Positions 1 to 64,000 of a DNA stretch of 64,000 nt are shown piece by piece (the stretch's first letter is position 1; each line of letters begins with the position of its first letter). The DNA lies in assembly GCF_016592555.1 (NCBI RefSeq), contig NZ_AP014546.1, positions 2,180,501 through 2,244,500 of the forward strand. Reading direction: 5' to 3'. The position numbers and the translations under genes are program-made. The notes beneath the pieces are model-generated. The model made no database searches. It was given only the letters and a program-made list of their open reading frames with translations, and was not told the origin of the DNA. The DNA is from Neptunomonas japonica JAMM 1380. GTDB lineage: Bacteria > Pseudomonadota > Gammaproteobacteria > Pseudomonadales > Balneatricaceae.

Positions 1-490
1 TTAGCTGTTGAGTACGCTCCTGCACTTTCGCTTCAAGAGATTCGTTAAGCTTTGCAAGCTCAGCATTCTTTTGAGCCGTTTCTGCTTGCAAACGTTTATT
101 TTCAAACTTCATCGCAGTTAGCTCAAAGCTATCGCTTACCACCTTTTTTACTTGATCATCATCCCATGGCTTGAGCATGAAGCGACTAATTTTACCTTTA
201 TTAATCGCATCAATTGTCGATTGAGTATCTGAATAACCAGACATCACAACTCTTTCAATTTCTGGGTGGTTTTCAGATACCTTCGCTAGAAAACATCCAC
301 CTTCCATCTCTGGCATACGCATATCGCTAATAACAATATCAACGGGTTGTTGCTTAAGCATTTCTAATGCTTCAATAGGCGAGGTTGTTGAGCGCACCGT
401 GCAACGCAACGGTCTTAGTAAGCGTTTCAGTGCATTTAATACCGCTTGTTCATCATCAACGAGAAGCACACTATTGTCTTTATACTCCAT
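1..490 (-). CDS. Response regulator, truncated by window edge
   Basis: The reading frame starts at the ATG at 488-490 and is still open at base 1, so only about 163 N-terminal residues are visible. They form a receiver domain: the acidic pair and following residues in LLVDDEQAV, the phospho-acceptor Asp in VISDMRMPEM, and the conserved Lys in FMLKPWDDD. The FMLKPW signature is typical of RpfG-like or HD-GYP/kinase-linked receivers. After the receiver comes a charged, probably coiled-coil linker ending in LEAKVQERTQQL, which often leads into a PAS, kinase or cyclase module. The output domain lies outside the window, so the exact function is unknown. Confidence 0.85.
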   Translation of the reverse strand, partial: MEYKDNSVLLVDDEQAVLNALKRLLRPLRCTVRSTTSPIEALEMLKQQPVDIVISDMRMPEMEGGCFLAKVSENHPEIERVVMSGYSDTQSTIDAINKGKISRFMLKPWDDDQVKKVVSDSFELTAMKFENKRLQAETAQKNAELAKLNESLEAKVQERTQQL

Positions 491-658
491 TTTCACCTCT
501 CTTTATTAGCCTATCCGATAAACTCAATATATAAATACAGTCATGAAACGACCGAGTTCAATGCAATCGATTTAGTTTAAAGATCAGTTTAGTTCAGCCG
601 TAGCGTTTATGCGTAATATAAGAGGCGCAATAGCAAAAGAGAAAAATAGCGGGCACAT

Positions 659-686
659 AAAAAAACCCGATATAAATATCAGGTTT
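659..686 (-). terminator. Rho-independent terminator of the GST gene
   Basis: An interrupted inverted repeat (aaacc/ggttt and gatat/atatc around a small loop) ends in seven T residues when read on the minus strand. It lies just downstream of the GST stop codon. Confidence 0.7.
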
Positions 687-709
687 ATTTAAGAAATAGA
701 GAGGCCAGT

Positions 710-1321
710 TTATTTACACAAAGCCTTATAGCGCTGTAAGCCATCACGCTTAGCTATACGAGCGCGCCACTGATTAATGTTGTTATATGCACTCAAGTCA
801 AACTTGATATCATCACAAATGCCCACAACGAACGATACATTTAGGTCGGCCAGCGTAAACCTGTCTGCCACTAAAAAGTCATTGCCTTGTAACTCAGCAT
901 CTAAGCTTGCTAGCATCACAGGGATTTTTTCGAATGCTTTAGCAATCACATCGGCATTGCGGTGTGGTTCTGGTACAAATACCAACTGAATAAAAGCATC
1001 AATCATGGGCACCTGTAAATCGGCTACAGACCAAACGCTCCACTGGCTCACTAAACCACGCTCTTGTGCCGTTGTGCCTAGTAGCTCAGGTTTATATGCA
1101 TCGGCAATGTAGTTATTAATGGCCAGTGATTCCCAAATAGTAAAGTCGCCATCTTGAAGTGCCGGTACTTTACCGTTGCGATTAATCTTCAAAAACTCTT
1201 CAGACTTATGCTCACCCGCTTTAAAGTCGATAGTTTTTGTTTCGTAAGATACGCCAGACTCTTCGAGGCACCAGAAACAACGCCCTGCGCTAGATTTTGG
1301 ACTACCATAAATTGTTATCAT
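710..1321 (-). CDS. Glutathione S-transferase family protein
   Basis: This protein of about 203 residues has a thioredoxin-fold N-terminal half (MITIYGSP..., the cis-Pro region NGKVPALQDG, and the glutathione gamma-Glu-binding ES in TIWESLAINNYI). An all-helical C-terminal half follows, with the GST-C motif FTLADLNVS. I chose the ATG at 1319-1321 rather than the GTG one codon upstream because GST N-termini usually begin right at the first beta strand and an AGGA-like site precedes it. The zeta-class SSCSWRVR motif is absent, so this is not obviously maleylacetoacetate isomerase. The substrate cannot be predicted. It is followed by its own terminator and appears monocistronic. Confidence 0.88.
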   Translation of the reverse strand: MITIYGSPKSSAGRCFWCLEESGVSYETKTIDFKAGEHKSEEFLKINRNGKVPALQDGDFTIWESLAINNYIADAYKPELLGTTAQERGLVSQWSVWSVADLQVPMIDAFIQLVFVPEPHRNADVIAKAFEKIPVMLASLDAELQGNDFLVADRFTLADLNVSFVVGICDDIKFDLSAYNNINQWRARIAKRDGLQRYKALCK

Positions 1322-1339
1322 CACTTGTTCCTGTCGGTG

Positions 1340-1621
1340 TTAATTTAGCCGATATTTTACGGGGCTAATCAAGTAGTTACCTACTAAAAATGGATGTACG
1401 CTAATAAGCTGATCAGTCACATCAGACTGTACAATAAAGGCAATATCACTGATATCGCGCTCAGTCTTGGCAAGGACTTCATAAGCTAGCCCTTTACGTA
1501 AGATCAACTTACCCTCTTCATAATAATCTGCATCTAAAACAATTTGGTCACCTTCAAGAAGGCTGTACCAAAAGAACTCAGAATCAACAAGTGGGTTAAC
1601 ATCTTCTTCTTTGATAATCAC
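1340..1621 (-). CDS. Hypothetical protein coupled to response regulator
   Basis: This is an acidic 93-residue protein that I do not recognise. Its ATG overlaps the stop of the NarL-type regulator by four bases (ATGA), so the two are probably translationally coupled and co-regulated. The middle (GDQIVLDADYYEEGKLILRKG) looks like a small beta-barrel or loop-rich fold. There are no cysteines, signal peptide or membrane segment. Its position suggests a role next to the two-component output, but this is inference only. Confidence 0.6.
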   Translation of the reverse strand: MIIKEEDVNPLVDSEFFWYSLLEGDQIVLDADYYEEGKLILRKGLAYEVLAKTERDISDIAFIVQSDVTDQLISVHPFLVGNYLISPVKYRLN

Positions 1622-2283
1622 GGTAGAACTACGCCATGTCGTATTGCGAGATGCACAATTTCTGAATTATTACCTAGCGATAGCTTGCGCATAATATTAG
1701 CTCGGTGTGCATGGACCGTTTTATGACTCAAGAATATAGACTCAGCAATCTGTGTTGCTGTCTGTCCCTCTGCTAACAAGGTAAAAATTTCAAACTCTCG
1801 CTTGGTAAGTAATTTAACCGGGCTAACCTCTTCATCATCACCATCATTAATGATCGCTTTGATGCTTTCAGAGAAATGCGTTCCACCTAAGTACACATCC
1901 AAAACAGCCTGAACCAGCTCTTCGGGTGCGCAGCGCTTTGTTAAGTAACCTTTTACACCGACCTTCACCAAGCTTTTAGGATAAGGGTTCGATTCCCATA
2001 CAGTCAGCACGATTACTTTTGCTAAAGCATCATGTGCAATGATTCTTTGGATTGCTTCAATGCCACCTTGGGCACCGGATGCATCCTGAGAGTCGGCATC
2101 ACTCGGCATAGAGAGATCCATAATAACGACATCAGGAGAGGTCTTCTTATAGGTATTAAAGGCTTCTTCGCTATTATTAGCCTGGGCTACAATTTCAATT
2201 TGTGGATGAGAATCAAGTAGCTGCTTAAAGCCCGCACGCACAATATCATGATCATCAACGAGTAGTACTTTTGCTGTTTTCAT
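1618..2283 (-). CDS. NarL/FixJ-family response regulator
   Basis: The receiver domain covers about residues 1-135: DDHD acidic pocket, phospho-acceptor Asp in VVIMDLSMP, and Lys in KGYLTKR. A LuxR-type helix-turn-helix covers about 155-215, with LTKREFEIFTLLAEGQT and the recognition helix SHKTVHAHRANIMRKL. After the phospho-acceptor loop there is an unusual Ser/Asp/Ala/Gly-rich insertion (SDADSQDASGAQGG) that most NarL-type receivers lack. No cognate sensor kinase is adjacent in this orientation. The target genes are unknown. It probably activates transcription when phosphorylated, as is usual in this family. Confidence 0.92.
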   Translation of the reverse strand: MKTAKVLLVDDHDIVRAGFKQLLDSHPQIEIVAQANNSEEAFNTYKKTSPDVVIMDLSMPSDADSQDASGAQGGIEAIQRIIAHDALAKVIVLTVWESNPYPKSLVKVGVKGYLTKRCAPEELVQAVLDVYLGGTHFSESIKAIINDGDDEEVSPVKLLTKREFEIFTLLAEGQTATQIAESIFLSHKTVHAHRANIMRKLSLGNNSEIVHLAIRHGVVLP

Positions 2284-2360
2284 AACGCCTATTTACATGT
2301 ACTGATTGATTGTTGATAGAAAATTAATATCGATATAGGGGGAACCCAGTATAGCACTGC

Positions 2361-2807
2361 TTAAATTTTCATCAATTCTGAATTTGAGTCTGCACCGGTA
2401 TATGCTTCACTACTATCTATATCTAAAGCATAAACTGATGCCTGATTTGGATCTTTACAACCCGCTGGATAAGCGACCAATTCATCGCTGTATCCAACCA
2501 ATTTAACACCTTCTTGCTGGCAATGACGTAATACTTTCTCTAACGCTTTTATCACAGCAAGCTGACGGTCATTAAATTCTCCCGCCCCTAGCTCACTTCT
2601 GCGCTTACCCGTTACTTGGCGAATAACATAACCATCATCTCCAAGTAACTGAATACTGACACCTGTAATCTTCTCTTTAACCAATAACAACTTTGCTTGT
2701 GCAAACACTTCCTCAGATAAACAATTAACCGCGTCGCCCTCAGAACATGACAAAAGAGCCGCTCTAATAGTTTCGTTATCCGCTTCTAACTGTAAATCAG
2801 TATCCAT
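2361..2807 (-). CDS. Hypothetical protein
   Basis: This acidic 148-residue protein starts at the ATG at 2805-2807 and has no recognisable domain. It is predicted soluble, with an N-terminal helical region, a beta-rich centre (ITGVSIQLLGDDGYVIRQV) and four cysteines, one each in the LLSCSEG, VNCLSE, LRHCQQE and PAGCKD contexts. It lies between the KfrA-like gene and the NarL-type regulator, about 50 bases after the former, and could share a transcript with it. No function is proposed. Confidence 0.55.
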   Translation of the reverse strand: MDTDLQLEADNETIRAALLSCSEGDAVNCLSEEVFAQAKLLLVKEKITGVSIQLLGDDGYVIRQVTGKRRSELGAGEFNDRQLAVIKALEKVLRHCQQEGVKLVGYSDELVAYPAGCKDPNQASVYALDIDSSEAYTGADSNSELMKI

Positions 2808-2860
2808 GCGTTTTCCTGGAAGTATTTATCCGACAAGATTCGTATATAAGAAATTGATTA

Positions 2861-3682
2861 TTAAGACATACTTTTTGCCAGAGATAGCTCATGTTTGCAA
2901 TCAGTTAGTGCTTTTAGTGCATCATCATAACGTGCATCTTGCTGAGCTACGACTAGTTCCAAACGATGTTGTTGCTGCATTGCGGCCCTTTCTTTACTCA
3001 ACAATTGATCCTTAAGATAAGCACACTCTTCTTCTTTACTCTTAAGAGATGATTCTAGGCTCTTGATTTTTATAATATTAACTTTCAGTTCAACTTTTGC
3101 ATCAAGTAATAAATCACTGCTATCCAAAGACGCTGTAGGCACGAGAGAGGCACTATCACGTTGAATTATTTTTAACTGTTTATTTTCTCGTTTAATCTCA
3201 TCCCGTTCAGATGTGGCTCGAATCAATAGAGTCTCAGACGCTAACAATTTTTGCTGCGCGTCCCTACACTGCTCATTAAGGGAATCACTTTGAGCACGTA
3301 AGGTCATATTTTGCTGCTGTAGCTGATCAACCGTCGCTCTTAACTGTTCTAGCTGCTCTAGGTTCTCAGCTTTACGACTGAGCAGTATATCGGCCACCTC
3401 ATCTCTCTCATTTTTAAAAGAGTGATGCGCATAAGCTAGCGCTTGATCCCATAACTTATTTGCTGCACTAATAACGGGCTCTGGCAGCTCTGGATGCTGA
3501 TCTTTTCGATTAATTCTGTCAGATAAGGTCGACCACCACGTATTTAATGCAGAATTGATGGTTGTAATACTGCCGCTGCCAATACGGTCTCGTACATTTT
3601 GTTGTGTCGGACGCGTACCTTCTTGTAACAGAAGATCAGCTGCGGCAAAAACTTTTTCTCGGGTATCTGACTTTTTTGGCAT
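2861..3682 (-). CDS. KfrA-like DNA-binding coiled-coil protein
   Basis: This 273-residue protein has an N-terminal DNA-binding domain of the KfrA_N type at about residues 5-110 (EKVFAAADLLLQEG, PTQQNVRDRIG, the glycine/serine turn GSITTINSALNTWW). A long alpha-helical coiled coil follows at about 115-265 (repeated LEQLEQLRATVDQLQQQN-like heptads). KfrA is best known from broad-host-range plasmids, where it is a nucleoid-like, autoregulated segregation accessory protein. Chromosomal relatives occur in gammaproteobacteria. A palindrome sits just upstream of the start codon and could be its operator. I see no plasmid replication genes around it, so this is probably a chromosomal member. Confidence 0.75.
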   Translation of the reverse strand: MPKKSDTREKVFAAADLLLQEGTRPTQQNVRDRIGSGSITTINSALNTWWSTLSDRINRKDQHPELPEPVISAANKLWDQALAYAHHSFKNERDEVADILLSRKAENLEQLEQLRATVDQLQQQNMTLRAQSDSLNEQCRDAQQKLLASETLLIRATSERDEIKRENKQLKIIQRDSASLVPTASLDSSDLLLDAKVELKVNIIKIKSLESSLKSKEEECAYLKDQLLSKERAAMQQQHRLELVVAQQDARYDDALKALTDCKHELSLAKSMS

Positions 3683-3706
3683 AAATAATACACAATTCGT
3701 ATTGTT

Positions 3707-3718
3707 TGATACGTATCA
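3707..3718. promoter_or_regulatory. Palindrome upstream of kfrA-like gene, possible operator
   Basis: TGATACGTATCA is a perfect 12-base palindrome 25 bases before the KfrA-like ATG. A further half site, GTATCAA, follows at 3724-3730, and an imperfect repeat (CAATTCGTATTG) lies on the gene-proximal side. KfrA proteins are known to repress their own promoters through inverted repeats; assigning this site is inference. Confidence 0.5.
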
Positions 3719-3762
3719 TATCTGTATCAACTGTGTTTTTCACGCCCAAAAAGCACTTTTCA

Positions 3763-4386
3763 CTATAAATCAGTGATAGGCAATACTGACGCAGGCTTAT
3801 TCAATGTACTGAGCAGCTTAAGCGCTGTGTAGGCATCATTTGCGGCATATAAAAGCTGATTATCCTTTAGCTCGCGCGCGGACCAATTCGACATAGTTAC
3901 CGATTTAGATTTTTGAAACTTACGGTTAAACACGATAGCCACGGCTGCCTTCACGCCTAACTCTTTACGATAACCTTGCTGCCTAAAGACTCGATCCATA
4001 TCCAAAATAGCCCGAGGCGCTATACCCAGCTTACGACGCAAATGGCTTTTGTCTGACTTCAACCCAAAACCTACTTTTATCACTTTAGTAGACTCCATTA
4101 ATTCAGTTACATGCCGATGACTCTCAACTTTATGCAATTGAAATATATAGGCCGTCTCTAAGGTGGTGAACTGGACAATATGTGGCCCCAGAGAAGCCTC
4201 CCCTTTTTGGAACGTTGGCCGCGATTCCGTGTCAAACCCTATAAATTGACAGCGAGCGAGATCGCTAGCGGCAGCAGCAAATTCCTCTTTCGTATGAGGT
4301 ACTATGATCTGCGCTAACGACAGCCCGACAAAAGGCTCTAAAAGTGCCATTTCAGATTTTGTTGGTGCCTCTATTTCATTTGCCAT
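3763..4386 (-). CDS. 3'-5' exonuclease domain protein (DEDD superfamily)
   Basis: The 207 residues correspond to a stand-alone DNA_pol_A_exo1 domain. Exo I is visible as FIGFDTESRPTF, Exo II around the VIKVGFGLKSDKSHLRR helix with its acidic residue, and Exo III as the NNQLLYAANDAYTALKL-like C-terminal helix with the Tyr-x-x-x-Asp arrangement of DEDDy enzymes. Relatives include the exonuclease domain of Werner protein and RNase D. No HRDC domain is present, so it is not a typical RNase D. Nucleic-acid 3'-end trimming is the likely activity; the substrate is unknown. It appears to be a single-gene unit divergent from gap. Confidence 0.8.
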   Translation of the reverse strand: MANEIEAPTKSEMALLEPFVGLSLAQIIVPHTKEEFAAAASDLARCQFIGFDTESRPTFQKGEASLGPHIVQFTTLETAYIFQLHKVESHRHVTELMESTKVIKVGFGLKSDKSHLRRKLGIAPRAILDMDRVFRQQGYRKELGVKAAVAIVFNRKFQKSKSVTMSNWSARELKDNQLLYAANDAYTALKLLSTLNKPASVLPITDL

Positions 4387-4549
4387 TTAGCTGTCTCAAA
4401 ATGATTCTGACTTATGATAATGGGTTTATACAAACAACCATAGTAACTGATTAATACTAGAGGACTTATTCTTTTTAACTTCCTATTTACGCCTCTTTTA
4501 AAACTAGCCTATGCTTTAAACAATGTTCACATATTTAAGGAGTATTGAT

Positions 4550-5554
4550 ATGACTATTCGAATAGCAATTAACGGCTATGGACGTATCGGCAGAAATATC
4601 ATGCGTGCCTTATATGAAGGCCACCATAAGGAGCACTTATCCATCGTTGCTATTAATGACTTAGGCGATGCCGATGCAAGCGCTCTTTTAACTGAGTACG
4701 ACTCTGTACATGGACATTTTGAGCACACCGTTTCCGTTTCAGAAAACAAAATGCTTATCGATAATGATGAAATTAAAATATTAAAAGAAAGCGACCCACA
4801 TAACTTAAATTGGGGGGACCTGGATATTGATATCGTTTTCGAGTGCACAGGGCGCTTTACCGCCCGAGAAAATGCCGCCATACACTTAAAACAAGGTGCT
4901 AAAAAAGTACTCATTTCGGCACCCGGAAAAGATGCCGACGCCACCATTGTTTACGGTGTAAACCATGAAATCTTAACCGCAGAGCACCTCATAGTATCCA
5001 ACGCTTCTTGTACAACAAACTGCTTAGCACCGATGGCACACGTGCTTAATCAGCATATTGGTATCAAACAAGGAATCATGACCACGATCCACTCTTACAC
5101 TAATGACCAGCATCTTTCTGACGTTTACAGCAACGATATTTATCGCGCCAGAGCAGCAGCATTATCCATGATTCCGACACGCACCGGGGCCGCCGAAGCC
5201 GTCAGTTTGGTATTGCCTGAACTCAAAGGGAAGCTATCGGGCTTAGCGGTACGCGTCCCTACGGCTAATGTCTCTCTAATTGATCTTAGTTTTACTCCGA
5301 ACAATAAAACCAGTCTGGAAGAGATCAATAACCTGATGCACGATGCCAGCCAAGGACAACTGCAAGGCATCCTTGCTTACAATAAGCTCCCCTTGGTATC
5401 GGTAGACTTTAACCACAATCCCGCATCATCTATTTTTGATAGCACCCAAACCATCGTCAGTGATGGACTCATCAAGGTGTTTGCTTGGTACGATAACGAA
5501 TGGGGGTTCTCAAACCGCATGCTAGATACCGCACGCGCTATGAGTCTCGTTTAA
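4550..5554 (+). CDS. gap: Glyceraldehyde-3-phosphate dehydrogenase, type I
   Basis: This 334-residue GAPDH oxidatively phosphorylates glyceraldehyde-3-phosphate with NAD(P). The N-terminal Rossmann motif is [10 protein letters not shown]. The catalytic Cys154 lies in [12 protein letters not shown], the catalytic His follows in [10 protein letters not shown], and the C-terminal [12 protein letters not shown] is conserved. I chose the ATG at 4550 because AAGGAG at 4537-4542 sits seven bases before it; an ATG at 4523 in the same frame would place that ribosome site inside the coding region. Phosphorylating GAPDH and erythrose-4-phosphate dehydrogenase are hard to tell apart by eye, but the [16 protein letters not shown] set fits GAPDH. 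It converges tightly on sbcC with no room for a long terminator. Confidence 0.93.
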
Positions 5555-5574
5555 CTTGTCCTAACGGGCATCAG

Positions 5575-8500
5575 CTACCCAGCATCACGCCAAACAATTT
5601 TGCTGCCTAACTCTGATGCCTTAATATCAATACGCGCAGGTATTTGTTCTTTAAGCTCTGCTACGTGGGAAATGATACCGATCATCCGGCCACTTTGTTG
5701 TAAGTCAGTCAGTGTACGAATGGCCAAATCCAATGACTCAGGATCAAGACTACCAAAGCCTTCATCAATAAAGAGTGTGTCTAAACGGATACCACCTGCA
5801 TAAGCCTGCACTACATCAGATAAGCCCAGTGCCAATGCTAATGCGGCCATAAAGCTCTCGCCACCAGAAAGCGTTGCGACTGCACGCACTCTCCCACTGT
5901 AAGCATCCTCGACCTCCAGATCCAACCCCGATGCCTTATTACCTTTAGCACGCTCCTCTTTACGGAGCAGCCGATAACGCCCCTTGCTCATGAGTGCCAA
6001 ACGGTGGCTCGCTTCAATCAGTACATCATCCAGCAGCACGCTTAACACAAAGCGCTGCAAACTTACCTTGTTGCCGGTCTGTCCGTTAGCCACATCACTC
6101 AAGGTGCCGACTACCGCATACTGCGCTTCAAGTGCAGAACCTTCTTTATTTAATGTCGCTATGCGCTGCTGTGTATTTTGCAGAAGCGTTAGCTGGTCGT
6201 GCACCAAACGCCACTGCTGCTCAGCTGCATACAGTGCCTCCTCTGCAGAAGCAATTTTATCTAAATACGGCTGTAAATCAGGACGGGCGGACTCCCCCAA
6301 TGCCTGCTGCTGGCTTTGCAGTGCACCTAAGTTGTGTTGCAGCGCTTTTTTATATCCATCAATACGCTGCACAAGACTGTCTTTTATTGCAGCATCAAGA
6401 AGTGACTCCTTGAACTCTTTTACACCTTCAAATGCACTGCCCAATAAGCTTGCTTGCCATTGAGTTTTGGCTGCATCAAGCGTTTGCTGGCTTTGCCCTA
6501 CATTCTCTTGAAGAACGCCTAACGCAGCAGCCGCAGAATCATGTTGCTCTTTTGCTGTGTCATAACGCGTTTGTAAGCGGTTCAACTGCTGCTCACAGCT
6601 ATTCATGGTACCTTGTTGCTGCGTGATGGCAGCCTCTAGCACACCCAGTGAGCGGTATGCTTCTGGGAGTTCTTGTTCTGCTATTTGGTAGGCTTTTAGC
6701 TCTTGCGCCATAAGCTGGCTGGCAGCGTTCCAAGCGCTCTGCGTCTCGTCCATTGAGCTTGATAACGGCAGCTGCGATTTTTTAAGCTCATTCAATGCTT
6801 GCTCGGATTTTCTCAATATACCTTGCTGATTTTGTAAATTGTCCAATCGCTTTTTAAGCGCAGAAAAGTGCGACTGCATCTCTTGTAACGATGAGTGCGA
6901 TGCGTCACCTAGCGCTTGATGTAGGTCTTTATCGATATCAGAAATCTCTTGAGACAAGCGGGATATTTCTGTTTTGATTGAGCGATAATTTTCTCGCTCT
7001 GTATTGAGTAAATCACTCGCTTCCTGATACTGCTTTCTTACCTGCTCTACCATAGCTTGAGTAGGTGGTGGAACGTCTGAGTGTGCTGGTGAAGGATGGT
7101 CCATGCTACCGCAAACAGGACAAGACGCTCCATCATCCAATGTCATCGCCAGAATAGCCGCTTGTGCTAAATGCCAATCTCGCTCGATAGTGTTCGCCGC
7201 TTTTTCCTTCTCATCGGCTGCTGCTTTTAATGCTGCGCCTTTTTGCCCCGAAGTAAGAAGGCTTGTTTCAAGCGTATTATTTTGGCGTTGTAGTTGATCA
7301 ATTTTCTTCTTTTTCTCTAACTGCTGCGAGTAACTTTGCAGCGTCAGCGAAAGCCCATCAGATTCTTGTACAGACAGCCTTAATTGCGCAATGGATTGCT
7401 CTGTTTCGTCAATACTCTTTTGATTAGCAGCATGTAGCTGCTTCGAAAGCGCCAGTGCCGCCTCTGTTTTTGACGAAGCATTTACCGCAACAGCATGGTT
7501 ATCTTTTAAGCTTTGTAGCTTCTGAACCCGAGATTGAAAACCCAATAAAACCTGTAGCTGTGCTTTATGAGCATCCAACTGCTGCCTCAACGCAGGTAAC
7601 TGTGCATGCTCAATGGATATTGCCTGCAAAGACTGCTCAAACAGCTTGAGCTTTTCTGTTTCTGTTTTTAAGCGTTCGGTATGCTGTACATGTATTGCTG
7701 TTGAAGATTCAAAACGCTCAAAATCAGGCACAATATGTTGTGCCTCGCTATGACGCTGCAATTGAATAGACTGTTGATCAATCGCATCTTTCTGCTGTGC
7801 CAACACTTGCTGCTCAGCCATCAAATTATCTAACTGTGTAAAACGCGAAATTAACTCGACTGCTTGATCTTGTTCACGTAGCGCTTTTACCCGTTCTTCA
7901 AGCTGGTGATCATAAACCTGTTTTAGTTTTTGTGTATCATCTGAAGCATGCTGAAGCTTTTCAGTGAGTGTTTCAAGACTCTCTAATCCGGCTTGCCCCA
8001 ACAGCGCAATTTTTTGCTTATTGAGCGAATCAACTTCACGTCGCACTTCTGCTGAGCGGTTTTTTAATTCATCTTCCAGACGTTTGTAAATTTGCGTCTG
8101 AAACAACTGACTAAAAATATGCTCTCTATCTTTTGAATCCGCCGTTAATAACTGGCGAAACTTACCTTGTGGCAATACCATCACCTGGCGAAACTGATCG
8201 GCATTCATGCCGAGTAACTGCTCAACTTCGCGGGTAGCTTCCGTTACTTTATTGCTGACAATCAACTTTTCTGGTGAGCCATCATCTGCCAATAACCAAA
8301 GCTGGGCTTCGCCAGACTGCTGAGTAAAGCCATCTCCTCTCGCTTTTGGGCGTGCCTGTTCCGGAATGCGACGGATTCGATAACATTTACCGGTTAACTC
8401 AAAGGTAAATGTTACTTCCGTTAGCAGGCTTGGCTGCGCGAGATCTGAGCGCATCTGCACACCTTCGCGCTCATCACCTGTAGTTTTTCCATACAAAGCA

Positions 8501-8649
8501 AAGCAGATTGCATCGAGTAAGGTGGTTTTTCCTGATCCTGTTGGGCCATTGATCAAAAAAAGCGGCTTATCGCCTAAGCGCGAAAAATCAATATTTTCTT
8601 CTGCCGCGAAGGGGCCAAAAGCACACATCTGTAACGTTAATGGATGCAT
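5575..8649 (-). CDS. sbcC: Exonuclease SbcC, SMC-like ATPase subunit
   Basis: At 1024 residues this matches the usual SbcC length. Walker A is near the N-terminus (GPTGSGKTTLLDA). Two long coiled-coil arms flank a zinc hook (CPVCG, mid-protein), and the C-terminal lobe carries the ABC signature TLSGGESFMAALALALGL and Walker B LDTLFIDEGFGSLD. With SbcD it forms the SbcCD (Mre11-Rad50-like) nuclease that opens hairpins and processes palindromes and DNA ends. It follows sbcD by three bases, so the pair forms an operon, as usual. Confidence 0.96.
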   Translation of the reverse strand: MHPLTLQMCAFGPFAAEENIDFSRLGDKPLFLINGPTGSGKTTLLDAICFALYGKTTGDEREGVQMRSDLAQPSLLTEVTFTFELTGKCYRIRRIPEQARPKARGDGFTQQSGEAQLWLLADDGSPEKLIVSNKVTEATREVEQLLGMNADQFRQVMVLPQGKFRQLLTADSKDREHIFSQLFQTQIYKRLEDELKNRSAEVRREVDSLNKQKIALLGQAGLESLETLTEKLQHASDDTQKLKQVYDHQLEERVKALREQDQAVELISRFTQLDNLMAEQQVLAQQKDAIDQQSIQLQRHSEAQHIVPDFERFESSTAIHVQHTERLKTETEKLKLFEQSLQAISIEHAQLPALRQQLDAHKAQLQVLLGFQSRVQKLQSLKDNHAVAVNASSKTEAALALSKQLHAANQKSIDETEQSIAQLRLSVQESDGLSLTLQSYSQQLEKKKKIDQLQRQNNTLETSLLTSGQKGAALKAAADEKEKAANTIERDWHLAQAAILAMTLDDGASCPVCGSMDHPSPAHSDVPPPTQAMVEQVRKQYQEASDLLNTERENYRSIKTEISRLSQEISDIDKDLHQALGDASHSSLQEMQSHFSALKKRLDNLQNQQGILRKSEQALNELKKSQLPLSSSMDETQSAWNAASQLMAQELKAYQIAEQELPEAYRSLGVLEAAITQQQGTMNSCEQQLNRLQTRYDTAKEQHDSAAAALGVLQENVGQSQQTLDAAKTQWQASLLGSAFEGVKEFKESLLDAAIKDSLVQRIDGYKKALQHNLGALQSQQQALGESARPDLQPYLDKIASAEEALYAAEQQWRLVHDQLTLLQNTQQRIATLNKEGSALEAQYAVVGTLSDVANGQTGNKVSLQRFVLSVLLDDVLIEASHRLALMSKGRYRLLRKEERAKGNKASGLDLEVEDAYSGRVRAVATLSGGESFMAALALALGLSDVVQAYAGGIRLDTLFIDEGFGSLDPESLDLAIRTLTDLQQSGRMIGIISHVAELKEQIPARIDIKASELGSKIVWRDAG

Positions 8650-8652
8650 CTG

Positions 8653-9804
8653 TTACAACACCTTTTGCAGTAGATCTTTATCATGTAGATCGGTGAGTGT
8701 TTGCGACACATAAGTTTGCTGCTCTTTAGTCAGCGGCTCTCCATTGACCTGCTCAAAAAAATCACTAAACATAGAGAACTCACCTTTTTTAAGCTGATCA
8801 CGACGGGCGCTTTGCTGCGGATTAGCCGCCATCAGGCCGGGGCGCTCAATATGCAGTACGTTAGGGTACACATCGCGTAATTTTCCCATCACATCTAGTA
8901 TCGCTTGTTTATCCGTTAAGCGTATTTGCAAATAATCATCATTTTTAGGGTCATCTTTGGCTTGCGAAAGAATCTCACTTAACTCACCGGTAATGGTGCG
9001 CATGTCTCTAATGGGCTGCAAAGGAATTTGTATGACCTCATCAACACCCTGACTACCCATATCAACGAGGGTTACCGACTTTATTTGCTTCTCTTCAGAA
9101 AAAGAATATTTAAGGATAGAACCTGAGTAACGAATGGTATCGGCACCTTTATATTGGCGGCCATGCAAATGCCCTAACGCGACATAATCAAACGATGCGA
9201 AATGCTTATAAGAAACTCGCTCAGCCCCACCTATCGACAATGGGCGTTCTGATTCAGACTCTTCACCACCATCAATAAAGCAATGGCTCAACAACACAGT
9301 GCGAGTATTGGTAGGAATACTCGACTGTAAAGAAGCCACAACCTGTGCCATCGCCTCATCATGCGTACTCGCTTCCACCCCAAGCACATGCCTTACTGAA
9401 ACAGGATCAGCATAGGGAACCCCAAAAAAAGCAACATCACCATATTTGTCTTGCAGCGTAACGGGGTGAGACATTTGCTCAAGATCCGCCAATATATGCA
9501 CCCCAGTTTGCGCCAACTGAGAAGAAGCGAAACTCAAACGCGCCGCACCATCATGATTACCACTAATCATAATGACCGGAATTTTTAATTGATTAACTCG
9601 ATCCAATACATCATCTAGCAAAGCAACCGCTTGTGATGGAGGAACAGAACGGTCATATATATCGCCCGCGACCAGCAATACATCCACTTGTTGTTGCTCG
9701 GCAATATCTACTATTTGGTTCAGTACGTGGCGCTGATCGTCAAGCAGAGAAACATTATGAAACTGTCGCCCAATATGCCAATCCGATGTATGCAGTATTT
9801 TCAC
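8653..9804 (-). CDS. sbcD: Exonuclease SbcD, Mre11-like nuclease subunit
   Basis: The 383-residue metallophosphoesterase shows the ordered phosphodiesterase motifs: DWHIGR, GDIYDR, GNHD, the later SHCF and GHLHG. This is the manganese-dependent nuclease half of SbcCD. The C-terminal region (from about residue 280) is the capping domain that contacts SbcC. The gene begins 45 bases from the neighbouring secreted-protein gene and is the first gene of the sbcDC operon. Confidence 0.96.
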   Translation of the reverse strand: MKILHTSDWHIGRQFHNVSLLDDQRHVLNQIVDIAEQQQVDVLLVAGDIYDRSVPPSQAVALLDDVLDRVNQLKIPVIMISGNHDGAARLSFASSQLAQTGVHILADLEQMSHPVTLQDKYGDVAFFGVPYADPVSVRHVLGVEASTHDEAMAQVVASLQSSIPTNTRTVLLSHCFIDGGEESESERPLSIGGAERVSYKHFASFDYVALGHLHGRQYKGADTIRYSGSILKYSFSEEKQIKSVTLVDMGSQGVDEVIQIPLQPIRDMRTITGELSEILSQAKDDPKNDDYLQIRLTDKQAILDVMGKLRDVYPNVLHIERPGLMAANPQQSARRDQLKKGEFSMFSDFFEQVNGEPLTKEQQTYVSQTLTDLHDKDLLQKVL

Positions 9805-9848
9805 AAGTCATCTCTTTAATATTCTGTTTTTAAAAGAGTTAATATATT

Positions 9849-10712
9849 TTAATTTGTGCATTCACTGTTAAACAAACGAGAGAACAACTCAAAGTCTTGC
9901 ATATTAATAGTTTGCGGCGGTTTAACAAAATCAGCGACGAGAGCATCAAAACACTGCTGATAAGGATCCAGTGCTACACGTGTATTCTCTTTAATGAAAT
10001 GCACCCAGGCGAAACTTTCTTTATCGTTTATTAAATCATAAGTTTTAGTGACCGTGCCGATACATGTGGTTGGTCTATCGTCTAGCTTGCTCTTTGGCTT
10101 AAGGCTTAAACTTTGGATAGTCGCACCCTTACTGACCTTTTGTGTAGTCGCTAAATCGAGTGCAGAACCGAGCGTATCTAGTGCCATTAACGTTGCAGGA
10201 TTGACGTTTATATCCACCTCTAAAATAGCTTCTGAAACTAACCGTGCCGACTGTATGCCACCATTACAACGATCACCACTTTCACCAATACTGGTAATAA
10301 AATCACGCGTACCTGCACCTATATGCGGCAAACGCCCAATGACATAAACAGAAGCATCCGTACCTTTTTGATCTTGCCTATCATGTACCAGCAACAGCTC
10401 CATTGCTTTATCTAGCGTACCTACGGGCTGGTAAACCACATAACCTTGAGACTGGCCCAACTCATCGACTGGACGTCTTGCATAATAGCCACCATCTGGC
10501 GTTTGCTTAACGGTGATGTCTTTATACTTTTCTGAGCATGCATCCATGTCAAACGCACCACCCTCTTCTTCCTGAGCTTTCAGGCCACTCAAACACAATG
10601 GATGAAAAATCGGAACAGACTCAGGCCCTTCATATGATGCACCCGCTTGAACTGATGCTGCAAAAGGTAAAGAAAAGACCAACGAGGCTAAAGCCAGGGA
10701 TGTAAAACGCAT
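9849..10712 (-). CDS. Secreted hypothetical protein
   Basis: This 287-residue protein begins with a clear Sec signal peptide (MRFTSLALASLVFSLPFAASVQA, cleavage near Ala-Gly at 23-24). The mature part has six cysteines (in HPLCLSG, DACSEK, RCNGG, TCIG, QQCFD and SECTN), which suggests disulfide bonds in the periplasm. I do not recognise the family. The neighbours are sbcD and a divergent SDR gene, which give no functional clue. Confidence 0.7.
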   Translation of the reverse strand: MRFTSLALASLVFSLPFAASVQAGASYEGPESVPIFHPLCLSGLKAQEEEGGAFDMDACSEKYKDITVKQTPDGGYYARRPVDELGQSQGYVVYQPVGTLDKAMELLLVHDRQDQKGTDASVYVIGRLPHIGAGTRDFITSIGESGDRCNGGIQSARLVSEAILEVDINVNPATLMALDTLGSALDLATTQKVSKGATIQSLSLKPKSKLDDRPTTCIGTVTKTYDLINDKESFAWVHFIKENTRVALDPYQQCFDALVADFVKPPQTINMQDFELFSRLFNSECTN

Positions 10713-10884
10713 TAATGCTCCAGTAATCAGCGGCTAAGATGGAGGTATGCTGCTCCTTAAAACAACATGCAAGCATACCGTACGCTAGGATAGCAAAAAC
10801 GAGATAAATAATATGCGTTTACAAGGTACTTCGCACACACCGTTATGCTAATGTTGATGGCTTTGTAATATAACGGTTTTTTCT

Positions 10885-11736
10885 GTGAACAAGTCTATTT
10901 TTATTACAGGTTGCTCCACGGGTATTGGCTTAGACGTTGCTTTGGGTTTAAAAGCCCGTGGATACCAGGTTTTTGCTTCTGCGCGTAAGCCTTCCGACGT
11001 TCTCCGTTTAAAAGAACTAGGCCTTCAGGCCTGCCAGCTCGACCTTGATGACAGCGAATCAATTCAGCAAGGCGTTGAGTGGCTATTAGAACAAACCGAC
11101 AACTCGCTGTATGCTTTGTTTAATAATGGAGCGTACGGGCAACCCGGCGCAGTAGAGGACCTATCCCGAGAAGTGCTTCGCCAACAGTTTGAAACTAACC
11201 TGTTTGGCTGGTTAGAACTCACCAACCTGCTGATCCCTGTTATGCGACGCCAAGGCCATGGCCGTATCATTCAAAATAGCTCTGTATTAGGGCTCATCAC
11301 CATGAAGTATCGTGGTGCATACAATGCCAGTAAGTTCGCACTAGAAGGTCTCACCGATACATTAAGACAAGAGCTGCATGGTTCCGGCATACATGTGTCA
11401 CTGATTGAGCCTGGGCCAATTACCAGTGATTTTAGAAAAAATGCCTACGCAAAATTTAAAGAGAACATCAACACACTAGGTAGTGCTCACCAAGCGACTT
11501 ATGAAGTAGTCGAAAAACGCTTAGCAGCTCAACCTGACTCAAGAAAAAAGGATCCTTTCACACTAGGGCCAGAGGCAGTCTTAAAGAGAGTCATTCACGC
11601 ACTCGAAGCCAAAAGACCAAAAGCACGCTATTACGTCACCTTTCCTACATACCTTTTTGCGTATTTAAGAAGGTTGTTATCAGCCAATATGTTAGATGTG
11701 GTGCTGCGCAAAGTATCTGAGGGAGAGAATAAATAA
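10885..11736 (+). CDS. Short-chain dehydrogenase/reductase (SDR)
   Basis: This is a classical SDR of about 283 residues. The nucleotide-binding motif is TGCSTGIG, the structural NNGAYG replaces the usual NNAG, the catalytic Ser is in NSSVLG, and the YxxxK pair is YNASK with the following FALEGLTDTLR. The C-terminal tail carries a hydrophobic stretch, FPTYLFAYLRRLL, seen in SDRs annotated as YbbO/retinol dehydrogenase-like. The start codon is GTG. The substrate is unknown. It stands alone, divergent from the secreted unknown gene. Confidence 0.88.
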   Translation: MNKSIFITGCSTGIGLDVALGLKARGYQVFASARKPSDVLRLKELGLQACQLDLDDSESIQQGVEWLLEQTDNSLYALFNNGAYGQPGAVEDLSREVLRQQFETNLFGWLELTNLLIPVMRRQGHGRIIQNSSVLGLITMKYRGAYNASKFALEGLTDTLRQELHGSGIHVSLIEPGPITSDFRKNAYAKFKENINTLGSAHQATYEVVEKRLAAQPDSRKKDPFTLGPEAVLKRVIHALEAKRPKARYYVTFPTYLFAYLRRLLSANMLDVVLRKVSEGENK

Positions 11737-11925
11737 GCGATGATGAAGGTTTAACAGCCCAACTCACGGTTGGAAACGAATCTCTATTATGGAGACCACT
11801 CATACCTATAGAAAACAACGGGACTGTCTTCATCAAGGTGCGAGGTAAAGCCGTTCGAGAGTCGCCAGCTAAACTAGACGCCAGCTCATCAACCAACAGC
11901 CTCTTTATTTCAAAAAGCTTTATAA

Positions 11926-12618
11926 CTACTCTTCCGTCAGTCGAATGTTCGAGTAGTAGCTCGTAGCAGAGCTCTTAGAATTATCAGTGTCTGTCATGAT
12001 AGCAATGGCATCGATATAGCGGATCTCTTTACCAAAGAGTTTTTGCAGGTCTTCTTTTATATTGCGCTTCTCTGTTACCCAGCCATTACCGTCATCACTG
12101 CCTCTTACCGCAAGCATCATAGCACTGCCATTGGTAAACGGATTTGGCCACACATCATTGGTATGCGACTGTTTTGACCAAACATAGCTAATCGCTTTAG
12201 TGCTCAAAAATGTCCAACCATCCTGCACAACAATATAGATGCGTGCTGCAAAGTCATCGCCCGCTTTTACTTTTTCATCGGCTACCGATGGAAATTTTTC
12301 GACACGCCATGACCAATTTAAAAACGGGGTTTTGTTAAGATCAATCTTCTTTTCGTAAAAAAGCCCCGACGCTGTTTGGCTACTTTTCGCTAGAATCACT
12401 TTTTGCTGGATCTTCTCGTCATAAACAATGCTGTAATCGGTATCCCCCGAAAAACTTTTATGCTTCCAGCCGATAATGTCCGTTGCTGGGTAACTAATAT
12501 CCGCTGCATAAACCGGTGGTAAGGCAATAGCTACGGCTATGGCTAGCGCCCTGCAAGACAGCTTTTTTATAGATAGCTGCGTTACAAACCCAATATTTAT
12601 AAGCGGATATTTAGTCAT
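11926..12618 (-). CDS. DUF3047 family exported protein
   Basis: The 230-residue product has a positively charged N-terminus and a hydrophobic segment ending in PPVYAADI, consistent with a signal peptide, although the n-region is long. The mature part matches the DUF3047 pattern as I know it: LNWSWRVEKFP, a DDFAARIYIV segment, ISYVWS and the closing SYYSNIRLTEE. The function of the family is not established. I chose the ATG at 12618 over the GTG one codon upstream. It follows the spermidine-synthase-like gene by 17 bases and is probably co-transcribed with it. Confidence 0.75.
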   Translation of the reverse strand: MTKYPLINIGFVTQLSIKKLSCRALAIAVAIALPPVYAADISYPATDIIGWKHKSFSGDTDYSIVYDEKIQQKVILAKSSQTASGLFYEKKIDLNKTPFLNWSWRVEKFPSVADEKVKAGDDFAARIYIVVQDGWTFLSTKAISYVWSKQSHTNDVWPNPFTNGSAMMLAVRGSDDGNGWVTEKRNIKEDLQKLFGKEIRYIDAIAIMTDTDNSKSSATSYYSNIRLTEE

Positions 12619-12635
12619 CACATAGCCTTTGCCAT

Positions 12636-13373
12636 TTAAGCTTTTCGAGCCAGATACACTGTATTTGTCGAGTCTTCTTGCAAATACGGATTAGGAAAAC
12701 TGACAACGTGAGATTCAGAAGATTCAAATATACGGTCAAGTAGCGCCATAAAATCTGCTGCGGGTGGCTCATCTGACCATAAACCAAAAATACCACCCGA
12801 AACAATTTTATCAGACAGATCACGCAACCCCTGCTCTGTGTAAAAAGCACTGTTACCTGGGTTGAGCCAATAACTAGGCGAATGGTCAATATCGAGCAAT
12901 ACAGCATCTACTTGCGGATGAGGCACGCCTTCAGGGTAAGCTAGACCGTCAAAATCTTTTGTTTTTGATGTAGCCACATCAAAAAAATCTGCATGTATTA
13001 ACGTACACCGTGGATCTGTAGTTAACTCACTTCCTAAAGGTACCAAGCCACGCTGATGCCAGTCGATCACCGGTGCCATAACATCAACGACTTTGAGAGA
13101 TCGCACACTGTCATACTCAAGGGCCGCTTTAGCGGTATAACCTAGCCCTAGACCACCAACCACCACATCTAGCTCCTTGCCTTCTAATGCTGCTAGGCAA
13201 ATTTTAGAGAGCTGAATTTCTGCCTCCGTAAACAAGCTGGACATCAAAAATTCATCATCCAGTTTTATTTCATAGAGAATTTTATTATTGAGCCTTGGCT
13301 CGGACCGACGTCTCAGGCTAATCACACCCAGTGGAGTTTCCTGATAGCCCAGCTCTTCAAATACAACGCTCAT
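12636..13373 (-). CDS. Spermidine synthase-like methyltransferase-fold protein
   Basis: These 245 residues have a Rossmann-type fold with the glycine motif VVVGGLGLGYTAKAAL and the acidic end of the next strand in SLKVVDV. DAVLLDIDHSP takes the place of the aminopropyltransferase catalytic Asp region. It resembles the spermidine-synthase-like family that lacks clear polyamine-binding residues, so actual aminopropyl transfer is doubtful. The gene is the first of a likely two-gene unit with the DUF3047 gene. Confidence 0.72.
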   Translation of the reverse strand: MSVVFEELGYQETPLGVISLRRRSEPRLNNKILYEIKLDDEFLMSSLFTEAEIQLSKICLAALEGKELDVVVGGLGLGYTAKAALEYDSVRSLKVVDVMAPVIDWHQRGLVPLGSELTTDPRCTLIHADFFDVATSKTKDFDGLAYPEGVPHPQVDAVLLDIDHSPSYWLNPGNSAFYTEQGLRDLSDKIVSGGIFGLWSDEPPAADFMALLDRIFESSESHVVSFPNPYLQEDSTNTVYLARKA

Positions 13374-13619
13374 AGATGTTATCCGATTAAAAACAGAAAA
13401 GTCCCATTATTCCCTGCCACGAGTAGCTCCGCAAGCAAAGGACAAAACCATTAGCACCTCCTACACGCAACCTATTTGTAAACCCTGATAAAAAAACAGG
13501 TGCATAAAACACAGCCCTGAAACCTTACTGAGACTTAATTTTGCAAATAAGCACTGAAAAGCATTAAAAATTCACTCATATATCGATACCACGCTTAGTG
13601 TTATGTAGAGCTTTAACGC

Positions 13620-13625
13620 TATAAT
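13620..13625 (+). promoter_or_regulatory. -10 box candidate for the DUF3010 gene
   Basis: A perfect TATAAT lies 31-36 bases before the ATG at 13656. The matching -35 is weak (around TTAGTG at 13595-13600), so this is a partial sigma-70 promoter call. Confidence 0.4.
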
Positions 13626-13655
13626 GCGCATCGTCCAAATATGCGGGGGTTTGTC

Positions 13656-14093
13656 ATGAGAGTCTGTGGTGTTGAGTTTAAAAATAATGAAGCTATTGTC
13701 TGTCTTTTATCATTATCTGACGGACTGTTTGATATCCCTGATTGCAGGACAAGTCGCATTACTTTACTAGATAGCAATGACCGTCAGAATTTGAAGGATT
13801 TTCAGTTTAGCTTCAATAAACTAATGACGGATTATAAGGTAGAAAAAGTAATCATTAATCAGGCGCCGATGAAAGGTAAATTTTCAGGTGGCGGGCTTGC
13901 ATTTAAAATGGAAGCGACACTACAGCTCAGTGATGAGCTTGACGTTGTTATTATGACAGCGCCAGAGGTTAAAGAAGTATTGAAGCGAAACCCACTTGGC
14001 ATTCCGTTTAAGGAAACCGGCTTAAAAGAGTTTCAGCAAGCTGCTTTTAATACAGCGTATGCTTATCAGCAACGAGAAATGTTCGCTTCATAG
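13656..14093 (+). CDS. DUF3010 family protein
   Basis: The 145-residue protein resembles DUF3010. The N-terminus MRVCGVEFKNNEAI has an RNase H/actin-like beta-turn look, the KVIINQAPMKGKFSGGGLAFKMEA region is the most family-like part, and the protein ends in a helical tail. Its function is unknown. I chose the ATG at 13656 because a GGGGG purine run sits six bases upstream; the ATG at 13641 would leave that run inside the gene. It is monocistronic, ending at a strong bidirectional terminator. Confidence 0.75.
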   Translation: MRVCGVEFKNNEAIVCLLSLSDGLFDIPDCRTSRITLLDSNDRQNLKDFQFSFNKLMTDYKVEKVIINQAPMKGKFSGGGLAFKMEATLQLSDELDVVIMTAPEVKEVLKRNPLGIPFKETGLKEFQQAAFNTAYAYQQREMFAS

Positions 14094-14120
14094 AGCACTA
14101 ACACTGTTATTTCAGATACA

Positions 14121-14157
14121 AAAACGCCTCAAGAGAAAAGTTCACTTGAGGCGTTTT
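14121..14157. terminator. Bidirectional terminator between DUF3010 gene and fahA
   Basis: A 13-base-pair stem (aaaacgcctcaag / cttgaggcgtttt) with an 11-base loop is flanked by A and T runs on both sides, so it can serve both convergent genes. Confidence 0.9.
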
Positions 14158-14179
14158 TCTTTAAACGCTTACGCGTTAT

Positions 14180-15502
14180 TTAGATTTTTGCAGGCAAAAC
14201 AGTACTTCTCACTTCACCAAAACCAATACGCGCTGCGCCTTCTTTCTGACACCATCCCTTAAGCACAACAGTATCGCCATCGTTTAGGAAAGTACGGCTT
14301 TCACCATTACCTAAATCGATAGACTCCTTACCGCCACGAGACAACTCAAGCAGTGAACCAGATTCTTCATAATCAGGGCCAGATTGTGTGCCGCTTCCCA
14401 AGAAGTCACCAGGTTTTAGATTACAACCATTCACAGTATGATGAGCAACCATCTGCGCAACCGTCCAATATGAATACGAGAAGTTAGATAAAGAAACTGA
14501 TTTATCTTCTTGATTTTCAAGACGCATTTTTTCTGTCTGAATCAAGACTTCTAACTTAATATCAAACCCACCCTGCTCACGATTGGCATCAGACTCAAGA
14601 TATGGCAGCGGTTGAGGATCAGCAGCATCGCGCGTCCAAGGCGTTCTATATGGCGCCATTGCTTCTAGTGTAACGATCCACGGAGAAACCGTTGATGCAA
14701 AGTTTTTCGCGAGGAACGGGCCTAGAGGCTGGTATTCCCATGCTTGGATGTCACGCGCAGACCAGTCATTGAACAGGCAAAAACCAAATACGTGGTCATC
14801 ACTATCATCCAACTCAATCGCATCACCCATTTCATTACCTTGGCCGATATAAATACCTAGCTCAAGTTCATAGTCCAAACGCTTACACGGGCCTAGCGAA
14901 GGTACTTCAGCATCAGGGGCTTTCGTCTGACCTACTGGGCGGTGGAACGTTTGGCCAGAGACGCCTATTGAAGAAGAGCGCCCATGATAGCCAATCGGTA
15001 CCCATTTGTAGTTTGGCAGTAATGGGTTGTCTGGACGAAACAATTTACCCACGCTGGTGGCATGGTGAACAGAGGTGTAAAAATCAGTGTAATCCCCAAT
15101 CGTTGCGGGCAAGTCAAACTCGACATCAGACTGCGCAATTAAGCAGCTTTGTAATGCCTTATCCCCGCCTTCTCTTAGCGCACGCGATAGCGCTAAACGT
15201 AAAGCAGATGCATACGCTACACCCATACCCATAAAACTATTGAGTGTTGGTTGTGCACACGCTTTCGCTGCTGCTGCTGCTGCTTCACCAGAGAAAAGTT
15301 CATTTTCAGCAACGGCTTCCAGGTCAACAACCTGATCACCAATCGCTACACCGCCACGAAATGCTTCGTTTGAACCTGAACGACGAAAAACAGCAAATGG
15401 TAAGTTCTGAATAGGGAAGTCACTATTCGTTTGGTTCGCGCTATCGACCCAGCTTTTTAATGCAGGATCATGGGTTTCATTTAACTTGTTAACATTGCTC
15501 AT
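14180..15502 (-). CDS. fahA: Fumarylacetoacetase
   Basis: The enzyme hydrolyses fumarylacetoacetate to fumarate and acetoacetate, the last step of tyrosine and homogentisate breakdown. At 440 residues it has the normal FAH length. The active-site region is YTDFYTSVHHATSVG, followed by PIGYHGRSSS, the metal-ligand segments DYELELGIYIG and FNDWSARDIQ, and GTQSGP near the C-terminus. A run of six alanines encoded by repeated GCW codons lies near residue 75. It is downstream of the VOC gene, from which a hairpin at 15549-15576 separates it, and is probably controlled by the divergent MarR regulator. Confidence 0.97.
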   Translation of the reverse strand: MSNVNKLNETHDPALKSWVDSANQTNSDFPIQNLPFAVFRRSGSNEAFRGGVAIGDQVVDLEAVAENELFSGEAAAAAAKACAQPTLNSFMGMGVAYASALRLALSRALREGGDKALQSCLIAQSDVEFDLPATIGDYTDFYTSVHHATSVGKLFRPDNPLLPNYKWVPIGYHGRSSSIGVSGQTFHRPVGQTKAPDAEVPSLGPCKRLDYELELGIYIGQGNEMGDAIELDDSDDHVFGFCLFNDWSARDIQAWEYQPLGPFLAKNFASTVSPWIVTLEAMAPYRTPWTRDAADPQPLPYLESDANREQGGFDIKLEVLIQTEKMRLENQEDKSVSLSNFSYSYWTVAQMVAHHTVNGCNLKPGDFLGSGTQSGPDYEESGSLLELSRGGKESIDLGNGESRTFLNDGDTVVLKGWCQKEGAARIGFGEVRSTVLPAKI

Positions 15503-15548
15503 AGTATTAATTCTCTACTCTTAATTCTATCTACCCAGAAACAACAAA

Positions 15549-15576
15549 AACGAAAGCCAATGACTGGCTTTCGTTT
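15549..15576 (-). terminator. Hairpin terminator/attenuator between VOC gene and fahA
   Basis: An 11-base-pair stem (aacgaaagcca / tggctttcgtt) with a five-base loop runs into several T residues on the minus strand. It would reduce, though perhaps not abolish, read-through from the VOC gene into fahA. Confidence 0.75.
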
Positions 15577-15602
15577 ACAAATTCAAACACAAGATCATAG
15601 AT

Positions 15603-16145
15603 TTATTTTGAAGAAAACTCTTCTTCATGCATCCAAGCAGCATGCTTAGGTGCTTTTTTAGTCCGCGACCATTCTTCCAACATTAGCGGCGCCACTTCTT
15701 TCAACTGTTTCATCTGCTCGTCGGTGCCTGTTAGACAGGTAAGCTCAAGACGATGACCATTTGGATCAAAGAAGTAGATAGACTTAATAATGCCGTGATT
15801 CGTTGGGCCTAATACATCAAGACCTTTGCCTTCTAGTTCCGCTTTGGCTTCCATCAAAGCTTCTTCGCTTTCTACGCGAAATGCAATGTGCTGAACCCAC
15901 TCAGGCGTCATGCGATCACGGTCCATTTTTGGCTTAGTTGGCAACTCAAAGAACGCCAAAATATTTCCGTTACCAGCATCCATAAACAGGTGCATGTATG
16001 GGTCAGGCTCTTTTGTAGAAGGTACAAGATCTTCTGCAATGGCGACTAAAAACTCCATATTGAGCATATTCTGATAGAACTCAACCGTTTCTTTTGCATC
16101 GTTACAGCGGTAAGCGACGTGATGGATCTGTTCAAGTTTAATCAT
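15603..16145 (-). CDS. VOC (glyoxalase/dioxygenase-like) family protein
   Basis: This is a 180-residue vicinal-oxygen-chelate protein with two beta-alpha-beta3 modules. The likely metal ligands are His9 (IHHVAY), Glu67 (FFEL), His86 (QHIAF) and Glu134 (HRLELT). This four-ligand set is typical of glyoxalase-type enzymes more than of extradiol dioxygenases. Its position upstream of fahA suggests a role in aromatic or tyrosine catabolism, perhaps an isomerase or a lyase, but the substrate cannot be read from the sequence. It is not HPPD, which is encoded elsewhere in the window. Confidence 0.85.
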   Translation of the reverse strand: MIKLEQIHHVAYRCNDAKETVEFYQNMLNMEFLVAIAEDLVPSTKEPDPYMHLFMDAGNGNILAFFELPTKPKMDRDRMTPEWVQHIAFRVESEEALMEAKAELEGKGLDVLGPTNHGIIKSIYFFDPNGHRLELTCLTGTDEQMKQLKEVAPLMLEEWSRTKKAPKHAAWMHEEEFSSK

Positions 16146-16189
16146 GGATATGCCCTCGGCTAACTATTGTTGTTGGTATGGAGACCATA

Positions 16190-16209
16190 TTAGTAACATT
16201 CGTTACCAA
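16190..16209. promoter_or_regulatory. Operator-like inverted repeat, probable MarR site
   Basis: TTAGTAAC-attc-GTTACCAA is an inverted repeat with one mismatch in eight positions, 45 bases upstream of the VOC start. MarR proteins bind such sites of about 16-20 bases; the link to the adjacent marR gene is inference. Confidence 0.55.
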
Positions 16210-16231
16210 TGTCAAAAGACAAATGAAACTC

Positions 16232-16246
16232 GTAACCAATTGTTAT
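16232..16246. promoter_or_regulatory. Second operator-like palindrome
   Basis: GTAACCAATTGTTAT is a near-palindrome sharing the GTAACCAA half-site with the repeat at 16190-16209. Two such sites in one divergent region fit cooperative or dual control by the MarR protein. Confidence 0.45.
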
Positions 16247-16353
16247 TAATCAGTTTAAATTACATTTTATGATTGATTCCTATCAGGAAATTGTATTTTT
16301 ACTCATTACACAATAAGATATAACTCTGTTTTATCCATTATTGTAGATAACGT

Positions 16354-16833
16354 ATGACTTCCTCGAATACGGTTACAGAACCATCCAGCGCTTTACGACT
16401 CAGCGATTTTTTCCCCTACCGGCTCGCCATGCTCAACGCGTCAGTTAGCGAAGTTATTGCCCAGCTCTACTCAGGGCGCTTTAATCTAACGCCACAAGAG
16501 TGGCGGGTTGTTGCAGCATTAGGTGAAAAATCGCAGATGTCAGCCAAAGAAATTGCTCAATTTACTAGCATGGAAAAAATGCAGGTCAGTCGCGCCATCT
16601 CCAACCTTAAAAAAGCAGCACTCTTAACACAGAATGTCAGCAAGGAGGATCGGCGTTTCTCGAGTGTCTGCTTATCAGAGCAAGGCAAACAGACATATCT
16701 ACAGATAGTGCCGCTTGTGACAGCCCGAGAAGGTTACTTATTATCAGCCTTGTCTGTCGATGAACAACAGCTTTTTAGCCAGTTCATAGATCGCATAGCT
16801 CAACAAGCCGAAACTCTCAAACAGCTTGGCTGA
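16354..16833 (+). CDS. MarR family transcriptional regulator
   Basis: The 159-residue protein has a winged helix-turn-helix: FNLTPQEWRVVAALGE, the recognition part MEKMQVSRAISNLKKAALL, and the wing with the MarR hallmark DRRFSSVCLSEQGK. Flanking helices form the dimer interface. It is divergent from the VOC-fahA unit and separated from it by about 210 bases with two related palindromes, so it probably represses that unit and itself. The inducing ligand may be a tyrosine or aromatic metabolite (inference). Confidence 0.9.
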   Translation: MTSSNTVTEPSSALRLSDFFPYRLAMLNASVSEVIAQLYSGRFNLTPQEWRVVAALGEKSQMSAKEIAQFTSMEKMQVSRAISNLKKAALLTQNVSKEDRRFSSVCLSEQGKQTYLQIVPLVTAREGYLLSALSVDEQQLFSQFIDRIAQQAETLKQLG

Positions 16834-16929
16834 CTTTTCGTGAAATTTCATAAAAGTTTAATATTATGGCGAGTGTTTTTTTGTGACAATGCGCTCGTAT
16901 TTCAACATCCTGACTATGAGTCCTAACAG

Positions 16930-17298
16930 ATGAAGATCAAGAAAAGTGATTTAACCACTGTCATTCAATGGATTGATGTACAGCTGAGCAAGGATGATAA
17001 ATTTCCTTTCGACCAAGACACGTCTTCAAAAGCATCGAAAAAACACCTTAAAGCGCTTAAAGCATGGCGTAAATGCTCACGTAATATAAAAGAGGTAAGG
17101 GAGTGGTGTGATGAGTGGCTCGACAAGGAATATGCAAGCAAACTAACCACGTCTTTGGATAACACTAAAGCACATAAGGCTGATCATACTCTTAAGCTGA
17201 CATTAGAAGCACATCATCTACTTATATCCCTAGCTGACAAAGAAGACCTATCACCTTCTCAGCTAATAGTAGCGCACTTCTCATCACACAATGATTAA
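16930..17298 (+). CDS. Small basic protein, MatP/ribbon-helix-helix-like
   Basis: This 122-residue protein is not confidently recognised. The C-terminal part (HTLKLTLEAHHLLISLADKE, LSPSQLIVAHF) has the strand-helix-helix pattern of a ribbon-helix-helix domain. The segment before it (VREWCDEWLDKEYASKL) resembles in order the WIDKHM...V-stretch before the RHH of MatP, the Ter macrodomain organiser. It is shorter than MatP (about 150 residues) and lacks its C-terminal coiled coil. It may be a divergent MatP relative or an unrelated RHH protein. No partner gene overlaps it. Confidence 0.55.
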   Translation: MKIKKSDLTTVIQWIDVQLSKDDKFPFDQDTSSKASKKHLKALKAWRKCSRNIKEVREWCDEWLDKEYASKLTTSLDNTKAHKADHTLKLTLEAHHLLISLADKEDLSPSQLIVAHFSSHND

Positions 17299-17374
17299 CG
17301 ACTAAGCAGACTTAACCTTAGGTTTCTCTTTCTTGCAGGTTGATTACTCCCACACAACCAATCTGCAAGAAAAC

Positions 17375-18298
17375 TCATACAAGATTACTTCTAAATCGAA
17401 TTCCGCTTGCTAATAATACACCGCATGTAATAAAACCGAGCCCTACCCAAGCAACTAGCTGTATGGGCTCGCCTAGCAAATACAACCCACCTAGTACAGC
17501 CAAAACGGGTGTAAACGCACCGATTGCCGAGGTATTCTCTGCACCCAATTGGCGCACAGCAAAACCATAGCTAAAGCCGGTGATAAGGCCGACACAAAGC
17601 ACCTGGACAACAATCTGATAAGCCGTTTGCTCTATCGGTGCCTGTAAAAAAGTAATCTCCCAAACACCTAGTAATACACCGACGAGTAGTATGCTAGATG
17701 ATGAAACACAAAGCCATGCAGCGGCATCCCAAGGACGTAGCTTTGATAACTTTAAGCTCACCGTAAATACTGCCCACGATAAGCTAGCGCATAAGAAAAA
17801 GATATCTCCCCGCCAATGCTCTGAGCCTGTATTAATCATTGTCATTACGAGTATGGTCGCTATCCCTATAACAATAGAGGAGAGCCCTAAAGCACGCTGT
17901 TGTGTTAATTTTTCACGATAAAAAATAACGGCAGCAAAGGTAACAAACAGTGGAAATGTCCCTGTAATAAGTAAGCCGGCATCAGCGACGGGCGCATAAC
18001 GCATCCCCAAAGATGATAAGTAAAAAAAGGGTAAGCCCGCGCCTAACATAATACCCAATAGGTAACGTTTTGGCGTTTGTCGAATACTCGGCAAGGCTTT
18101 AAAAAAGACGGGCAGTAAAACCAAGCCGGTTATACCAAAACGCAACACAGCTAAATCGACCGTGGAAAGCTGAGACTGACTGCCTACTCTCATAGAAATT
18201 AACCAGCTAGCCCAAATGAAAATTGTCACAATGGCAGCGATAATTCCAGCATGAGCGGGCGAAAGCCCTCCTAAACGTTTGAGTACTAATGCAGTCAT
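17375..18298 (-). CDS. EamA/DMT family transporter
   Basis: About 307 residues with ten predicted hydrophobic segments and two EamA repeats (the first ends near TMINTGSEH and the second begins at WRGDIFFLCASLSW). Drug/metabolite transporters of this type export amino acids, purines or other metabolites across the inner membrane. I chose the ATG at 18298 because AAGAGA lies just upstream; an upstream ATG at 18331 adds a charged leader. It is divergent from an Lrp/AsnC-type regulator, a common pairing for amino-acid exporters. Confidence 0.88.
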   Translation of the reverse strand: MTALVLKRLGGLSPAHAGIIAAIVTIFIWASWLISMRVGSQSQLSTVDLAVLRFGITGLVLLPVFFKALPSIRQTPKRYLLGIMLGAGLPFFYLSSLGMRYAPVADAGLLITGTFPLFVTFAAVIFYREKLTQQRALGLSSIVIGIATILVMTMINTGSEHWRGDIFFLCASLSWAVFTVSLKLSKLRPWDAAAWLCVSSSSILLVGVLLGVWEITFLQAPIEQTAYQIVVQVLCVGLITGFSYGFAVRQLGAENTSAIGAFTPVLAVLGGLYLLGEPIQLVAWVGLGFITCGVLLASGIRFRSNLV

Positions 18299-18379
18299 GA
18301 CAATCTCTTTTATATAAAGCGCTATTATCAATGCTTTATACGCCGCATGTCCTTGCTATTTACACCTTGAATTAATCAA

Positions 18380-18402
18380 TAATTGGCATAAGATGCCAAT
18401 TA
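18380..18402. promoter_or_regulatory. Inverted repeat between transporter and Lrp gene
   Basis: TAATTGGCA-taaga-TGCCAATTA is a perfect nine-base inverted repeat with a five-base spacer in the divergent intergenic region, 18 bases before the regulator. It is a good operator candidate for the Lrp-type protein. Confidence 0.6.
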
Positions 18403-18420
18403 TGATCTAATTAAATAAAG

Positions 18421-18888
18421 ATGATTTCAAAAATGGATAAATCAGATTATAAAATTGCCTCGTTACTGCAACAAGATGGGCGCCTCAGTAATGTTGAGCT
18501 ATCAGATAAAATCGACTTATCACCCTCACCCTGCTTAAGGCGAGTAAAGAAGCTAGAAGAGGAAGGCGTCATTACGGGTTACTATGCGGCGTTGGATCGC
18601 CAGCTCGTAGGCCTCGGGATGACTATCTTTGTTGATGTTAGTCTCGATAATCATCGCGATGAGGCAAGCTTACAATTTGAGGACGCAATTTTATCGATGG
18701 AAAATGTAATTAGTTGTTTTGTCGTATCTGGTGCATCGGACTACCGCTTAGAGGTTGTTGTATCAGATCTACTAACTTACGAAGCATGGCTAAAAACATT
18801 ACAACGCCTCCCTATCGTAAAAGATATACAAAGCAACTTTGCCATCCGTGCAGTGAAAACCACCGCACCTTTACCTCTTAAATATTAA
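18421..18888 (+). CDS. Lrp/AsnC family transcriptional regulator
   Basis: The 155-residue protein has the N-terminal helix-turn-helix (DYKIASLLQQDGRLSNVELSDKIDLSPSPCLRRVKKLE), the standard Lrp pattern, and a C-terminal ligand-binding RAM domain (VISCFVVSGASDYRLEVVV). A downstream ATG four codons in is an alternative start. It is divergent from the EamA exporter and likely controls it in response to an amino acid; the ligand is unknown. Confidence 0.93.
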   Translation: MISKMDKSDYKIASLLQQDGRLSNVELSDKIDLSPSPCLRRVKKLEEEGVITGYYAALDRQLVGLGMTIFVDVSLDNHRDEASLQFEDAILSMENVISCFVVSGASDYRLEVVVSDLLTYEAWLKTLQRLPIVKDIQSNFAIRAVKTTAPLPLKY

Positions 18889-20573
18889 CGGCTACTTTTA
18901 TCGGTGGTATGACTGAGCCTGATACAATCACGCCCTGCATCTTTCGCAGCATAAAGTAGATCATCACTGCGCTTGAATAGGTCATCTACAACGCGGTCTG
19001 AATCTAATATTTCTGTTACGCCAATACTGATGGTATAACGAATACTTAACCCATTATAGGCCACACTGTTATGACGATTGGCATATAAAATTCGCTCTGC
19101 CAAGCCAATAGTTTCGTCTAATGATGTATTGGGCAACAGCACGACAAACTCCTCTCCTCCATAACGGGCGAATAGATCCGTACTACGTAATAAGTTATCG
19201 GTAACACTCGCCAAAGAGCGCAACACTTCATCACCGGCTTGGTGACCGTACTTATCATTAACTTCTTTAAATAGATCAATATCCATAATCATTAAAGAAA
19301 ATGGCTGATGGTACCTTCGCGCTCTAGCAAACTCTTTTTCTAAACTCTGCTGAAAAACATAGCGGTTACTAATACCTGTCAAACTATCGAGTTCAGCCTG
19401 CGTCTTGAGCGTTTTTTCAGCTAAGCGACGCTTACTTATCTCTCGCCTTAGCGCTGCGGTTAATGAAAACAGGTACCAGATAATACCAACAGCAACTAAA
19501 AATGGGATGATTAGTAACCGAATCCAGTACTTATATTCAATCCATAAATCTTCTGTTCCTGCCGGAACATAAAGAAAACTATCCAAGTTGTATTGATCAA
19601 TTAAGCCTAACGATAGGTATATATCGGCAATTTTTTTCCAGCGCTCCCTGTTGATATAACCAATTTCTATCACATCAGAGTTCATAAGTTTTTTTATTTG
19701 CCCCGCTTCATACAGAAGAAAATCCTTGTCATAAGCGGCCCGACGAGTTTCATAATTTTGAATAATAATTTCTGCGACTTCTGCCGGATTGTCCATTGCA
19801 TACTTCCAACCTCTCAAACTAGCCGCGCGAAATTTTTCTACTACCTCAGGCTGCTCATCCAGCATTTTTTGGCGTGTGAAAAGTAAATCCCCATAAAAGT
19901 CTATTCCATACGCTCTGGGTTCAATCAATACGGGAGTATGCCCGGCTTTCTTAACAAAATAGGGCTCATCTGTACTATAAGAAGGAATCAGCTGTGTATG
20001 ACCCGACAGAAGGTCACCTAACTCCCATGTAGGGAAATGGTTATTGAGACTTGTCAGATCTACCCCCGCCACTTTCAGAGCAGCAATTGCTTCAGCATCC
20101 ATCCGTTCATCACCGTCGTTAGGCAAGTTCAATGAGATAGGGCGATACTGACCGATATCTTCCAAGCGATCAAAATCATACTGATCAGTCGTTAAAAATA
20201 TATAGGGTGAATGCTGCATAATATTTGCTAGCACAACAAAGGGTAGCCCTTGGCTATGATTGATCAATAAATCAGTACGCGTTGAGCCAAATTGAGCTCG
20301 GTTAAACAATACTTCTGCTTCTGGCACAACGGCGTGTCCAGCACTGTCATAGCCTCCATCTTTGATGGTAACGTCTAACCCGACTTCTTTGTAAAAGCCC
20401 TTTTCCTTGGCCGCATAATACCCAGCAAACTGGAATTGATGATTCCATTGCAGCTGAATAGCCACAGGAGTGAGTTTGGTTTGTGCTTGCACTGAGAACG
20501 CAAAAAGCAATAAAAAAACTGCAACAATGACAACAGCCCGACTATTGATTCGGGAACAGACAAATTGATGCAT
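18885..20573 (-). CDS. THI5/NMT1-like sensor diguanylate cyclase
   Basis: Signal peptide (MHQF... to VQAQ), then a periplasmic NMT1/THI5-like binding domain at about 35-320 with the family pattern VAIQLQWNHQFQFAGYYAAKEKGFY. One membrane span follows (YWIRLLIIPFLVAVGIIWYL), then a GGDEF domain at about 400-560. The active-site loop is YGGEEFVVLLP, an active-type GGEEF, so c-di-GMP synthesis is expected. A periplasmic THI5-like ligand (a pyrimidine or related small molecule in binding-protein relatives) may control it. I chose the ATG at 20573 because AAGGGT lies 7 bases upstream, whereas the upstream GTG/ATG options have none. Its stop overlaps the Lrp gene's stop on the opposite strand by four bases. 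Confidence 0.9.
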   Translation of the reverse strand: MHQFVCSRINSRAVVIVAVFLLLFAFSVQAQTKLTPVAIQLQWNHQFQFAGYYAAKEKGFYKEVGLDVTIKDGGYDSAGHAVVPEAEVLFNRAQFGSTRTDLLINHSQGLPFVVLANIMQHSPYIFLTTDQYDFDRLEDIGQYRPISLNLPNDGDERMDAEAIAALKVAGVDLTSLNNHFPTWELGDLLSGHTQLIPSYSTDEPYFVKKAGHTPVLIEPRAYGIDFYGDLLFTRQKMLDEQPEVVEKFRAASLRGWKYAMDNPAEVAEIIIQNYETRRAAYDKDFLLYEAGQIKKLMNSDVIEIGYINRERWKKIADIYLSLGLIDQYNLDSFLYVPAGTEDLWIEYKYWIRLLIIPFLVAVGIIWYLFSLTAALRREISKRRLAEKTLKTQAELDSLTGISNRYVFQQSLEKEFARARRYHQPFSLMIMDIDLFKEVNDKYGHQAGDEVLRSLASVTDNLLRSTDLFARYGGEEFVVLLPNTSLDETIGLAERILYANRHNSVAYNGLSIRYTISIGVTEILDSDRVVDDLFKRSDDLLYAAKDAGRDCIRLSHTTDKSSR

Positions 20574-20728
20574 ACCCACTACCCTTAATAGAATATGAAC
20601 AAAACCCAATTATATACTTAAGCATAGCAGAGAGATGACACAGCTCTACTTTTTTCACTATGTAAGGTTTTCATTTCTGATAAAGTACTTAAAAGTAATT
20701 ATATTCCGAGACTTTGACAGGAGCATTA

Positions 20729-21010
20729 ATGGGTTTATTAACATCACTTTTGGGTATGTTTACTGCAAAAGATAACGACACCACCTCTTCAACGCCTTTT
20801 TCACAAGAGGAATATAAGGGTTACCTTCTTGTCGCTACGCCTGCTGCAGAAAATTCTCAGTTTCGTATTAACGGTTTAATTAGCAAAGGCGAGCGTGAGC
20901 ACTCGTTTATTCGAGCCGATGTTCTACCGAGCCAAGAAATGTGTGCACAAGAAACATTTCGTAAAGCTAAGCTGATGATCGACCAACAGGGCGACAACCT
21001 TTTTAACTAA
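20729..21010 (+). CDS. HlyU family protein
   Basis: The 93-residue protein matches the HlyU family: MGLLTSLLGMF N-terminus, EYKGYLLVATP, QFRINGLISKGE and SFIRADVLPSQE. HlyU is named for a Vibrio transcriptional regulator with an ArsR fold, but this small form has no clear helix-turn-helix, so I use only the family name. The start at the ATG 20729 follows AGGAG at 19-23 of the 20700 region; a TTG at 20714 lies before that site. Neighbours give no function. Confidence 0.75.
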   Translation: MGLLTSLLGMFTAKDNDTTSSTPFSQEEYKGYLLVATPAAENSQFRINGLISKGEREHSFIRADVLPSQEMCAQETFRKAKLMIDQQGDNLFN

Positions 21011-21197
21011 TTCACTTAATTTATTACTATGAACGCAGCTAAGCCTGCTGCATGACAGGTCATCAAGCGTATTTGCTAATGCACTTACGCTAATGATTTT
21101 ATGTACTTTTTTAAGCTCCTTACGCCCTCCTTTCTAATAAACACATCCCCCCAATACTTTTTATTTCTTCACATATTGTAATTTTGAATCTACTATA

Positions 21198-21213
21198 CTG
21201 TATATAAATACAG
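21198..21213. promoter_or_regulatory. LexA (SOS) box of umuDC
   Basis: CTGTATATAAATACAG matches the E. coli consensus CTGT-N8-ACAG perfectly. It lies 13 bases before the umuD start, so LexA would block transcription. Confidence 0.92.
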
Positions 21214-21225
21214 TTATGGATTATT

Positions 21226-21657
21226 ATGCTAACCACTTTATTAGGACGGTTCTCACAACAACAGAACCATGCCATCCCTCTTTTTCAAGATTCAGTCGCT
21301 GCTGGCTTCCCATCACCAGCACAAGATTACATTGAGAAAACACTGGATTTAAACGATCTATGCATCAAACATCCTGCTGCAACCTTCTTTGTACGCGCCG
21401 AAGGAAATTCTATGATCGATGCGGGTATCTTTTCAGGAGATATTCTTGTCGTAGACCGCTCTTTAACCGCCCGCTCTAGCGACATTGTCATTGCATGCAT
21501 TCATGATGAATTTACCGTTAAACAGCTAATTATCAGCTCAACTTCAGTGCAGCTCAGGCCCATGAACAAAGCCTATTCAACGATCACTCTTCATGAAGGT
21601 AATGAGCTGGAAGTGTTCGGCGTTGTGACGACAGTCATCCACTCATTAAGGGGTTAA
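21226..21657 (+). CDS. umuD: UmuD, self-cleaving subunit of DNA polymerase V
   Basis: 143 residues in the LexA/UmuD S24 fold. The self-cleavage bond is Ala26-Gly27 (VAAGFPSPA), the nucleophile Ser62 lies in EGNSMIDAG and the general-base Lys99 in FTVKQL. RecA-stimulated cleavage gives UmuD', which joins UmuC for translesion synthesis. The gene is three bases before umuC and follows a perfect LexA box. Confidence 0.95.
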   Translation: MLTTLLGRFSQQQNHAIPLFQDSVAAGFPSPAQDYIEKTLDLNDLCIKHPAATFFVRAEGNSMIDAGIFSGDILVVDRSLTARSSDIVIACIHDEFTVKQLIISSTSVQLRPMNKAYSTITLHEGNELEVFGVVTTVIHSLRG

Positions 21658-21660
21658 GTA

Positions 21661-22932
21661 ATGACTCCTTGTTTTGCACTGGTCGACTGTAATAACTTTT
21701 ATGCCAGCTGCGAGCGCCTCTTCAGACCTGATCTGCGAGGCCGGCCCATTGTGGTTTTGTCGAATAATGACGGCTGTATTGTAGCTCGCAGCGCTGAAGC
21801 CAAAGCATTAGGTATTCGCATGGCTGTTCCATTATTTGAGGTTCAGGAACAGTTACTTCATGAAAATGTGCAGGTATTTTCCTCTAACTATGCACTTTAT
21901 GGCGACATTTCGGCCCGTGTCATGAATATTTTGCAGCAGATGGTAGCTGATATAGAAGTTTACTCCATTGATGAAGCCTTTTTAGATCTCAACAGTATCG
22001 ATAGTGCATCGTCTCTGGAAGTATTTGGTATTCAAATAAAACAACGGATTCAAAGCTGGGTTGGCATCTCAGTATCCGTAGGGATAGCACCCACTAAAAC
22101 GTTAGCAAAACTCGCCAACAATGCAGCCAAACGCTATCGAAAAACGGCAGGCGTAGTAGATCTTACCTCGCAACAAAGACAAGAAAAGCTCTTAAACATA
22201 ACACCGGTTAAAGACGTCTGGGGGATTGGTTCACGCCTTGCGAAGCAACTAAACAACGTCGGCATAGACACTGCATTACAATTAGCTCGCAGCCAACCCG
22301 GCTGGATTCGACAGCAATTCTCTATCAGTGTTGAACGAACCGTTCGTGAATTGAACGGCTTATCATGCATAGATATGGAATCATCGCCCCCCGCCAAAAA
22401 ACAGATTTTATGCAGCCGAACCTTTGGTGTGCGTGTCACTGATTACAAGGATATACATGCAGCACTATGCAAACATTGTGAACGAGCAGCGGAAAAACTA
22501 CGAGAGCAAGGTAAGCAAGCACGTGCTGTTTCAATATTTATCAAAACCAGTCCTTTCAACCCAAACGCAAGCTATTATCGCGAGAGTGCCAGCTGCATTT
22601 TAGACACGCCCAGCCATGACACTCGTGACATCACTCAAGCAGCTATTCAGTTATTAAAAACGATATACAAAGAAGATCTTCTCTACATGAAAGCAGGGGT
22701 GATGCTCGCTGACTTCTATGAGTCCGGCACATTTCAAACAACACTTTGGGACAAACCTTCATCTTTTAGAAATTCGACCGCGCTCATGCAAGCTATCGAT
22801 AAAATCAATAAGAGTGGTAAGGGGCACATTTGCTTTGCAGGACAACAACGTTCAAATGACTGGAAAATGAAGCAGGAGAAGCTATCCCCTGCTTACACAA
22901 CACGATGGAGTGATATTCCGAGTATTCGCTAG
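21661..22932 (+). CDS. umuC: UmuC, Y-family DNA polymerase
   Basis: The 423-residue protein is the catalytic subunit of DNA polymerase V. It has the Y-family palm motif FALVDCNNFYASCERLF at the start, the second acidic motif SIDEAFLDL, and the thumb KLANNAAKRYRKTAGVV. The little-finger region follows to about residue 350, and the C-terminal tail is UmuC-like. Start ATG at 21661, four bases after the umuD stop, so the two genes form one operon under LexA. Confidence 0.96.
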   Translation: MTPCFALVDCNNFYASCERLFRPDLRGRPIVVLSNNDGCIVARSAEAKALGIRMAVPLFEVQEQLLHENVQVFSSNYALYGDISARVMNILQQMVADIEVYSIDEAFLDLNSIDSASSLEVFGIQIKQRIQSWVGISVSVGIAPTKTLAKLANNAAKRYRKTAGVVDLTSQQRQEKLLNITPVKDVWGIGSRLAKQLNNVGIDTALQLARSQPGWIRQQFSISVERTVRELNGLSCIDMESSPPAKKQILCSRTFGVRVTDYKDIHAALCKHCERAAEKLREQGKQARAVSIFIKTSPFNPNASYYRESASCILDTPSHDTRDITQAAIQLLKTIYKEDLLYMKAGVMLADFYESGTFQTTLWDKPSSFRNSTALMQAIDKINKSGKGHICFAGQQRSNDWKMKQEKLSPAYTTRWSDIPSIR

Positions 22933-22959
22933 TGTGCAAAAACTGGCTAACGCCCGGGT

Positions 22960-24432
22960 TCAGTGGTTAATAGGTAGCTGTATATGCACCGTTGAGCCAA
23001 CATTAAGGTCTGACGTTACCGCCATATCACCTTGGTGTTGCTCAGTGACAATGTAATATGAGAAAGATAACCGCTCACCTGCATCAAAGTCAGCTTCGGG
23101 CGCCTTATTACTAAAGAAAGGTTCAAATAAATACATCTGCTCCTCATTGGTTAAACCCATGCCGTTATGCTGAATTTTAATCCAGAGACTGTCATAACAT
23201 TCAGCCAAAATAATCTTAATGGTTGGCGTAAACTCTTCGGCTCGATGAGTCTTCTCCATTTTCATTTCTAGTGCATGGCATGCATGACGAAACAAACCTA
23301 AAAAGACTTGTTGAAGCTCAGTTATGTAGCAAGGTGTTAATGGCAAATTCTTCTCATAATTACGCTCAAGCGTTACCTTACTAAAGGGTAAATTAGCTGA
23401 GACCGAGATAACATCATTTGCTAAGCCAATTGCATTTTCCATTACATCTACAATATTTGCTAACTGCTTCTTATCATGACGACTACGCGCAAATGACAGT
23501 AAGTTATTGATAATAGTAGATACCTGCTCCCCTTTATCTGACATATCATGAAGGATCGTATTTAACTGCCTCGCTTGTTTATCATCAGCTGCCGCCTCAA
23601 CATTCGCTGTATCGGCAAGCGTATGCTGGAAGCTTTTTAAGTCCATTAAGATAGCTTGCAACGGAACATTAATGTCATGTGCCATCGTTGAAGCTAGCTC
23701 TCCCATAAATGACATCTTATCGTTGTGGATCAGCATGTTTTCAGCAGACGTCTGCTTACTCACATCATCCACTAAAATAACAACGCCCTGCTCAGCCTGG
23801 CCCTGCAAGGGATAAATGGTAATATCATAATGAGCGACACTTCTCAGGCTTTGTTTAAAGTGAATTGGGGTATTCTTTTCGATCACTTGCTGAATCTGCT
23901 CTGGCGCTATAGATACCGTAGGATAAGCTTCCCATAAAGTTTTCCCTAGGGCTTGAGTTGCTGGGATCCCCGAAACCTTCTCGACCTGTTTATTCCATTG
24001 TGTCACGCGGCCCTCGTTATCCAACCCCACCAGCATTAATGGCATAGACGTTAAAATATCTTTGATATATGACTCAGAAGAACGCAACCGGTCGCTGGTA
24101 ACCACATGCTGTGACACTTCATCTTCTAATAACTGATTGCTGTGTTTTAAAAGCTTATTAGATTCATCAAGCGTTGCGGTACGATCTTTTACCCTCAACT
24201 CCAGATCTTTTCGTATTTCAGTTAACTCAATGTTCGCTTTATAAGCACGGCGGCGGGCAAAATATAAGCCTACCGCTACAATAGAAAGTAAGATGATCAG
24301 CGTACCGCTGCTCCAGTTAGCCAAAATTTGCCAATTAGTTTTACCATTCGCATCTTTAAAGATACTGGTGATTCCTGCATGCACCCATGAAGATTGCATT
24401 ACCAACAACACTAAAACCAAAATATTTTTCAT
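22960..24432 (-). CDS. PAS sensor histidine kinase, ATP-binding boxes degenerate
   Basis: 490 residues: signal-like N-terminus, one membrane span (about 42-58), coiled coil, PAS (about 122-225), then DHp with the phospho-acceptor His252 in TMAHDINVPLQA, and a HATPase fold up to the C-terminus. The core of the catalytic domain is unusual. The N-box Asn is replaced by His383 (LFRHACHAL), the G1 Asp by His422 (QHNGMG), and the G2 glycines by GERLSFS (452-458). This suggests loss or alteration of ATP binding. It might act as a phosphatase, partner or non-catalytic scaffold. No response regulator is adjacent. It is divergent from proS. Confidence 0.8.
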   Translation of the reverse strand: MKNILVLVLLVMQSSWVHAGITSIFKDANGKTNWQILANWSSGTLIILLSIVAVGLYFARRRAYKANIELTEIRKDLELRVKDRTATLDESNKLLKHSNQLLEDEVSQHVVTSDRLRSSESYIKDILTSMPLMLVGLDNEGRVTQWNKQVEKVSGIPATQALGKTLWEAYPTVSIAPEQIQQVIEKNTPIHFKQSLRSVAHYDITIYPLQGQAEQGVVILVDDVSKQTSAENMLIHNDKMSFMGELASTMAHDINVPLQAILMDLKSFQHTLADTANVEAAADDKQARQLNTILHDMSDKGEQVSTIINNLLSFARSRHDKKQLANIVDVMENAIGLANDVISVSANLPFSKVTLERNYEKNLPLTPCYITELQQVFLGLFRHACHALEMKMEKTHRAEEFTPTIKIILAECYDSLWIKIQHNGMGLTNEEQMYLFEPFFSNKAPEADFDAGERLSFSYYIVTEQHQGDMAVTSDLNVGSTVHIQLPINH

Positions 24433-24761
24433 AAAAACCCAATATAATCAAATAATTACAAAACACTACTAACAAATAAAATCATATTAAAACACTACTT
24501 TATCCGCTCAAGACTACCCGCATCATTGCGGATAAACAACTCAGTACAAATAAGGGCACCATGAACTCTTGTACTCGATATTTAAGCATAGCGAAAACGC
24601 TAACCGGCACCTGCAAATAACTAGAATTTCACATGAATCTTGATTTTGTCAGGATAATCGCTCAAAAATTCGCTATTAATGGCTCTCTGACTTGTCCCTA
24701 ACGACACATATCCATAGAATAATGCGATTTTCAAGTGAACTCTGTAAAGGTCAATACTGCC
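24433..24761. other. Intergenic region before proS
   Basis: This 329-base AT-rich stretch holds no reading frame I can support. The sequence aaaacactact occurs twice (near 24461 and 24488). It must carry the promoters for the kinase gene (minus) and proS (plus), but no clear operator is visible. Confidence 0.5.
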
Positions 24762-26477
24762 ATGCGCGCAAGCAAATTTCTTATCGCAACGCTCAAAGAG
24801 ACTCCTTCTGACGCTGAAGTCATCAGCCATCAGCTGATGCTACGCGCAGGAATGGTTAGAAGGGAAGCATCAGGACTCTATTCTTGGCTACCTATGGGCT
24901 TACGTACGCTTCGCAAAGTTGAGCGTATTGTGAGAGAAGAGATGGATAATGCCGGTGCAATGGAAATACTTATGCCTGCGGTTCAACCAGCAGAGCTTTG
25001 GGAAGAATCGGGACGCTGGGAACAGTACGGCCCAGAGTTATTACGCTTAAACGACCGTCACGGCCGCTCTTTCTGTGTAGGCCCTACACATGAAGAAGTG
25101 ATCACTGATATCGTGCGTAACGAGATCAGAAGCTATAAACAATTACCTGCTAATTTTTATCAGATTCAAACCAAATTTCGCGATGAAATTCGCCCTCGCT
25201 TTGGTGTAATGCGTTCTCGTGAGTTCATCATGAAAGATGCCTATTCTTTCCATTCTTCACGTGAGTCTTTGGAAGCAACCTACGAAGTGATGTATCAAGC
25301 CTATACCAATATCTTTACACGCTTGGGCCTTGATTTTCGTCCAGTGATTGCAGATAACGGCTCTATTGGCGGTAATGGCTCACATGAATTCCATGTACTA
25401 GCGTCCTCTGGTGAAGATGATATCGCTTTCTCTGATAGCAGTGATTACGCCGCTAACGTTGAAATGGCCGAAGCGCTTGCTCTCGGCGAAAGAGCAGCCC
25501 CAACAGCTGAAATGACACTCTTTGATACGCCTAATGCAAAAACTATCAATGAGCTAGTCGAGCAGTTTAACCTACCTATTGAAAAAACCGTTAAAACACT
25601 CGTTGTTGTCGCATCAGAAGAATGTGAAGCCGGTTTTGTAGCCTTATTGGTCCGTGGTGACCATGACTTGAATGAAATCAAGGCAGAAAAGCAGCCCGAT
25701 GTAGCGGCACCGCTATGCTTTGCTACTGAAGAAGAAATTCTTAAAGTAATGGGTGCCGGTCCAGGATCACTCGGTCCATTGAACCTGACTATCCCATGCA
25801 TTATTGATAGCAGCGTTGCCAACATGGCGAACTTTGCTGCTGGCGCCAACATTGAAGATAAACACTACGCTAATATCAACTGGGAACGTGATCTACCTAC
25901 ACCCACTATTGCAGACCTGCGCAATGTTCAAGAAGGTGACCCAAGCCCTTGCGGCCAAGGTACACTGCAGATTAAGCGCGGCATTGAAGTAGGGCATATT
26001 TTCCAATTAGGAACGAAGTACTCTGAAGCAATGAGTGCCACAGTCTTAAATGAAAATGGCAAAGCAACCGTATTGGAGATGGGCTGTTACGGCGTGGGAG
26101 TAACACGTGTAGTGGCTGCCGCAATCGAGCAAAACCATGATGACAATGGGATTATCTGGCCAGCAAGCCTTGCCCCATTCCAGATTGCTTTAGTTCCATT
26201 GAACTATGATAAGTCTGAAAAAGTTCGCAATGTTGCCGATGAAATATACACAGCGCTTCAAGCCACAGGCATTGAAGTATTACTAGACGATCGCAAAGAA
26301 CGCCCTGGTGTGAAATTTGCCGATATGGAGCTAATGGGGCTACCTCACCGCTTGGTCATCTCTGAGCGCGGTATTGAAGCCGGTGCTTACGAATACAAAG
26401 GCCGTCGCGATAGTGAAAAACAAGATGTCTCAGCTGAAGGCATTGTTGAGTTCCTAATGCAAAAAATCACGGGCTAA
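24762..26477 (+). CDS. proS: Prolyl-tRNA synthetase
   Basis: 571 residues of the bacterial ProRS type charging tRNA-Pro. Class II motifs: motif 1 near the first 100 residues, motif 2 at [17 protein letters not shown], motif 3 near [13 protein letters not shown] YbaK-like editing insertion occupies about 225-400, and the anticodon-binding domain ends the protein. I chose the ATG at 24762 because E. coli ProRS begins at the equivalent position (MRxSxxL); the ATG at 24735 would add nine residues with no homology. Confidence 0.96.
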
Positions 26478-26494
26478 TACCTAGAGCAATATCA

Positions 26495-26528
26495 AAAAAG
26501 GCTGCCCCTTAATGTGAGCAGCCTTTTT
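26495..26528. terminator. Terminator after proS
   Basis: AAAAAAGGCTGC...GCAGCCTTTTTT: the paired arms and the T-run form a rho-independent terminator, and the A-run on the other side can terminate acyP too, so it works in both directions. Confidence 0.88.
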
Positions 26529-26552
26529 TATGCGTTTGATTTACTTAAACCG

Positions 26553-26846
26553 TTAACATTCCCTTTCATCACCCCGCATCACAAAACCATTGAAGCTCTC
26601 ATCATAGGGTAGTGACTCAGATATAACTTGCGCAACATTGGCAAGTGCAGGCCCTATTTGCAACCACGCCTCAACTTGGCGAACCGCATTACTTTCTCCA
26701 CACAGCATGACTTGAACTCGCCCATCAGAAAGGTTTCTAACCCATCCCGTTAAGCCGTACGATAACGCCTCATCCATTGTAGACTTACGAAACCAAACAC
26801 CTTGAACCTTGCCAGCAACAAAAGCACTAATACATATTTTTGCCAC
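26553..26846 (-). CDS. acyP: Acylphosphatase
   Basis: The 97-residue enzyme hydrolyses acyl phosphates. The active-site loop AGKVQGVWFRKSTMDEA includes the catalytic Arg, and GWVRNLSDGRVQVMLCG carries the catalytic Asn. The length matches the family. Its product is soluble and small. It lies on the minus strand, converging on proS and 32 bases after the yihY-like gene, so it may be read with that gene. Confidence 0.95.
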   Translation of the reverse strand: MAKICISAFVAGKVQGVWFRKSTMDEALSYGLTGWVRNLSDGRVQVMLCGESNAVRQVEAWLQIGPALANVAQVISESLPYDESFNGFVMRGDEREC

Positions 26847-26878
26847 GACTCACTATCCTTATATTCTTAGCTATAAAT

Positions 26879-28147
26879 CTACCGCTTAACAACTGACAAA
26901 GCCTCGTTTGTCGCATTACCCACGTCAGTTTTAGTATTGGCAAACAACCGTTCTAGCGTAATACCCAAATCACGTTCTTTCATTTTTTTAACATCATTTA
27001 GACAAGCATCTAAATTATTTTCCCAAGCAGTGCCATCATTACCTGTCAACAAAGGGTCCGGTATCGGCCAAGGCAAAAGGCGGCACAACTCATTTAGCGT
27101 TATAGTACTCAACCCACGTGATAGCAGATACTCACCTTGATCGGTACGCCGGATCAGGTTTTGTGACATCAGCATCTGAACATATTCATCCCAACTGGAT
27201 TGATCTAAACCACTCACTTGCTGCAATAGCTGGCCATCACTCAATGCTTGTCCAACTTTCTGCCCTTCCCACAAGCGATGTAATACGCCAACAACCGTAT
27301 GCAGATGCGACTTCTCTCGCACGCGATCTCTGGATTGATATACCGTCAATGCACGAGTCAGCTCGCACCCCATCAAAATAATAAACCAGGAAATAAAAAT
27401 CCAAACGAGGAAAAGAGGGATCGCTGCAAACGCTCCGTATATCAATTCATATGAAGGGAATTGTGTCGCATAAAAAGCAAAGCCACGTTTAGCGCTTTCA
27501 AACAAAATAGCCACCACAACCGCCCCGATAAAAGCATTTTTAAGAGGAACTTTGCAGTTAGGTACTGCCGCATAAAGTAAGGTAAATGCGGCTGCAGACA
27601 TAACAATCGGCAGCATCGTAAGTAATCTAGATTTTCCAACAAGATCTGTAGCATCAGATATGAAAGGTAGCGATGCAATATATGACGATACCAATATCCC
27701 CAAGCCTATAAGAATCGGACCGAGGCTTAAAATAGCCCAATACAACAAAAAACTAGACATACCTTTACGCTGATCTGAAACCCGCCAAATACGATTAAAT
27801 GCCACCTCAATATTACGCATCATCATGATCGACGTCACAACAAGAAACCCAACACCTACCGCTGTTAATTTTTGCGCTTGATTCGTAAAGTCTTTAAGGT
27901 AATTTTGAATCTCCTCACCCGTGGTTGGCACAAAGTTAGAAAATACCCACCCCTGAACCTGCTCTCCCACCCCCTGAAAAGAAGGTATGGCGGCTAACAT
28001 AGCAAATGACACTGTCATCAAAGGCACAACCGCAAATAACGTTGTGTATGTCAGCGCCGAGGCATTAATAACACCACCGTTGCCGAGAAATTGACGTAGT
28101 AAATAACGTAAAAAACGTACTGCTGGAAAATCCAGTAACCCACTCAT
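26879..28147 (-). CDS. YihY/BrkB family inner-membrane protein
   Basis: 422 residues. About six membrane helices occupy residues 30-270 (for example FFLVTSIMMM, AILSLGPILIGLGIL and LFLVWIFISWFIILMGCELT), followed by a soluble C-terminal domain of about 150 residues. Hallmark segments include GALTYTTLFAVVPLM-like ALTYTTLFAVVPLMTV and the NIEVAFNRIWRV stretch. The family was once called RNase BN but is not the ribonuclease; its role is unknown. Longer than E. coli YihY (290), as expected for forms with a winged-helix-like extension. Confidence 0.88.
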   Translation of the reverse strand: MSGLLDFPAVRFLRYLLRQFLGNGGVINASALTYTTLFAVVPLMTVSFAMLAAIPSFQGVGEQVQGWVFSNFVPTTGEEIQNYLKDFTNQAQKLTAVGVGFLVVTSIMMMRNIEVAFNRIWRVSDQRKGMSSFLLYWAILSLGPILIGLGILVSSYIASLPFISDATDLVGKSRLLTMLPIVMSAAAFTLLYAAVPNCKVPLKNAFIGAVVVAILFESAKRGFAFYATQFPSYELIYGAFAAIPLFLVWIFISWFIILMGCELTRALTVYQSRDRVREKSHLHTVVGVLHRLWEGQKVGQALSDGQLLQQVSGLDQSSWDEYVQMLMSQNLIRRTDQGEYLLSRGLSTITLNELCRLLPWPIPDPLLTGNDGTAWENNLDACLNDVKKMKERDLGITLERLFANTKTDVGNATNEALSVVKR

Positions 28148-28267
28148 TTAACGATTCCTTACAATAAAACTTTTATGATGAGCCTTTGTTGCGCCTTCTT
28201 AGACGTATACAATAACGGCTTTATCACTTTAATGGCTGTTTTATAACAGTTTGCACGGGAAATCAGA

Positions 28268-28618
28268 ATGAGCCAAGTGACAATCTACCATAATCCTCGC
28301 TGTTCAAAATCACGCCAGACACTAGAGCTGATTAAAGAGCAAGGGATCGATCCAGATATCCGCGAATACCTGAAAGAAGCCCCTTCTGCGGCAGAGCTGA
28401 ATCAAGTTCTCATCTCGCTTGGCATAAGTGCACGTGAATTATTACGTAAAAACGAGCAAGAATATAAAGATAACAACCTTAGTAACCCAGAACTTAGTGA
28501 TGCACAGATCATTGAAGTGATGGTCGCTAATCCAAAACTGATTGAACGCCCTATTGTATTCAAAAACGGCCAAGCACGCATCGGACGCCCGCCAGAGTCT
28601 GTGCTGGAGATATTATAA
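28268..28618 (+). CDS. arsC: Arsenate reductase (glutaredoxin type), ArsC/YfgD-like
   Basis: 116 residues in the ArsC/Spx thioredoxin fold. The catalytic Cys is in IYHNPRCSKSRQTLEL and the conserved RP in LIERPIVFKNGQARIGRPPE. It has no cluster of other arsenic genes nearby. In related genomes this YfgD-like form lies next to wrbA, as here. I am less sure that arsenate is its physiological substrate than of the fold. wrbA starts directly after its stop. Confidence 0.85.
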   Translation: MSQVTIYHNPRCSKSRQTLELIKEQGIDPDIREYLKEAPSAAELNQVLISLGISARELLRKNEQEYKDNNLSNPELSDAQIIEVMVANPKLIERPIVFKNGQARIGRPPESVLEIL

Positions 28619-29227
<609 letters not shown>

Positions 29228-29241
29228 GCACAGGACCTTTG

Positions 29242-29637
29242 ATGGAAAACCTACGTAAAAAAGCACGCATCACACGCGTCATCACCATCGCCAGCTATGT
29301 GGGATTAATGCTGTTATTCACCCTCTGGTATATGGTGATTCATCCTTTAGAAACGGGAAAACCTTGGGTCATATGGGCGGTTCATGTATTGCCATTAGCC
29401 GGTTTTATCCCTGCTATCATATCGGGAAACCCGCGCAGCCATGCATGGCTTTGCTTTGTACTGCTGATCTATTTTATTGAAGCCGTTTTAGCAACAACAA
29501 TGAGTCTAGAAACTCGTAGTTTTGGCATTGCCTATACGCTACTGGTTAGTACATTGTTTACTGCAGCCATGATGTATATTCGTTGGCAGAGCCGATACAC
29601 TCGCTCATCTCGCGAGTCTGAGCCAGCACCTAAATAG
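29242..29637 (+). CDS. DUF2069 membrane protein
   Basis: 131 residues with four predicted membrane helices (YVGLMLLFTLWYMVI, WAVHVLPLAGFIPAII, WLCFVLLIYFIEAV, IAYTLLVSTLFTAAMMYI) and a basic tail. It matches DUF2069, which is commonly next to wrbA in gammaproteobacteria. Function unknown. AGGA at 29232-29235 supports the ATG at 29242 rather than the TTG one codon upstream. Confidence 0.8.
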   Translation: MENLRKKARITRVITIASYVGLMLLFTLWYMVIHPLETGKPWVIWAVHVLPLAGFIPAIISGNPRSHAWLCFVLLIYFIEAVLATTMSLETRSFGIAYTLLVSTLFTAAMMYIRWQSRYTRSSRESEPAPK

Positions 29638-29638
29638 C

Positions 29639-31315
29639 ATGTTTGATCCTTCAAAAATCAGGCGCGATTTTCCTATATTATCAAGCAGAATCAATGGGCA
29701 ACCATTGATTTACCTTGATAATGCAGCGACAACCCAAAAGCCACGCGCTGTTATTGATAACCTATCACGCTTTTATAAGTCCGCTAACAGTAATGTCCAC
29801 AGAGGCTCACATACACTTTCAAACAGAGCAACAAGCGAATTTGAAGCCGCTCGTGAGCAAGTAGCAAGCGTAATTAACGCACCTTACACAGAAGAGGTTA
29901 TTTGGACACGCGGGGCGACCGAAGCTGCCAATTTAATTGCACAATCCTACGCTGATTCAATATTGCTTCCTGACGATACTATTTTACTCTCTGTCATGGA
30001 GCACCACGCCAATATTGTGCCTTGGCAACAAGTCGCTCAAAAGAGGCATGCGCATGTTGCGGTGATACCTTTAACACCAGCAGGCGAACTAGATCTAGCA
30101 AAGTACCAACAACTACTGATTAAACATCGTCCTAAAATTGTTACTGTCACTCATGTATCTAATGCTCTAGGTGTTATAAACCCGGTAGAAAAAATCACAG
30201 AAATGGCCAAATCAGTCGGCGCGACTGTCGTTATAGATGGCGCACAAGCGATTGCACATGAGCTAGTTGATGTTCAAAGCATTGGGTGCGACTTCTACTT
30301 CTTTTCAGGGCATAAATGCTATGGCCCAACAGGTATTGGAGCACTTTGGGGGAAAAAAGCATTACTTGAACAGATGCCTCCTTGGCAATGCGGCGGCGAG
30401 ATGATTGAGAAAGTCAGCTTTGCTGGTACTACTTTCAACCGCATCCCCTTTAAATTTGAAGCCGGCACTCCTCCCATTGCTGACGCAATAGCACTGGCAG
30501 AAGCGTTAAAATACCTAACTAACCTAGACCGCAACGCGGTGGCTGCGCATGAAAAAAATCTCAGAGAGCATGCTATCCAGCACTGCCAACACATTGATGG
30601 CATAACACTACTGGCAACAGAGCCTGATAATGTCGGTATTTTATCATTCATGGTTGAAGGTGTGCATAATCAGGACTTAGCAACGTTACTAGACCAGTCT
30701 GGAGTTGCTGTTCGAAGTGGACACCACTGCACTATGCCCCTTATGGAATATTTAGGCTGTAGCGGCACAGTGCGCGCCTCATTTGCTTTATATAACAGCC
30801 AAGCAGAAGTAATTCGTTTTGCCGAAGTGCTGCAAGACTGTATTACACAACTGAGAGATAAAACTGCAACCGATATCGCTAAACCCTCAGAAAATAGCCT
30901 TCTGTCTTATTGTGAAACAGAGAATCATCAACTTCTCGTTGAAAAACTAAACTCCGCAACGGGCTGGCAAGCTCGCTTTGATTTACTTCTGAGCACAGGG
31001 AAAAAGCTACCTATACTCCCTAGCCATTACAAAACTGATGAGCACCGCATCGCAGGCTGTGAATCGAATGTATGGCTTATTGCACAACAGCAAGCAGACC
31101 TGTCTTGGCAGTTTGCGATCGATTCAGATGCAAAATTAATGCGTGGTATTATTTATCTAATTATGTCTGCCGTTCAACACCAAACAAGCCAATCCATTCA
31201 AGCCCTGCAATCCGAAAAACTATTACAGTCATGCAAGTTAACTAGCTACTTAAGCCCTTCACGAACCAATGGCGTGCAAGCAATCATTAACCAGATAAAA
31301 CATCTAGCCCAATAA
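29639..31315 (+). CDS. Fused cysteine desulfurase and SufE-like protein
   Basis: 558 residues made of two parts. Residues 1-410 are a SufS/CsdA cysteine desulfurase: PLP Lys in FFSGHKCYGPTG, active Cys in VRSGHHCTMP, and length of a typical CsdA. Residues 425-558 are a SufE/CsdE-like sulfur acceptor: WQARFDLLLSTGKKLP, the acceptor Cys in HRIAGCESNVWL, and SPSRTNG near the end. E. coli has CsdA and CsdE as separate genes; here one reading frame encodes both, presumably so that persulfide is passed between domains. Residues 411-424 would be the linker. It directly follows the DUF2069 gene (one base apart). Confidence 0.93.
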   Translation: MFDPSKIRRDFPILSSRINGQPLIYLDNAATTQKPRAVIDNLSRFYKSANSNVHRGSHTLSNRATSEFEAAREQVASVINAPYTEEVIWTRGATEAANLIAQSYADSILLPDDTILLSVMEHHANIVPWQQVAQKRHAHVAVIPLTPAGELDLAKYQQLLIKHRPKIVTVTHVSNALGVINPVEKITEMAKSVGATVVIDGAQAIAHELVDVQSIGCDFYFFSGHKCYGPTGIGALWGKKALLEQMPPWQCGGEMIEKVSFAGTTFNRIPFKFEAGTPPIADAIALAEALKYLTNLDRNAVAAHEKNLREHAIQHCQHIDGITLLATEPDNVGILSFMVEGVHNQDLATLLDQSGVAVRSGHHCTMPLMEYLGCSGTVRASFALYNSQAEVIRFAEVLQDCITQLRDKTATDIAKPSENSLLSYCETENHQLLVEKLNSATGWQARFDLLLSTGKKLPILPSHYKTDEHRIAGCESNVWLIAQQQADLSWQFAIDSDAKLMRGIIYLIMSAVQHQTSQSIQALQSEKLLQSCKLTSYLSPSRTNGVQAIINQIKHLAQ

Positions 31316-31501
31316 ATACTTTAACCGCATTGTTTATACTAAGCGTTCCAGCTCTTGATCTTTACGCAGCAATAACAGAAGATTCTGTATAGCGCTCTTA
31401 GCACTAATAACAATAAAAGAACTTAAAAAAGAACAACTAAGCCAGCTCTACTCTTTACCAAATACAGCACACTCATTCACTCTCAACAAAGCGATAGCAC
31501 C

Positions 31502-32425
31502 ATGAATCTTAACGATGTAAGCCTTTTTATTCGCATTGTTGAAACAGGAAGCTTTACCTCTGCTGCAGAAAGCCTAGGCATTCAAAAATCGACTATCAGC
31601 CGCCGTATCGCTCAACTTGAAGATGAGCTAGGCGTACGCCTATTACAAAGAACAACGCGTAAATTAAAACTCACGGGCGATGGCGAAGAGTTATTTGCTC
31701 GCTGTCAGCCTCTTATTAATGAACTAGATACCGCGAAAGACCATCTATCCGCCACCCAAAACAACCCTCGAGGACGCTTACGCATCACGATGCCATCAGA
31801 GCTGGGGGTTTTCATGATGAACGAGGTCGTTGGTACTTTCATGAAACGCTACCCTCAAATTATGCTTGAGGTAGAGCTGAGCACCCGGGTGATTGATCTG
31901 ATCGAAGAAGGTATAGATTTAGCTATTCGTGTTGGCGAACTTGCAGATTCAAGTCTTATCGCTCGCCGTGTCGCTAGCGTTTCACGAGGCCTATACGCCT
32001 CGCCTGCCTACCTTGCCAAGCATGGCACACCCAAAACCCCTGATGACCTTCAAAACCATGAATGCTATGGAATATTAAAAGCCATCGAACACTGGGAGTT
32101 TGCCAATTGGGATGAAGCCGTCGAAGTGACGGGGCATTTAAAAGCAAATAGCATCAGCTTTATTCGCGAGCTGCTACTACAAGATATGGGCATTGCAAGG
32201 ATGCCTCGAGTGTTCTGTTGTAACAACGTGCAACAAGGAAATCTTGTTGAAGTTCTAAGTGAGTACTCCCCCCCTCCCATCGAAGTTAACGCCCTCTACC
32301 CTAGCCGCAGGCACTTGAACCCTAAAGTCAGATTATTCATCGATCACATGATGGAGATGATTGGCGACCACCCTTGGGCTAGCGAGCAAATGGTCACCCC
32401 CATATCTAACCATAATCATGATTAA
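31502..32425 (+). CDS. LysR family transcriptional regulator
   Basis: 307 residues. The LysR helix-turn-helix occupies about 1-60 (LFIRIVETGSFTSAAESLGIQKSTISRRIAQLEDELGVRLLQR) and the substrate-binding domain follows. Its ligand and targets are unknown; the neighbouring genes in the forward direction are the PEP-CTERM gene and the PHA locus, but no link is shown. Confidence 0.93.
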   Translation: MNLNDVSLFIRIVETGSFTSAAESLGIQKSTISRRIAQLEDELGVRLLQRTTRKLKLTGDGEELFARCQPLINELDTAKDHLSATQNNPRGRLRITMPSELGVFMMNEVVGTFMKRYPQIMLEVELSTRVIDLIEEGIDLAIRVGELADSSLIARRVASVSRGLYASPAYLAKHGTPKTPDDLQNHECYGILKAIEHWEFANWDEAVEVTGHLKANSISFIRELLLQDMGIARMPRVFCCNNVQQGNLVEVLSEYSPPPIEVNALYPSRRHLNPKVRLFIDHMMEMIGDHPWASEQMVTPISNHNHD

Positions 32426-32538
32426 AAAAAGAAAAACAGCTAACTTCTAAATATAGACCACTTTGAAACATATGTATGATTAATCGCCATAGTTAATTAT
32501 AATATCAATCATTATTAAATGGACTTTAGGTGATCACA

Positions 32539-33261
32539 TTGAAAAATAAAATATTAGGTACTCTAAGCCTTTTATCTATTTTGGCAGTACAACCTGCTAA
32601 TGCAGCCTTTATTACTGATATTTCAAGTTTAACAGGTGCCGTCAACCTGATAGATTTCAGTGAGTTTACCGGAAGCAACCAGCACCATAGAGTAAATGGC
32701 CCAATAAATATTGGTACACCGATCGGTGAAAACATTGAAGTTTCAACCGCGCAGGACCCTCTAGACCTCTGGTTAACAAATACAACTTGGGATCTTAGTA
32801 ATAACCAAGAGTGGAACTCAGGTAGAAACGGATTTTTAGGCATATCTCAGCCTGATAACGTCAATGTTTTTCCTGTGAGAATAGATTTTAACTCAGGCAA
32901 CATCTCTAGTTTTGGCTTTTTCATGAACTATTTCTCTAGAAGAGATGCCAACAATGGTGTTGTTAGTCTAAGCGCATTCGATTCTGGCTCAACATTATTG
33001 GAAGAGTTTGTAATTAACGGATCTGACAGCACCAGCATTAACACGCCTAGCAGCAATAATGACGGAGCATTCAGAGGGATCAAGCGAGACAATGCCGATA
33101 TTGCTTATATTGAGCTACTCGGGTTCCACGCTGTCTTTGACGATCTGCAATTCACCCGTGCTGGAACTAGCTCTGTTCCAGAACCAGGCAGCATCTTATT
33201 GCTAATGCTTGGGCTTGCCGGTATTCGTGCATCAGCACGAAACAGCAAAAAAACGCACTAA
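32539..33261 (+). CDS. PEP-CTERM sorting domain protein
   Basis: This protein of about 240 residues has a signal peptide (MKNKILGTLSLLSILAVQPANA) and a mature extracellular-type beta-rich region. It ends in the PEP-CTERM sorting signal: VPEPGSILLLMLGLAGIRA then a basic tail RNSKK. This signal is cut by an exosortase. The likely start is TTG 32539, nine bases after an AGG, rather than the GTG at 32530, which the AGG would overlap. Role unknown, but such proteins are often secreted into the extracellular polysaccharide matrix. An exosortase gene (xrt) is not in the window. Confidence 0.85.
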   Translation: MKNKILGTLSLLSILAVQPANAAFITDISSLTGAVNLIDFSEFTGSNQHHRVNGPINIGTPIGENIEVSTAQDPLDLWLTNTTWDLSNNQEWNSGRNGFLGISQPDNVNVFPVRIDFNSGNISSFGFFMNYFSRRDANNGVVSLSAFDSGSTLLEEFVINGSDSTSINTPSSNNDGAFRGIKRDNADIAYIELLGFHAVFDDLQFTRAGTSSVPEPGSILLLMLGLAGIRASARNSKKTH

Positions 33262-33286
33262 ATACTCTTTAGGGTAGCGCTTTTTA

Positions 33287-33313
33287 CGGTATAGCTTCTA
33301 AGAAGCTATACCG
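33287..33313. repeat. 27-base perfect palindrome
   Basis: CGGTATAGCTTCT-a-AGAAGCTATACCG, 13-base arms with a one-base centre, lies just after the PEP-CTERM gene. It could form a hairpin and serve as a terminator for the minus strand (T5 on the complement is missing; an A-rich run lies on the other side), or be a protein-binding site. Confidence 0.7.
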
Positions 33314-33550
33314 AGACCGTCGTGTATTTTCTACACATTGCCTTCAACCACAATACTACTACCGGCATAACACACTCCCGCCTCCAGCACTTACAATCGA
33401 TAGGCATGCCATGAAGTAAGTTAGCGTACTTACATACTTTTTCCATCCTCAACGCAGCATCATTAATCGCGCCAACCTGCACGTTAAAGGCTATACTTCA
33501 TACCCTTCCCGTTCACGACTTTGTATTAGCGATGCGGCCCACAGGATTTT

Positions 33551-34411
33551 ATGGATACCAACACACTATCAGCTTTTATTGCTGTTGCTGAAAGCCATTC
33601 TTTTTCACTGGCTGCGCAACAGCTTTTCATCACACAATCCGCTGTTAGCAAACGCATAGCCACATTGGAAGAGCAACTGAATCAAAAGCTATTTGATAGA
33701 ATTGGTCGAAAAGTCACGCTGACAGAAGCAGGCCGTGAGCTCCTCCCCAAAGCAAAGACTATCGTCAATGCAATTAAAGATGCGGGGCGTGCTATGGGAA
33801 ATTTGTCCGGTGTTGTAAAGGGCCCTTTATCACTTGCAGCAAGCCATCATATTAGCTTACATAGACTACCTCCCATCTTGCGCCGGTTTACCAAAGAGTA
33901 CCCAGAAGTACAGTTAAGCTTACGCTTTGATGAATCTGAAATTGCCTACAATAGTGTGCTACATGGAGATCTTGAGTTAGCATTAATTACACTAGCCCCT
34001 AAGCCTGATCCAGCGATCCATTCAAAATCGATATGGGTGGACCAACTAAAGTATGTTGTCGCACAAGATCACCCCCTTGCTAGTCAAAAAACGGTGAGTC
34101 TTGAAGAACTCACTCACTACTCGGCTATACTTCCTGGCGCATCAACATTTACACAGCAGATTGTGGCTGAGCAATTTCAAAAGAAATCTCTTAACCTAAA
34201 TGTTGCAATATCAACCAATTACCTTGATACGATCCGTATGATGGTGAGTATAGGGCTAGGCTGGAGTCTGTTACCAGAAACGATGATTGATAAGTCACTC
34301 ACGGTACTAGAAACAGGTTCAGAGCCGATTAAGCGTCACCTAGGCTATATACATCATCGAGATAGAACACTCTCGAATGCAGCCAGCAAGCTAGTTGATA
34401 TGCTATCTTAA
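33551..34411 (+). CDS. LysR family transcriptional regulator
   Basis: 286 residues with the LysR N-terminal HTH (FIAVAESHSFSLAAQQLFITQSAVSKRIATLEEQLNQKLFDR) and a substrate domain typical of the CysB/CbbR-like form. It precedes phaE on the same strand by about 70 bases and may regulate PHA genes or be unrelated. Confidence 0.92.
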   Translation: MDTNTLSAFIAVAESHSFSLAAQQLFITQSAVSKRIATLEEQLNQKLFDRIGRKVTLTEAGRELLPKAKTIVNAIKDAGRAMGNLSGVVKGPLSLAASHHISLHRLPPILRRFTKEYPEVQLSLRFDESEIAYNSVLHGDLELALITLAPKPDPAIHSKSIWVDQLKYVVAQDHPLASQKTVSLEELTHYSAILPGASTFTQQIVAEQFQKKSLNLNVAISTNYLDTIRMMVSIGLGWSLLPETMIDKSLTVLETGSEPIKRHLGYIHHRDRTLSNAASKLVDMLS

Positions 34412-34483
34412 TCTTTATGGCTATTCATAATCTAAGTTAGCTCTATTACACTCCCTATATTAAGTATGATTTGAGGTAGACGC

Positions 34484-35491
34484 GTGCCTAGTGAGAAAAA
34501 TGACCCCATGCAGGCGCTACTTGAACAGCAGCAAGCTCTTTTCAAACAGTGGATTGATGAGCAAACAACACGTGCGACTTGTGAAAACACTCCCCCTCCT
34601 CATGAGTCACGGGATTTAGCGCGTATCTCAGCAATCCTTGCAACACAAACGACTGAGTTTCTACGCTTTGGTAAAACAATACTTGAGCATACCGATAAAA
34701 ACGCCTCAAACAGCAGTACATTGAAAGCCACTATTGAAGGCCCACTTAAACAGTTTCGGGATTTTGTGCAACAACAAACTGGAGAAGCCTTGCTCAAGCA
34801 GTGGGAACTACCTGAAAATATTGCAGCCCTATTTAGAACCCACAGCTTTAGTGATGACCTTTTATTTGAAAACCCCTATATTAGCGGACTGAAAAGCTTA
34901 CTTAATACCCCTTCTGTCGGAACAACGCATGAGTTTCAGAAAAACACACGCGACGGGATTAAGCTTCTCCTTGAGTACCAAGACGCATTAGCAGAGTATA
35001 TTGAGCAATATAGCCAAATAAACCTGCACGCCAGCAATTCACTCATGCAAGTACTCGCACAAGGCCAAAAGCGCGTAGAAACACTTGGAGAACTCCACAA
35101 CCTTTGGGTAAATTGTTACGAAGCAGCATACTCAAAGTGCCTTTATACTCAACAATACCAGCGAAGTCATGGCAGAGTATCCAATGCACTTATGCATTTA
35201 CGTAAATATGCACAAGATATGCGTGATATTCAGTTCGAGACAGCCGGGCTAGCCACGCGTCAAGGTTTAGATACAGTCCTACAGCGCCAGCATGCTTTAC
35301 GCAAAGATATGCGCAAAATGCACAAAGCTCTCGCTGATATAAAAGAAGCGCAAAATCAAACATTAATCTCTGAGTTAAAAAGCACTGTCCAACAACTTTC
35401 TTCAGATATAAGTTACCTTAAACAAGAACTATCTGAGCTAAAATCCTCAACATTAATACCAACCCTGGCTGCTACTGATGAAAAATCTTAA
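34484..35491 (+). CDS. phaE: PHA synthase subunit PhaE
   Basis: 335 residues of PhaE, the partner of the class III PHA synthase. It is mostly helical, with the family region around ELHNLWVNCYEAAYS and a coiled-coil tail ending in LKQELSELKSS. A GAGG at 34473-34476 supports the GTG start at 34484. The last bases overlap the phaC start by 14, so the two are translationally coupled. It stimulates PhaC to polymerise (R)-3-hydroxyacyl-CoA. Confidence 0.9.
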   Translation: MPSEKNDPMQALLEQQQALFKQWIDEQTTRATCENTPPPHESRDLARISAILATQTTEFLRFGKTILEHTDKNASNSSTLKATIEGPLKQFRDFVQQQTGEALLKQWELPENIAALFRTHSFSDDLLFENPYISGLKSLLNTPSVGTTHEFQKNTRDGIKLLLEYQDALAEYIEQYSQINLHASNSLMQVLAQGQKRVETLGELHNLWVNCYEAAYSKCLYTQQYQRSHGRVSNALMHLRKYAQDMRDIQFETAGLATRQGLDTVLQRQHALRKDMRKMHKALADIKEAQNQTLISELKSTVQQLSSDISYLKQELSELKSSTLIPTLAATDEKS

Positions 35492-36548
35492 ACTTGATCC
35501 AAACAAGATCCAAGATGAGCTCATCGACTTAGAACAGAAATTACAAAGTAGCTATGAGACGTTAAAAGGGATATCACACATTGATGTTGCACAATCGCAA
35601 GCAGTAGAAATTTTTGCTCAGGATAAACTAAAACTTTTATATTTTTCAGGCAATAAGGCTGTAGAAACGCGTTGTAAAACACCATTATTGATCACATACG
35701 CGCTCGTGAATCGTTGGTATATGATTGACCTAGAACCTAAGAAATCATTATTGAAAACGCTCAATAGTCTTGGGCTAGATGTTTACGTCATTGATTGGGG
35801 TTACCCTGACCCTGCTGACCGCTTTAACGACCTTGATGATTATATTAACGAGTATATTAATAATTGCGTTGATCAAGTTTGCCTACATGCACAAGTGAAA
35901 AAAACCAACCTACTAGGCATCTGCCAGGGGGGGACTTTAAGCCTATGCTACACTGCCATTTATGGTGATAAAATCAGTAACCTCATCACCATGGTCACTC
36001 CAGTCGATTTTCAAACAGAAACAAATCTACTTAGCTTATTGGCACGCTCGGTTGATGTAGACCTCGCCGTTTCCACTTACGGTAATATCCCTGGCGAGAT
36101 GCTCAATGATTCATATAATTCATTAATGCCAATGCGCTTAGGTATTCAAAAAAATCTAGGCATGCCTAATCACCTTCATGATGCGGAAAGCGCACTCAGC
36201 TTTCTACGCATGGAAAAGTGGATCTACGATAGCCCAGATCAAGCAGGGGAAGCATTTCGAGAGTTTATTAAGTGGTTTTTCCAAGAGAACCGTCTAATAA
36301 AAAACCAACTGAGTATTGGAGAATATCCCGTCAGGTTAGCTAACATTACCCAGCCTGTACTCAATATTTTCGGCTCTTACGATCATTTAGTACCGCCAGA
36401 TGCGTCTATTGCACTAAGACAATATATTGGAAGCAAGGACTATCAAGAAGAGGAAGTAAAAGCGGGACATATAGGCGTGTTCGTTAGCGGGAAATCACAA
36501 GCCATAGTACCCAAGAAAATTAATGACTGGCTTTTAGAAAGAGATTAA
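35478..36548 (+). CDS. phaC: PHA synthase PhaC, class III
   Basis: 356 residues, the size of a class III synthase. The lipase-box-like catalytic site is GICQGG with Cys149, the same position as in Allochromatium vinosum PhaC. The catalytic Asp is in NIFGSYDHLVPP and the His in AGHIGVFV. It polymerises (R)-3-hydroxybutyryl-CoA. It overlaps phaE by 14 bases and its product needs PhaE for activity. Confidence 0.95.
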   Translation: MKNLKLDPNKIQDELIDLEQKLQSSYETLKGISHIDVAQSQAVEIFAQDKLKLLYFSGNKAVETRCKTPLLITYALVNRWYMIDLEPKKSLLKTLNSLGLDVYVIDWGYPDPADRFNDLDDYINEYINNCVDQVCLHAQVKKTNLLGICQGGTLSLCYTAIYGDKISNLITMVTPVDFQTETNLLSLLARSVDVDLAVSTYGNIPGEMLNDSYNSLMPMRLGIQKNLGMPNHLHDAESALSFLRMEKWIYDSPDQAGEAFREFIKWFFQENRLIKNQLSIGEYPVRLANITQPVLNIFGSYDHLVPPDASIALRQYIGSKDYQEEEVKAGHIGVFVSGKSQAIVPKKINDWLLERD

Positions 36549-36592
36549 GGAAAGCAAGAACATACCTCACCTCCCCTAACATTTTTATGTTT

Positions 36593-37087
36593 TTACTTAT
36601 CAGAAGGCTTTTCTGAATCTTTCATACTACTTTCTGCTTCAGATGGTGCAACGCCACCTGGACCCTCGCCCGGTTTAAACATGTTCCATACTGCCATATT
36701 ACGATCAGCAATGCTGTTCATCATAGTGAGAGGGTTTGCGACTCCCATCATGGTTTGCATCTGCTCTTTAATACGGTCTTGATGCTCAAGAAATGACGCG
36801 ATACTTTGCTCTAAATACTGGCTCATCATTCCTTGCATGCTATCGCCATAAAAACGAATAAGCTGCTGTAGCACTTGATTTGTCAGCAGCGTTCCATGCC
36901 CGTCCCCTTCTTGCTCACTAATGATTTGAAGAAGAATATTTCGAGTCAGGTCATTGCCTGTTTTCGAATCGAGTACTTGAAATGCTTCGCTGCTTAAAAC
37001 CAGTTCTTTGACATCTTCAAGTGTGACATAGCAGCTACGTGAAGTATCATAAAGGCGTCGATTGGTATATTTTCGAAGAATTCGCAA
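36593..37087 (-). CDS. phaR: PHA synthesis repressor PhaR
   Basis: 164 residues. The N-terminal PHB/PHA accumulation regulator domain is RILRKYTNRRLYDTSRSCYVTLEDVKELV, and a second PhaR domain with a central coiled coil follows (MMSQYLEQSIASFLEHQ). PhaR binds PHA granules and represses phasin and its own gene. It converges on phaC. Confidence 0.92.
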   Translation of the reverse strand: MRILRKYTNRRLYDTSRSCYVTLEDVKELVLSSEAFQVLDSKTGNDLTRNILLQIISEQEGDGHGTLLTNQVLQQLIRFYGDSMQGMMSQYLEQSIASFLEHQDRIKEQMQTMMGVANPLTMMNSIADRNMAVWNMFKPGEGPGGVAPSEAESSMKDSEKPSDK

Positions 37088-37134
37088 CGTGTTCTCTCTC
37101 TCTTTTCTACAGCATCTCTAATGATGAGTAGTGA

Positions 37135-37389
37135 TTAGCTTTTATTATTGTCGGATTTTCCATAACCCTGCATCATATTAAATATCAGCTTCTGCAGTGA
37201 TTCCATCGAGCCAACACTATTAGTAATGTAAGGTTTGAGCAGTGTTAATGGATCGTAACCTTCTGCCCCGGCATCCATTTGCTCTCTGACTTTTGCGATC
37301 ATTTCATCCTGAAGTGACCCAACATCCGGAAGCCCCATAACTTGACGCAACTCATTCGGCGTCATCTCAATATCTACTTTAAAATTCAT
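37135..37389 (-). CDS. DUF6489 family small protein
   Basis: This acidic protein of about 84 residues starts at the ATG at 37389, where AGGG lies just upstream. The longer frame to 37530 has only an unconserved leader that overlaps the MFS gene. It contains ELRQVMGLPDVGSLQDEM, a segment I associate with the DUF6489 family; its position next to phaR suggests a granule-linked role (inference). Confidence 0.75.
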   Translation of the reverse strand: MNFKVDIEMTPNELRQVMGLPDVGSLQDEMIAKVREQMDAGAEGYDPLTLLKPYITNSVGSMESLQKLIFNMMQGYGKSDNNKS

Positions 37390-37471
37390 GTCATAACCCT
37401 TTGTTATGCCGCAGAATAAAAGACTCTTATTCACTATATAGCGATACTTACCGCAGTGCAAAATATTAGCG

Positions 37472-38647
37472 TCAATTTTGCTGCACTTTTCCCGGATGAA
37501 CCCATACATATGCCAACACGATAGCCACAAGAGAAACGGCAGCGGCCATACTAAAAGTCACCGCTGAACCATAACTACCCCAGAGCAAACCTGCAGCCAC
37601 AGCTCCTGCGGTCCCTCCTACACCAAAACCAACACTAGAAAATAATGCCTGCCCACGCCCCTGCATAGCGTCGGGAAAGTAGTGATGCACTAGCGAAATA
37701 CCAACTGCATGTAAGCTACCAAATGTTGCAGCATGGAGCAGCTGCGCAACAATAACCATAAAAATATTTTCTGGCCAAAAAGCCAATAATACCCATCTCA
37801 GCACACATAACATTAAGCTAACAAGCATGATAAGACGCAGCCCTAGGTGAATAATAAGGGTATGCATAACAACGAAGACGAGTATCTCTGCAACCACACC
37901 TAAAGACCACAATATGCCAATTTCAGTGCGCGTATACTCTAGCTTTTGCATCATCAAACTAAAGAAAGTGTAGTAAGGCCCGTGTGAAAATTGAATGAGC
38001 AATGTGATAATAAAAAAAGCAATGATGTGCGGTTTAAAAACCACATCGAGAAAGCTTGGGCCTTCTAACAGAGTGCTACCTTCAGGTTTCTTAGCCTCTG
38101 GAATCAATAGTGAATTCAGCCATATAAACATCATTAAAATAAGCAGTATGAAAGGAATCCAGCTTACCGACACCTTATCTAAGATATAACCCACTAATAA
38201 AACCGTGATAATAAAGCCTATTGAGCCCCATAAACGTACCCGGCTATACTTGGATTGTGCGGCACCAAGGTGGTTGAGTGTTACCACTTCAAATTGAGGC
38301 AATACAGCATTCCAAAAAAAACTATATCCCAGCATAACAAGCGCAACGCCAATAGCTGTGTCTTGCCAAAACATAGCTATAAAAACCACCCAAGTTAGCA
38401 ACGCTCCTACGCGTATAATTCGCAATCTCTGCCCGGTTTTATCCGCTATCCATCCCCATAAAGAGGGTGCAAAAATACGCGACACGTGCAGTGTTGCCAT
38501 CAATAAACCTATTGTCTTAGCATCAAAATCTAACGATTTAAGATATAAAGACCAATAGGGAATCATGGCTCCTAAAAGGGCAAAATAGAAAAAATAAAAA
38601 CCTGAGAGTCGTATATATGGCAAAGTGCTAACCGGGGAAAGAATCAA
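37472..38647 (-). CDS. MFS transporter, HcaT-like
   Basis: 391 residues with 12 predicted membrane helices, a MFS_1-like/HcaT-type permease: MIPYWSLYLKSLDFDAKTIGLLMA at the N-terminus, the loop motif WGWIADKTGQRLRIIRVG, and TVLLVGYILDK. The start codon is TTG (38647), overlapping the stop of the GGDEF-EAL gene by 4 bases (TTGA), so it is the third gene of that operon. HcaT-like transporters take up aromatic acids or other substrates; here the substrate may relate to the polyamine-type binding protein upstream, but this is inference. Confidence 0.85.
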   Translation of the reverse strand: MILSPVSTLPYIRLSGFYFFYFALLGAMIPYWSLYLKSLDFDAKTIGLLMATLHVSRIFAPSLWGWIADKTGQRLRIIRVGALLTWVVFIAMFWQDTAIGVALVMLGYSFFWNAVLPQFEVVTLNHLGAAQSKYSRVRLWGSIGFIITVLLVGYILDKVSVSWIPFILLILMMFIWLNSLLIPEAKKPEGSTLLEGPSFLDVVFKPHIIAFFIITLLIQFSHGPYYTFFSLMMQKLEYTRTEIGILWSLGVVAEILVFVVMHTLIIHLGLRLIMLVSLMLCVLRWVLLAFWPENIFMVIVAQLLHAATFGSLHAVGISLVHHYFPDAMQGRGQALFSSVGFGVGGTAGAVAAGLLWGSYGSAVTFSMAAAVSLVAIVLAYVWVHPGKVQQN

Positions 38648-40977
38648 TATTGAGATAAGATTTTATTAAGGGACATTGGCTCAGCATAATACACCCCCTG
38701 TAAACGCCGGCAACCAGCCTGCTTAAGAACTGTTGCTTGCTCATCACTCTCAACACCCTTAGCTGTTACTTCAAAGCCTTGAGCTTTACAAAACTCGATA
38801 AGAGAAAGAGCTTTATCCCTACGCGCTTGGATAAACAAGCTTGCAACAAAAGTTTTATCCAACTTGACGACGTCAACTGGATATTCAATTAACTGCATAA
38901 TTGACGTATATCCAGCACCAAAGTCTACTAGGGCAAGATTAAAACCAAGGTCTTTAAGCAAAAACAATAAGCCTATGTCATCTTTCATTTTATCCATATC
39001 AAATATTTCAGTAATTTCTATTTCAAAATACTGTGGGTTAATCTGATACTTCACTATCAACTTGGATATTGTTGCTATAAAAGATTTAGAAACCAATTGA
39101 ACAGCAGAAACTTTAAAGCTAATTCGCAATGCCCCCCCAAAGTGCTTAATAATGGCTTTGGAGTCTCGAAAAACACGCTCAATCACCCAGGCATCAATTT
39201 TCTCATATTGACTACTCCCCTCTGCAATAGATAAAAACTCAGAAGGCAACACTGCACCCAATACAGGAGACTGCCAGCGAATTAGTGCTTCAACGCTGCA
39301 GATAGATTCAAACATATCGACATTAAAAGCGGGTATATATACAAGCTCTAACTCAGCCGTATCAAGGTGCTTCAGTTCGAGCTCAACAGCATATTTTCGG
39401 CGGGATTTTGCAGCTAATTCTTCAGAGTAAAAAGAGATACGATTTTTACCCGCTTTCTTTGCTTCATACATTGCAGCATCAGCATTATTTACTAGGTCTT
39501 CTTTGGTTAAAGCATCATCTGGAAAAACAGCTACGCCAATACTCAACGAAACAGGGAACGTACCTTCATCACACTCAAGACCATTATGGCAGATAGCGAG
39601 TATCCTATCTGCTAAACCACTCGCATGAAGCTCGTCACTCAAACCACAAATAACCACTGCAAACTCATCGCCCGCCAGCCTAGCTGAAGATGCATTGTCA
39701 ATATCATAACGAGGAATAATTTGATCCGTTGCTCTAACGACTAAACTTAATCGCTCTGCAAATACTTTAAGCAGCAAATCTCCCATGGTATGCCCATAGG
39801 TATCGTTCACAAACTTAAAGTTATCAATATCTATATAAAAGAGCGCTGTTTTTGTACCACTAAATTCAGACCTTTTTATCATTTTTTCAACGGCATTATG
39901 AAACATACGCCGATTATATAACTTGGTAAGTGTGTCTTTTTCTGCCAATTCTTTAGTTAAACGATAAGACTGGTCAAGAGAGTCATACAAGTGACTAAAT
40001 GTTCGGCTTAGCCCGCCTATCTCATCTTGTGAAACAGAAGCGACAAAACCACTTCCATCTTCAACATTCACACTCGATAGCTCTTTTTCAAGTTGATGGA
40101 TAGGACCTGTAACGTAACGCTGAATCAGGTAGATAAGCGAAAAATAACTCAAAACAGCTATCAAAACAAAGCTAATAAAAAGGCTTAGTTTAAGCTTGTT
40201 AAACTTTTGCGCTAATAACGGCTCAGATACGCCTAGCGATAATGAGCCAAAAGCCACCGGGGCATGCACAACTAAAGACTCTTCAGCATGATGGGCACCA
40301 ACATGCCCCTGCCCAAACCACTGATAAACAAGGCCTTTAGAAATTTGCTCCTTGATTTTTTTATCAAACAAGGTCGGACTCACCTCTACAACAATAGCGA
40401 TAGATGAGCTCGTAGAAAAATTGATAGGTGCCTTGAAAGTATTTTGATCAATTATTCGAACAAATAACATATGAGACTCGCCTAAAGGACCATGCATATC
40501 GGCCCATTCTGCTTGCTTTGCTTCAAAAGCATCTCTAACCATTTCTACTTGATAACGGCTAATCTCAGAAAAAGGATCTAGGCTGTTTTCGTAATAGTAT
40601 TCAACTTTTCCTTGGGGCCTGATAAGCGCCACTGAAAAGTAGTCGGATGAAAGCGTATTAAGCTCTTTGATAGAGTTTTCTAACCCCTTTTCAAGAGCCA
40701 GCGCTTTAAACAACTTGTCTTGACTAGAAAAATAGTTCTGCAGACTACTATTATATAATAGTGAATCAATAAAACTTTCAGCCACGTTTGTATACTTTTC
40801 AAACAGTGCCGTAAGCTCAGTGACTTGCAGATCGAGCGTGCGCTCCTCTAAATCAATAATCGATTGTTTTTGAGTGTTATATACACCGACAACAGCAACC
40901 AAGTAACCGATAATTAATACGGGCAAAATCAATAAACTTATACGTTTATTGAGCGTCACGATACTTCTTCGCTGCAT
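38644..40977 (-). CDS. MbaA-like GGDEF-EAL membrane protein
   Basis: 777 residues: TM1 (about 12-32), periplasmic sensor loop (33-262), TM2 (about 263-285), HAMP-like (290-340), GGDEF (about 345-515) with the active-site LAGDEF (435-439), and EAL (about 535-777) with EAL at 563-565. The EAL metal-site residues are changed: the Asn of the usual NxSa is Lys622 (FKVSA), the double Asp is VD at 684-685, and the Glu of xEGVE is Lys740 (AKGVE). Phosphodiesterase activity is therefore doubtful. Architecture, length and upstream PotD-like gene match Vibrio MbaA. The start overlaps the upstream gene; a GTG at 40959 is an alternative. Confidence 0.88.
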   Translation of the reverse strand: MQRRSIVTLNKRISLLILPVLIIGYLVAVVGVYNTQKQSIIDLEERTLDLQVTELTALFEKYTNVAESFIDSLLYNSSLQNYFSSQDKLFKALALEKGLENSIKELNTLSSDYFSVALIRPQGKVEYYYENSLDPFSEISRYQVEMVRDAFEAKQAEWADMHGPLGESHMLFVRIIDQNTFKAPINFSTSSSIAIVVEVSPTLFDKKIKEQISKGLVYQWFGQGHVGAHHAEESLVVHAPVAFGSLSLGVSEPLLAQKFNKLKLSLFISFVLIAVLSYFSLIYLIQRYVTGPIHQLEKELSSVNVEDGSGFVASVSQDEIGGLSRTFSHLYDSLDQSYRLTKELAEKDTLTKLYNRRMFHNAVEKMIKRSEFSGTKTALFYIDIDNFKFVNDTYGHTMGDLLLKVFAERLSLVVRATDQIIPRYDIDNASSARLAGDEFAVVICGLSDELHASGLADRILAICHNGLECDEGTFPVSLSIGVAVFPDDALTKEDLVNNADAAMYEAKKAGKNRISFYSEELAAKSRRKYAVELELKHLDTAELELVYIPAFNVDMFESICSVEALIRWQSPVLGAVLPSEFLSIAEGSSQYEKIDAWVIERVFRDSKAIIKHFGGALRISFKVSAVQLVSKSFIATISKLIVKYQINPQYFEIEITEIFDMDKMKDDIGLLFLLKDLGFNLALVDFGAGYTSIMQLIEYPVDVVKLDKTFVASLFIQARRDKALSLIEFCKAQGFEVTAKGVESDEQATVLKQAGCRRLQGVYYAEPMSLNKILSQY

Positions 40978-41980
40978 TAATAATTCTATGGCGCAGAGTC
41001 ATATTCGCATCAGAAATAATGCGGTAGCTATGACTATTATCGATAGCTTCTGTTGTAGGGTAGATATTAGTATCGCTCAAAACATCTTCTGGTAATTGTT
41101 TCAATGCGCGCTTATTAGGAGTGGCAAGACCTAGCCATTCACTATTCAAAGCAGCGTTCGACGGCTGATTAATAAACTCAACAAATTCAAGGGCTAACTC
41201 TTTCTTTGGAGACCACTTCATTATAGAAAAGCAGTCCATCCAAATCGCTGTACCCTCTTCAGGGTAAACAAACGCCCACGCTTCGCTCTGGCTCATTTCA
41301 TTTAGTGAAAACTGATCTCCAGAATACCCAAGAGCCATATACATTTGCCCTTCTCTTTGCTTTGCATATGTCAGAGAGTACCCATAGCCTAACAACGAAG
41401 GCGCTTGGTTTTTCAAATGTATAAATGCTTCTTGAAGTTCATTTTTATCTTCAGTATTAATACTCTTCCCGTCAAGTAGCAGTGGAGCGACGAGAGTGTC
41501 TATAGCATCCTCAACCATCACCACGTGCCCTTGATACTCTTGCTTGGGATAAAGTAAGTGTCGCCATGAAGTCGGCGCAGGCACCACTTTTTCTTTATTG
41601 TAAATGATACCTAATGAGCCCCATAAATAAGGCAGCCCAAAATTCCCACAACTTTCTTTCCAATGAGGGTCGGTATCTATGAGAGACGGCACATTGCCAG
41701 GAGACAAAGCTAATAGCTTATTGTTCTTACCGAATAACTGCGCACTAATACTATCGAAAACAGCTAAATCAAAACCCTTTCCATTACCTGAACCTAGAAC
41801 TTCATCACGGTCCTCATCACTATCATAAAAAACTAAGTTAACTTTATGTCCTGTCTTTTCTTCCCACTTATCAATCAATTCCTGCGAAATATAATCTTCC
41901 CAAATATAGACTTTAAGCTCATCAGAAAAAACAACAGAAGACCAAAAACACAATATGAATAGCGATAGAGTTTTTTTCAT
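40946..41980 (-). CDS. NspS/PotD-like polyamine-binding protein
   Basis: 344 residues: signal peptide (MKKTLSLFILCFWSSVVFS), then a spermidine/putrescine-binding protein of the PotD type, with the early YIWEDYISQELIDKWEEKTGHKV pattern, PYLWGSLGIIYN and the late RIINAAKKYRDA tail. No polyamine ABC permease or ATPase is next to it; instead it overlaps a GGDEF-EAL gene. This is the arrangement of Vibrio nspS-mbaA, in which NspS binds norspermidine or spermidine and signals through MbaA. The ligand here is not proven. Confidence 0.9.
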   Translation of the reverse strand: MKKTLSLFILCFWSSVVFSDELKVYIWEDYISQELIDKWEEKTGHKVNLVFYDSDEDRDEVLGSGNGKGFDLAVFDSISAQLFGKNNKLLALSPGNVPSLIDTDPHWKESCGNFGLPYLWGSLGIIYNKEKVVPAPTSWRHLLYPKQEYQGHVVMVEDAIDTLVAPLLLDGKSINTEDKNELQEAFIHLKNQAPSLLGYGYSLTYAKQREGQMYMALGYSGDQFSLNEMSQSEAWAFVYPEEGTAIWMDCFSIMKWSPKKELALEFVEFINQPSNAALNSEWLGLATPNKRALKQLPEDVLSDTNIYPTTEAIDNSHSYRIISDANMTLRHRIINAAKKYRDAQ

Positions 41981-42078
41981 AATATATGCAATTATAAATA
42001 GGTGACGGTAAAGCTATTAAGGTAAATAGCGTATCAATTAAGCAATGCTGAATTAAGAATAGACTAAAAAATTGGAGT

Positions 42079-42108
42079 TTGACCAATAGCATCACTGCTA
42101 TTGGTCAA
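42079..42108. terminator. Hairpin after serS
   Basis: ttgaccaatagca / tgctattggtcaa, a 13-base stem with a four-base loop, lies 13 bases after the serS stop. On the minus strand the T-run is before, not directly after, the stem, so its termination strength is uncertain. Confidence 0.6.
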
Positions 42109-42120
42109 AAAAACGAAGAC

Positions 42121-43401
<1,281 letters not shown>

Positions 43402-43415
43402 TTAAACTACCTTAT

Positions 43416-43787
43416 CTAAAACAGGCGGGTGATCCATATACCAGCTGACAGAGCAGCAATGCACATCAAAACACTTAATAATACATAAATTAATGCGGAC
43501 ATTATATGTCCTTCCTGCACCAGTGCCACTGTCTCTAAAGAGAAAGATGAAAAAGTTGTGAAGGCTCCCAAAAAACCAACCATCAACAACGGTCGTAATT
43601 CTGGAGACAATCGCGTTTTCTCCATAATAAGAACAAACAAAACACCCATGACAAGCGAACCCAATACATTACACGCCAACGTTCCTATAGGTAACTTATC
43701 GGCCTTATCATTGAGAACACCGGCTAACCAGAAACGACTAGCCGCCCCTAAAGCTCCACCGACAGCGACTGCTAGGATAGTTTGCAT
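43416..43787 (-). CDS. crcB: Fluoride ion transporter CrcB (FluC)
   Basis: 123 residues with four membrane helices. The Fluc motifs are GGALGAASRFWLAG and the pore-lining VGFLGAFTTFSSFSLE (phenylalanine and threonine track). It lowers cytoplasmic fluoride as a dimer. I see no fluoride riboswitch before it; it lies between rarA and serS. Confidence 0.95.
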   Translation of the reverse strand: MQTILAVAVGGALGAASRFWLAGVLNDKADKLPIGTLACNVLGSLVMGVLFVLIMEKTRLSPELRPLLMVGFLGAFTTFSSFSLETVALVQEGHIMSALIYVLLSVLMCIAALSAGIWITRLF

Positions 43788-43790
43788 ACC

Positions 43791-45140
43791 TTATCCTTTA
43801 TCCTGATACCGTTTGATTGGGCTTTGCTCATCTAGCATCCCAAGCTGTTGAAGTTTAGCATTTATTTTCTGTTCAAGACCACGCTCACTTGGCTGGTAAT
43901 AACGGCGAGACGCTATCTCTTGTGGAAGGTATTTCTCTCCCGCAGCATAGGCATTAGGCTCATTATGCGCATAGCGGTATTCCTCGCCGTAGCCGAGGTC
44001 TTTCATTAGCGAGGTAGGTGCATTACGTAAATGTACCGGCACTGGATAGTCAGGATCACTACGTATTTGTGCCCGACACTCGTTAAATGCCATATATACA
44101 GCATTACTTTTGGGCGCACTGGCACAATAAATTGCGGCTTGTGCAATCGCACGTTCACCTTCTGCAGGACCGACCCTCTCAAAGGCGTCCCATGCTGATA
44201 ATGCCACCTGCATAGCACGCGGATCAGCATTACCTATATCTTCAGAGGCAATTGCAACCAATCTACGTGCGATATAGAGAGGATCGCATCCACCTTCTAG
44301 CATACGACAATACCAATATAAGGCACCATCAGGAGAAGAGCCACGTACCGACTTATGAAATGCGGAAATCATATCGTAAAAAATATCGCCTTGCTTGTCA
44401 TAACGGCGCCCGCTACTTTGTAGCACCTCTTTTAAAACAGACTGCGATATTTTTTCAACACCTTTATCAGAAACAGCCAAATCCACGGCTATTTCAAGCA
44501 AGTTCAATGCACGCCGAGCATCACCATCAGCAGCACGAGCAAGTTGCTCTAAGACTCCTTCTTCAAATTTAAAAGCCCGCTCCCCCAAGCCTGTAGCTTT
44601 ATCTGCTAAAGCATGCTGAATAACCTCTAAAGACTCATCATCAGTCAGGTTACGCAGCAAATAAACGCGCGCACGTGATAACAAGGCATTATTTAATTCA
44701 AACGAAGGGTTTTCGGTGGTTGCACCAATAAATAAAAAAGTGCCATCTTCAATATAAGGTAAGAAAGCGTCTTGCTGAGACTTGTTAAAGCGATGCACCT
44801 CATCCACAAATAAAATCGCTTTGCATTGCCGAGTAGCCCTAACCTGCTTTGCCTCTTCTACTGCAGCCCTGATCTCTTTAACACCGGATAAAACAGCTGA
44901 AAGTGTCATAAAATGAGCATCGCAGGTATGCGCAATAATTTTGGCCAGAGTAGTTTTACCCACGCCAGGCGGCCCCCAAAATATCATGGAGTGCAATGCG
45001 TTCTGCTCTATGGCTTGGCGAAGTGGTTTTCCTGCTGACAATAGATGAGATTGACCGACGTAACCCTCCAAGCTGTTAGGCCGCATTCTTGCCGCCAACG
45101 GCTGATAAGGAGGCGCTATATCATCAAACAGATCACTCAT
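43791..45140 (-). CDS. rarA: Replication-associated recombination protein A
   Basis: 449 residues, a AAA+ ATPase of the RarA/MgsA type: Walker [11 protein letters not shown], Walker [18 protein letters not shown], sensor [12 protein letters not shown]. The C-terminal part mediates tetramer formation and SSB interaction. It acts at stalled replication forks. Its start overlaps the lolA stop by one base (TGATG). Confidence 0.96.
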
Positions 45141-45781
45141 CAGGCCTCATCACTCACAATGACATCGGTACCTTTGGGAGGTGTAAACTTAAACAAAGCA
45201 TCATCCATGGATTCGTTGATAACAGAATCACGTAATAAAATTGTTGTTTGCTGTCCCAGCACATCTTGCAACATCAGCTCAGACATAACACCACCAATAA
45301 AATACAAGCGGATTCGCTGAAAACTGCTTTGATCATCTTTTGGTAATAACTCAAATAGCTGCTCATTTTCTTGATTGATAGGCAAGAATATTTCAAATTT
45401 TTCAGCCAGTTCAACAACATTACCATTTAAAATAAGCGCGGCCCCATTGGTTTGCTTAGGGTCAACCGGCTTACGCGTTGCTTGCTCAAGATCCGGATCA
45501 TAAATCCACATATACTCGCCATCACTCACAATAAGCTGAGGGAACGGGCTTTGCGTTTCCCAGCGAAACTGTCCGGGACGCGCCACTTTCATTGAGCCCT
45601 TAGAGACTTCCGCAGCATTACTCTGATCGCTACGAGTTACCTGCTCAAAGTTAGCACTAAAACGCTCATAGCCTTTTAGCACCTGCTTTAACGCCTCTGT
45701 CGGTGTTGATGCTTCTGCCAACGCTAGCATTGGCATAACCGCTAAAGAGAGAGTTGCACACAATTTATATAATCTATTCAT
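45140..45781 (-). CDS. lolA: Outer-membrane lipoprotein carrier protein LolA
   Basis: 213 residues: a signal peptide ([22 protein letters not shown]), then the LolA beta-barrel with [39 protein letters not shown]. It carries lipoproteins from LolCDE to LolB across the periplasm. It follows ftsK by 34 bases and precedes rarA. Confidence 0.95.
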
Positions 45782-45815
45782 TATTTACCCTATTAAACTA
45801 TTTGGCTGACAACGA

Positions 45816-48485
45816 TTAACCTCTTACCGGAGGTGGTGCCAATACTTCTCGCTGCCCATTGGATCCAGCCTCAGTAACAACCCCTGCCGCTTCCATTGTT
45901 TCTATCATGCGAGCCGCACGGTTATAACCAATTTTCATTTTACGCTGCACACTAGAGATAGATGCTTTGCGAGTTTCTGTAATAAAAGCGACTGCTTCGT
46001 CATATAGAGGGTCTTGCTCATCATCAAACAAACCGCCAGATGCAGCTCCGCCTTCCGATCCAGAATCGTTCAGCACCGCATCAATATACACAGGCGCGCC
46101 CACCTGCTTCCACGCCTCTACGACACGATGCACTTCATCATCACCAACAAAAGCACCGTGCACTCGGTTAGGAACACTGGTTCCGGCAGGCAGATACAAC
46201 ATATCGCCGTTACCCAGCAAGTTTTCAGCACCGGATTGGTCTAAAATTGTCCGCGAATCAATTTTCGAAGACACTTGGAATGCAATTCTTGTAGGCACGT
46301 TAGCCTTGATCAAACCCGTAATAACATCAACGGAAGGTCTTTGCGTTGCCAAAATCAGATGAATACCTGCCGCACGGGCTTTTTGAGCAATACGTGCAAT
46401 AAGCTCTTCTACTTTTTTACCAACAATCATCATCATGTCAGCAAACTCATCAATGATGACAACAATATAAGGTAACGTTTCTAAAGCTGGCGCTGGCGTG
46501 CCAAATGGCTCGCCATGCTCTTCAGCATTCCAAAGCGGATCAAGCAATGGTTTACCTTGCTGCTCAGCAGCTTTAACTTTGTCATTGAAACCAGCAAGAT
46601 TACGCACGCCCATTTTCGCCATTAAGCGATAACGGCGTTCCATCTCGCCTACGCACCAACGTAAGCCGCCTGCCGCTTCTTTCATATCAGTGATCACAGG
46701 TGTGAGCAGATGCGGAATACCTTCATAAATAGAAAGCTCCAACATTTTGGGGTCGACCATCATCAAACGTACTTCCTCTGGCGTTGCCTTAAACAACAGG
46801 CTCAGAATCATTGCGTTAACACCCACAGATTTACCTGATCCGGTGGTACCCGCAACCAATAAATGCGGCATTTTTGCAAGATTAGCCACCACAGGATTAC
46901 CGGCTATATCATTACCCAGCCCGAGCGTTAACCGAGAAGAAGCCTCGTTATATGGCTTTGAGTTAAGTACTTCGCTCAAGCGCACCATTTGGCGACTTGC
47001 ATTAGGAATCTCAATACCAACAACCGACTTCCCTGGAATAACTTCGACAACACGCACACTAGATATAGCCAAGGAGCGCGCCAAATCTTTGGCCAAATTG
47101 GTGATTTTACTCACCTTAACACCCGGTGCAGGCTGTATCTCAAAACGTGTAATAACAGGGCCGGGATTGACCTCTACCACCTCTGCAATAACGCCAAAAT
47201 CCTTTAACTTACTTTCAAGTAAGCGTGACATATCTTCCAGCTCTTCTTCCGAATAACCGTGGTCCGTTTGCAGCTCAGGAGGGTCTAGTAAATCGAGTGA
47301 GGGTATTTTTCGTAACGAACGAACCGGCCGACGTTCTTTATTTTGAATATTATTATCTTGGTCATCACTTTGAATAGGCTGATGAGCTTCGGCCAATGGA
47401 ACAATTTTAAGCTCTTTTTTAGGCTCTTTAACAGCAGAAGCTTGCATAACACTGGCATTCTGAGACTGCGCTTTTACCACTTCAGGAGGCATAGACAACT
47501 CATTAGCACTAGGTTCTGACATAACATCTCTGATAGGCAAAGAACCCTTAACAGTCTCTTGCCTAACATTATCCGGCTTAACAATATCCGTCACTAAAGG
47601 AGGGACTGCCTTTCTCTTATCTTCTCTTGGTAAGACCTGTGACGGTGCTTGCTCATTATGAACCGAAGCAGACTCTTCGTTCACTGCTTTTAATGATGGG
47701 CCCGATGATATTGAAAAATGCTCCTCATCCACACTGTTAAAATTGGGCTCAAAACGCTCTCTTATGCGCTCTTTTAATGATTTTGTTGTGCTGTTCTCTG
47801 CACTAGCTAAAGCGTTCTCTCTTTCTGAGACGCGTTCTTCAGCGTTATTGCCTTCACTGCTTGAACTCAACAATGCAGAGAGTCCACGATAAGTAGATAA
47901 CACCCAAGCGCCTAAGCGGTTTTGGATGCTGTCCCACGAAAGCTCCATATAGAAAGTACAACCCATACCGGCAGCTGTTACTAACAAGACAGTACTACCG
48001 AGTAAACTAAACCAAGAAACCATCCAGTCGGACAGTGCTTGACCAACAATACCACCGCTCGTAAATGGGAAGCCTAATGATTGATTTGAAAGATGAATAG
48101 ACGCCAAAGTACATAAAGAGGCCATCAATAAAAGAATGCCGAATGTACGCAACATAACAAAAGGAAGCCCATCTAAAAGCGACACCTCTTTGCGCACCAT
48201 AAAGCGCACAGTAGGAACAAGGATAATCATGGGCAAAAGCCAAGCGGCTATTCCAAGAAAAGAAAACAGCAAGTCGGTCATCCAAGCCCCAAATATACCC
48301 GTCCAGTTACTCACGACAGGGTGGTAACCAAGGTGAGACCAACCAGGGTCTTTTGGATGATAACCAAGCATACCTAAAAGCATATAGGTACAACTCATGA
48401 TAATTAAAAACAACACGCAAACTTTTACGACACGCGCTAGCAGCTCAGAAAAAGCATAGGGGCTTGTTGGGAGCTTATTTTTCAC
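45816..48485 (-). CDS. ftsK: DNA translocase FtsK
   Basis: 889 residues. Four to five membrane helices lie in the first 190 residues, then a low-complexity linker to about 400, the alpha/beta translocase motor with Walker [16 protein letters not shown], Walker [16 protein letters not shown], and a C-terminal gamma winged-helix domain ([35 protein letters not shown]) that reads KOPS sites. It coordinates chromosome dimer resolution with division. First gene of the run toward serS. Confidence 0.97.
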
Positions 48486-48687
48486 TCATATTCCTTTTAA
48501 TCTTAAGTACTTACTACGAACATTTAAAAATAACACAATTCAACTAATGGTATCGAAGGCTCTTGATAGATACACACAGTTAACAATCTGTTAATAAATT
48601 AAACTCTCACTATTATCCCACCGATAACACGCTATAGTTATATTTGAAAATAAAAAATCCCATCAAATGCTATAAGAGGTTATAGAC

Positions 48688-49533
48688 ATGAGTTTAGCCA
48701 ATCTGTTTCAAAATAACTCACGTGTATTGACCTTTACGATTGCTAATAGTCATTTTGGCATAGATGCCCGCAATATCCTCTCTTTTTCAGATGAATATAA
48801 ACACATACAACTAGCCAGTCATGCCCAGCATCCTAGCTTTCTTGGCTATTTAGATTACCGAGATACGCTGATCAATGTTTATGATAGTGCGACCTTACTT
48901 AATAGAAAACGAAACTGGGATGATAAAAACCAATTAATTGCTGATATTGACACCTATAAGCAAGCACACATCGACTGGGTTCAGGCACTAGAACGAAGTA
49001 TTACTTTCGATGAAAGCTTTACACTCGCAAGGGATCCGAAGATGTGTGCGTTTGGGCAATGGTTCTGTAGTTTTAAAACAGAAGATGCCGACCTGCTCAC
49101 TGCACTTGAGAAGATTGATAAACCTCATCAGCTAATTCATCAGCTAGCTGACACTCTATTGGAGATGAAAAACAATGGAGACGCCGAACGCGCTATACGC
49201 TTACTGTCGATAGAGAAAGGAACAACACTTAAAAAGCTTGTGCGCTCATTAGAACAAATCTCCGGTATGCTTAAACGAGAAATGCACCCCGTCATCATCC
49301 ACCTCACACTTGATGGCAAGACCCCCTCTTTCTCTTTAGCTCTAGATGAAGTCGATGACATAATTGACTACGAAATTGAGGATCTTGACACAGGAACAGC
49401 GCAAGCACTGAGTCACGAACCGCTAAAAGGTTACTTGAGACATAAGTCAGGTCAACGCTATATGATGCTGTGTGTCGAAAAATTATCGACTCAAATTAGA
49501 AAAATATCTTCTTTTGAGGATTGTATTTCTTAA
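48688..49533 (+). CDS. CheW-like protein with an internal CZB zinc domain
   Basis: 281 residues. The first part (about 12-72) and the last part (about 200-268) read as the two halves of a CheW-like beta barrel: VLTFTIANSHFGIDARNIL, FLGYLDYRDTLINVYD, then PSFSLALDEVDDII, KGYLRHKSGQRYMMLCVEKL. Between them lies a chemoreceptor zinc-binding (CZB) domain at about 85-197: HxxW at His94/Trp97, CxFGxW at Cys120/Trp125, and HxxxH at His147/His151, giving a 3-His/1-Cys zinc site. No receptor or CheA gene lies in the window. It may couple zinc or HOCl sensing to an array or to a c-di-GMP enzyme. It lies between ftsK and trxB. Confidence 0.82.
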   Translation: MSLANLFQNNSRVLTFTIANSHFGIDARNILSFSDEYKHIQLASHAQHPSFLGYLDYRDTLINVYDSATLLNRKRNWDDKNQLIADIDTYKQAHIDWVQALERSITFDESFTLARDPKMCAFGQWFCSFKTEDADLLTALEKIDKPHQLIHQLADTLLEMKNNGDAERAIRLLSIEKGTTLKKLVRSLEQISGMLKREMHPVIIHLTLDGKTPSFSLALDEVDDIIDYEIEDLDTGTAQALSHEPLKGYLRHKSGQRYMMLCVEKLSTQIRKISSFEDCIS

Positions 49534-49559
49534 GCGCTCCCCTCATCATATTTTCATAA

Positions 49560-50549
<990 letters not shown>

Positions 50550-50577
50550 ATGCCTGTATAACCCAAAATAACACAAC

Positions 50578-50611
50578 AGACCAAAGGTCTATTTTGCCTT
50601 TGGTCTTTTTT
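50578..50611 (+). terminator. Terminator after trxB
   Basis: AGACCAAAGG...CCTTTGGTCT followed by TTTTT; ten-base stem and T-run, 12 bases before the aat start. Confidence 0.9.
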
Positions 50612-50622
50612 GAACATTTCAC

Positions 50623-51336
50623 ATGATTCCTTGGTTACACCCTACTAAATTAATCTTTCCTGATACGAGTTCAGCACTAGATGAGCCAGACGGCTTGCTT
50701 GCAGCCGGTGGCGATCTTTCTCCAAAGCGGTTGGTTGCTGCTTATAAACACGGTATTTTCCCGTGGTTCAGCCAAGACGACCCCATTCTTTGGTGGAGCC
50801 CAAACCCTCGATGCGTATTATTTCCTGAACAAATACATATCTCTCGTAGCATGCGTAAGCACCTCAAAAAGGGCCGCTATCGTGTTTCTTTTGATGAAGC
50901 ATTTGCTGACGTCATACAAGCCTGCGCAAGCACCCGCCAAGAGTCTACAGGCACTTGGATATCGCCAGAGATACAAGAAGCCTACATCGAACTCCACCAA
51001 CAAGGTGTTGCCCATTCTGTAGAAGTCTGGGACAACGAGCAATTAATTGGTGGTTTATACGGATTAGGAATAGGCAAACTCTTTTTTGGCGAGTCCATGT
51101 TCAGTTTTCAAGTGAATGCATCAAAAGTTGCCTTTATAGCACTATGCAAACAATTAAAAATCTGGGGGTATCCATTAATAGATTGCCAAGTTCATAATGA
51201 TCATTTAGAAAGTTTAGGGGCTACTAATATTCCCCGCGATGAATTTATACATTACATTAGGCAATATATAGATACAGAAACGCACCACCCATGGAGCTTC
51301 AGTGAGCACAGCGCTACGCTAGGTATTGAAAGTTAA
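50623..51336 (+). CDS. aat: Leucyl/phenylalanyl-tRNA-protein transferase
   Basis: 237 residues. The N-terminal [39 protein letters not shown] and [13 protein letters not shown] are diagnostic, as is [13 protein letters not shown]. It adds Leu or Phe to N-terminal Arg/Lys, marking the protein for ClpS-ClpAP. The last base of its stop is the first base of bpt. Confidence 0.97.
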
Positions 51337-52049
51337 TGACAGAGCTTAAAGAGTTACATTTTTTTGCAACACCAGAGCATAACTGTAGCTATATTGAAGG
51401 CTACAAGGCTAAAACGCTTTTCGTCGACCCGCATTCAAGTATCTCAGTCAATGCCTTTAGCCAGCTATCCAATCTTGGCTTCAGGCGCAGTGGCAAACAT
51501 ACCTACCGCCCTCATTGCGATAATTGCCAAGCCTGTATTTCTGTCAGAGTTCCTGTTGATCTGTTTCAACCGAATAAAACACAACGGCGTATTATTAATA
51601 AGAATAAAGACCTGGTTGTAAAAAAATCAACGCCCCACTACAGCGATGAATACTTCAAACTCTACTCTGATTACATAACATATCGCCACGCTGATGGTGA
51701 CATGTTCCCCCCCAACAAAGAACAGTTCATAAACTTCTTAATTGAAGGCGAGCAACCATGTGATTTTTTAGAGTTTTACTTAGACGATAAGCTCATTGGG
51801 GTCGCGGTTACCGATCAACTCGTACAAGGATTGTCTGCCACATACACTTTTTTCACCCCAGACCCTGATTTACAAAAACGAAGTTTAGGATCTTACGCCA
51901 TTCTTTGGCAAATAGAAGAATGCCGCCGACTAAACCTTGAATACCTATATATGGGCTATTGGGTACAGTCTTGTCGCAAAATGAAGTATAAAATCGCCTA
52001 TCGTCCTTTAGAGTTTTTAATCGATGGCCAATGGATTCTCATCAGATAA
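51336..52049 (+). CDS. bpt: Aspartate/glutamate leucyltransferase Bpt
   Basis: 237 residues, formerly annotated as arginyltransferase Ate. It shows HNCSYIEGY, the zinc- or haem-linked cysteines HCDNCQACISVRVPV, and the C-terminal GYWVQSCRKMKYKI. Bacterial Bpt puts Leu onto N-terminal Asp/Glu. It overlaps the aat stop by one base. Confidence 0.94.
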   Translation: MTELKELHFFATPEHNCSYIEGYKAKTLFVDPHSSISVNAFSQLSNLGFRRSGKHTYRPHCDNCQACISVRVPVDLFQPNKTQRRIINKNKDLVVKKSTPHYSDEYFKLYSDYITYRHADGDMFPPNKEQFINFLIEGEQPCDFLEFYLDDKLIGVAVTDQLVQGLSATYTFFTPDPDLQKRSLGSYAILWQIEECRRLNLEYLYMGYWVQSCRKMKYKIAYRPLEFLIDGQWILIR

Positions 52050-52157
52050 CAATAAAAGAGCCAATACTCTTTGATATCCTTAGATAATTCAGGCAGAATA
52101 CTGCGCTCTGATAATAGGACATTGTTCGAAATCAGCCCTTTCACAGGTAGGTAACGA

Positions 52158-52376
52158 ATGGCTAAAGAAGATAGCATTGAAATGGAAGGTACCGTGGTTG
52201 ACACGCTACCAAACACCATGTTTCGCGTAGAGCTTGAGAATGGTCACGTAGTTACCGCTCATATCTCAGGCAAAATGCGTAAAAACTACATCCGTATTTT
52301 AACGGGTGACAAAGTAAAAGTTGAACTAACACCATACGATTTGACCAAAGGCCGCATCGTATATCGTGCCCGTTAG
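52158..52376 (+). CDS. infA: Translation initiation factor IF-1
   Basis: 72 residues, OB-fold: [41 protein letters not shown] and the terminal YRAR. Binds the A site with IF-2/IF-3. Its usual place after aat/bpt and before clpA is preserved. Confidence 0.98.
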
Positions 52377-52383
52377 TACAATC

Positions 52384-52416
52384 GATCTGGCTTAACTTTA
52401 TTGTTAAACCAGATCC
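52384..52416 (+). terminator. Hairpin after infA
   Basis: gatctggcttaac / gttaaaccagatc, an imperfect 13-base stem with a small loop immediately after infA; the T-run is weak. Confidence 0.5.
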
Positions 52417-52426
52417 GAAAGTTCCA

Positions 52427-52452
52427 CAGTGGCAGCCCTAGGCTGCCACTGT
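52427..52452. repeat. Inverted repeat over the clpA stop codon
   Basis: CAGTGGCAGCC-CTAG-GGCTGCCACTG is a perfect 11-base inverted repeat; the clpA stop lies inside it. It could be an mRNA 3' stabiliser or terminator without a T-run. Confidence 0.5.
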
Positions 52453-54693
52453 TACATTTAGCACTATTTCATTCTGATCATCTACTGACACCTGCACTTC
52501 TCCACCCTCTTCTGCAAGATCACCAAATAGAATCATCTCAGCCAATGGCTTTTTAAGCTTCTCTTGAATCAAGCGCTTCATTGGGCGAGCACCCATTTTT
52601 TCATCGTAACCGTGCTCACCTAACCAAGTACGCGCATCATCATTAACATGCAAGACCACTTTTTTATCGTCTAACTGAGCCTGCAGTTCTGTTAGGAACT
52701 TATCAACTACGCCCATAATGATATCTGGCGACAACGCTTTAAACTGTATAACAGCATCAAGGCGATTACGGAACTCAGGCGAGAACAAGCGTTTAATCGC
52801 TTCCATACCATCTGTAGAGTGATCTTGATGAGAGAAACCAATTGAAGGACGACTCATTGCATCGGCACCAGCATTGGTTGTCATAACCAATATCACATTA
52901 CGAAAATCAGCTTTACGACCATTGTTATCCGTCAATGTACCGTTATCCATCACCTGCAGAAGAATGTTGAATACTTCGGGGTGAGCTTTTTCAATTTCAT
53001 CCAACAACAAAACACAGTGTGGTGACTTGGTTACGGCTTCTGTTAATAGACCACCTTGGTCATAACCAACGTACCCAGGAGGTGCGCCAATTAAGCGAGA
53101 TACGGTATGACGCTCCATATACTCAGACATATCAAAGCGAATCAACTCAATCCCCAAAATACGTGCAAGCTGGGTTGTCACCTCTGTTTTACCAACACCT
53201 GTAGGGCCTGAGAACAAGAAATTTCCCACGGGCTTATGCGGATCATTCAAACCAGCACGCGACAAACGAATAGCCGAGGATAACGAAGAGATCGCTTCTT
53301 CTTGACCCAACACAACCATTTTCAAATTATTATCGAGCTTTTTAAGCTGCTCTTTATCCGATATTGAAACCGTTTTTGGCGGTATACGCGCTATTTTAGC
53401 AACGACGGATTCAACTTCATGCACATCAATAATCGGCGTACGGTCTTCTTCACTCAACAATCGCTGATAGGCACCCGCTTCATCGATAACATCAATAGCC
53501 TTATCAGGCATGTGCTTGTCATTAATATATCGATCAGCGAGCTCTGCAGCGGCGCGTAGTGCCTCGTCTGTATATTCTATATCGTGGTGCTGTTCAAACT
53601 TTTTACGCAGCCCACACAAGATCTCATATGTCTCCTGCACACTAGGCTCAAGCACATCAACTTTTTGAAAACGTCTAGCTAAGGCACGGTCTTTCTCAAA
53701 AATACTTCTAAATTCTTGGAAAGTTGTAGAACCAATACAGCGTAAGTCACCCGAGCTTAGTAAGGGTTTTAATAGATTAGAAGCATCCATTGAGCCGCCC
53801 GACGCTGCCCCCGCTCCAATGATCGTATGAATTTCATCTATAAAGAGAATCGCATTGTCTTTAACTTTGACTTCATTTAACAATGCTTTAAGGCGTTTTT
53901 CAAAATCACCTCGATATTTAGTACCCGCCAGCAATGCGCCCAGATCAAGCGAATAAACGACGCTACCGGTCATTACATCGGGAATCTGCTCTTCAACAAT
54001 TAACTTAGCCAAGCCTTCTGCAACAGCCGTTTTACCAACGCCTGCCTCGCCCACTAATAATGGATTATTCTTGCGACGCCTAGAAAGAATCTGAATAACA
54101 CGCTCAACCTCCGCACTACGCCCAATCAATGGATCTATTCGCCCTTCTCCAGCTTCCTGATTAAGATTAACGGCATACTTGCTCAGCGCGCTAGGCTCAC
54201 TGTTCTTTGTTGCTTCATCAGACTCTAGCAAGCCCTCACCATCATGCTCATCCTGACTTACACGAGAAATACCATGTGAAAGATAGTTAACAACATCAAT
54301 ACGCTCGACGCCTTGCTGCTGCAAAACGAACACCGCGTGACTCTCTTGTTCACTAAAGATGGCAACAACGACATTTGCCCCCGTCACTTCGTTTTTGCCC
54401 GAAGACTGCACATGAAATACAGCACGCTGTAAAACACGCTGAAAGCCCAACGTAGGCTGAGTTTCCATCGCAGGGATGTTTTCGGGTAATAGCGGTGTTG
54501 TTTCTTCAATAAACAAACTCAACGCTGTTCGAATTGTATCGACATCAGCACCACAGGCCGCCAGCACTCTATGTGCATCTCTGTTATCGAGTAGAGCTAA
54601 CAGCAGATGCTCAACCGTCATAAATTCATGGCGGCTTTCACGTGCACCTTTGAAAGCAGCACTTAATGTATCTTCAAGTTCACGATTTAACAT
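52438..54693 (-). CDS. clpA: ATP-dependent Clp protease ATP-binding subunit ClpA
   Basis: 751 residues: N domain for ClpS binding, two AAA+ modules with GEAGVGKTAVAEGLA and GPTGVGKTEVTTQL Walker A motifs, and an IGL-like ClpP loop (ASIGFSHQDH region, SIGF). Unfolds N-degron substrates for ClpP. clpS is directly upstream. Confidence 0.97.
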   Translation of the reverse strand: MLNRELEDTLSAAFKGARESRHEFMTVEHLLLALLDNRDAHRVLAACGADVDTIRTALSLFIEETTPLLPENIPAMETQPTLGFQRVLQRAVFHVQSSGKNEVTGANVVVAIFSEQESHAVFVLQQQGVERIDVVNYLSHGISRVSQDEHDGEGLLESDEATKNSEPSALSKYAVNLNQEAGEGRIDPLIGRSAEVERVIQILSRRRKNNPLLVGEAGVGKTAVAEGLAKLIVEEQIPDVMTGSVVYSLDLGALLAGTKYRGDFEKRLKALLNEVKVKDNAILFIDEIHTIIGAGAASGGSMDASNLLKPLLSSGDLRCIGSTTFQEFRSIFEKDRALARRFQKVDVLEPSVQETYEILCGLRKKFEQHHDIEYTDEALRAAAELADRYINDKHMPDKAIDVIDEAGAYQRLLSEEDRTPIIDVHEVESVVAKIARIPPKTVSISDKEQLKKLDNNLKMVVLGQEEAISSLSSAIRLSRAGLNDPHKPVGNFLFSGPTGVGKTEVTTQLARILGIELIRFDMSEYMERHTVSRLIGAPPGYVGYDQGGLLTEAVTKSPHCVLLLDEIEKAHPEVFNILLQVMDNGTLTDNNGRKADFRNVILVMTTNAGADAMSRPSIGFSHQDHSTDGMEAIKRLFSPEFRNRLDAVIQFKALSPDIIMGVVDKFLTELQAQLDDKKVVLHVNDDARTWLGEHGYDEKMGARPMKRLIQEKLKKPLAEMILFGDLAEEGGEVQVSVDDQNEIVLNVTVAA

Positions 54694-54706
54694 AGCTATG
54701 TCTCCG

Positions 54707-55081
54707 CTAAACAGCCTCTACTTCAGATAACAAAGGATGCTTATTATCTTTAGAGTATTGATTCACTTGAGCCGCTTTAGTTTCAGCAACATCACGAGAA
54801 AAAGCACCACAAACACCTTTACCTTCATTATGAACAGCCAACATGACCTGTGTCGCTTGCTCTTGCGTCATGCTGAAAAAAATCATTAACACCTCAACAA
54901 CAAACTCCATGGGGGTGTAATCGTCATTTAACAATAGCACACGATACATAGGTGGCTTTTTTAGCTTAGGCTTTGCTTCTTCTGTTGCCAAACTTCCGTC
55001 ATCTGAAAAAGGCTCATCCCCTTGCTCTCCCTCTGATGCACCACGAATCACATTTCTATATCTTTCGGCCTTCATGAACAA
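54707..55081 (-). CDS. clpS: ClpS, N-degron adaptor
   Basis: 124 residues with a flexible N-tail and the ClpS fold: [52 protein letters not shown]. It recognises N-terminal Leu, Phe, Tyr, Trp and delivers them to ClpA. 13 bases before clpA. Confidence 0.97.
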
Positions 55082-55298
55082 TCTCTAATAAAAAATGATG
55101 GATAAACTTAAGAACAATTAGCGTCATCGAGTCACAATGTTATACTTAATTTACACAGGAGTGGTAAATCTACTACCAGAAGTCCCTGCATTCATGAGTC
55201 GCGCCTCTCAATAAAATCATTGTAGCAGGTGTGAGCTTTGCAGTTCAGGCATACTCTCTGCTAGTAGTCCTGTAAATTAGTCAAAATTGGAGTTTGAA

Positions 55299-55547
55299 AT
55301 GCAGACAGGGAAAGTAAAGTGGTTCAATAATGCCAAAGGCTTCGGATTTATCATCGCTGATGAAAATCCAGATGAAGATCTATTTGCCCACTATTCAGCT
55401 ATACAAGTCGAAGGGTACAAAAGCCTTAAAGCCGGACAACCCGTCAGTTTCGAAACAACTCCTGGCCCCAAAGGCCTTCATGCCGTCAATATAACTCCAT
55501 TGCCACAGCAACAGCCGGTAGAAGTAGAGGCCGAGGCACAAGTATAA
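55299..55547 (+). CDS. cspD: Cold shock domain protein, CspD-like
   Basis: 82 residues; the CSD fold MQTGKVKWFNNAKGFGFIIADENPDEDLFAHYSAIQ with both RNP motifs and an acidic tail. GGAG at 55289-55292 supports the ATG at 55299 over the upstream TTG at 55287. CspD inhibits replication initiation in E. coli. It sits divergent from clpS, as in E. coli; the 216-base upstream region likely holds its promoter. Confidence 0.93.
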   Translation: MQTGKVKWFNNAKGFGFIIADENPDEDLFAHYSAIQVEGYKSLKAGQPVSFETTPGPKGLHAVNITPLPQQQPVEVEAEAQV

Positions 55548-55558
55548 ATTGACACTAC

Positions 55559-55586
55559 AAAAACCAGCTAAATCTAGCTGGTTTTT
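55559..55586. terminator. Bidirectional terminator between cspD and icd
   Basis: aaaaaccagcta / tagctggttttt, a 12-base stem and four-base loop with flanking A and T runs on both sides. Confidence 0.92.
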
Positions 55587-55614
55587 ATCATCATCGTCAG
55601 TGACACTGTATTCT

Positions 55615-56871
55615 TTACATGCCTTGAATGATAGCCTCACCAAACTCAGAAGATGTCAGTAACGTTGCACCATCCATTAAGCGCTCAAAATCATAAGTAA
55701 CAGTTTTCTCACCAATAGCAGCATTAACCCCTTTAAGAATTAAATCTGCCGCTTCAGTCCAGCCCATATGCCGCAGCATCATCTCTGCTGACAAAATTAA
55801 AGATCCTGGGTTTACCTTATCTTGCCCTGCATATTTTGGTGCTGTTCCATGCGTCGCTTCAAAAATAGCAATGCTATCTGATAAATTTGCCCCTGGTGCA
55901 ATACCAATTCCACCTACTTCCGCTGCTAATGCATCAGACAAGTAATCCCCATTAAGGTTTAATGTAGCAATAACATCATACTCTGCCGGGCGCAGCAGTA
56001 TTTGCTGCAACATGGCATCGGCAATAACATCTTTTACTACGATATCCTTACCTGTTTCTGGATGTTTAAAAACCATCCACGGACCACCATTTAATAACTC
56101 AGCACCAAACTCTTGAACCGCCAGCTCATAACCCCACTCTTTAAAAGCACCTTCGGTAAATTTCATGATATTACCTTTGTGTACCAGTGTTAACGACTCG
56201 CGATTATTATCAATACAATACTGTAATGCTTTACGCACTAAACGCTGCGTACCCTCTTTTGATACAGGTTTAACCCCTATACCACAGTTATCTTCAAAGC
56301 GAATTTGTGTGACGCCCATTTCCTCGGTTAGAAACTTAATAACTTTTTTAGCTTCTACAGACCCTGCTTTCCACTCGATTCCTGCATAGATATCTTCAGA
56401 GTTCTCCCTAAAAATAACCATATCTACATCGCCAGGCTGAACAACAGGACTAGGCACCCCTTTAAACCACATCACAGGCCGCTGGCAGACGTAAAGATCT
56501 AACTCTTGTCGCAACGCTACATTTAAGGAGCGAATACCACCGCCTACTGGCGTAGTCAAAGGCCCTTTAATACCCACAACAAATTCTTTAAATGCTTCCA
56601 ACGTCTCTTCAGGCATCCATGTGTCTTGGTCATATAACTGCGTTGCTTTTTCACCTGCATACACCTCCATCCATGAGATTTCACGTTTTCCGCCATACGC
56701 TTTTTCGATAGCGGCGTTCACCACATGCATCATCGGCGGCGTGACATCTACACCTATTCCGTCACCAGTAATAAAGGGAATGATAGGATTAAGAGGCACA
56801 TTCAGTGAATAGTCTGCATTAACGGTAATCTTCTCACCTTGAGCCGGTATTTGAATATTGCTGTATGTCAT
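55615..56871 (-). CDS. icd: Isocitrate dehydrogenase, NADP type
   Basis: 418 residues of the E. coli Icd type: [15 protein letters not shown], phosphorylation-loop segment [38 protein letters not shown], and the [11 protein letters not shown] tail. It oxidatively decarboxylates isocitrate to 2-oxoglutarate in the TCA cycle. Confidence 0.97.
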
Positions 56872-56993
56872 CGCTCTACTCCATTAATAGCTATTAAATA
56901 GATTCGTAGAAATATGTGTCAGCAGGCATAATTAACAAAAACATCCAAACAATTACGCCGCCCTACTTTACTCATACTACAGAAACAGGACCT

Positions 56994-57635
56994 ATGTCTA
57001 ATATCTTGATTATCAACAAGCCCTTTCAAGTACTCACTCAGTTCACTGATCAAGACGGCCGAAAAACATTAGCTGACTTCATCAAAAAGCCGGGGTTTTA
57101 CGCAGCAGGAAGGCTTGATTACGACTCAGAAGGATTACTTATTCTGACAAATGACGGGACCCTACAACACACGCTTGCACACCCTAAATTCAAAATGGAA
57201 AAGACGTATTGGGCACAAGTAGAAGGCGATATTACTGATAGCGCCTTAGAGCAGCTACGTAACGGTGTAGAACTTAAAGACGGTAAAACACGACCAGCAA
57301 AAGCCAAGCTAATACCAGAACCCACTGTATGGAACAGAACCCCACCCATCCGCGACCGCAAAGAGATACCGACTAGCTGGATAGAATTAAAAATAACCGA
57401 AGGTAAAAATCGCCAAGTTAGACGTATGACAGCGGCCGTTGGCTTTCCTACATTACGCCTAATCCGCTACGCTATTGGTAACTGGTGCTTAGAAAATCTA
57501 CAACCCGGAGAGTTTAGAGAAGAAACGGTTAACATAGCGCCTATGCCTAAAAGCCAGAAAACACCTTCAAGAAAAGCACACTCAACACAAAACCGCTCCT
57601 CGAAAACCAACGCACGAAAACCCCGCAATCGCTAA
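56994..57635 (+). CDS. rluE: 23S rRNA pseudouridine synthase RluE
   Basis: 213 residues of the RsuA/RluB/E/F family. The catalytic Asp lies in [41 protein letters not shown] follows. No S4 domain is present, which fits RluE rather than RluB/F. It modifies 23S rRNA U2457. The ATG at 56994 is chosen because E. coli RluE starts at the equivalent residue and AGGA precedes it; the frame extends to 56916 with an unlikely leader. The tail is Ser/Arg/Lys rich. Confidence 0.92.
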
Positions 57636-57803
57636 TACGGCAGAGTATTAGTACATATAGATTTTTCGTGAAGTAATGCTACTAATAGCAAATAGTTTAA
57701 AAAGTATATCTACCTATTATCACCTCCATCGATTTAACTGATAGGGTAGTGCGAAAAATCACCGTCTAATATGATCAAATATTCAGCCATGAGGTAACGT
57801 TTT

Positions 57804-58696
57804 ATGCGTCTTGATATCGAAGCTCTACGTGTTCTTGATGTCGTTATCCAAGAAGGCAGCTTTGCCAAAGCGGCCGCTAAACTGCATAAAGCTCAATCAG
57901 CAGTTAGCTACCAAATAAAAAACTAGAACAGCAGTTTGATGTTCCTATCTTCGACCGAAGCAGCTATCGAGCGGAGCTAACACCCCAAGGACGAGTATTA
58001 TGGCAAGAGGGACGGCAACTTCTACAGCAAGCTATACGCATCGAAAATCTAGCTGATCACTACTCAAAGGGCTGGGAACCCACATTTGAGCTTGTCATCG
58101 ATGGCGCTCTACCGTTGGAGCCTGTCATGCGGGCCATGAAAGCGCTGGCTGAGAAAGAGATCCCAACCAAAATCCAGATTAAGGTAGAAGCATTAGGTGG
58201 CGTTCAGATGCGTTTTGATCAGGATGAAGCCAATATGATGCTCGTTGTGGATTACACTCCCAGCCCCAAACTAAATGCCATCCCGTTACCAGAAGTGCCT
58301 ATGATATTAGTCACATCAAAAGATCACTGCCTCGCCCAACAAAAGGAAGTCGATCTTAACCAGCTACTAAACTATGTCGAGCTGACTATTCATGACACCA
58401 GCGAACTTCCTACTAGCAAGCGGGACTCCCTTCAATTTGGCGGCGACAAAGTGTTTTACTTACACGGCTTTGATAGCAAAAAAACCTGCCTACTGATGGG
58501 CTTAGGTTATGGCTGGATGCCATTATCACTGATTGAAACAGAACTCGCCTGTGGCGAACTAGTAGAAGTGGATTACACAAACTCCCGCCATGCATTCACC
58601 CCTAAACTAGTCTATTCAGCAGAGCTACCACTAGGCAAGGCCGGCGAACTGATCTTGAACGAAGTCATTTCAGAATTTGAAGCCTTCTCCCATTAG
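57804..58696 (+). pseudogene. LysR family regulator, frame broken at A-AAA-AAC
   Basis: The first 40 codons form the LysR HTH (LDIEALRVLDVVIQEGSFAKAAAKLHKAQSAVSYQIK) and end at TAG 57924-57926. In the -1 frame, CTAGAACAGCAG continues the protein (LEQQFDVPIFDRSSYRAELTP) and runs on to 58696 with a complete LysR substrate domain. The frames meet at A AAA AAC (57917-57923), a canonical -1 slippery heptamer in the right phase. Either one A was lost (a pseudogene or sequencing error) or a programmed -1 frameshift restores the protein. A GAGGT ribosome site precedes the start. It sits 290 bases before hpd and would be a natural regulator of that gene. Confidence 0.8.
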
Positions 58697-58984
58697 AAAC
58701 ACCATGCCCTACAAGCACATCTAAAAACTGGCTTAGTGGCAACGAGCCCCCTGCCAAGCAAAAAAAGACGCCTTTCGCTATTACAGCAATGCAACAGCAC
58801 CCAACAACATCAAATTAACTGATCATCTTTAGCAAAATATTATTCTTTTTTTATCATCATTCAAACGAAAATGATTTTAATCAAGTTTGTAGGCCGAGCC
58901 ATCTCAGATGACTTCAAAGCTTATGAAGCATCGAGCCATAAGCCTCATTACTCACTAACACCAGAATAAAAAAGGAATAAACAA

Positions 58985-60025
58985 ATGACCGATCAAAGCA
59001 ATCCTCTAAGACTACAAGGCATTGAGTTTACCGAGTTTGCCAGCACCAACTCTAGCTTCATGCACGATGTCTTTATCGCATTTGGTTTTTCCAAGTTAAA
59101 GCAGCACAGCAGCAAAGACATCACCTACTACAACCAGAACGATATCCACTTTTTACTCAACAATGAAAAAGCCGGATTCTCAGCCGAGTTCGCTAAGAGT
59201 CATGGCCCTGCCATCTGCTCTATGGGTTGGCGCGTGGAAGATGCTGACTATGCTTTCAAAACAGCGATTCAACGTGGCGCTAAAGCCGCTGATGACGGCA
59301 ATAAAGACCTGCCGTACCCTGCAATTTATGGCATTGGCAACAGCCTGATCTATTTTATTGATAAGTTCGGTGCAAAAGGCACTATCTATGAAACTGACTT
59401 TAACCATCTAGATCAGCCCGTCATAGTTGAAGATAAAGGATTTATGAATATCGACCACCTGACCAACAACGTTTATAAAGGCACCATGCATAAATGGGCA
59501 GACTTTTATAAGAACGTGTTTGGTTTTACCGAAGTACGCTACTTCGATATCAAAGGAGAGAAAACCGCATTGATCTCTTATGCGTTGCAGTCGCCCGATG
59601 GCAGCTTCTGCATTCCTATTAATGAAGGTAAAGACGATAACAACAACCAGATTGATGAATACTTGGACATGTATAACGGCCCAGGTGTACAGCATATCGC
59701 TTTTCGCTCTAACGACCTGCTAACCTCATTAGACAAGCTGGACCGTGATGTAATCGACACGCTAGATATCAGCGACGATTATTACGAAGAAGTCTTCAAC
59801 CGAGTACCCGGTGTATCTGAAGACCCTGCCCGCGTTAAGCACCACCAAGTGCTTTTGGATGGCGATGAGTCAGGCTACCTGCTTCAAATTTTTACCAAGA
59901 ACCTGTTCGGTCCGATCTTTATTGAGCTAATCCAACGCAAAAACAATAATGGCTTTGGCGAAGGTAACTTCCAAGCATTATTCGACTCAATTGAGCGTGA
60001 TCAAGAACGTCGCGGTGTGATCTAA
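58985..60025 (+). CDS. hpd: 4-hydroxyphenylpyruvate dioxygenase
   Basis: 346 residues. Converts 4-hydroxyphenylpyruvate to homogentisate with Fe(II) and O2. The iron ligands are His158 (DHLTNN), His237 (QHIAF) and Glu314 (FIELIQR). Both VOC halves are complete; the length fits the shorter bacterial form. It is far from fahA in this window. Confidence 0.95.
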   Translation: MTDQSNPLRLQGIEFTEFASTNSSFMHDVFIAFGFSKLKQHSSKDITYYNQNDIHFLLNNEKAGFSAEFAKSHGPAICSMGWRVEDADYAFKTAIQRGAKAADDGNKDLPYPAIYGIGNSLIYFIDKFGAKGTIYETDFNHLDQPVIVEDKGFMNIDHLTNNVYKGTMHKWADFYKNVFGFTEVRYFDIKGEKTALISYALQSPDGSFCIPINEGKDDNNNQIDEYLDMYNGPGVQHIAFRSNDLLTSLDKLDRDVIDTLDISDDYYEEVFNRVPGVSEDPARVKHHQVLLDGDESGYLLQIFTKNLFGPIFIELIQRKNNNGFGEGNFQALFDSIERDQERRGVI

Positions 60026-60055
60026 AAAGCCGACCAAGGATCGTGAACAGCTTTA

Positions 60056-60093
60056 GGGTCTCTTACTTATCAAACCCTTTGAATTAAGAGACC
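60056..60093. terminator. Hairpin after hpd
   Basis: GGTCTCTTA ... TAAGAGACC, a nine-base stem with a wide loop; flanking arms can extend it. The T-run is poor, so it is only a candidate terminator. Confidence 0.5.
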
Positions 60094-60117
60094 TTAAGCT
60101 GAATAGCCCGACCTAAC

Positions 60118-61005
60118 TCAAGCAGCAACTCGCTTGCGCGTTAGCGCTATCCCTAAAATTATTAATAACAACGCCGCTAAGCTGTGCCACTCAATTACTT
60201 CGCCCAAAATAAGCGCGCCAGTAAAGTACGCCACTACAGGAATCACGTAATTAATGTTCGAAAGAAACGTAGGACCTGCCGTAGCGATAACTGCAAACAA
60301 AGTAATGGTAGCAAACGCAGTCGGTCCGATACCTAACCACAACACGGATAACGTAGCCTTTAAAGAGTAGCTTTGTTGCCACGGTAGATCTTGCCACAAC
60401 CACAATGGCACTATAGCGATGCTGGAAACAATCATCACACCAGCCGCCGTTACAACAGGGTTATAGGAGGGTAATCGCCTCACCAAAATGGCATTTATCG
60501 CATAACTAAAAGTGGCGAGCAAAATCAATAGACCACTCAGTAAGTTGCTGTGAGCCCCTACTAACGACGGCCAAAGCACAATCGCCACACCAGTAATACC
60601 CAACACAAAACCGAGTATTTTAAAGCGATTGAGGCTTTCCCCTAACACAAAATAATGTGCCAAAATCATTGTCGCCAACGGCATAAATGCCATCAACAAT
60701 CCCGCAATGCCCGAACTAACATCCTTCTGACCGGTGGAAATCAGAAGAAATGGCAACAGGTTACCCATAATACCCAGCAGCAAAAACACAGTCCAAGCCA
60801 ACGGATCGCCAGGTAAACGAAAACCCTTGGCACACATAAAAATAGTTAGGATAATCGCTGCAATCAACACCCTAAGAGCGACGATACCCACAGGGCTAAA
60901 GCTATGCAGTGAGACAGCGGTAAACATAAATGACGTACCCCACAGCAGAATGAGTAGCAGCAGAGAAAGCCAGTCTTTAACAGTAGGTATGTAGTTGTGA
61001 GTCAT
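60118..61005 (-). CDS. EamA/DMT family transporter
   Basis: 295 residues with ten predicted membrane helices and two EamA repeats (LLLILLWGTSFMFTAVSL at the start, ALFTGALILGEVIEWHSLAALLLIILGIALT at the end region). The substrate is unknown. It converges on hpd. Confidence 0.88.
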   Translation of the reverse strand: MTHNYIPTVKDWLSLLLLILLWGTSFMFTAVSLHSFSPVGIVALRVLIAAIILTIFMCAKGFRLPGDPLAWTVFLLLGIMGNLLPFLLISTGQKDVSSGIAGLLMAFMPLATMILAHYFVLGESLNRFKILGFVLGITGVAIVLWPSLVGAHSNLLSGLLILLATFSYAINAILVRRLPSYNPVVTAAGVMIVSSIAIVPLWLWQDLPWQQSYSLKATLSVLWLGIGPTAFATITLFAVIATAGPTFLSNINYVIPVVAYFTGALILGEVIEWHSLAALLLIILGIALTRKRVAA

Positions 61006-61072
61006 GTTTTTGAGTCGCTAAGCATTATTACAGGGGGAATTTAAACGACAACCTATCACTTTTTTGATGCTT

Positions 61073-61390
61073 TTAAAGTTTAAATGCTTTTGTAATGAGC
61101 TGCGAAGCAGCGAATTTAGAAACCCAACACGCACCAATAAATGAAAAGCGCTCTTTGATCATTTCGAAGATTTCGTCTTTATCAAAACGCCGACCAGTAA
61201 CCATAGGCTTGATACTATTCTCTACTCTTTCATCTAGGGCATATATCTCCCCTACAGAATCTATCAGTAAATCACCTTCTTCATACGAGAAGAAGTGAAG
61301 ATCGACATCACACTCCCATTCTGATGCACTAGAAATGTATGTGAGTTCACTTCCACCTTCGTATTTAATGATCGCTGGCCATAAAACCAA
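61073..61390 (-). CDS. DUF4144-like small protein
   Basis: 105 residues with WPAIIKYEGGSELTYISSASEWECDVDLHFFSYEEGDLLIDSVGEIYAL, a pattern I associate with DUF4144; the second half is helical. Cytoplasmic, unknown function. It is separated from the DUF1826 gene by 145 bases with no gene. Confidence 0.6.
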   Translation of the reverse strand: MVLWPAIIKYEGGSELTYISSASEWECDVDLHFFSYEEGDLLIDSVGEIYALDERVENSIKPMVTGRRFDKDEIFEMIKERFSFIGACWVSKFAASQLITKAFKL

Positions 61391-61535
61391 AATGCTTCCT
61401 TATGATAAATAGCATATATATCACCTGCTCATAAATGCACTTTAAACTTGAACAGAAATGACACGATCGTTTCGCTAGATTTCAGAGCCCCATTAATAAC
61501 TGTATTCGGATAAATATACACAGGTCTGTCGCTAC

Positions 61536-62216
61536 TCAGGCAAAATCCATCGTAACAACAACGCGCTTCTCACCTGAGGTTAAGGCTGGAGATCGATGCA
61601 CCGCACCCAACCCATCATTGCCATGCCAGCCATCGCCCTTTAACAGTACAACATCACCCTTGCTCGCTTGCTGAATACTAGCAGCATGAGGGTATAAACC
61701 CGACTCATCATCGCTTAGCCCCATGTTACCTGCACCGAGTTTACTACGATCCACACCGCAATTTCCGAGCCATTCCGTACCCTGCCCATAATAGGTGCTG
61801 ACCAGACGACAACCCAATTTATCGGTATGAAAGCGAGGGCACATAGCACGATCTAACACTTGTAACCTGAGGCCAACTTCACCAAGGTCAAACAAGCAGC
61901 TATACATGTCCAATAACAAAGCCAGATCTTCTATAAATGCGGATTGTCCCACCAAATTTGGTAATAGTGATGTAAGCGACTGTGTTGGCGTCTGATTATT
62001 GAGGACTGAACGTAGATTAAAGTTTGGATTATTATCTACTAGTTTTTGACAGTAGCTGGTGACTTCGTCAGGCAACGACCGTTGCAAAATCACCAGATTT
62101 ATCGGTTCTTCATAAATAGTTGTCAGCACTTCAGGGGAATCCCCTGTTATATGGTTATCCTCACTCTGGTGACTTTTCACATAAACATTACTTCCTACTA
62201 GCTCCGCAGCAGCCAC
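61536..62216 (-). CDS. DUF1826 family protein
   Basis: 226 residues with the DUF1826 pattern: RFHTDKLGCRLVSTYYGQGTEWL, two His/Asp-containing blocks (CPRFHTDKLG, GDGWHGNDGLGAVHRSP) and a helical start. The start codon is GTG 62216 with AGGTGA just upstream. DUF1826 genes often occur with COG0523 GTPases in zinc-limitation regulons, and the site at 62251-62265 resembles a Zur box. His/Asp pairs suggest a cupin/dioxygenase-like metal site, but the function is unknown. Confidence 0.82.
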   Translation of the reverse strand: MAAAELVGSNVYVKSHQSEDNHITGDSPEVLTTIYEEPINLVILQRSLPDEVTSYCQKLVDNNPNFNLRSVLNNQTPTQSLTSLLPNLVGQSAFIEDLALLLDMYSCLFDLGEVGLRLQVLDRAMCPRFHTDKLGCRLVSTYYGQGTEWLGNCGVDRSKLGAGNMGLSDDESGLYPHAASIQQASKGDVVLLKGDGWHGNDGLGAVHRSPALTSGEKRVVVTMDFA

Positions 62217-62250
62217 ACAATCACCTATTTCATAAAATAAAAAACATAAT

Positions 62251-62265
62251 CGTTACACTATAACA
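62251..62265. promoter_or_regulatory. Zur-box-like site upstream of the DUF1826 gene
   Basis: CGTTACACTATAACA matches the Zur consensus TGTTATANTATAACA at 12 of 14 fixed positions, 35 bases before the start codon. The position fits repression by Zur under zinc excess. This is a motif match by eye only. Confidence 0.55.
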
Positions 62266-62402
62266 TAACAACTAATAGGGTCAGTAATGAAAAGAAAAGT
62301 GATGGATTCGACTATGCTAGAAGCCAAATGCTGTTAATGCTCTTGAGGTCGAAGACAATTCTTGATGCCTCATGCTATATGCACAAGGCAGCAACCAGAC
62401 AA

Positions 62403-63398
62403 TTACCCCCCCGTCATATTCATAAAACGGACTATTTGCACATCACCATCTGAGGTAAAACGGTGTTCTTCAGGTTTATGCGCAATAGCATTACGAATCG
62501 CCTCTTTTAAGCGTTCGGTATCTCCCGGGTAGCGGCGTAGAATTGCTTTTAAGTCGAGTGAGTGCTCATTACCCAAGCATAAGAGCAACAATCCTTCAGC
62601 CGTTACGCGTACACGGTTACAGTCGCCACAAAAGTTATTGCTGTGCGGGGATATAAAACCAATACGGCTATCGCTATCACCCATGCGCCAGTATTTGGCG
62701 GGGCCACCACTGTTCTCGGTCGTCGGCATCAGAGGGAATTCCTCTGTGATAAGTTCTTTTACTTGTTCACTGCTAAAATAGGTTTCTGCTCTGTCGTGCT
62801 CTGCAATCACACCTAATGGCATCTCTTCGATAAAGCTAAGATCTATCTGCTTATCTCTCGCAAACTTAACGAGATCAACGACTTCATCATCATTGCGGCC
62901 TTGCAGCACCACCGCATTCAGCTTAACGCCTTTAAAACCAACGCCACAAGCCGCGTCTATACCCGCGATCACCTGATGTAAATCACCGATACGTGTTAAT
63001 GCTTTAAAGCGTGCCTCTTGCAAGCTATCCAAACTGATATTAATGCGTGTTAGCCCTGCATCTTTGAGCTGTTGCGCATAACGGGGCAGTTGCGATCCAT
63101 TCGTGGTTAAACAAAAGTCTTTCAAACCCGGGAGTGCGCCAACGCCTTTAAACAGTTTAATAACATCTCTGCGCACCAATGGCTCACCACCGGTAAAGCG
63201 GATTTTACTAATGCCCAGTTCGGTAAACGCTTTCGCAATCGTGTGTATCTCTTCCAGTGACAACACCTGTTCACGTGGCAAGAAGGTCATGTTTTCACTC
63301 ATGCAGTAGACACAACGAAAATCACAACGATCTGTTACCGACATCCGAAGATAGGTGATTTGTCGTCCAAATGAGTCTACCAATTGTTCACTTGCCAT
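62403..63398 (-). CDS. moaA: GTP 3',8-cyclase MoaA
   Basis: 331 residues, radical-SAM. The first Fe-S cluster ligands are Cys25, Cys29 and Cys32 in [13 protein letters not shown]; the second cluster is in [16 protein letters not shown]...LLLCLG; the C-terminus ends in Gly-Gly as in other MoaA. It makes 3',8-cH2GTP, the first step of molybdenum cofactor synthesis. Confidence 0.96.
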
Positions 63399-63407
63399 GC
63401 TTCACCT

Positions 63408-63518
63408 CTACACTAGGTCACTAAAAGGCTGGATCAACACACGATCACCCGCCTCAATCTGGCTATATTGTTCTTGTATCTCTATCAAGCAGTTTGCTTG
63501 ACCATAAGGCTTGTTAGT
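63408..63518 (-). pseudogene. 3' remnant of moeA
   Basis: Reading minus, the fragment encodes TNKPYGQANCLIEIQEQ...GDRVLIQPF and ends at a TAG. This resembles the C-terminal end of MoeA (NCLI...AGD.V.V.P.). A stop lies directly before it in the same frame, so no full gene is present. Most of the gene was probably deleted; functional MoeA must be encoded elsewhere if Moco is made. Confidence 0.6.
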
Positions 63519-63893
63519 CTAAAAACAACACGACACCCCATACGCTGCAATAAACCGATTAGTATCATAGATGCAGTTTTCTGGTAATGGCTGCCCTTAA
63601 GCGACAACTTCTTCAATAGCTAACTGAGCTACTTAAAAATGCCAAAATGATGATAACCCTGCCAAATGCTCGACTTACACTTGGAGGCAACACAAGTACA
63701 AACGTTTCGTTGATAGCTATGCGCATTTAACTAGCTAACTAGGTTCCTAAAATCAAATTAAGGACAATCGAGGCTCACCTATCTGCCCTTTTCTTCCTCC
63801 ATACTTATGAGTATGGAGAAAGATTTTTGAGACAGCTTATAACTAAAAACTAACGATTGAATGTTTCTTATACCAGTGTCATTGCCGATTGCA
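63519..63893. other. Gene-poor stretch between the moeA remnant and moaE
   Basis: About 375 bases without a supported gene. It holds a nine-base inverted repeat (ctccatact / agtatggag, 63797-63818) and a weak 37-codon frame on minus (63726-63613) without homology. It may be the scar of the moeA deletion. Confidence 0.5.
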
Positions 63894-64000
63894 TTACCAC
63901 TGGTTTGCCGCATCCAGGTCTGAAGACTTTTGCTCTACCCAAGCTTCGGATTGTGCGTTTATCTCTTTCTTCCAAAATGGCGCATCTTTCTTTAAATAAT
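63894..64000 (-). CDS. moaE: MoaE, molybdopterin synthase large subunit (3' end)
   Basis: Only the last 34 residues are in the window: YLKKDAPFWKKEINAQSEAW then VEQKSSDLDAANQW and a stop. This closely follows the MoaE C-terminus (APFWK..., WVEA.., DS, AA..RW). MoaE with MoaD turns cPMP into molybdopterin. The gene runs off the window. Confidence 0.85.
   Translation of the reverse strand, partial: YLKKDAPFWKKEINAQSEAWVEQKSSDLDAANQW

Follow-up and report, generated by a model that had tools for sequence, protein, structure and literature searches.

Known receptors of the NspS-MbaA type

The NspS-MbaA polyamine receptor of Vibrio cholerae is encoded by an orphan PotD-like gene, which overlaps the gene of a membrane protein built of a transmembrane segment, a sensor, a second transmembrane segment, a GGDEF domain, and an EAL domain (PMC8079147, PMC8967002). 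MbaA is described as bifunctional, with the metal ligands of its EAL domain intact, and the polyamine response reportedly requires both of its arms (PMC8079147). According to the same source, c-di-GMP still rises with norspermidine and is hardly lowered with spermidine in the EVL mutant of MbaA, in which the GGDEF arm works and the phosphodiesterase arm does not, and the cytoplasmic part of the protein displays only phosphodiesterase activity in vitro. The four magnesium ligands named in PMC9993111, N233 and D295 among them, are conserved in MbaA of both V. cholerae and Sinorhizobium meliloti. The same work places NspS-MbaA in 222 of the 16,076 proteobacterial genomes that it surveyed, Neptunomonas and Marinomonas among them, so its occurrence outside Vibrio, in Sinorhizobium as well as in the genera named by the survey, is already published knowledge.

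The locus considered here lies in a window of 64,000 nucleotides (the whole stretch of DNA that was analysed) from Neptunomonas japonica JAMM 1380, whose genome is a single 4.1-Mb contig. It encodes a receptor of the known type with a real, clade-wide change in its output half, next to a bystander transporter. The orphan PotD-like gene, its overlap with the second gene, and the domain order resemble those of V. cholerae, most of the polyamine contact positions are shared, and the first residue of the GGDEF motif is substituted in both. Unlike the bifunctional V. cholerae MbaA, the window protein has K, V, and K at three metal-ligand positions. The S. meliloti pair, the closest experimentally studied relative among the matches listed, has the same domain order and about 41% identity in the binding protein; its MbaA differs in combining an SGDEF motif with intact EAL metal ligands (PMC9993111). 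What is new is the natural loss of EAL metal ligands within an NspS-MbaA clade, the receptor type itself being known.

Organization of the locus

The three open reading frames, their domains, and the flanking genes are as follows.

40946..41980, minus strand: nspS-like gene, 344 aa, putative periplasmic PotD-type polyamine binding protein (SBP_bac_8)
38644..40977, minus strand: mbaA-like gene, 777 aa as listed, TM - periplasmic sensor - TM - GGDEF - EAL
GTG at 40959, minus strand: likely start of the mbaA-like gene, 771 aa, 14-base overlap with nspS
40192..40878, minus strand: periplasmic sensor domain, double-Cache-like, residues 34-262 of the mbaA-like protein
39433..39945, minus strand: GGDEF domain, residues 345-515 of the mbaA-like protein
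39661-39675, minus strand: AGDEF motif within the GGDEF domain
38677..39360, minus strand: EAL domain, predicted to be catalytically dead, residues 540-767 of the mbaA-like protein
39112..39114, minus strand: K622, position of RocR N233, metal ligand lost
38926..38928, minus strand: V684, position of RocR D295, metal ligand lost
38758..38760, minus strand: K740, position of RocR E352, metal ligand lost
37472..38623 (likely; listed open reading frame 37472-38647), minus strand: MFS_1_like transporter gene, judged a neighbour outside the receptor
42121-43395: serS, flank on the nspS side of the three open reading frames
37135-37398: DUF6489 gene, flank on the MFS side of the three open reading frames

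The Pfam scores are 100.8 bits for SBP_bac_8, 125.4 for GGDEF, 158.4 for EAL, and 369.7 for MFS_1_like. As listed, the nspS and mbaA frames overlap by 32 bases, the number given in an earlier note on this DNA, but it rests on the first ATG of mbaA. An overlap of 14 bases is likely instead, because it occurs in six of the ten relatives with the linked pair (G007, G005, G011, G041, G026, and G020) and the window offers a GTG at 40959; in the other four relatives, 2 to 16 bases separate the two genes. For comparison, the Vibrio overlap is published as 16 bases and was counted here as 17.

The second boundary has a similar history. The listed MFS frame opens with TTGA at the mbaA stop, which gives the 4-base overlap described in the earlier note; this overlap requires a TTG start which is not shared by the relatives, and translational coupling through it was rejected as a probable start-codon artefact. 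The MFS start is likely, though not proven, to be the TTG at 38623, leaving a 20-base gap to mbaA and no overlap, because this codon is common to the genus relatives (G007, G005, G001, G004, and G006) and in-frame stops lie just 5′ of it in G005 and G001. More distant relatives differ at this site, and some have upstream ATG codons. The DNA alignment with G001, a relative devoid of the module, picks up again at window position 38635. The range of 38644-41980 previously assigned to a three-gene module does not contain the MFS gene.

Binding protein and its ligand

The AlphaFold2 model of the NspS-like protein has a pLDDT of 91.4, and its best matches in the PDB are PotD, PotF variants, VcPotD1, and SpuE. 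Eight positions of V. cholerae NspS are said to contact norspermidine (PMC9993111). Mapped by alignment through Vibrio relatives rather than V. cholerae NspS itself, six of them are identical in the window protein (W27, D76, Y219, D222, W247, and D249), and the other two are E56 in place of D and L119 in place of F. The pocket is of the polyamine type, and a polyamine is the probable ligand, yet the pocket does not fix which one binds. The host genome contains a gene of the spermidine synthase family, whereas its best score with the nspC model, 37.6 bits, is far below the cut-off of 409; norspermidine as the host's own product by way of nspC was rejected on these grounds.

Distribution of the gene pair

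The pair is a homologue of the published NspS-MbaA receptor. The binding protein was searched in 57 genomes, the host and 56 relatives, and matches with E <1e-47 were obtained in ten relatives. In all ten, a GGDEF-EAL gene adjoins, so the pairing is not a matter of chance; this linkage in homologues was one of the points on which the earlier proposal had been made to depend. Weaker matches score as PotD/PotF-like, and the three that were opened (L047, L048, and L049) have no adjoining GGDEF-EAL gene. A sensor-domain search of 390 genomes of the order recovered the domain in 16, the host included, and the binding protein gene stands beside the sensor gene in 11 of 11 newly fetched loci. Neighbours were also scanned for ABC ATPase and permease genes adjoining nspS, and none was found, which agrees with the earlier description and sets the locus apart from a PotABCD-type importer. 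The three potA genes above cut-off in the host genome each lie beside a different binding protein gene.

A scan of named genomes extended this picture. At least 80 binding protein loci exist, 80 being kept among the matches listed. In 34 of these (L120-L153), the next gene encodes GGDEF-EAL in 29 cases and GGDEF without EAL in one (L135); it is interrupted in two (L126 and L134) and encodes a different protein in two (L146 and L153). The rule used to set the start of an adjacent gene gave no neighbour match in seven of the 34, and a closer look revealed GGDEF-EAL frames in L121, L129, L136, and L137, an interruption in L126, and another protein in L146 and L153. For the 46 loci L154-L199, on the Firmicutes side by their titles, no adjacent match was obtained by this same rule, which had overlooked those four frames. 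Among the homologues of the binding protein is one from Sinorhizobium that carries the name 'polyamine sensor NspS', and the MbaA tree contains window, Sinorhizobium, Stutzerimonas, and Vibrio rows, with V. cholerae itself outside the fetched loci. Linkage, named homologues, tree, and pocket all bear out the earlier claim of an NspS-MbaA-type pair outside Vibrio.

Several loci depart from the common arrangement. The mbaA frame is interrupted in L126 (Sinorhizobium fredii), and both frames are interrupted in L134 (Rhizobium sp.). In L146 (9130-11937) and L153 (9038-11734), the NspS/PotD-like gene is followed by a gene for a large membrane protein other than GGDEF-EAL, perhaps a histidine kinase. 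One genome of the window's genus (G004, locus L045) carries a more distant NspS-MbaA-like pair elsewhere, with a canonical GGDEF motif and an intact EAL domain.

Sensor and GGDEF domains

The sensor domain can be assigned to a fold class. Pfam recognized dCache_1 in three of 31 sensor domains, all weakly, and Foldseek also gave fold class only, with TM scores of 0.41-0.49 for LuxP-LuxQ and equal or better ones for other dCache sensors. Structural modelling used 15 chosen rows in one set (A1) and 31 of 37 sensor pieces in another (A2). The likeness to LuxP-LuxQ, as a fold match, lies in the possible docking of a binding protein onto a periplasmic sensor of the double-PAS/Cache type; LuxQ is, in contrast, a histidine kinase. 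Pfam gave no HAMP match between the second transmembrane segment and the GGDEF domain of the window protein at an E-value threshold of 0.001, and PF00672 is present in some relatives.

In the GGDEF domain, the positions corresponding to PleD D327, N335, D344, G369, D370, and E371 are kept and G368 is replaced by A, giving AGDEF (residue roles according to PMC7911125). An RxxD motif is absent from the protein as read by eye. Diguanylate cyclase activity of the AGDEF domain is assumed by analogy.

Loss of EAL metal ligands in one clade

The metal ligands of RocR are E175, N233, E265, D295, D296, and E352 (PMC7911125). In the window protein, three of the six are lost (N622K, D684V, and E740K), and the residues at E175, E265, and D296 are kept. 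With K, V, and K at three of its six metal-ligand positions, the domain is predicted to have lost c-di-GMP hydrolysis; phosphodiesterase activity is probably absent. The substrate-side residues R567, K of VKLDK, and Q of RRLQG remain.

This change was followed through a table of 64 MbaA-like rows, of which 11 come from the G-series genomes, 20 from the P series, and 33 from the 34 loci L120-L153, since L134 gave no frame. Seven rows have no MbaA-type EAL domain (P0075, P0076, P0082, L135, L126, L146, and L153), and its loss is unsure in P0075 and P0082 because, by eye, the tail of the former looks frame-shifted and the latter may be incomplete. Among the 57 rows with an EAL domain, the triple K/V/K change occurs in nine (window, G007, and P0066-P0072), while the other 48 keep N, D, and E. 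The nine rows represent eight distinct proteins, as P0069 is identical to the protein of G007, a member of the window's genus. The residues of the GGDEF domain are retained in all nine.

A tree of 60 rows was computed from sensor and GGDEF columns, with the EAL columns excluded and with L126, L146, L153, and P0069 omitted. The eight distinct K/V/K members form one clade in it (support 100/99.7), nested among rows with intact ligands. Closest to it among the intact rows are P0073, P0074, and G005, of which G005 belongs to the window's genus. P0074 carries D instead of E at the position of E265, and G005 keeps all six ligands, with Q replaced by E and D by N at two other listed places. Every listed position is intact in G160 (L219), as are the ligands in all 11 extra loci of the order.

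For two clade members DNA is available, and between them the constraint on the EAL domain is close to that on the adjoining domains. The dN/dS values for the window and G007 are 0.071 for EAL, 0.064 for the sensor, and 0.056 for GGDEF, rough estimates from a single genome pair with saturated dS (1.8-2.2); these similar values indicate that the EAL domain is not drifting freely. Relative to the sensor, by protein identity, EAL change gives ratios of 0.60-1.11 in ten clade pairs and 0.36-0.96 in 15 intact pairs, a hint of mild relaxation inside the clade. P0070-P0072 drift further: all three have T at the K of VKLDK, two have S at the R of EALIRW, and G007 has EAG in place of EAL. A search of open-access text, judged from titles and the starts of abstracts, found no paper on an EAL-dead NspS-MbaA homologue.

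A probable one-way receptor and its alternatives

The reading preferred here, to which we give a probability of about 0.6, is a lineage-specific derivative of NspS-MbaA which would make c-di-GMP and could not degrade it, with the dead EAL domain kept and the MFS protein uninvolved. In this model, the PotD-like protein would bind a polyamine in the periplasm and dock on the dCache-like sensor of its membrane partner, and docking would alter the activity of the cytoplasmic GGDEF domain. The EAL domain with K, V, and K, unlike that of published MbaA, would be unable to hydrolyse c-di-GMP, which would make the receptor one-way: it could raise c-di-GMP, or stop raising it, and could not lower it. 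The EAL domain would persist as a folded non-catalytic domain with a structural, dimerization, or ligand-binding role. Docking and the direction of the response are what we infer, starting from features that can be read in the sequence (gene pair, family, pocket residues, clade-wide metal-ligand loss, and MFS neighbourhood).

The behaviour predicted for this receptor is that of the V. cholerae EVL mutant (PMC8079147), with the difference that the mutant carries a single engineered change and the window protein three natural ones, fixed throughout its clade. The earlier note had expected the same signalling logic as in V. cholerae, which is unlikely, as the phosphodiesterase half has lost metal ligands and the GGDEF residues stay. 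An ordinary bifunctional receptor with both arms as in Vibrio, although it would agree with the shared gene order and domains, the EAL score of 158 bits, and the three of six metal ligands retained (E175, E265, and D296), is highly improbable when K, V, and K are found throughout the clade and N, D, and E in 48 of 48 other EAL-bearing rows.

LapD and FimX have an EAL domain which is dead yet binds c-di-GMP. The window protein resembles them in an EAL domain that does not have the full set of phosphodiesterase residues, and differs in that its GGDEF residues look active and its sensor is expected to receive the signal by way of a binding protein; its match to the NCBIfam LapD model is far below cut-off. 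By analogy, the dead EAL domain could still bind c-di-GMP and thereby regulate the GGDEF domain or a partner. The preserved EAL fold with R567, K of VKLDK, and Q of RRLQG in the window, and a constraint on EAL close to that of the other domains, would agree with such feedback. Since the K is lost in three of three and the R in two of three of the drifting members P0070-P0072, c-di-GMP binding is probably not kept across the clade, and we regard feedback as a rather unlikely account.

Decay of the gene, with receptor function lost in this lineage, is less probable still. The catalytic residues are lost, the module is patchy (of the other seven genomes in the genus, five showed none at this slot), EAL change is somewhat faster inside the clade, and the drift of P0070-P0072 together with the EAG of G007 could be read as decay. 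The clade might also keep little output, a point that weighs against the one-way reading as well, given that phosphodiesterase activity was all that the cytoplasmic part of V. cholerae MbaA displayed in vitro (PMC8079147). Against decay, the frames are open here and in close relatives (92% identity in the binding protein and 94% in the sensor part), dN/dS is 0.06-0.07 in all three domains, and the GGDEF residues are intact.

A natural clade with a broken metal site in a largely conserved EAL domain allows the contribution of each arm to be asked. It also raises the matter of why a dead EAL domain persists, and the ligand-intact relatives G005, at the same slot, and G160 are available for comparison. 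The sign of the response known from Vibrio should be transferred to annotated homologues with caution.

A broader proposal is offered tentatively, as somewhat doubtful: the NspS-MbaA family may evolve one-way receptors in both directions, with the K/V/K clade keeping the cyclase (perhaps with a metal-free c-di-GMP feedback site), EAL-less members, and a clade with AGDQF that is likely phosphodiesterase-only.

Two groups of variants were observed in this context. Three gammaproteobacterial MAGs (L122, L128, and L143) have AGDQF in place of GGDEF together with an intact EAL domain and form one clade in the tree; they are a possible phosphodiesterase-only mirror case. L135:9013-10551 (Aureimonas leprariae) and P0076 encode MbaA-like sensor-GGDEF proteins without EAL. 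In L135, this gene lies directly downstream of the nspS-like gene, and the only EAL-like stretch found is about 3.7 kb off.

The MFS gene as a neighbour

The earlier note had coupled the receptor to the transporter, in a three-gene module whose MFS protein would move the polyamine or a related ligand. The genes share a strand, with a 20-base gap or a 4-base overlap, and the order is the same in the window, G007, and G005. The MFS gene may now be read together with mbaA in the window, since little sequence is left there for a promoter of its own. Scans for promoters (12 sites against a shuffle mean of 13.4) and terminators (3 against 4.3) gave nothing above chance, and no operon claim is built on them; a promoter-like match of chance level is located at 38713-38686, on the upstream side of the MFS gene. 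A different MFS gene, fsr, stands just upstream of nspS in Sinorhizobium (PMC12095868).

The wider neighbourhood argues against this coupling. MFS homologues occur in 48 and DUF6489 in 30 of the 57 genomes, and the two adjoin, 45-205 bases apart, in 29 of 29 genomes with both, the host included. The MFS gene lies beside nspS-mbaA only in the window, G007, and G005, all of the same genus, so that the survey of neighbours recovered the three-gene order nowhere else. Seven genomes (G004, G011, G020, G026, G032, G036, and G041) carry both parts unlinked, on different contigs or about 350 kb apart. The 26 module-free loci among the 29 were all opened, and no GGDEF-EAL homologue was found near MFS in the stretches viewed; a PHB regulator gene follows DUF6489 in 24 of the 26. 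Conversely, no MFS homologue was found around the 80 named binding protein loci (34 NspS-like; among the matches listed) or in the 11 further loci of the order, two of which are on short contigs. The S. meliloti fsr gene, unlike the window MFS gene, is upstream of nspS and the two do not match, and polyamine profiles are reported as normal in fsr mutants (PMC12095868). The MFS protein scores 179.3 bits with the HcaT 3-phenylpropionate model NF008346, below the cut-off of 259, and lies above that of the general subfamily NF037955 (136.7 against 100).

Because relatives that have no nspS-mbaA at this locus still show it in a conserved neighbourhood of its own, the MFS gene is judged an old neighbour and not a part of the receptor. 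Its candidacy as a third module member was rejected, a joint function being very improbable, and the transporter drops out of the receptor model. In the window, an MFS - DUF6489 - PHB regulator block (36593-38623) lies next to a PHA synthase pair (34484-36548). In G025, a weak PotD-like gene (L233:7803-8768, 26% identity) is located about 3.7 kb upstream of MFS, with no GGDEF-EAL neighbour.

History of the slot

The nspS-mbaA pair occupies the same chromosomal slot in the window, G007, and G005. Of the seven genomes that share the window's genus, the remaining five have MFS after serS and no module in between (G002 with 1.3 kb separating the two genes). The nucleotide identity between the window and G007 is 0.755-0.769 for the module and MFS and 0.846 for serS. 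As the module and MFS have diverged about equally and serS less, the pattern fits common descent of the slot followed by later losses, e.g., in G001. Transfer by recombination in the flanks is a possible alternative history. The closest relative by MFS identity is the module-free G001 (90%).
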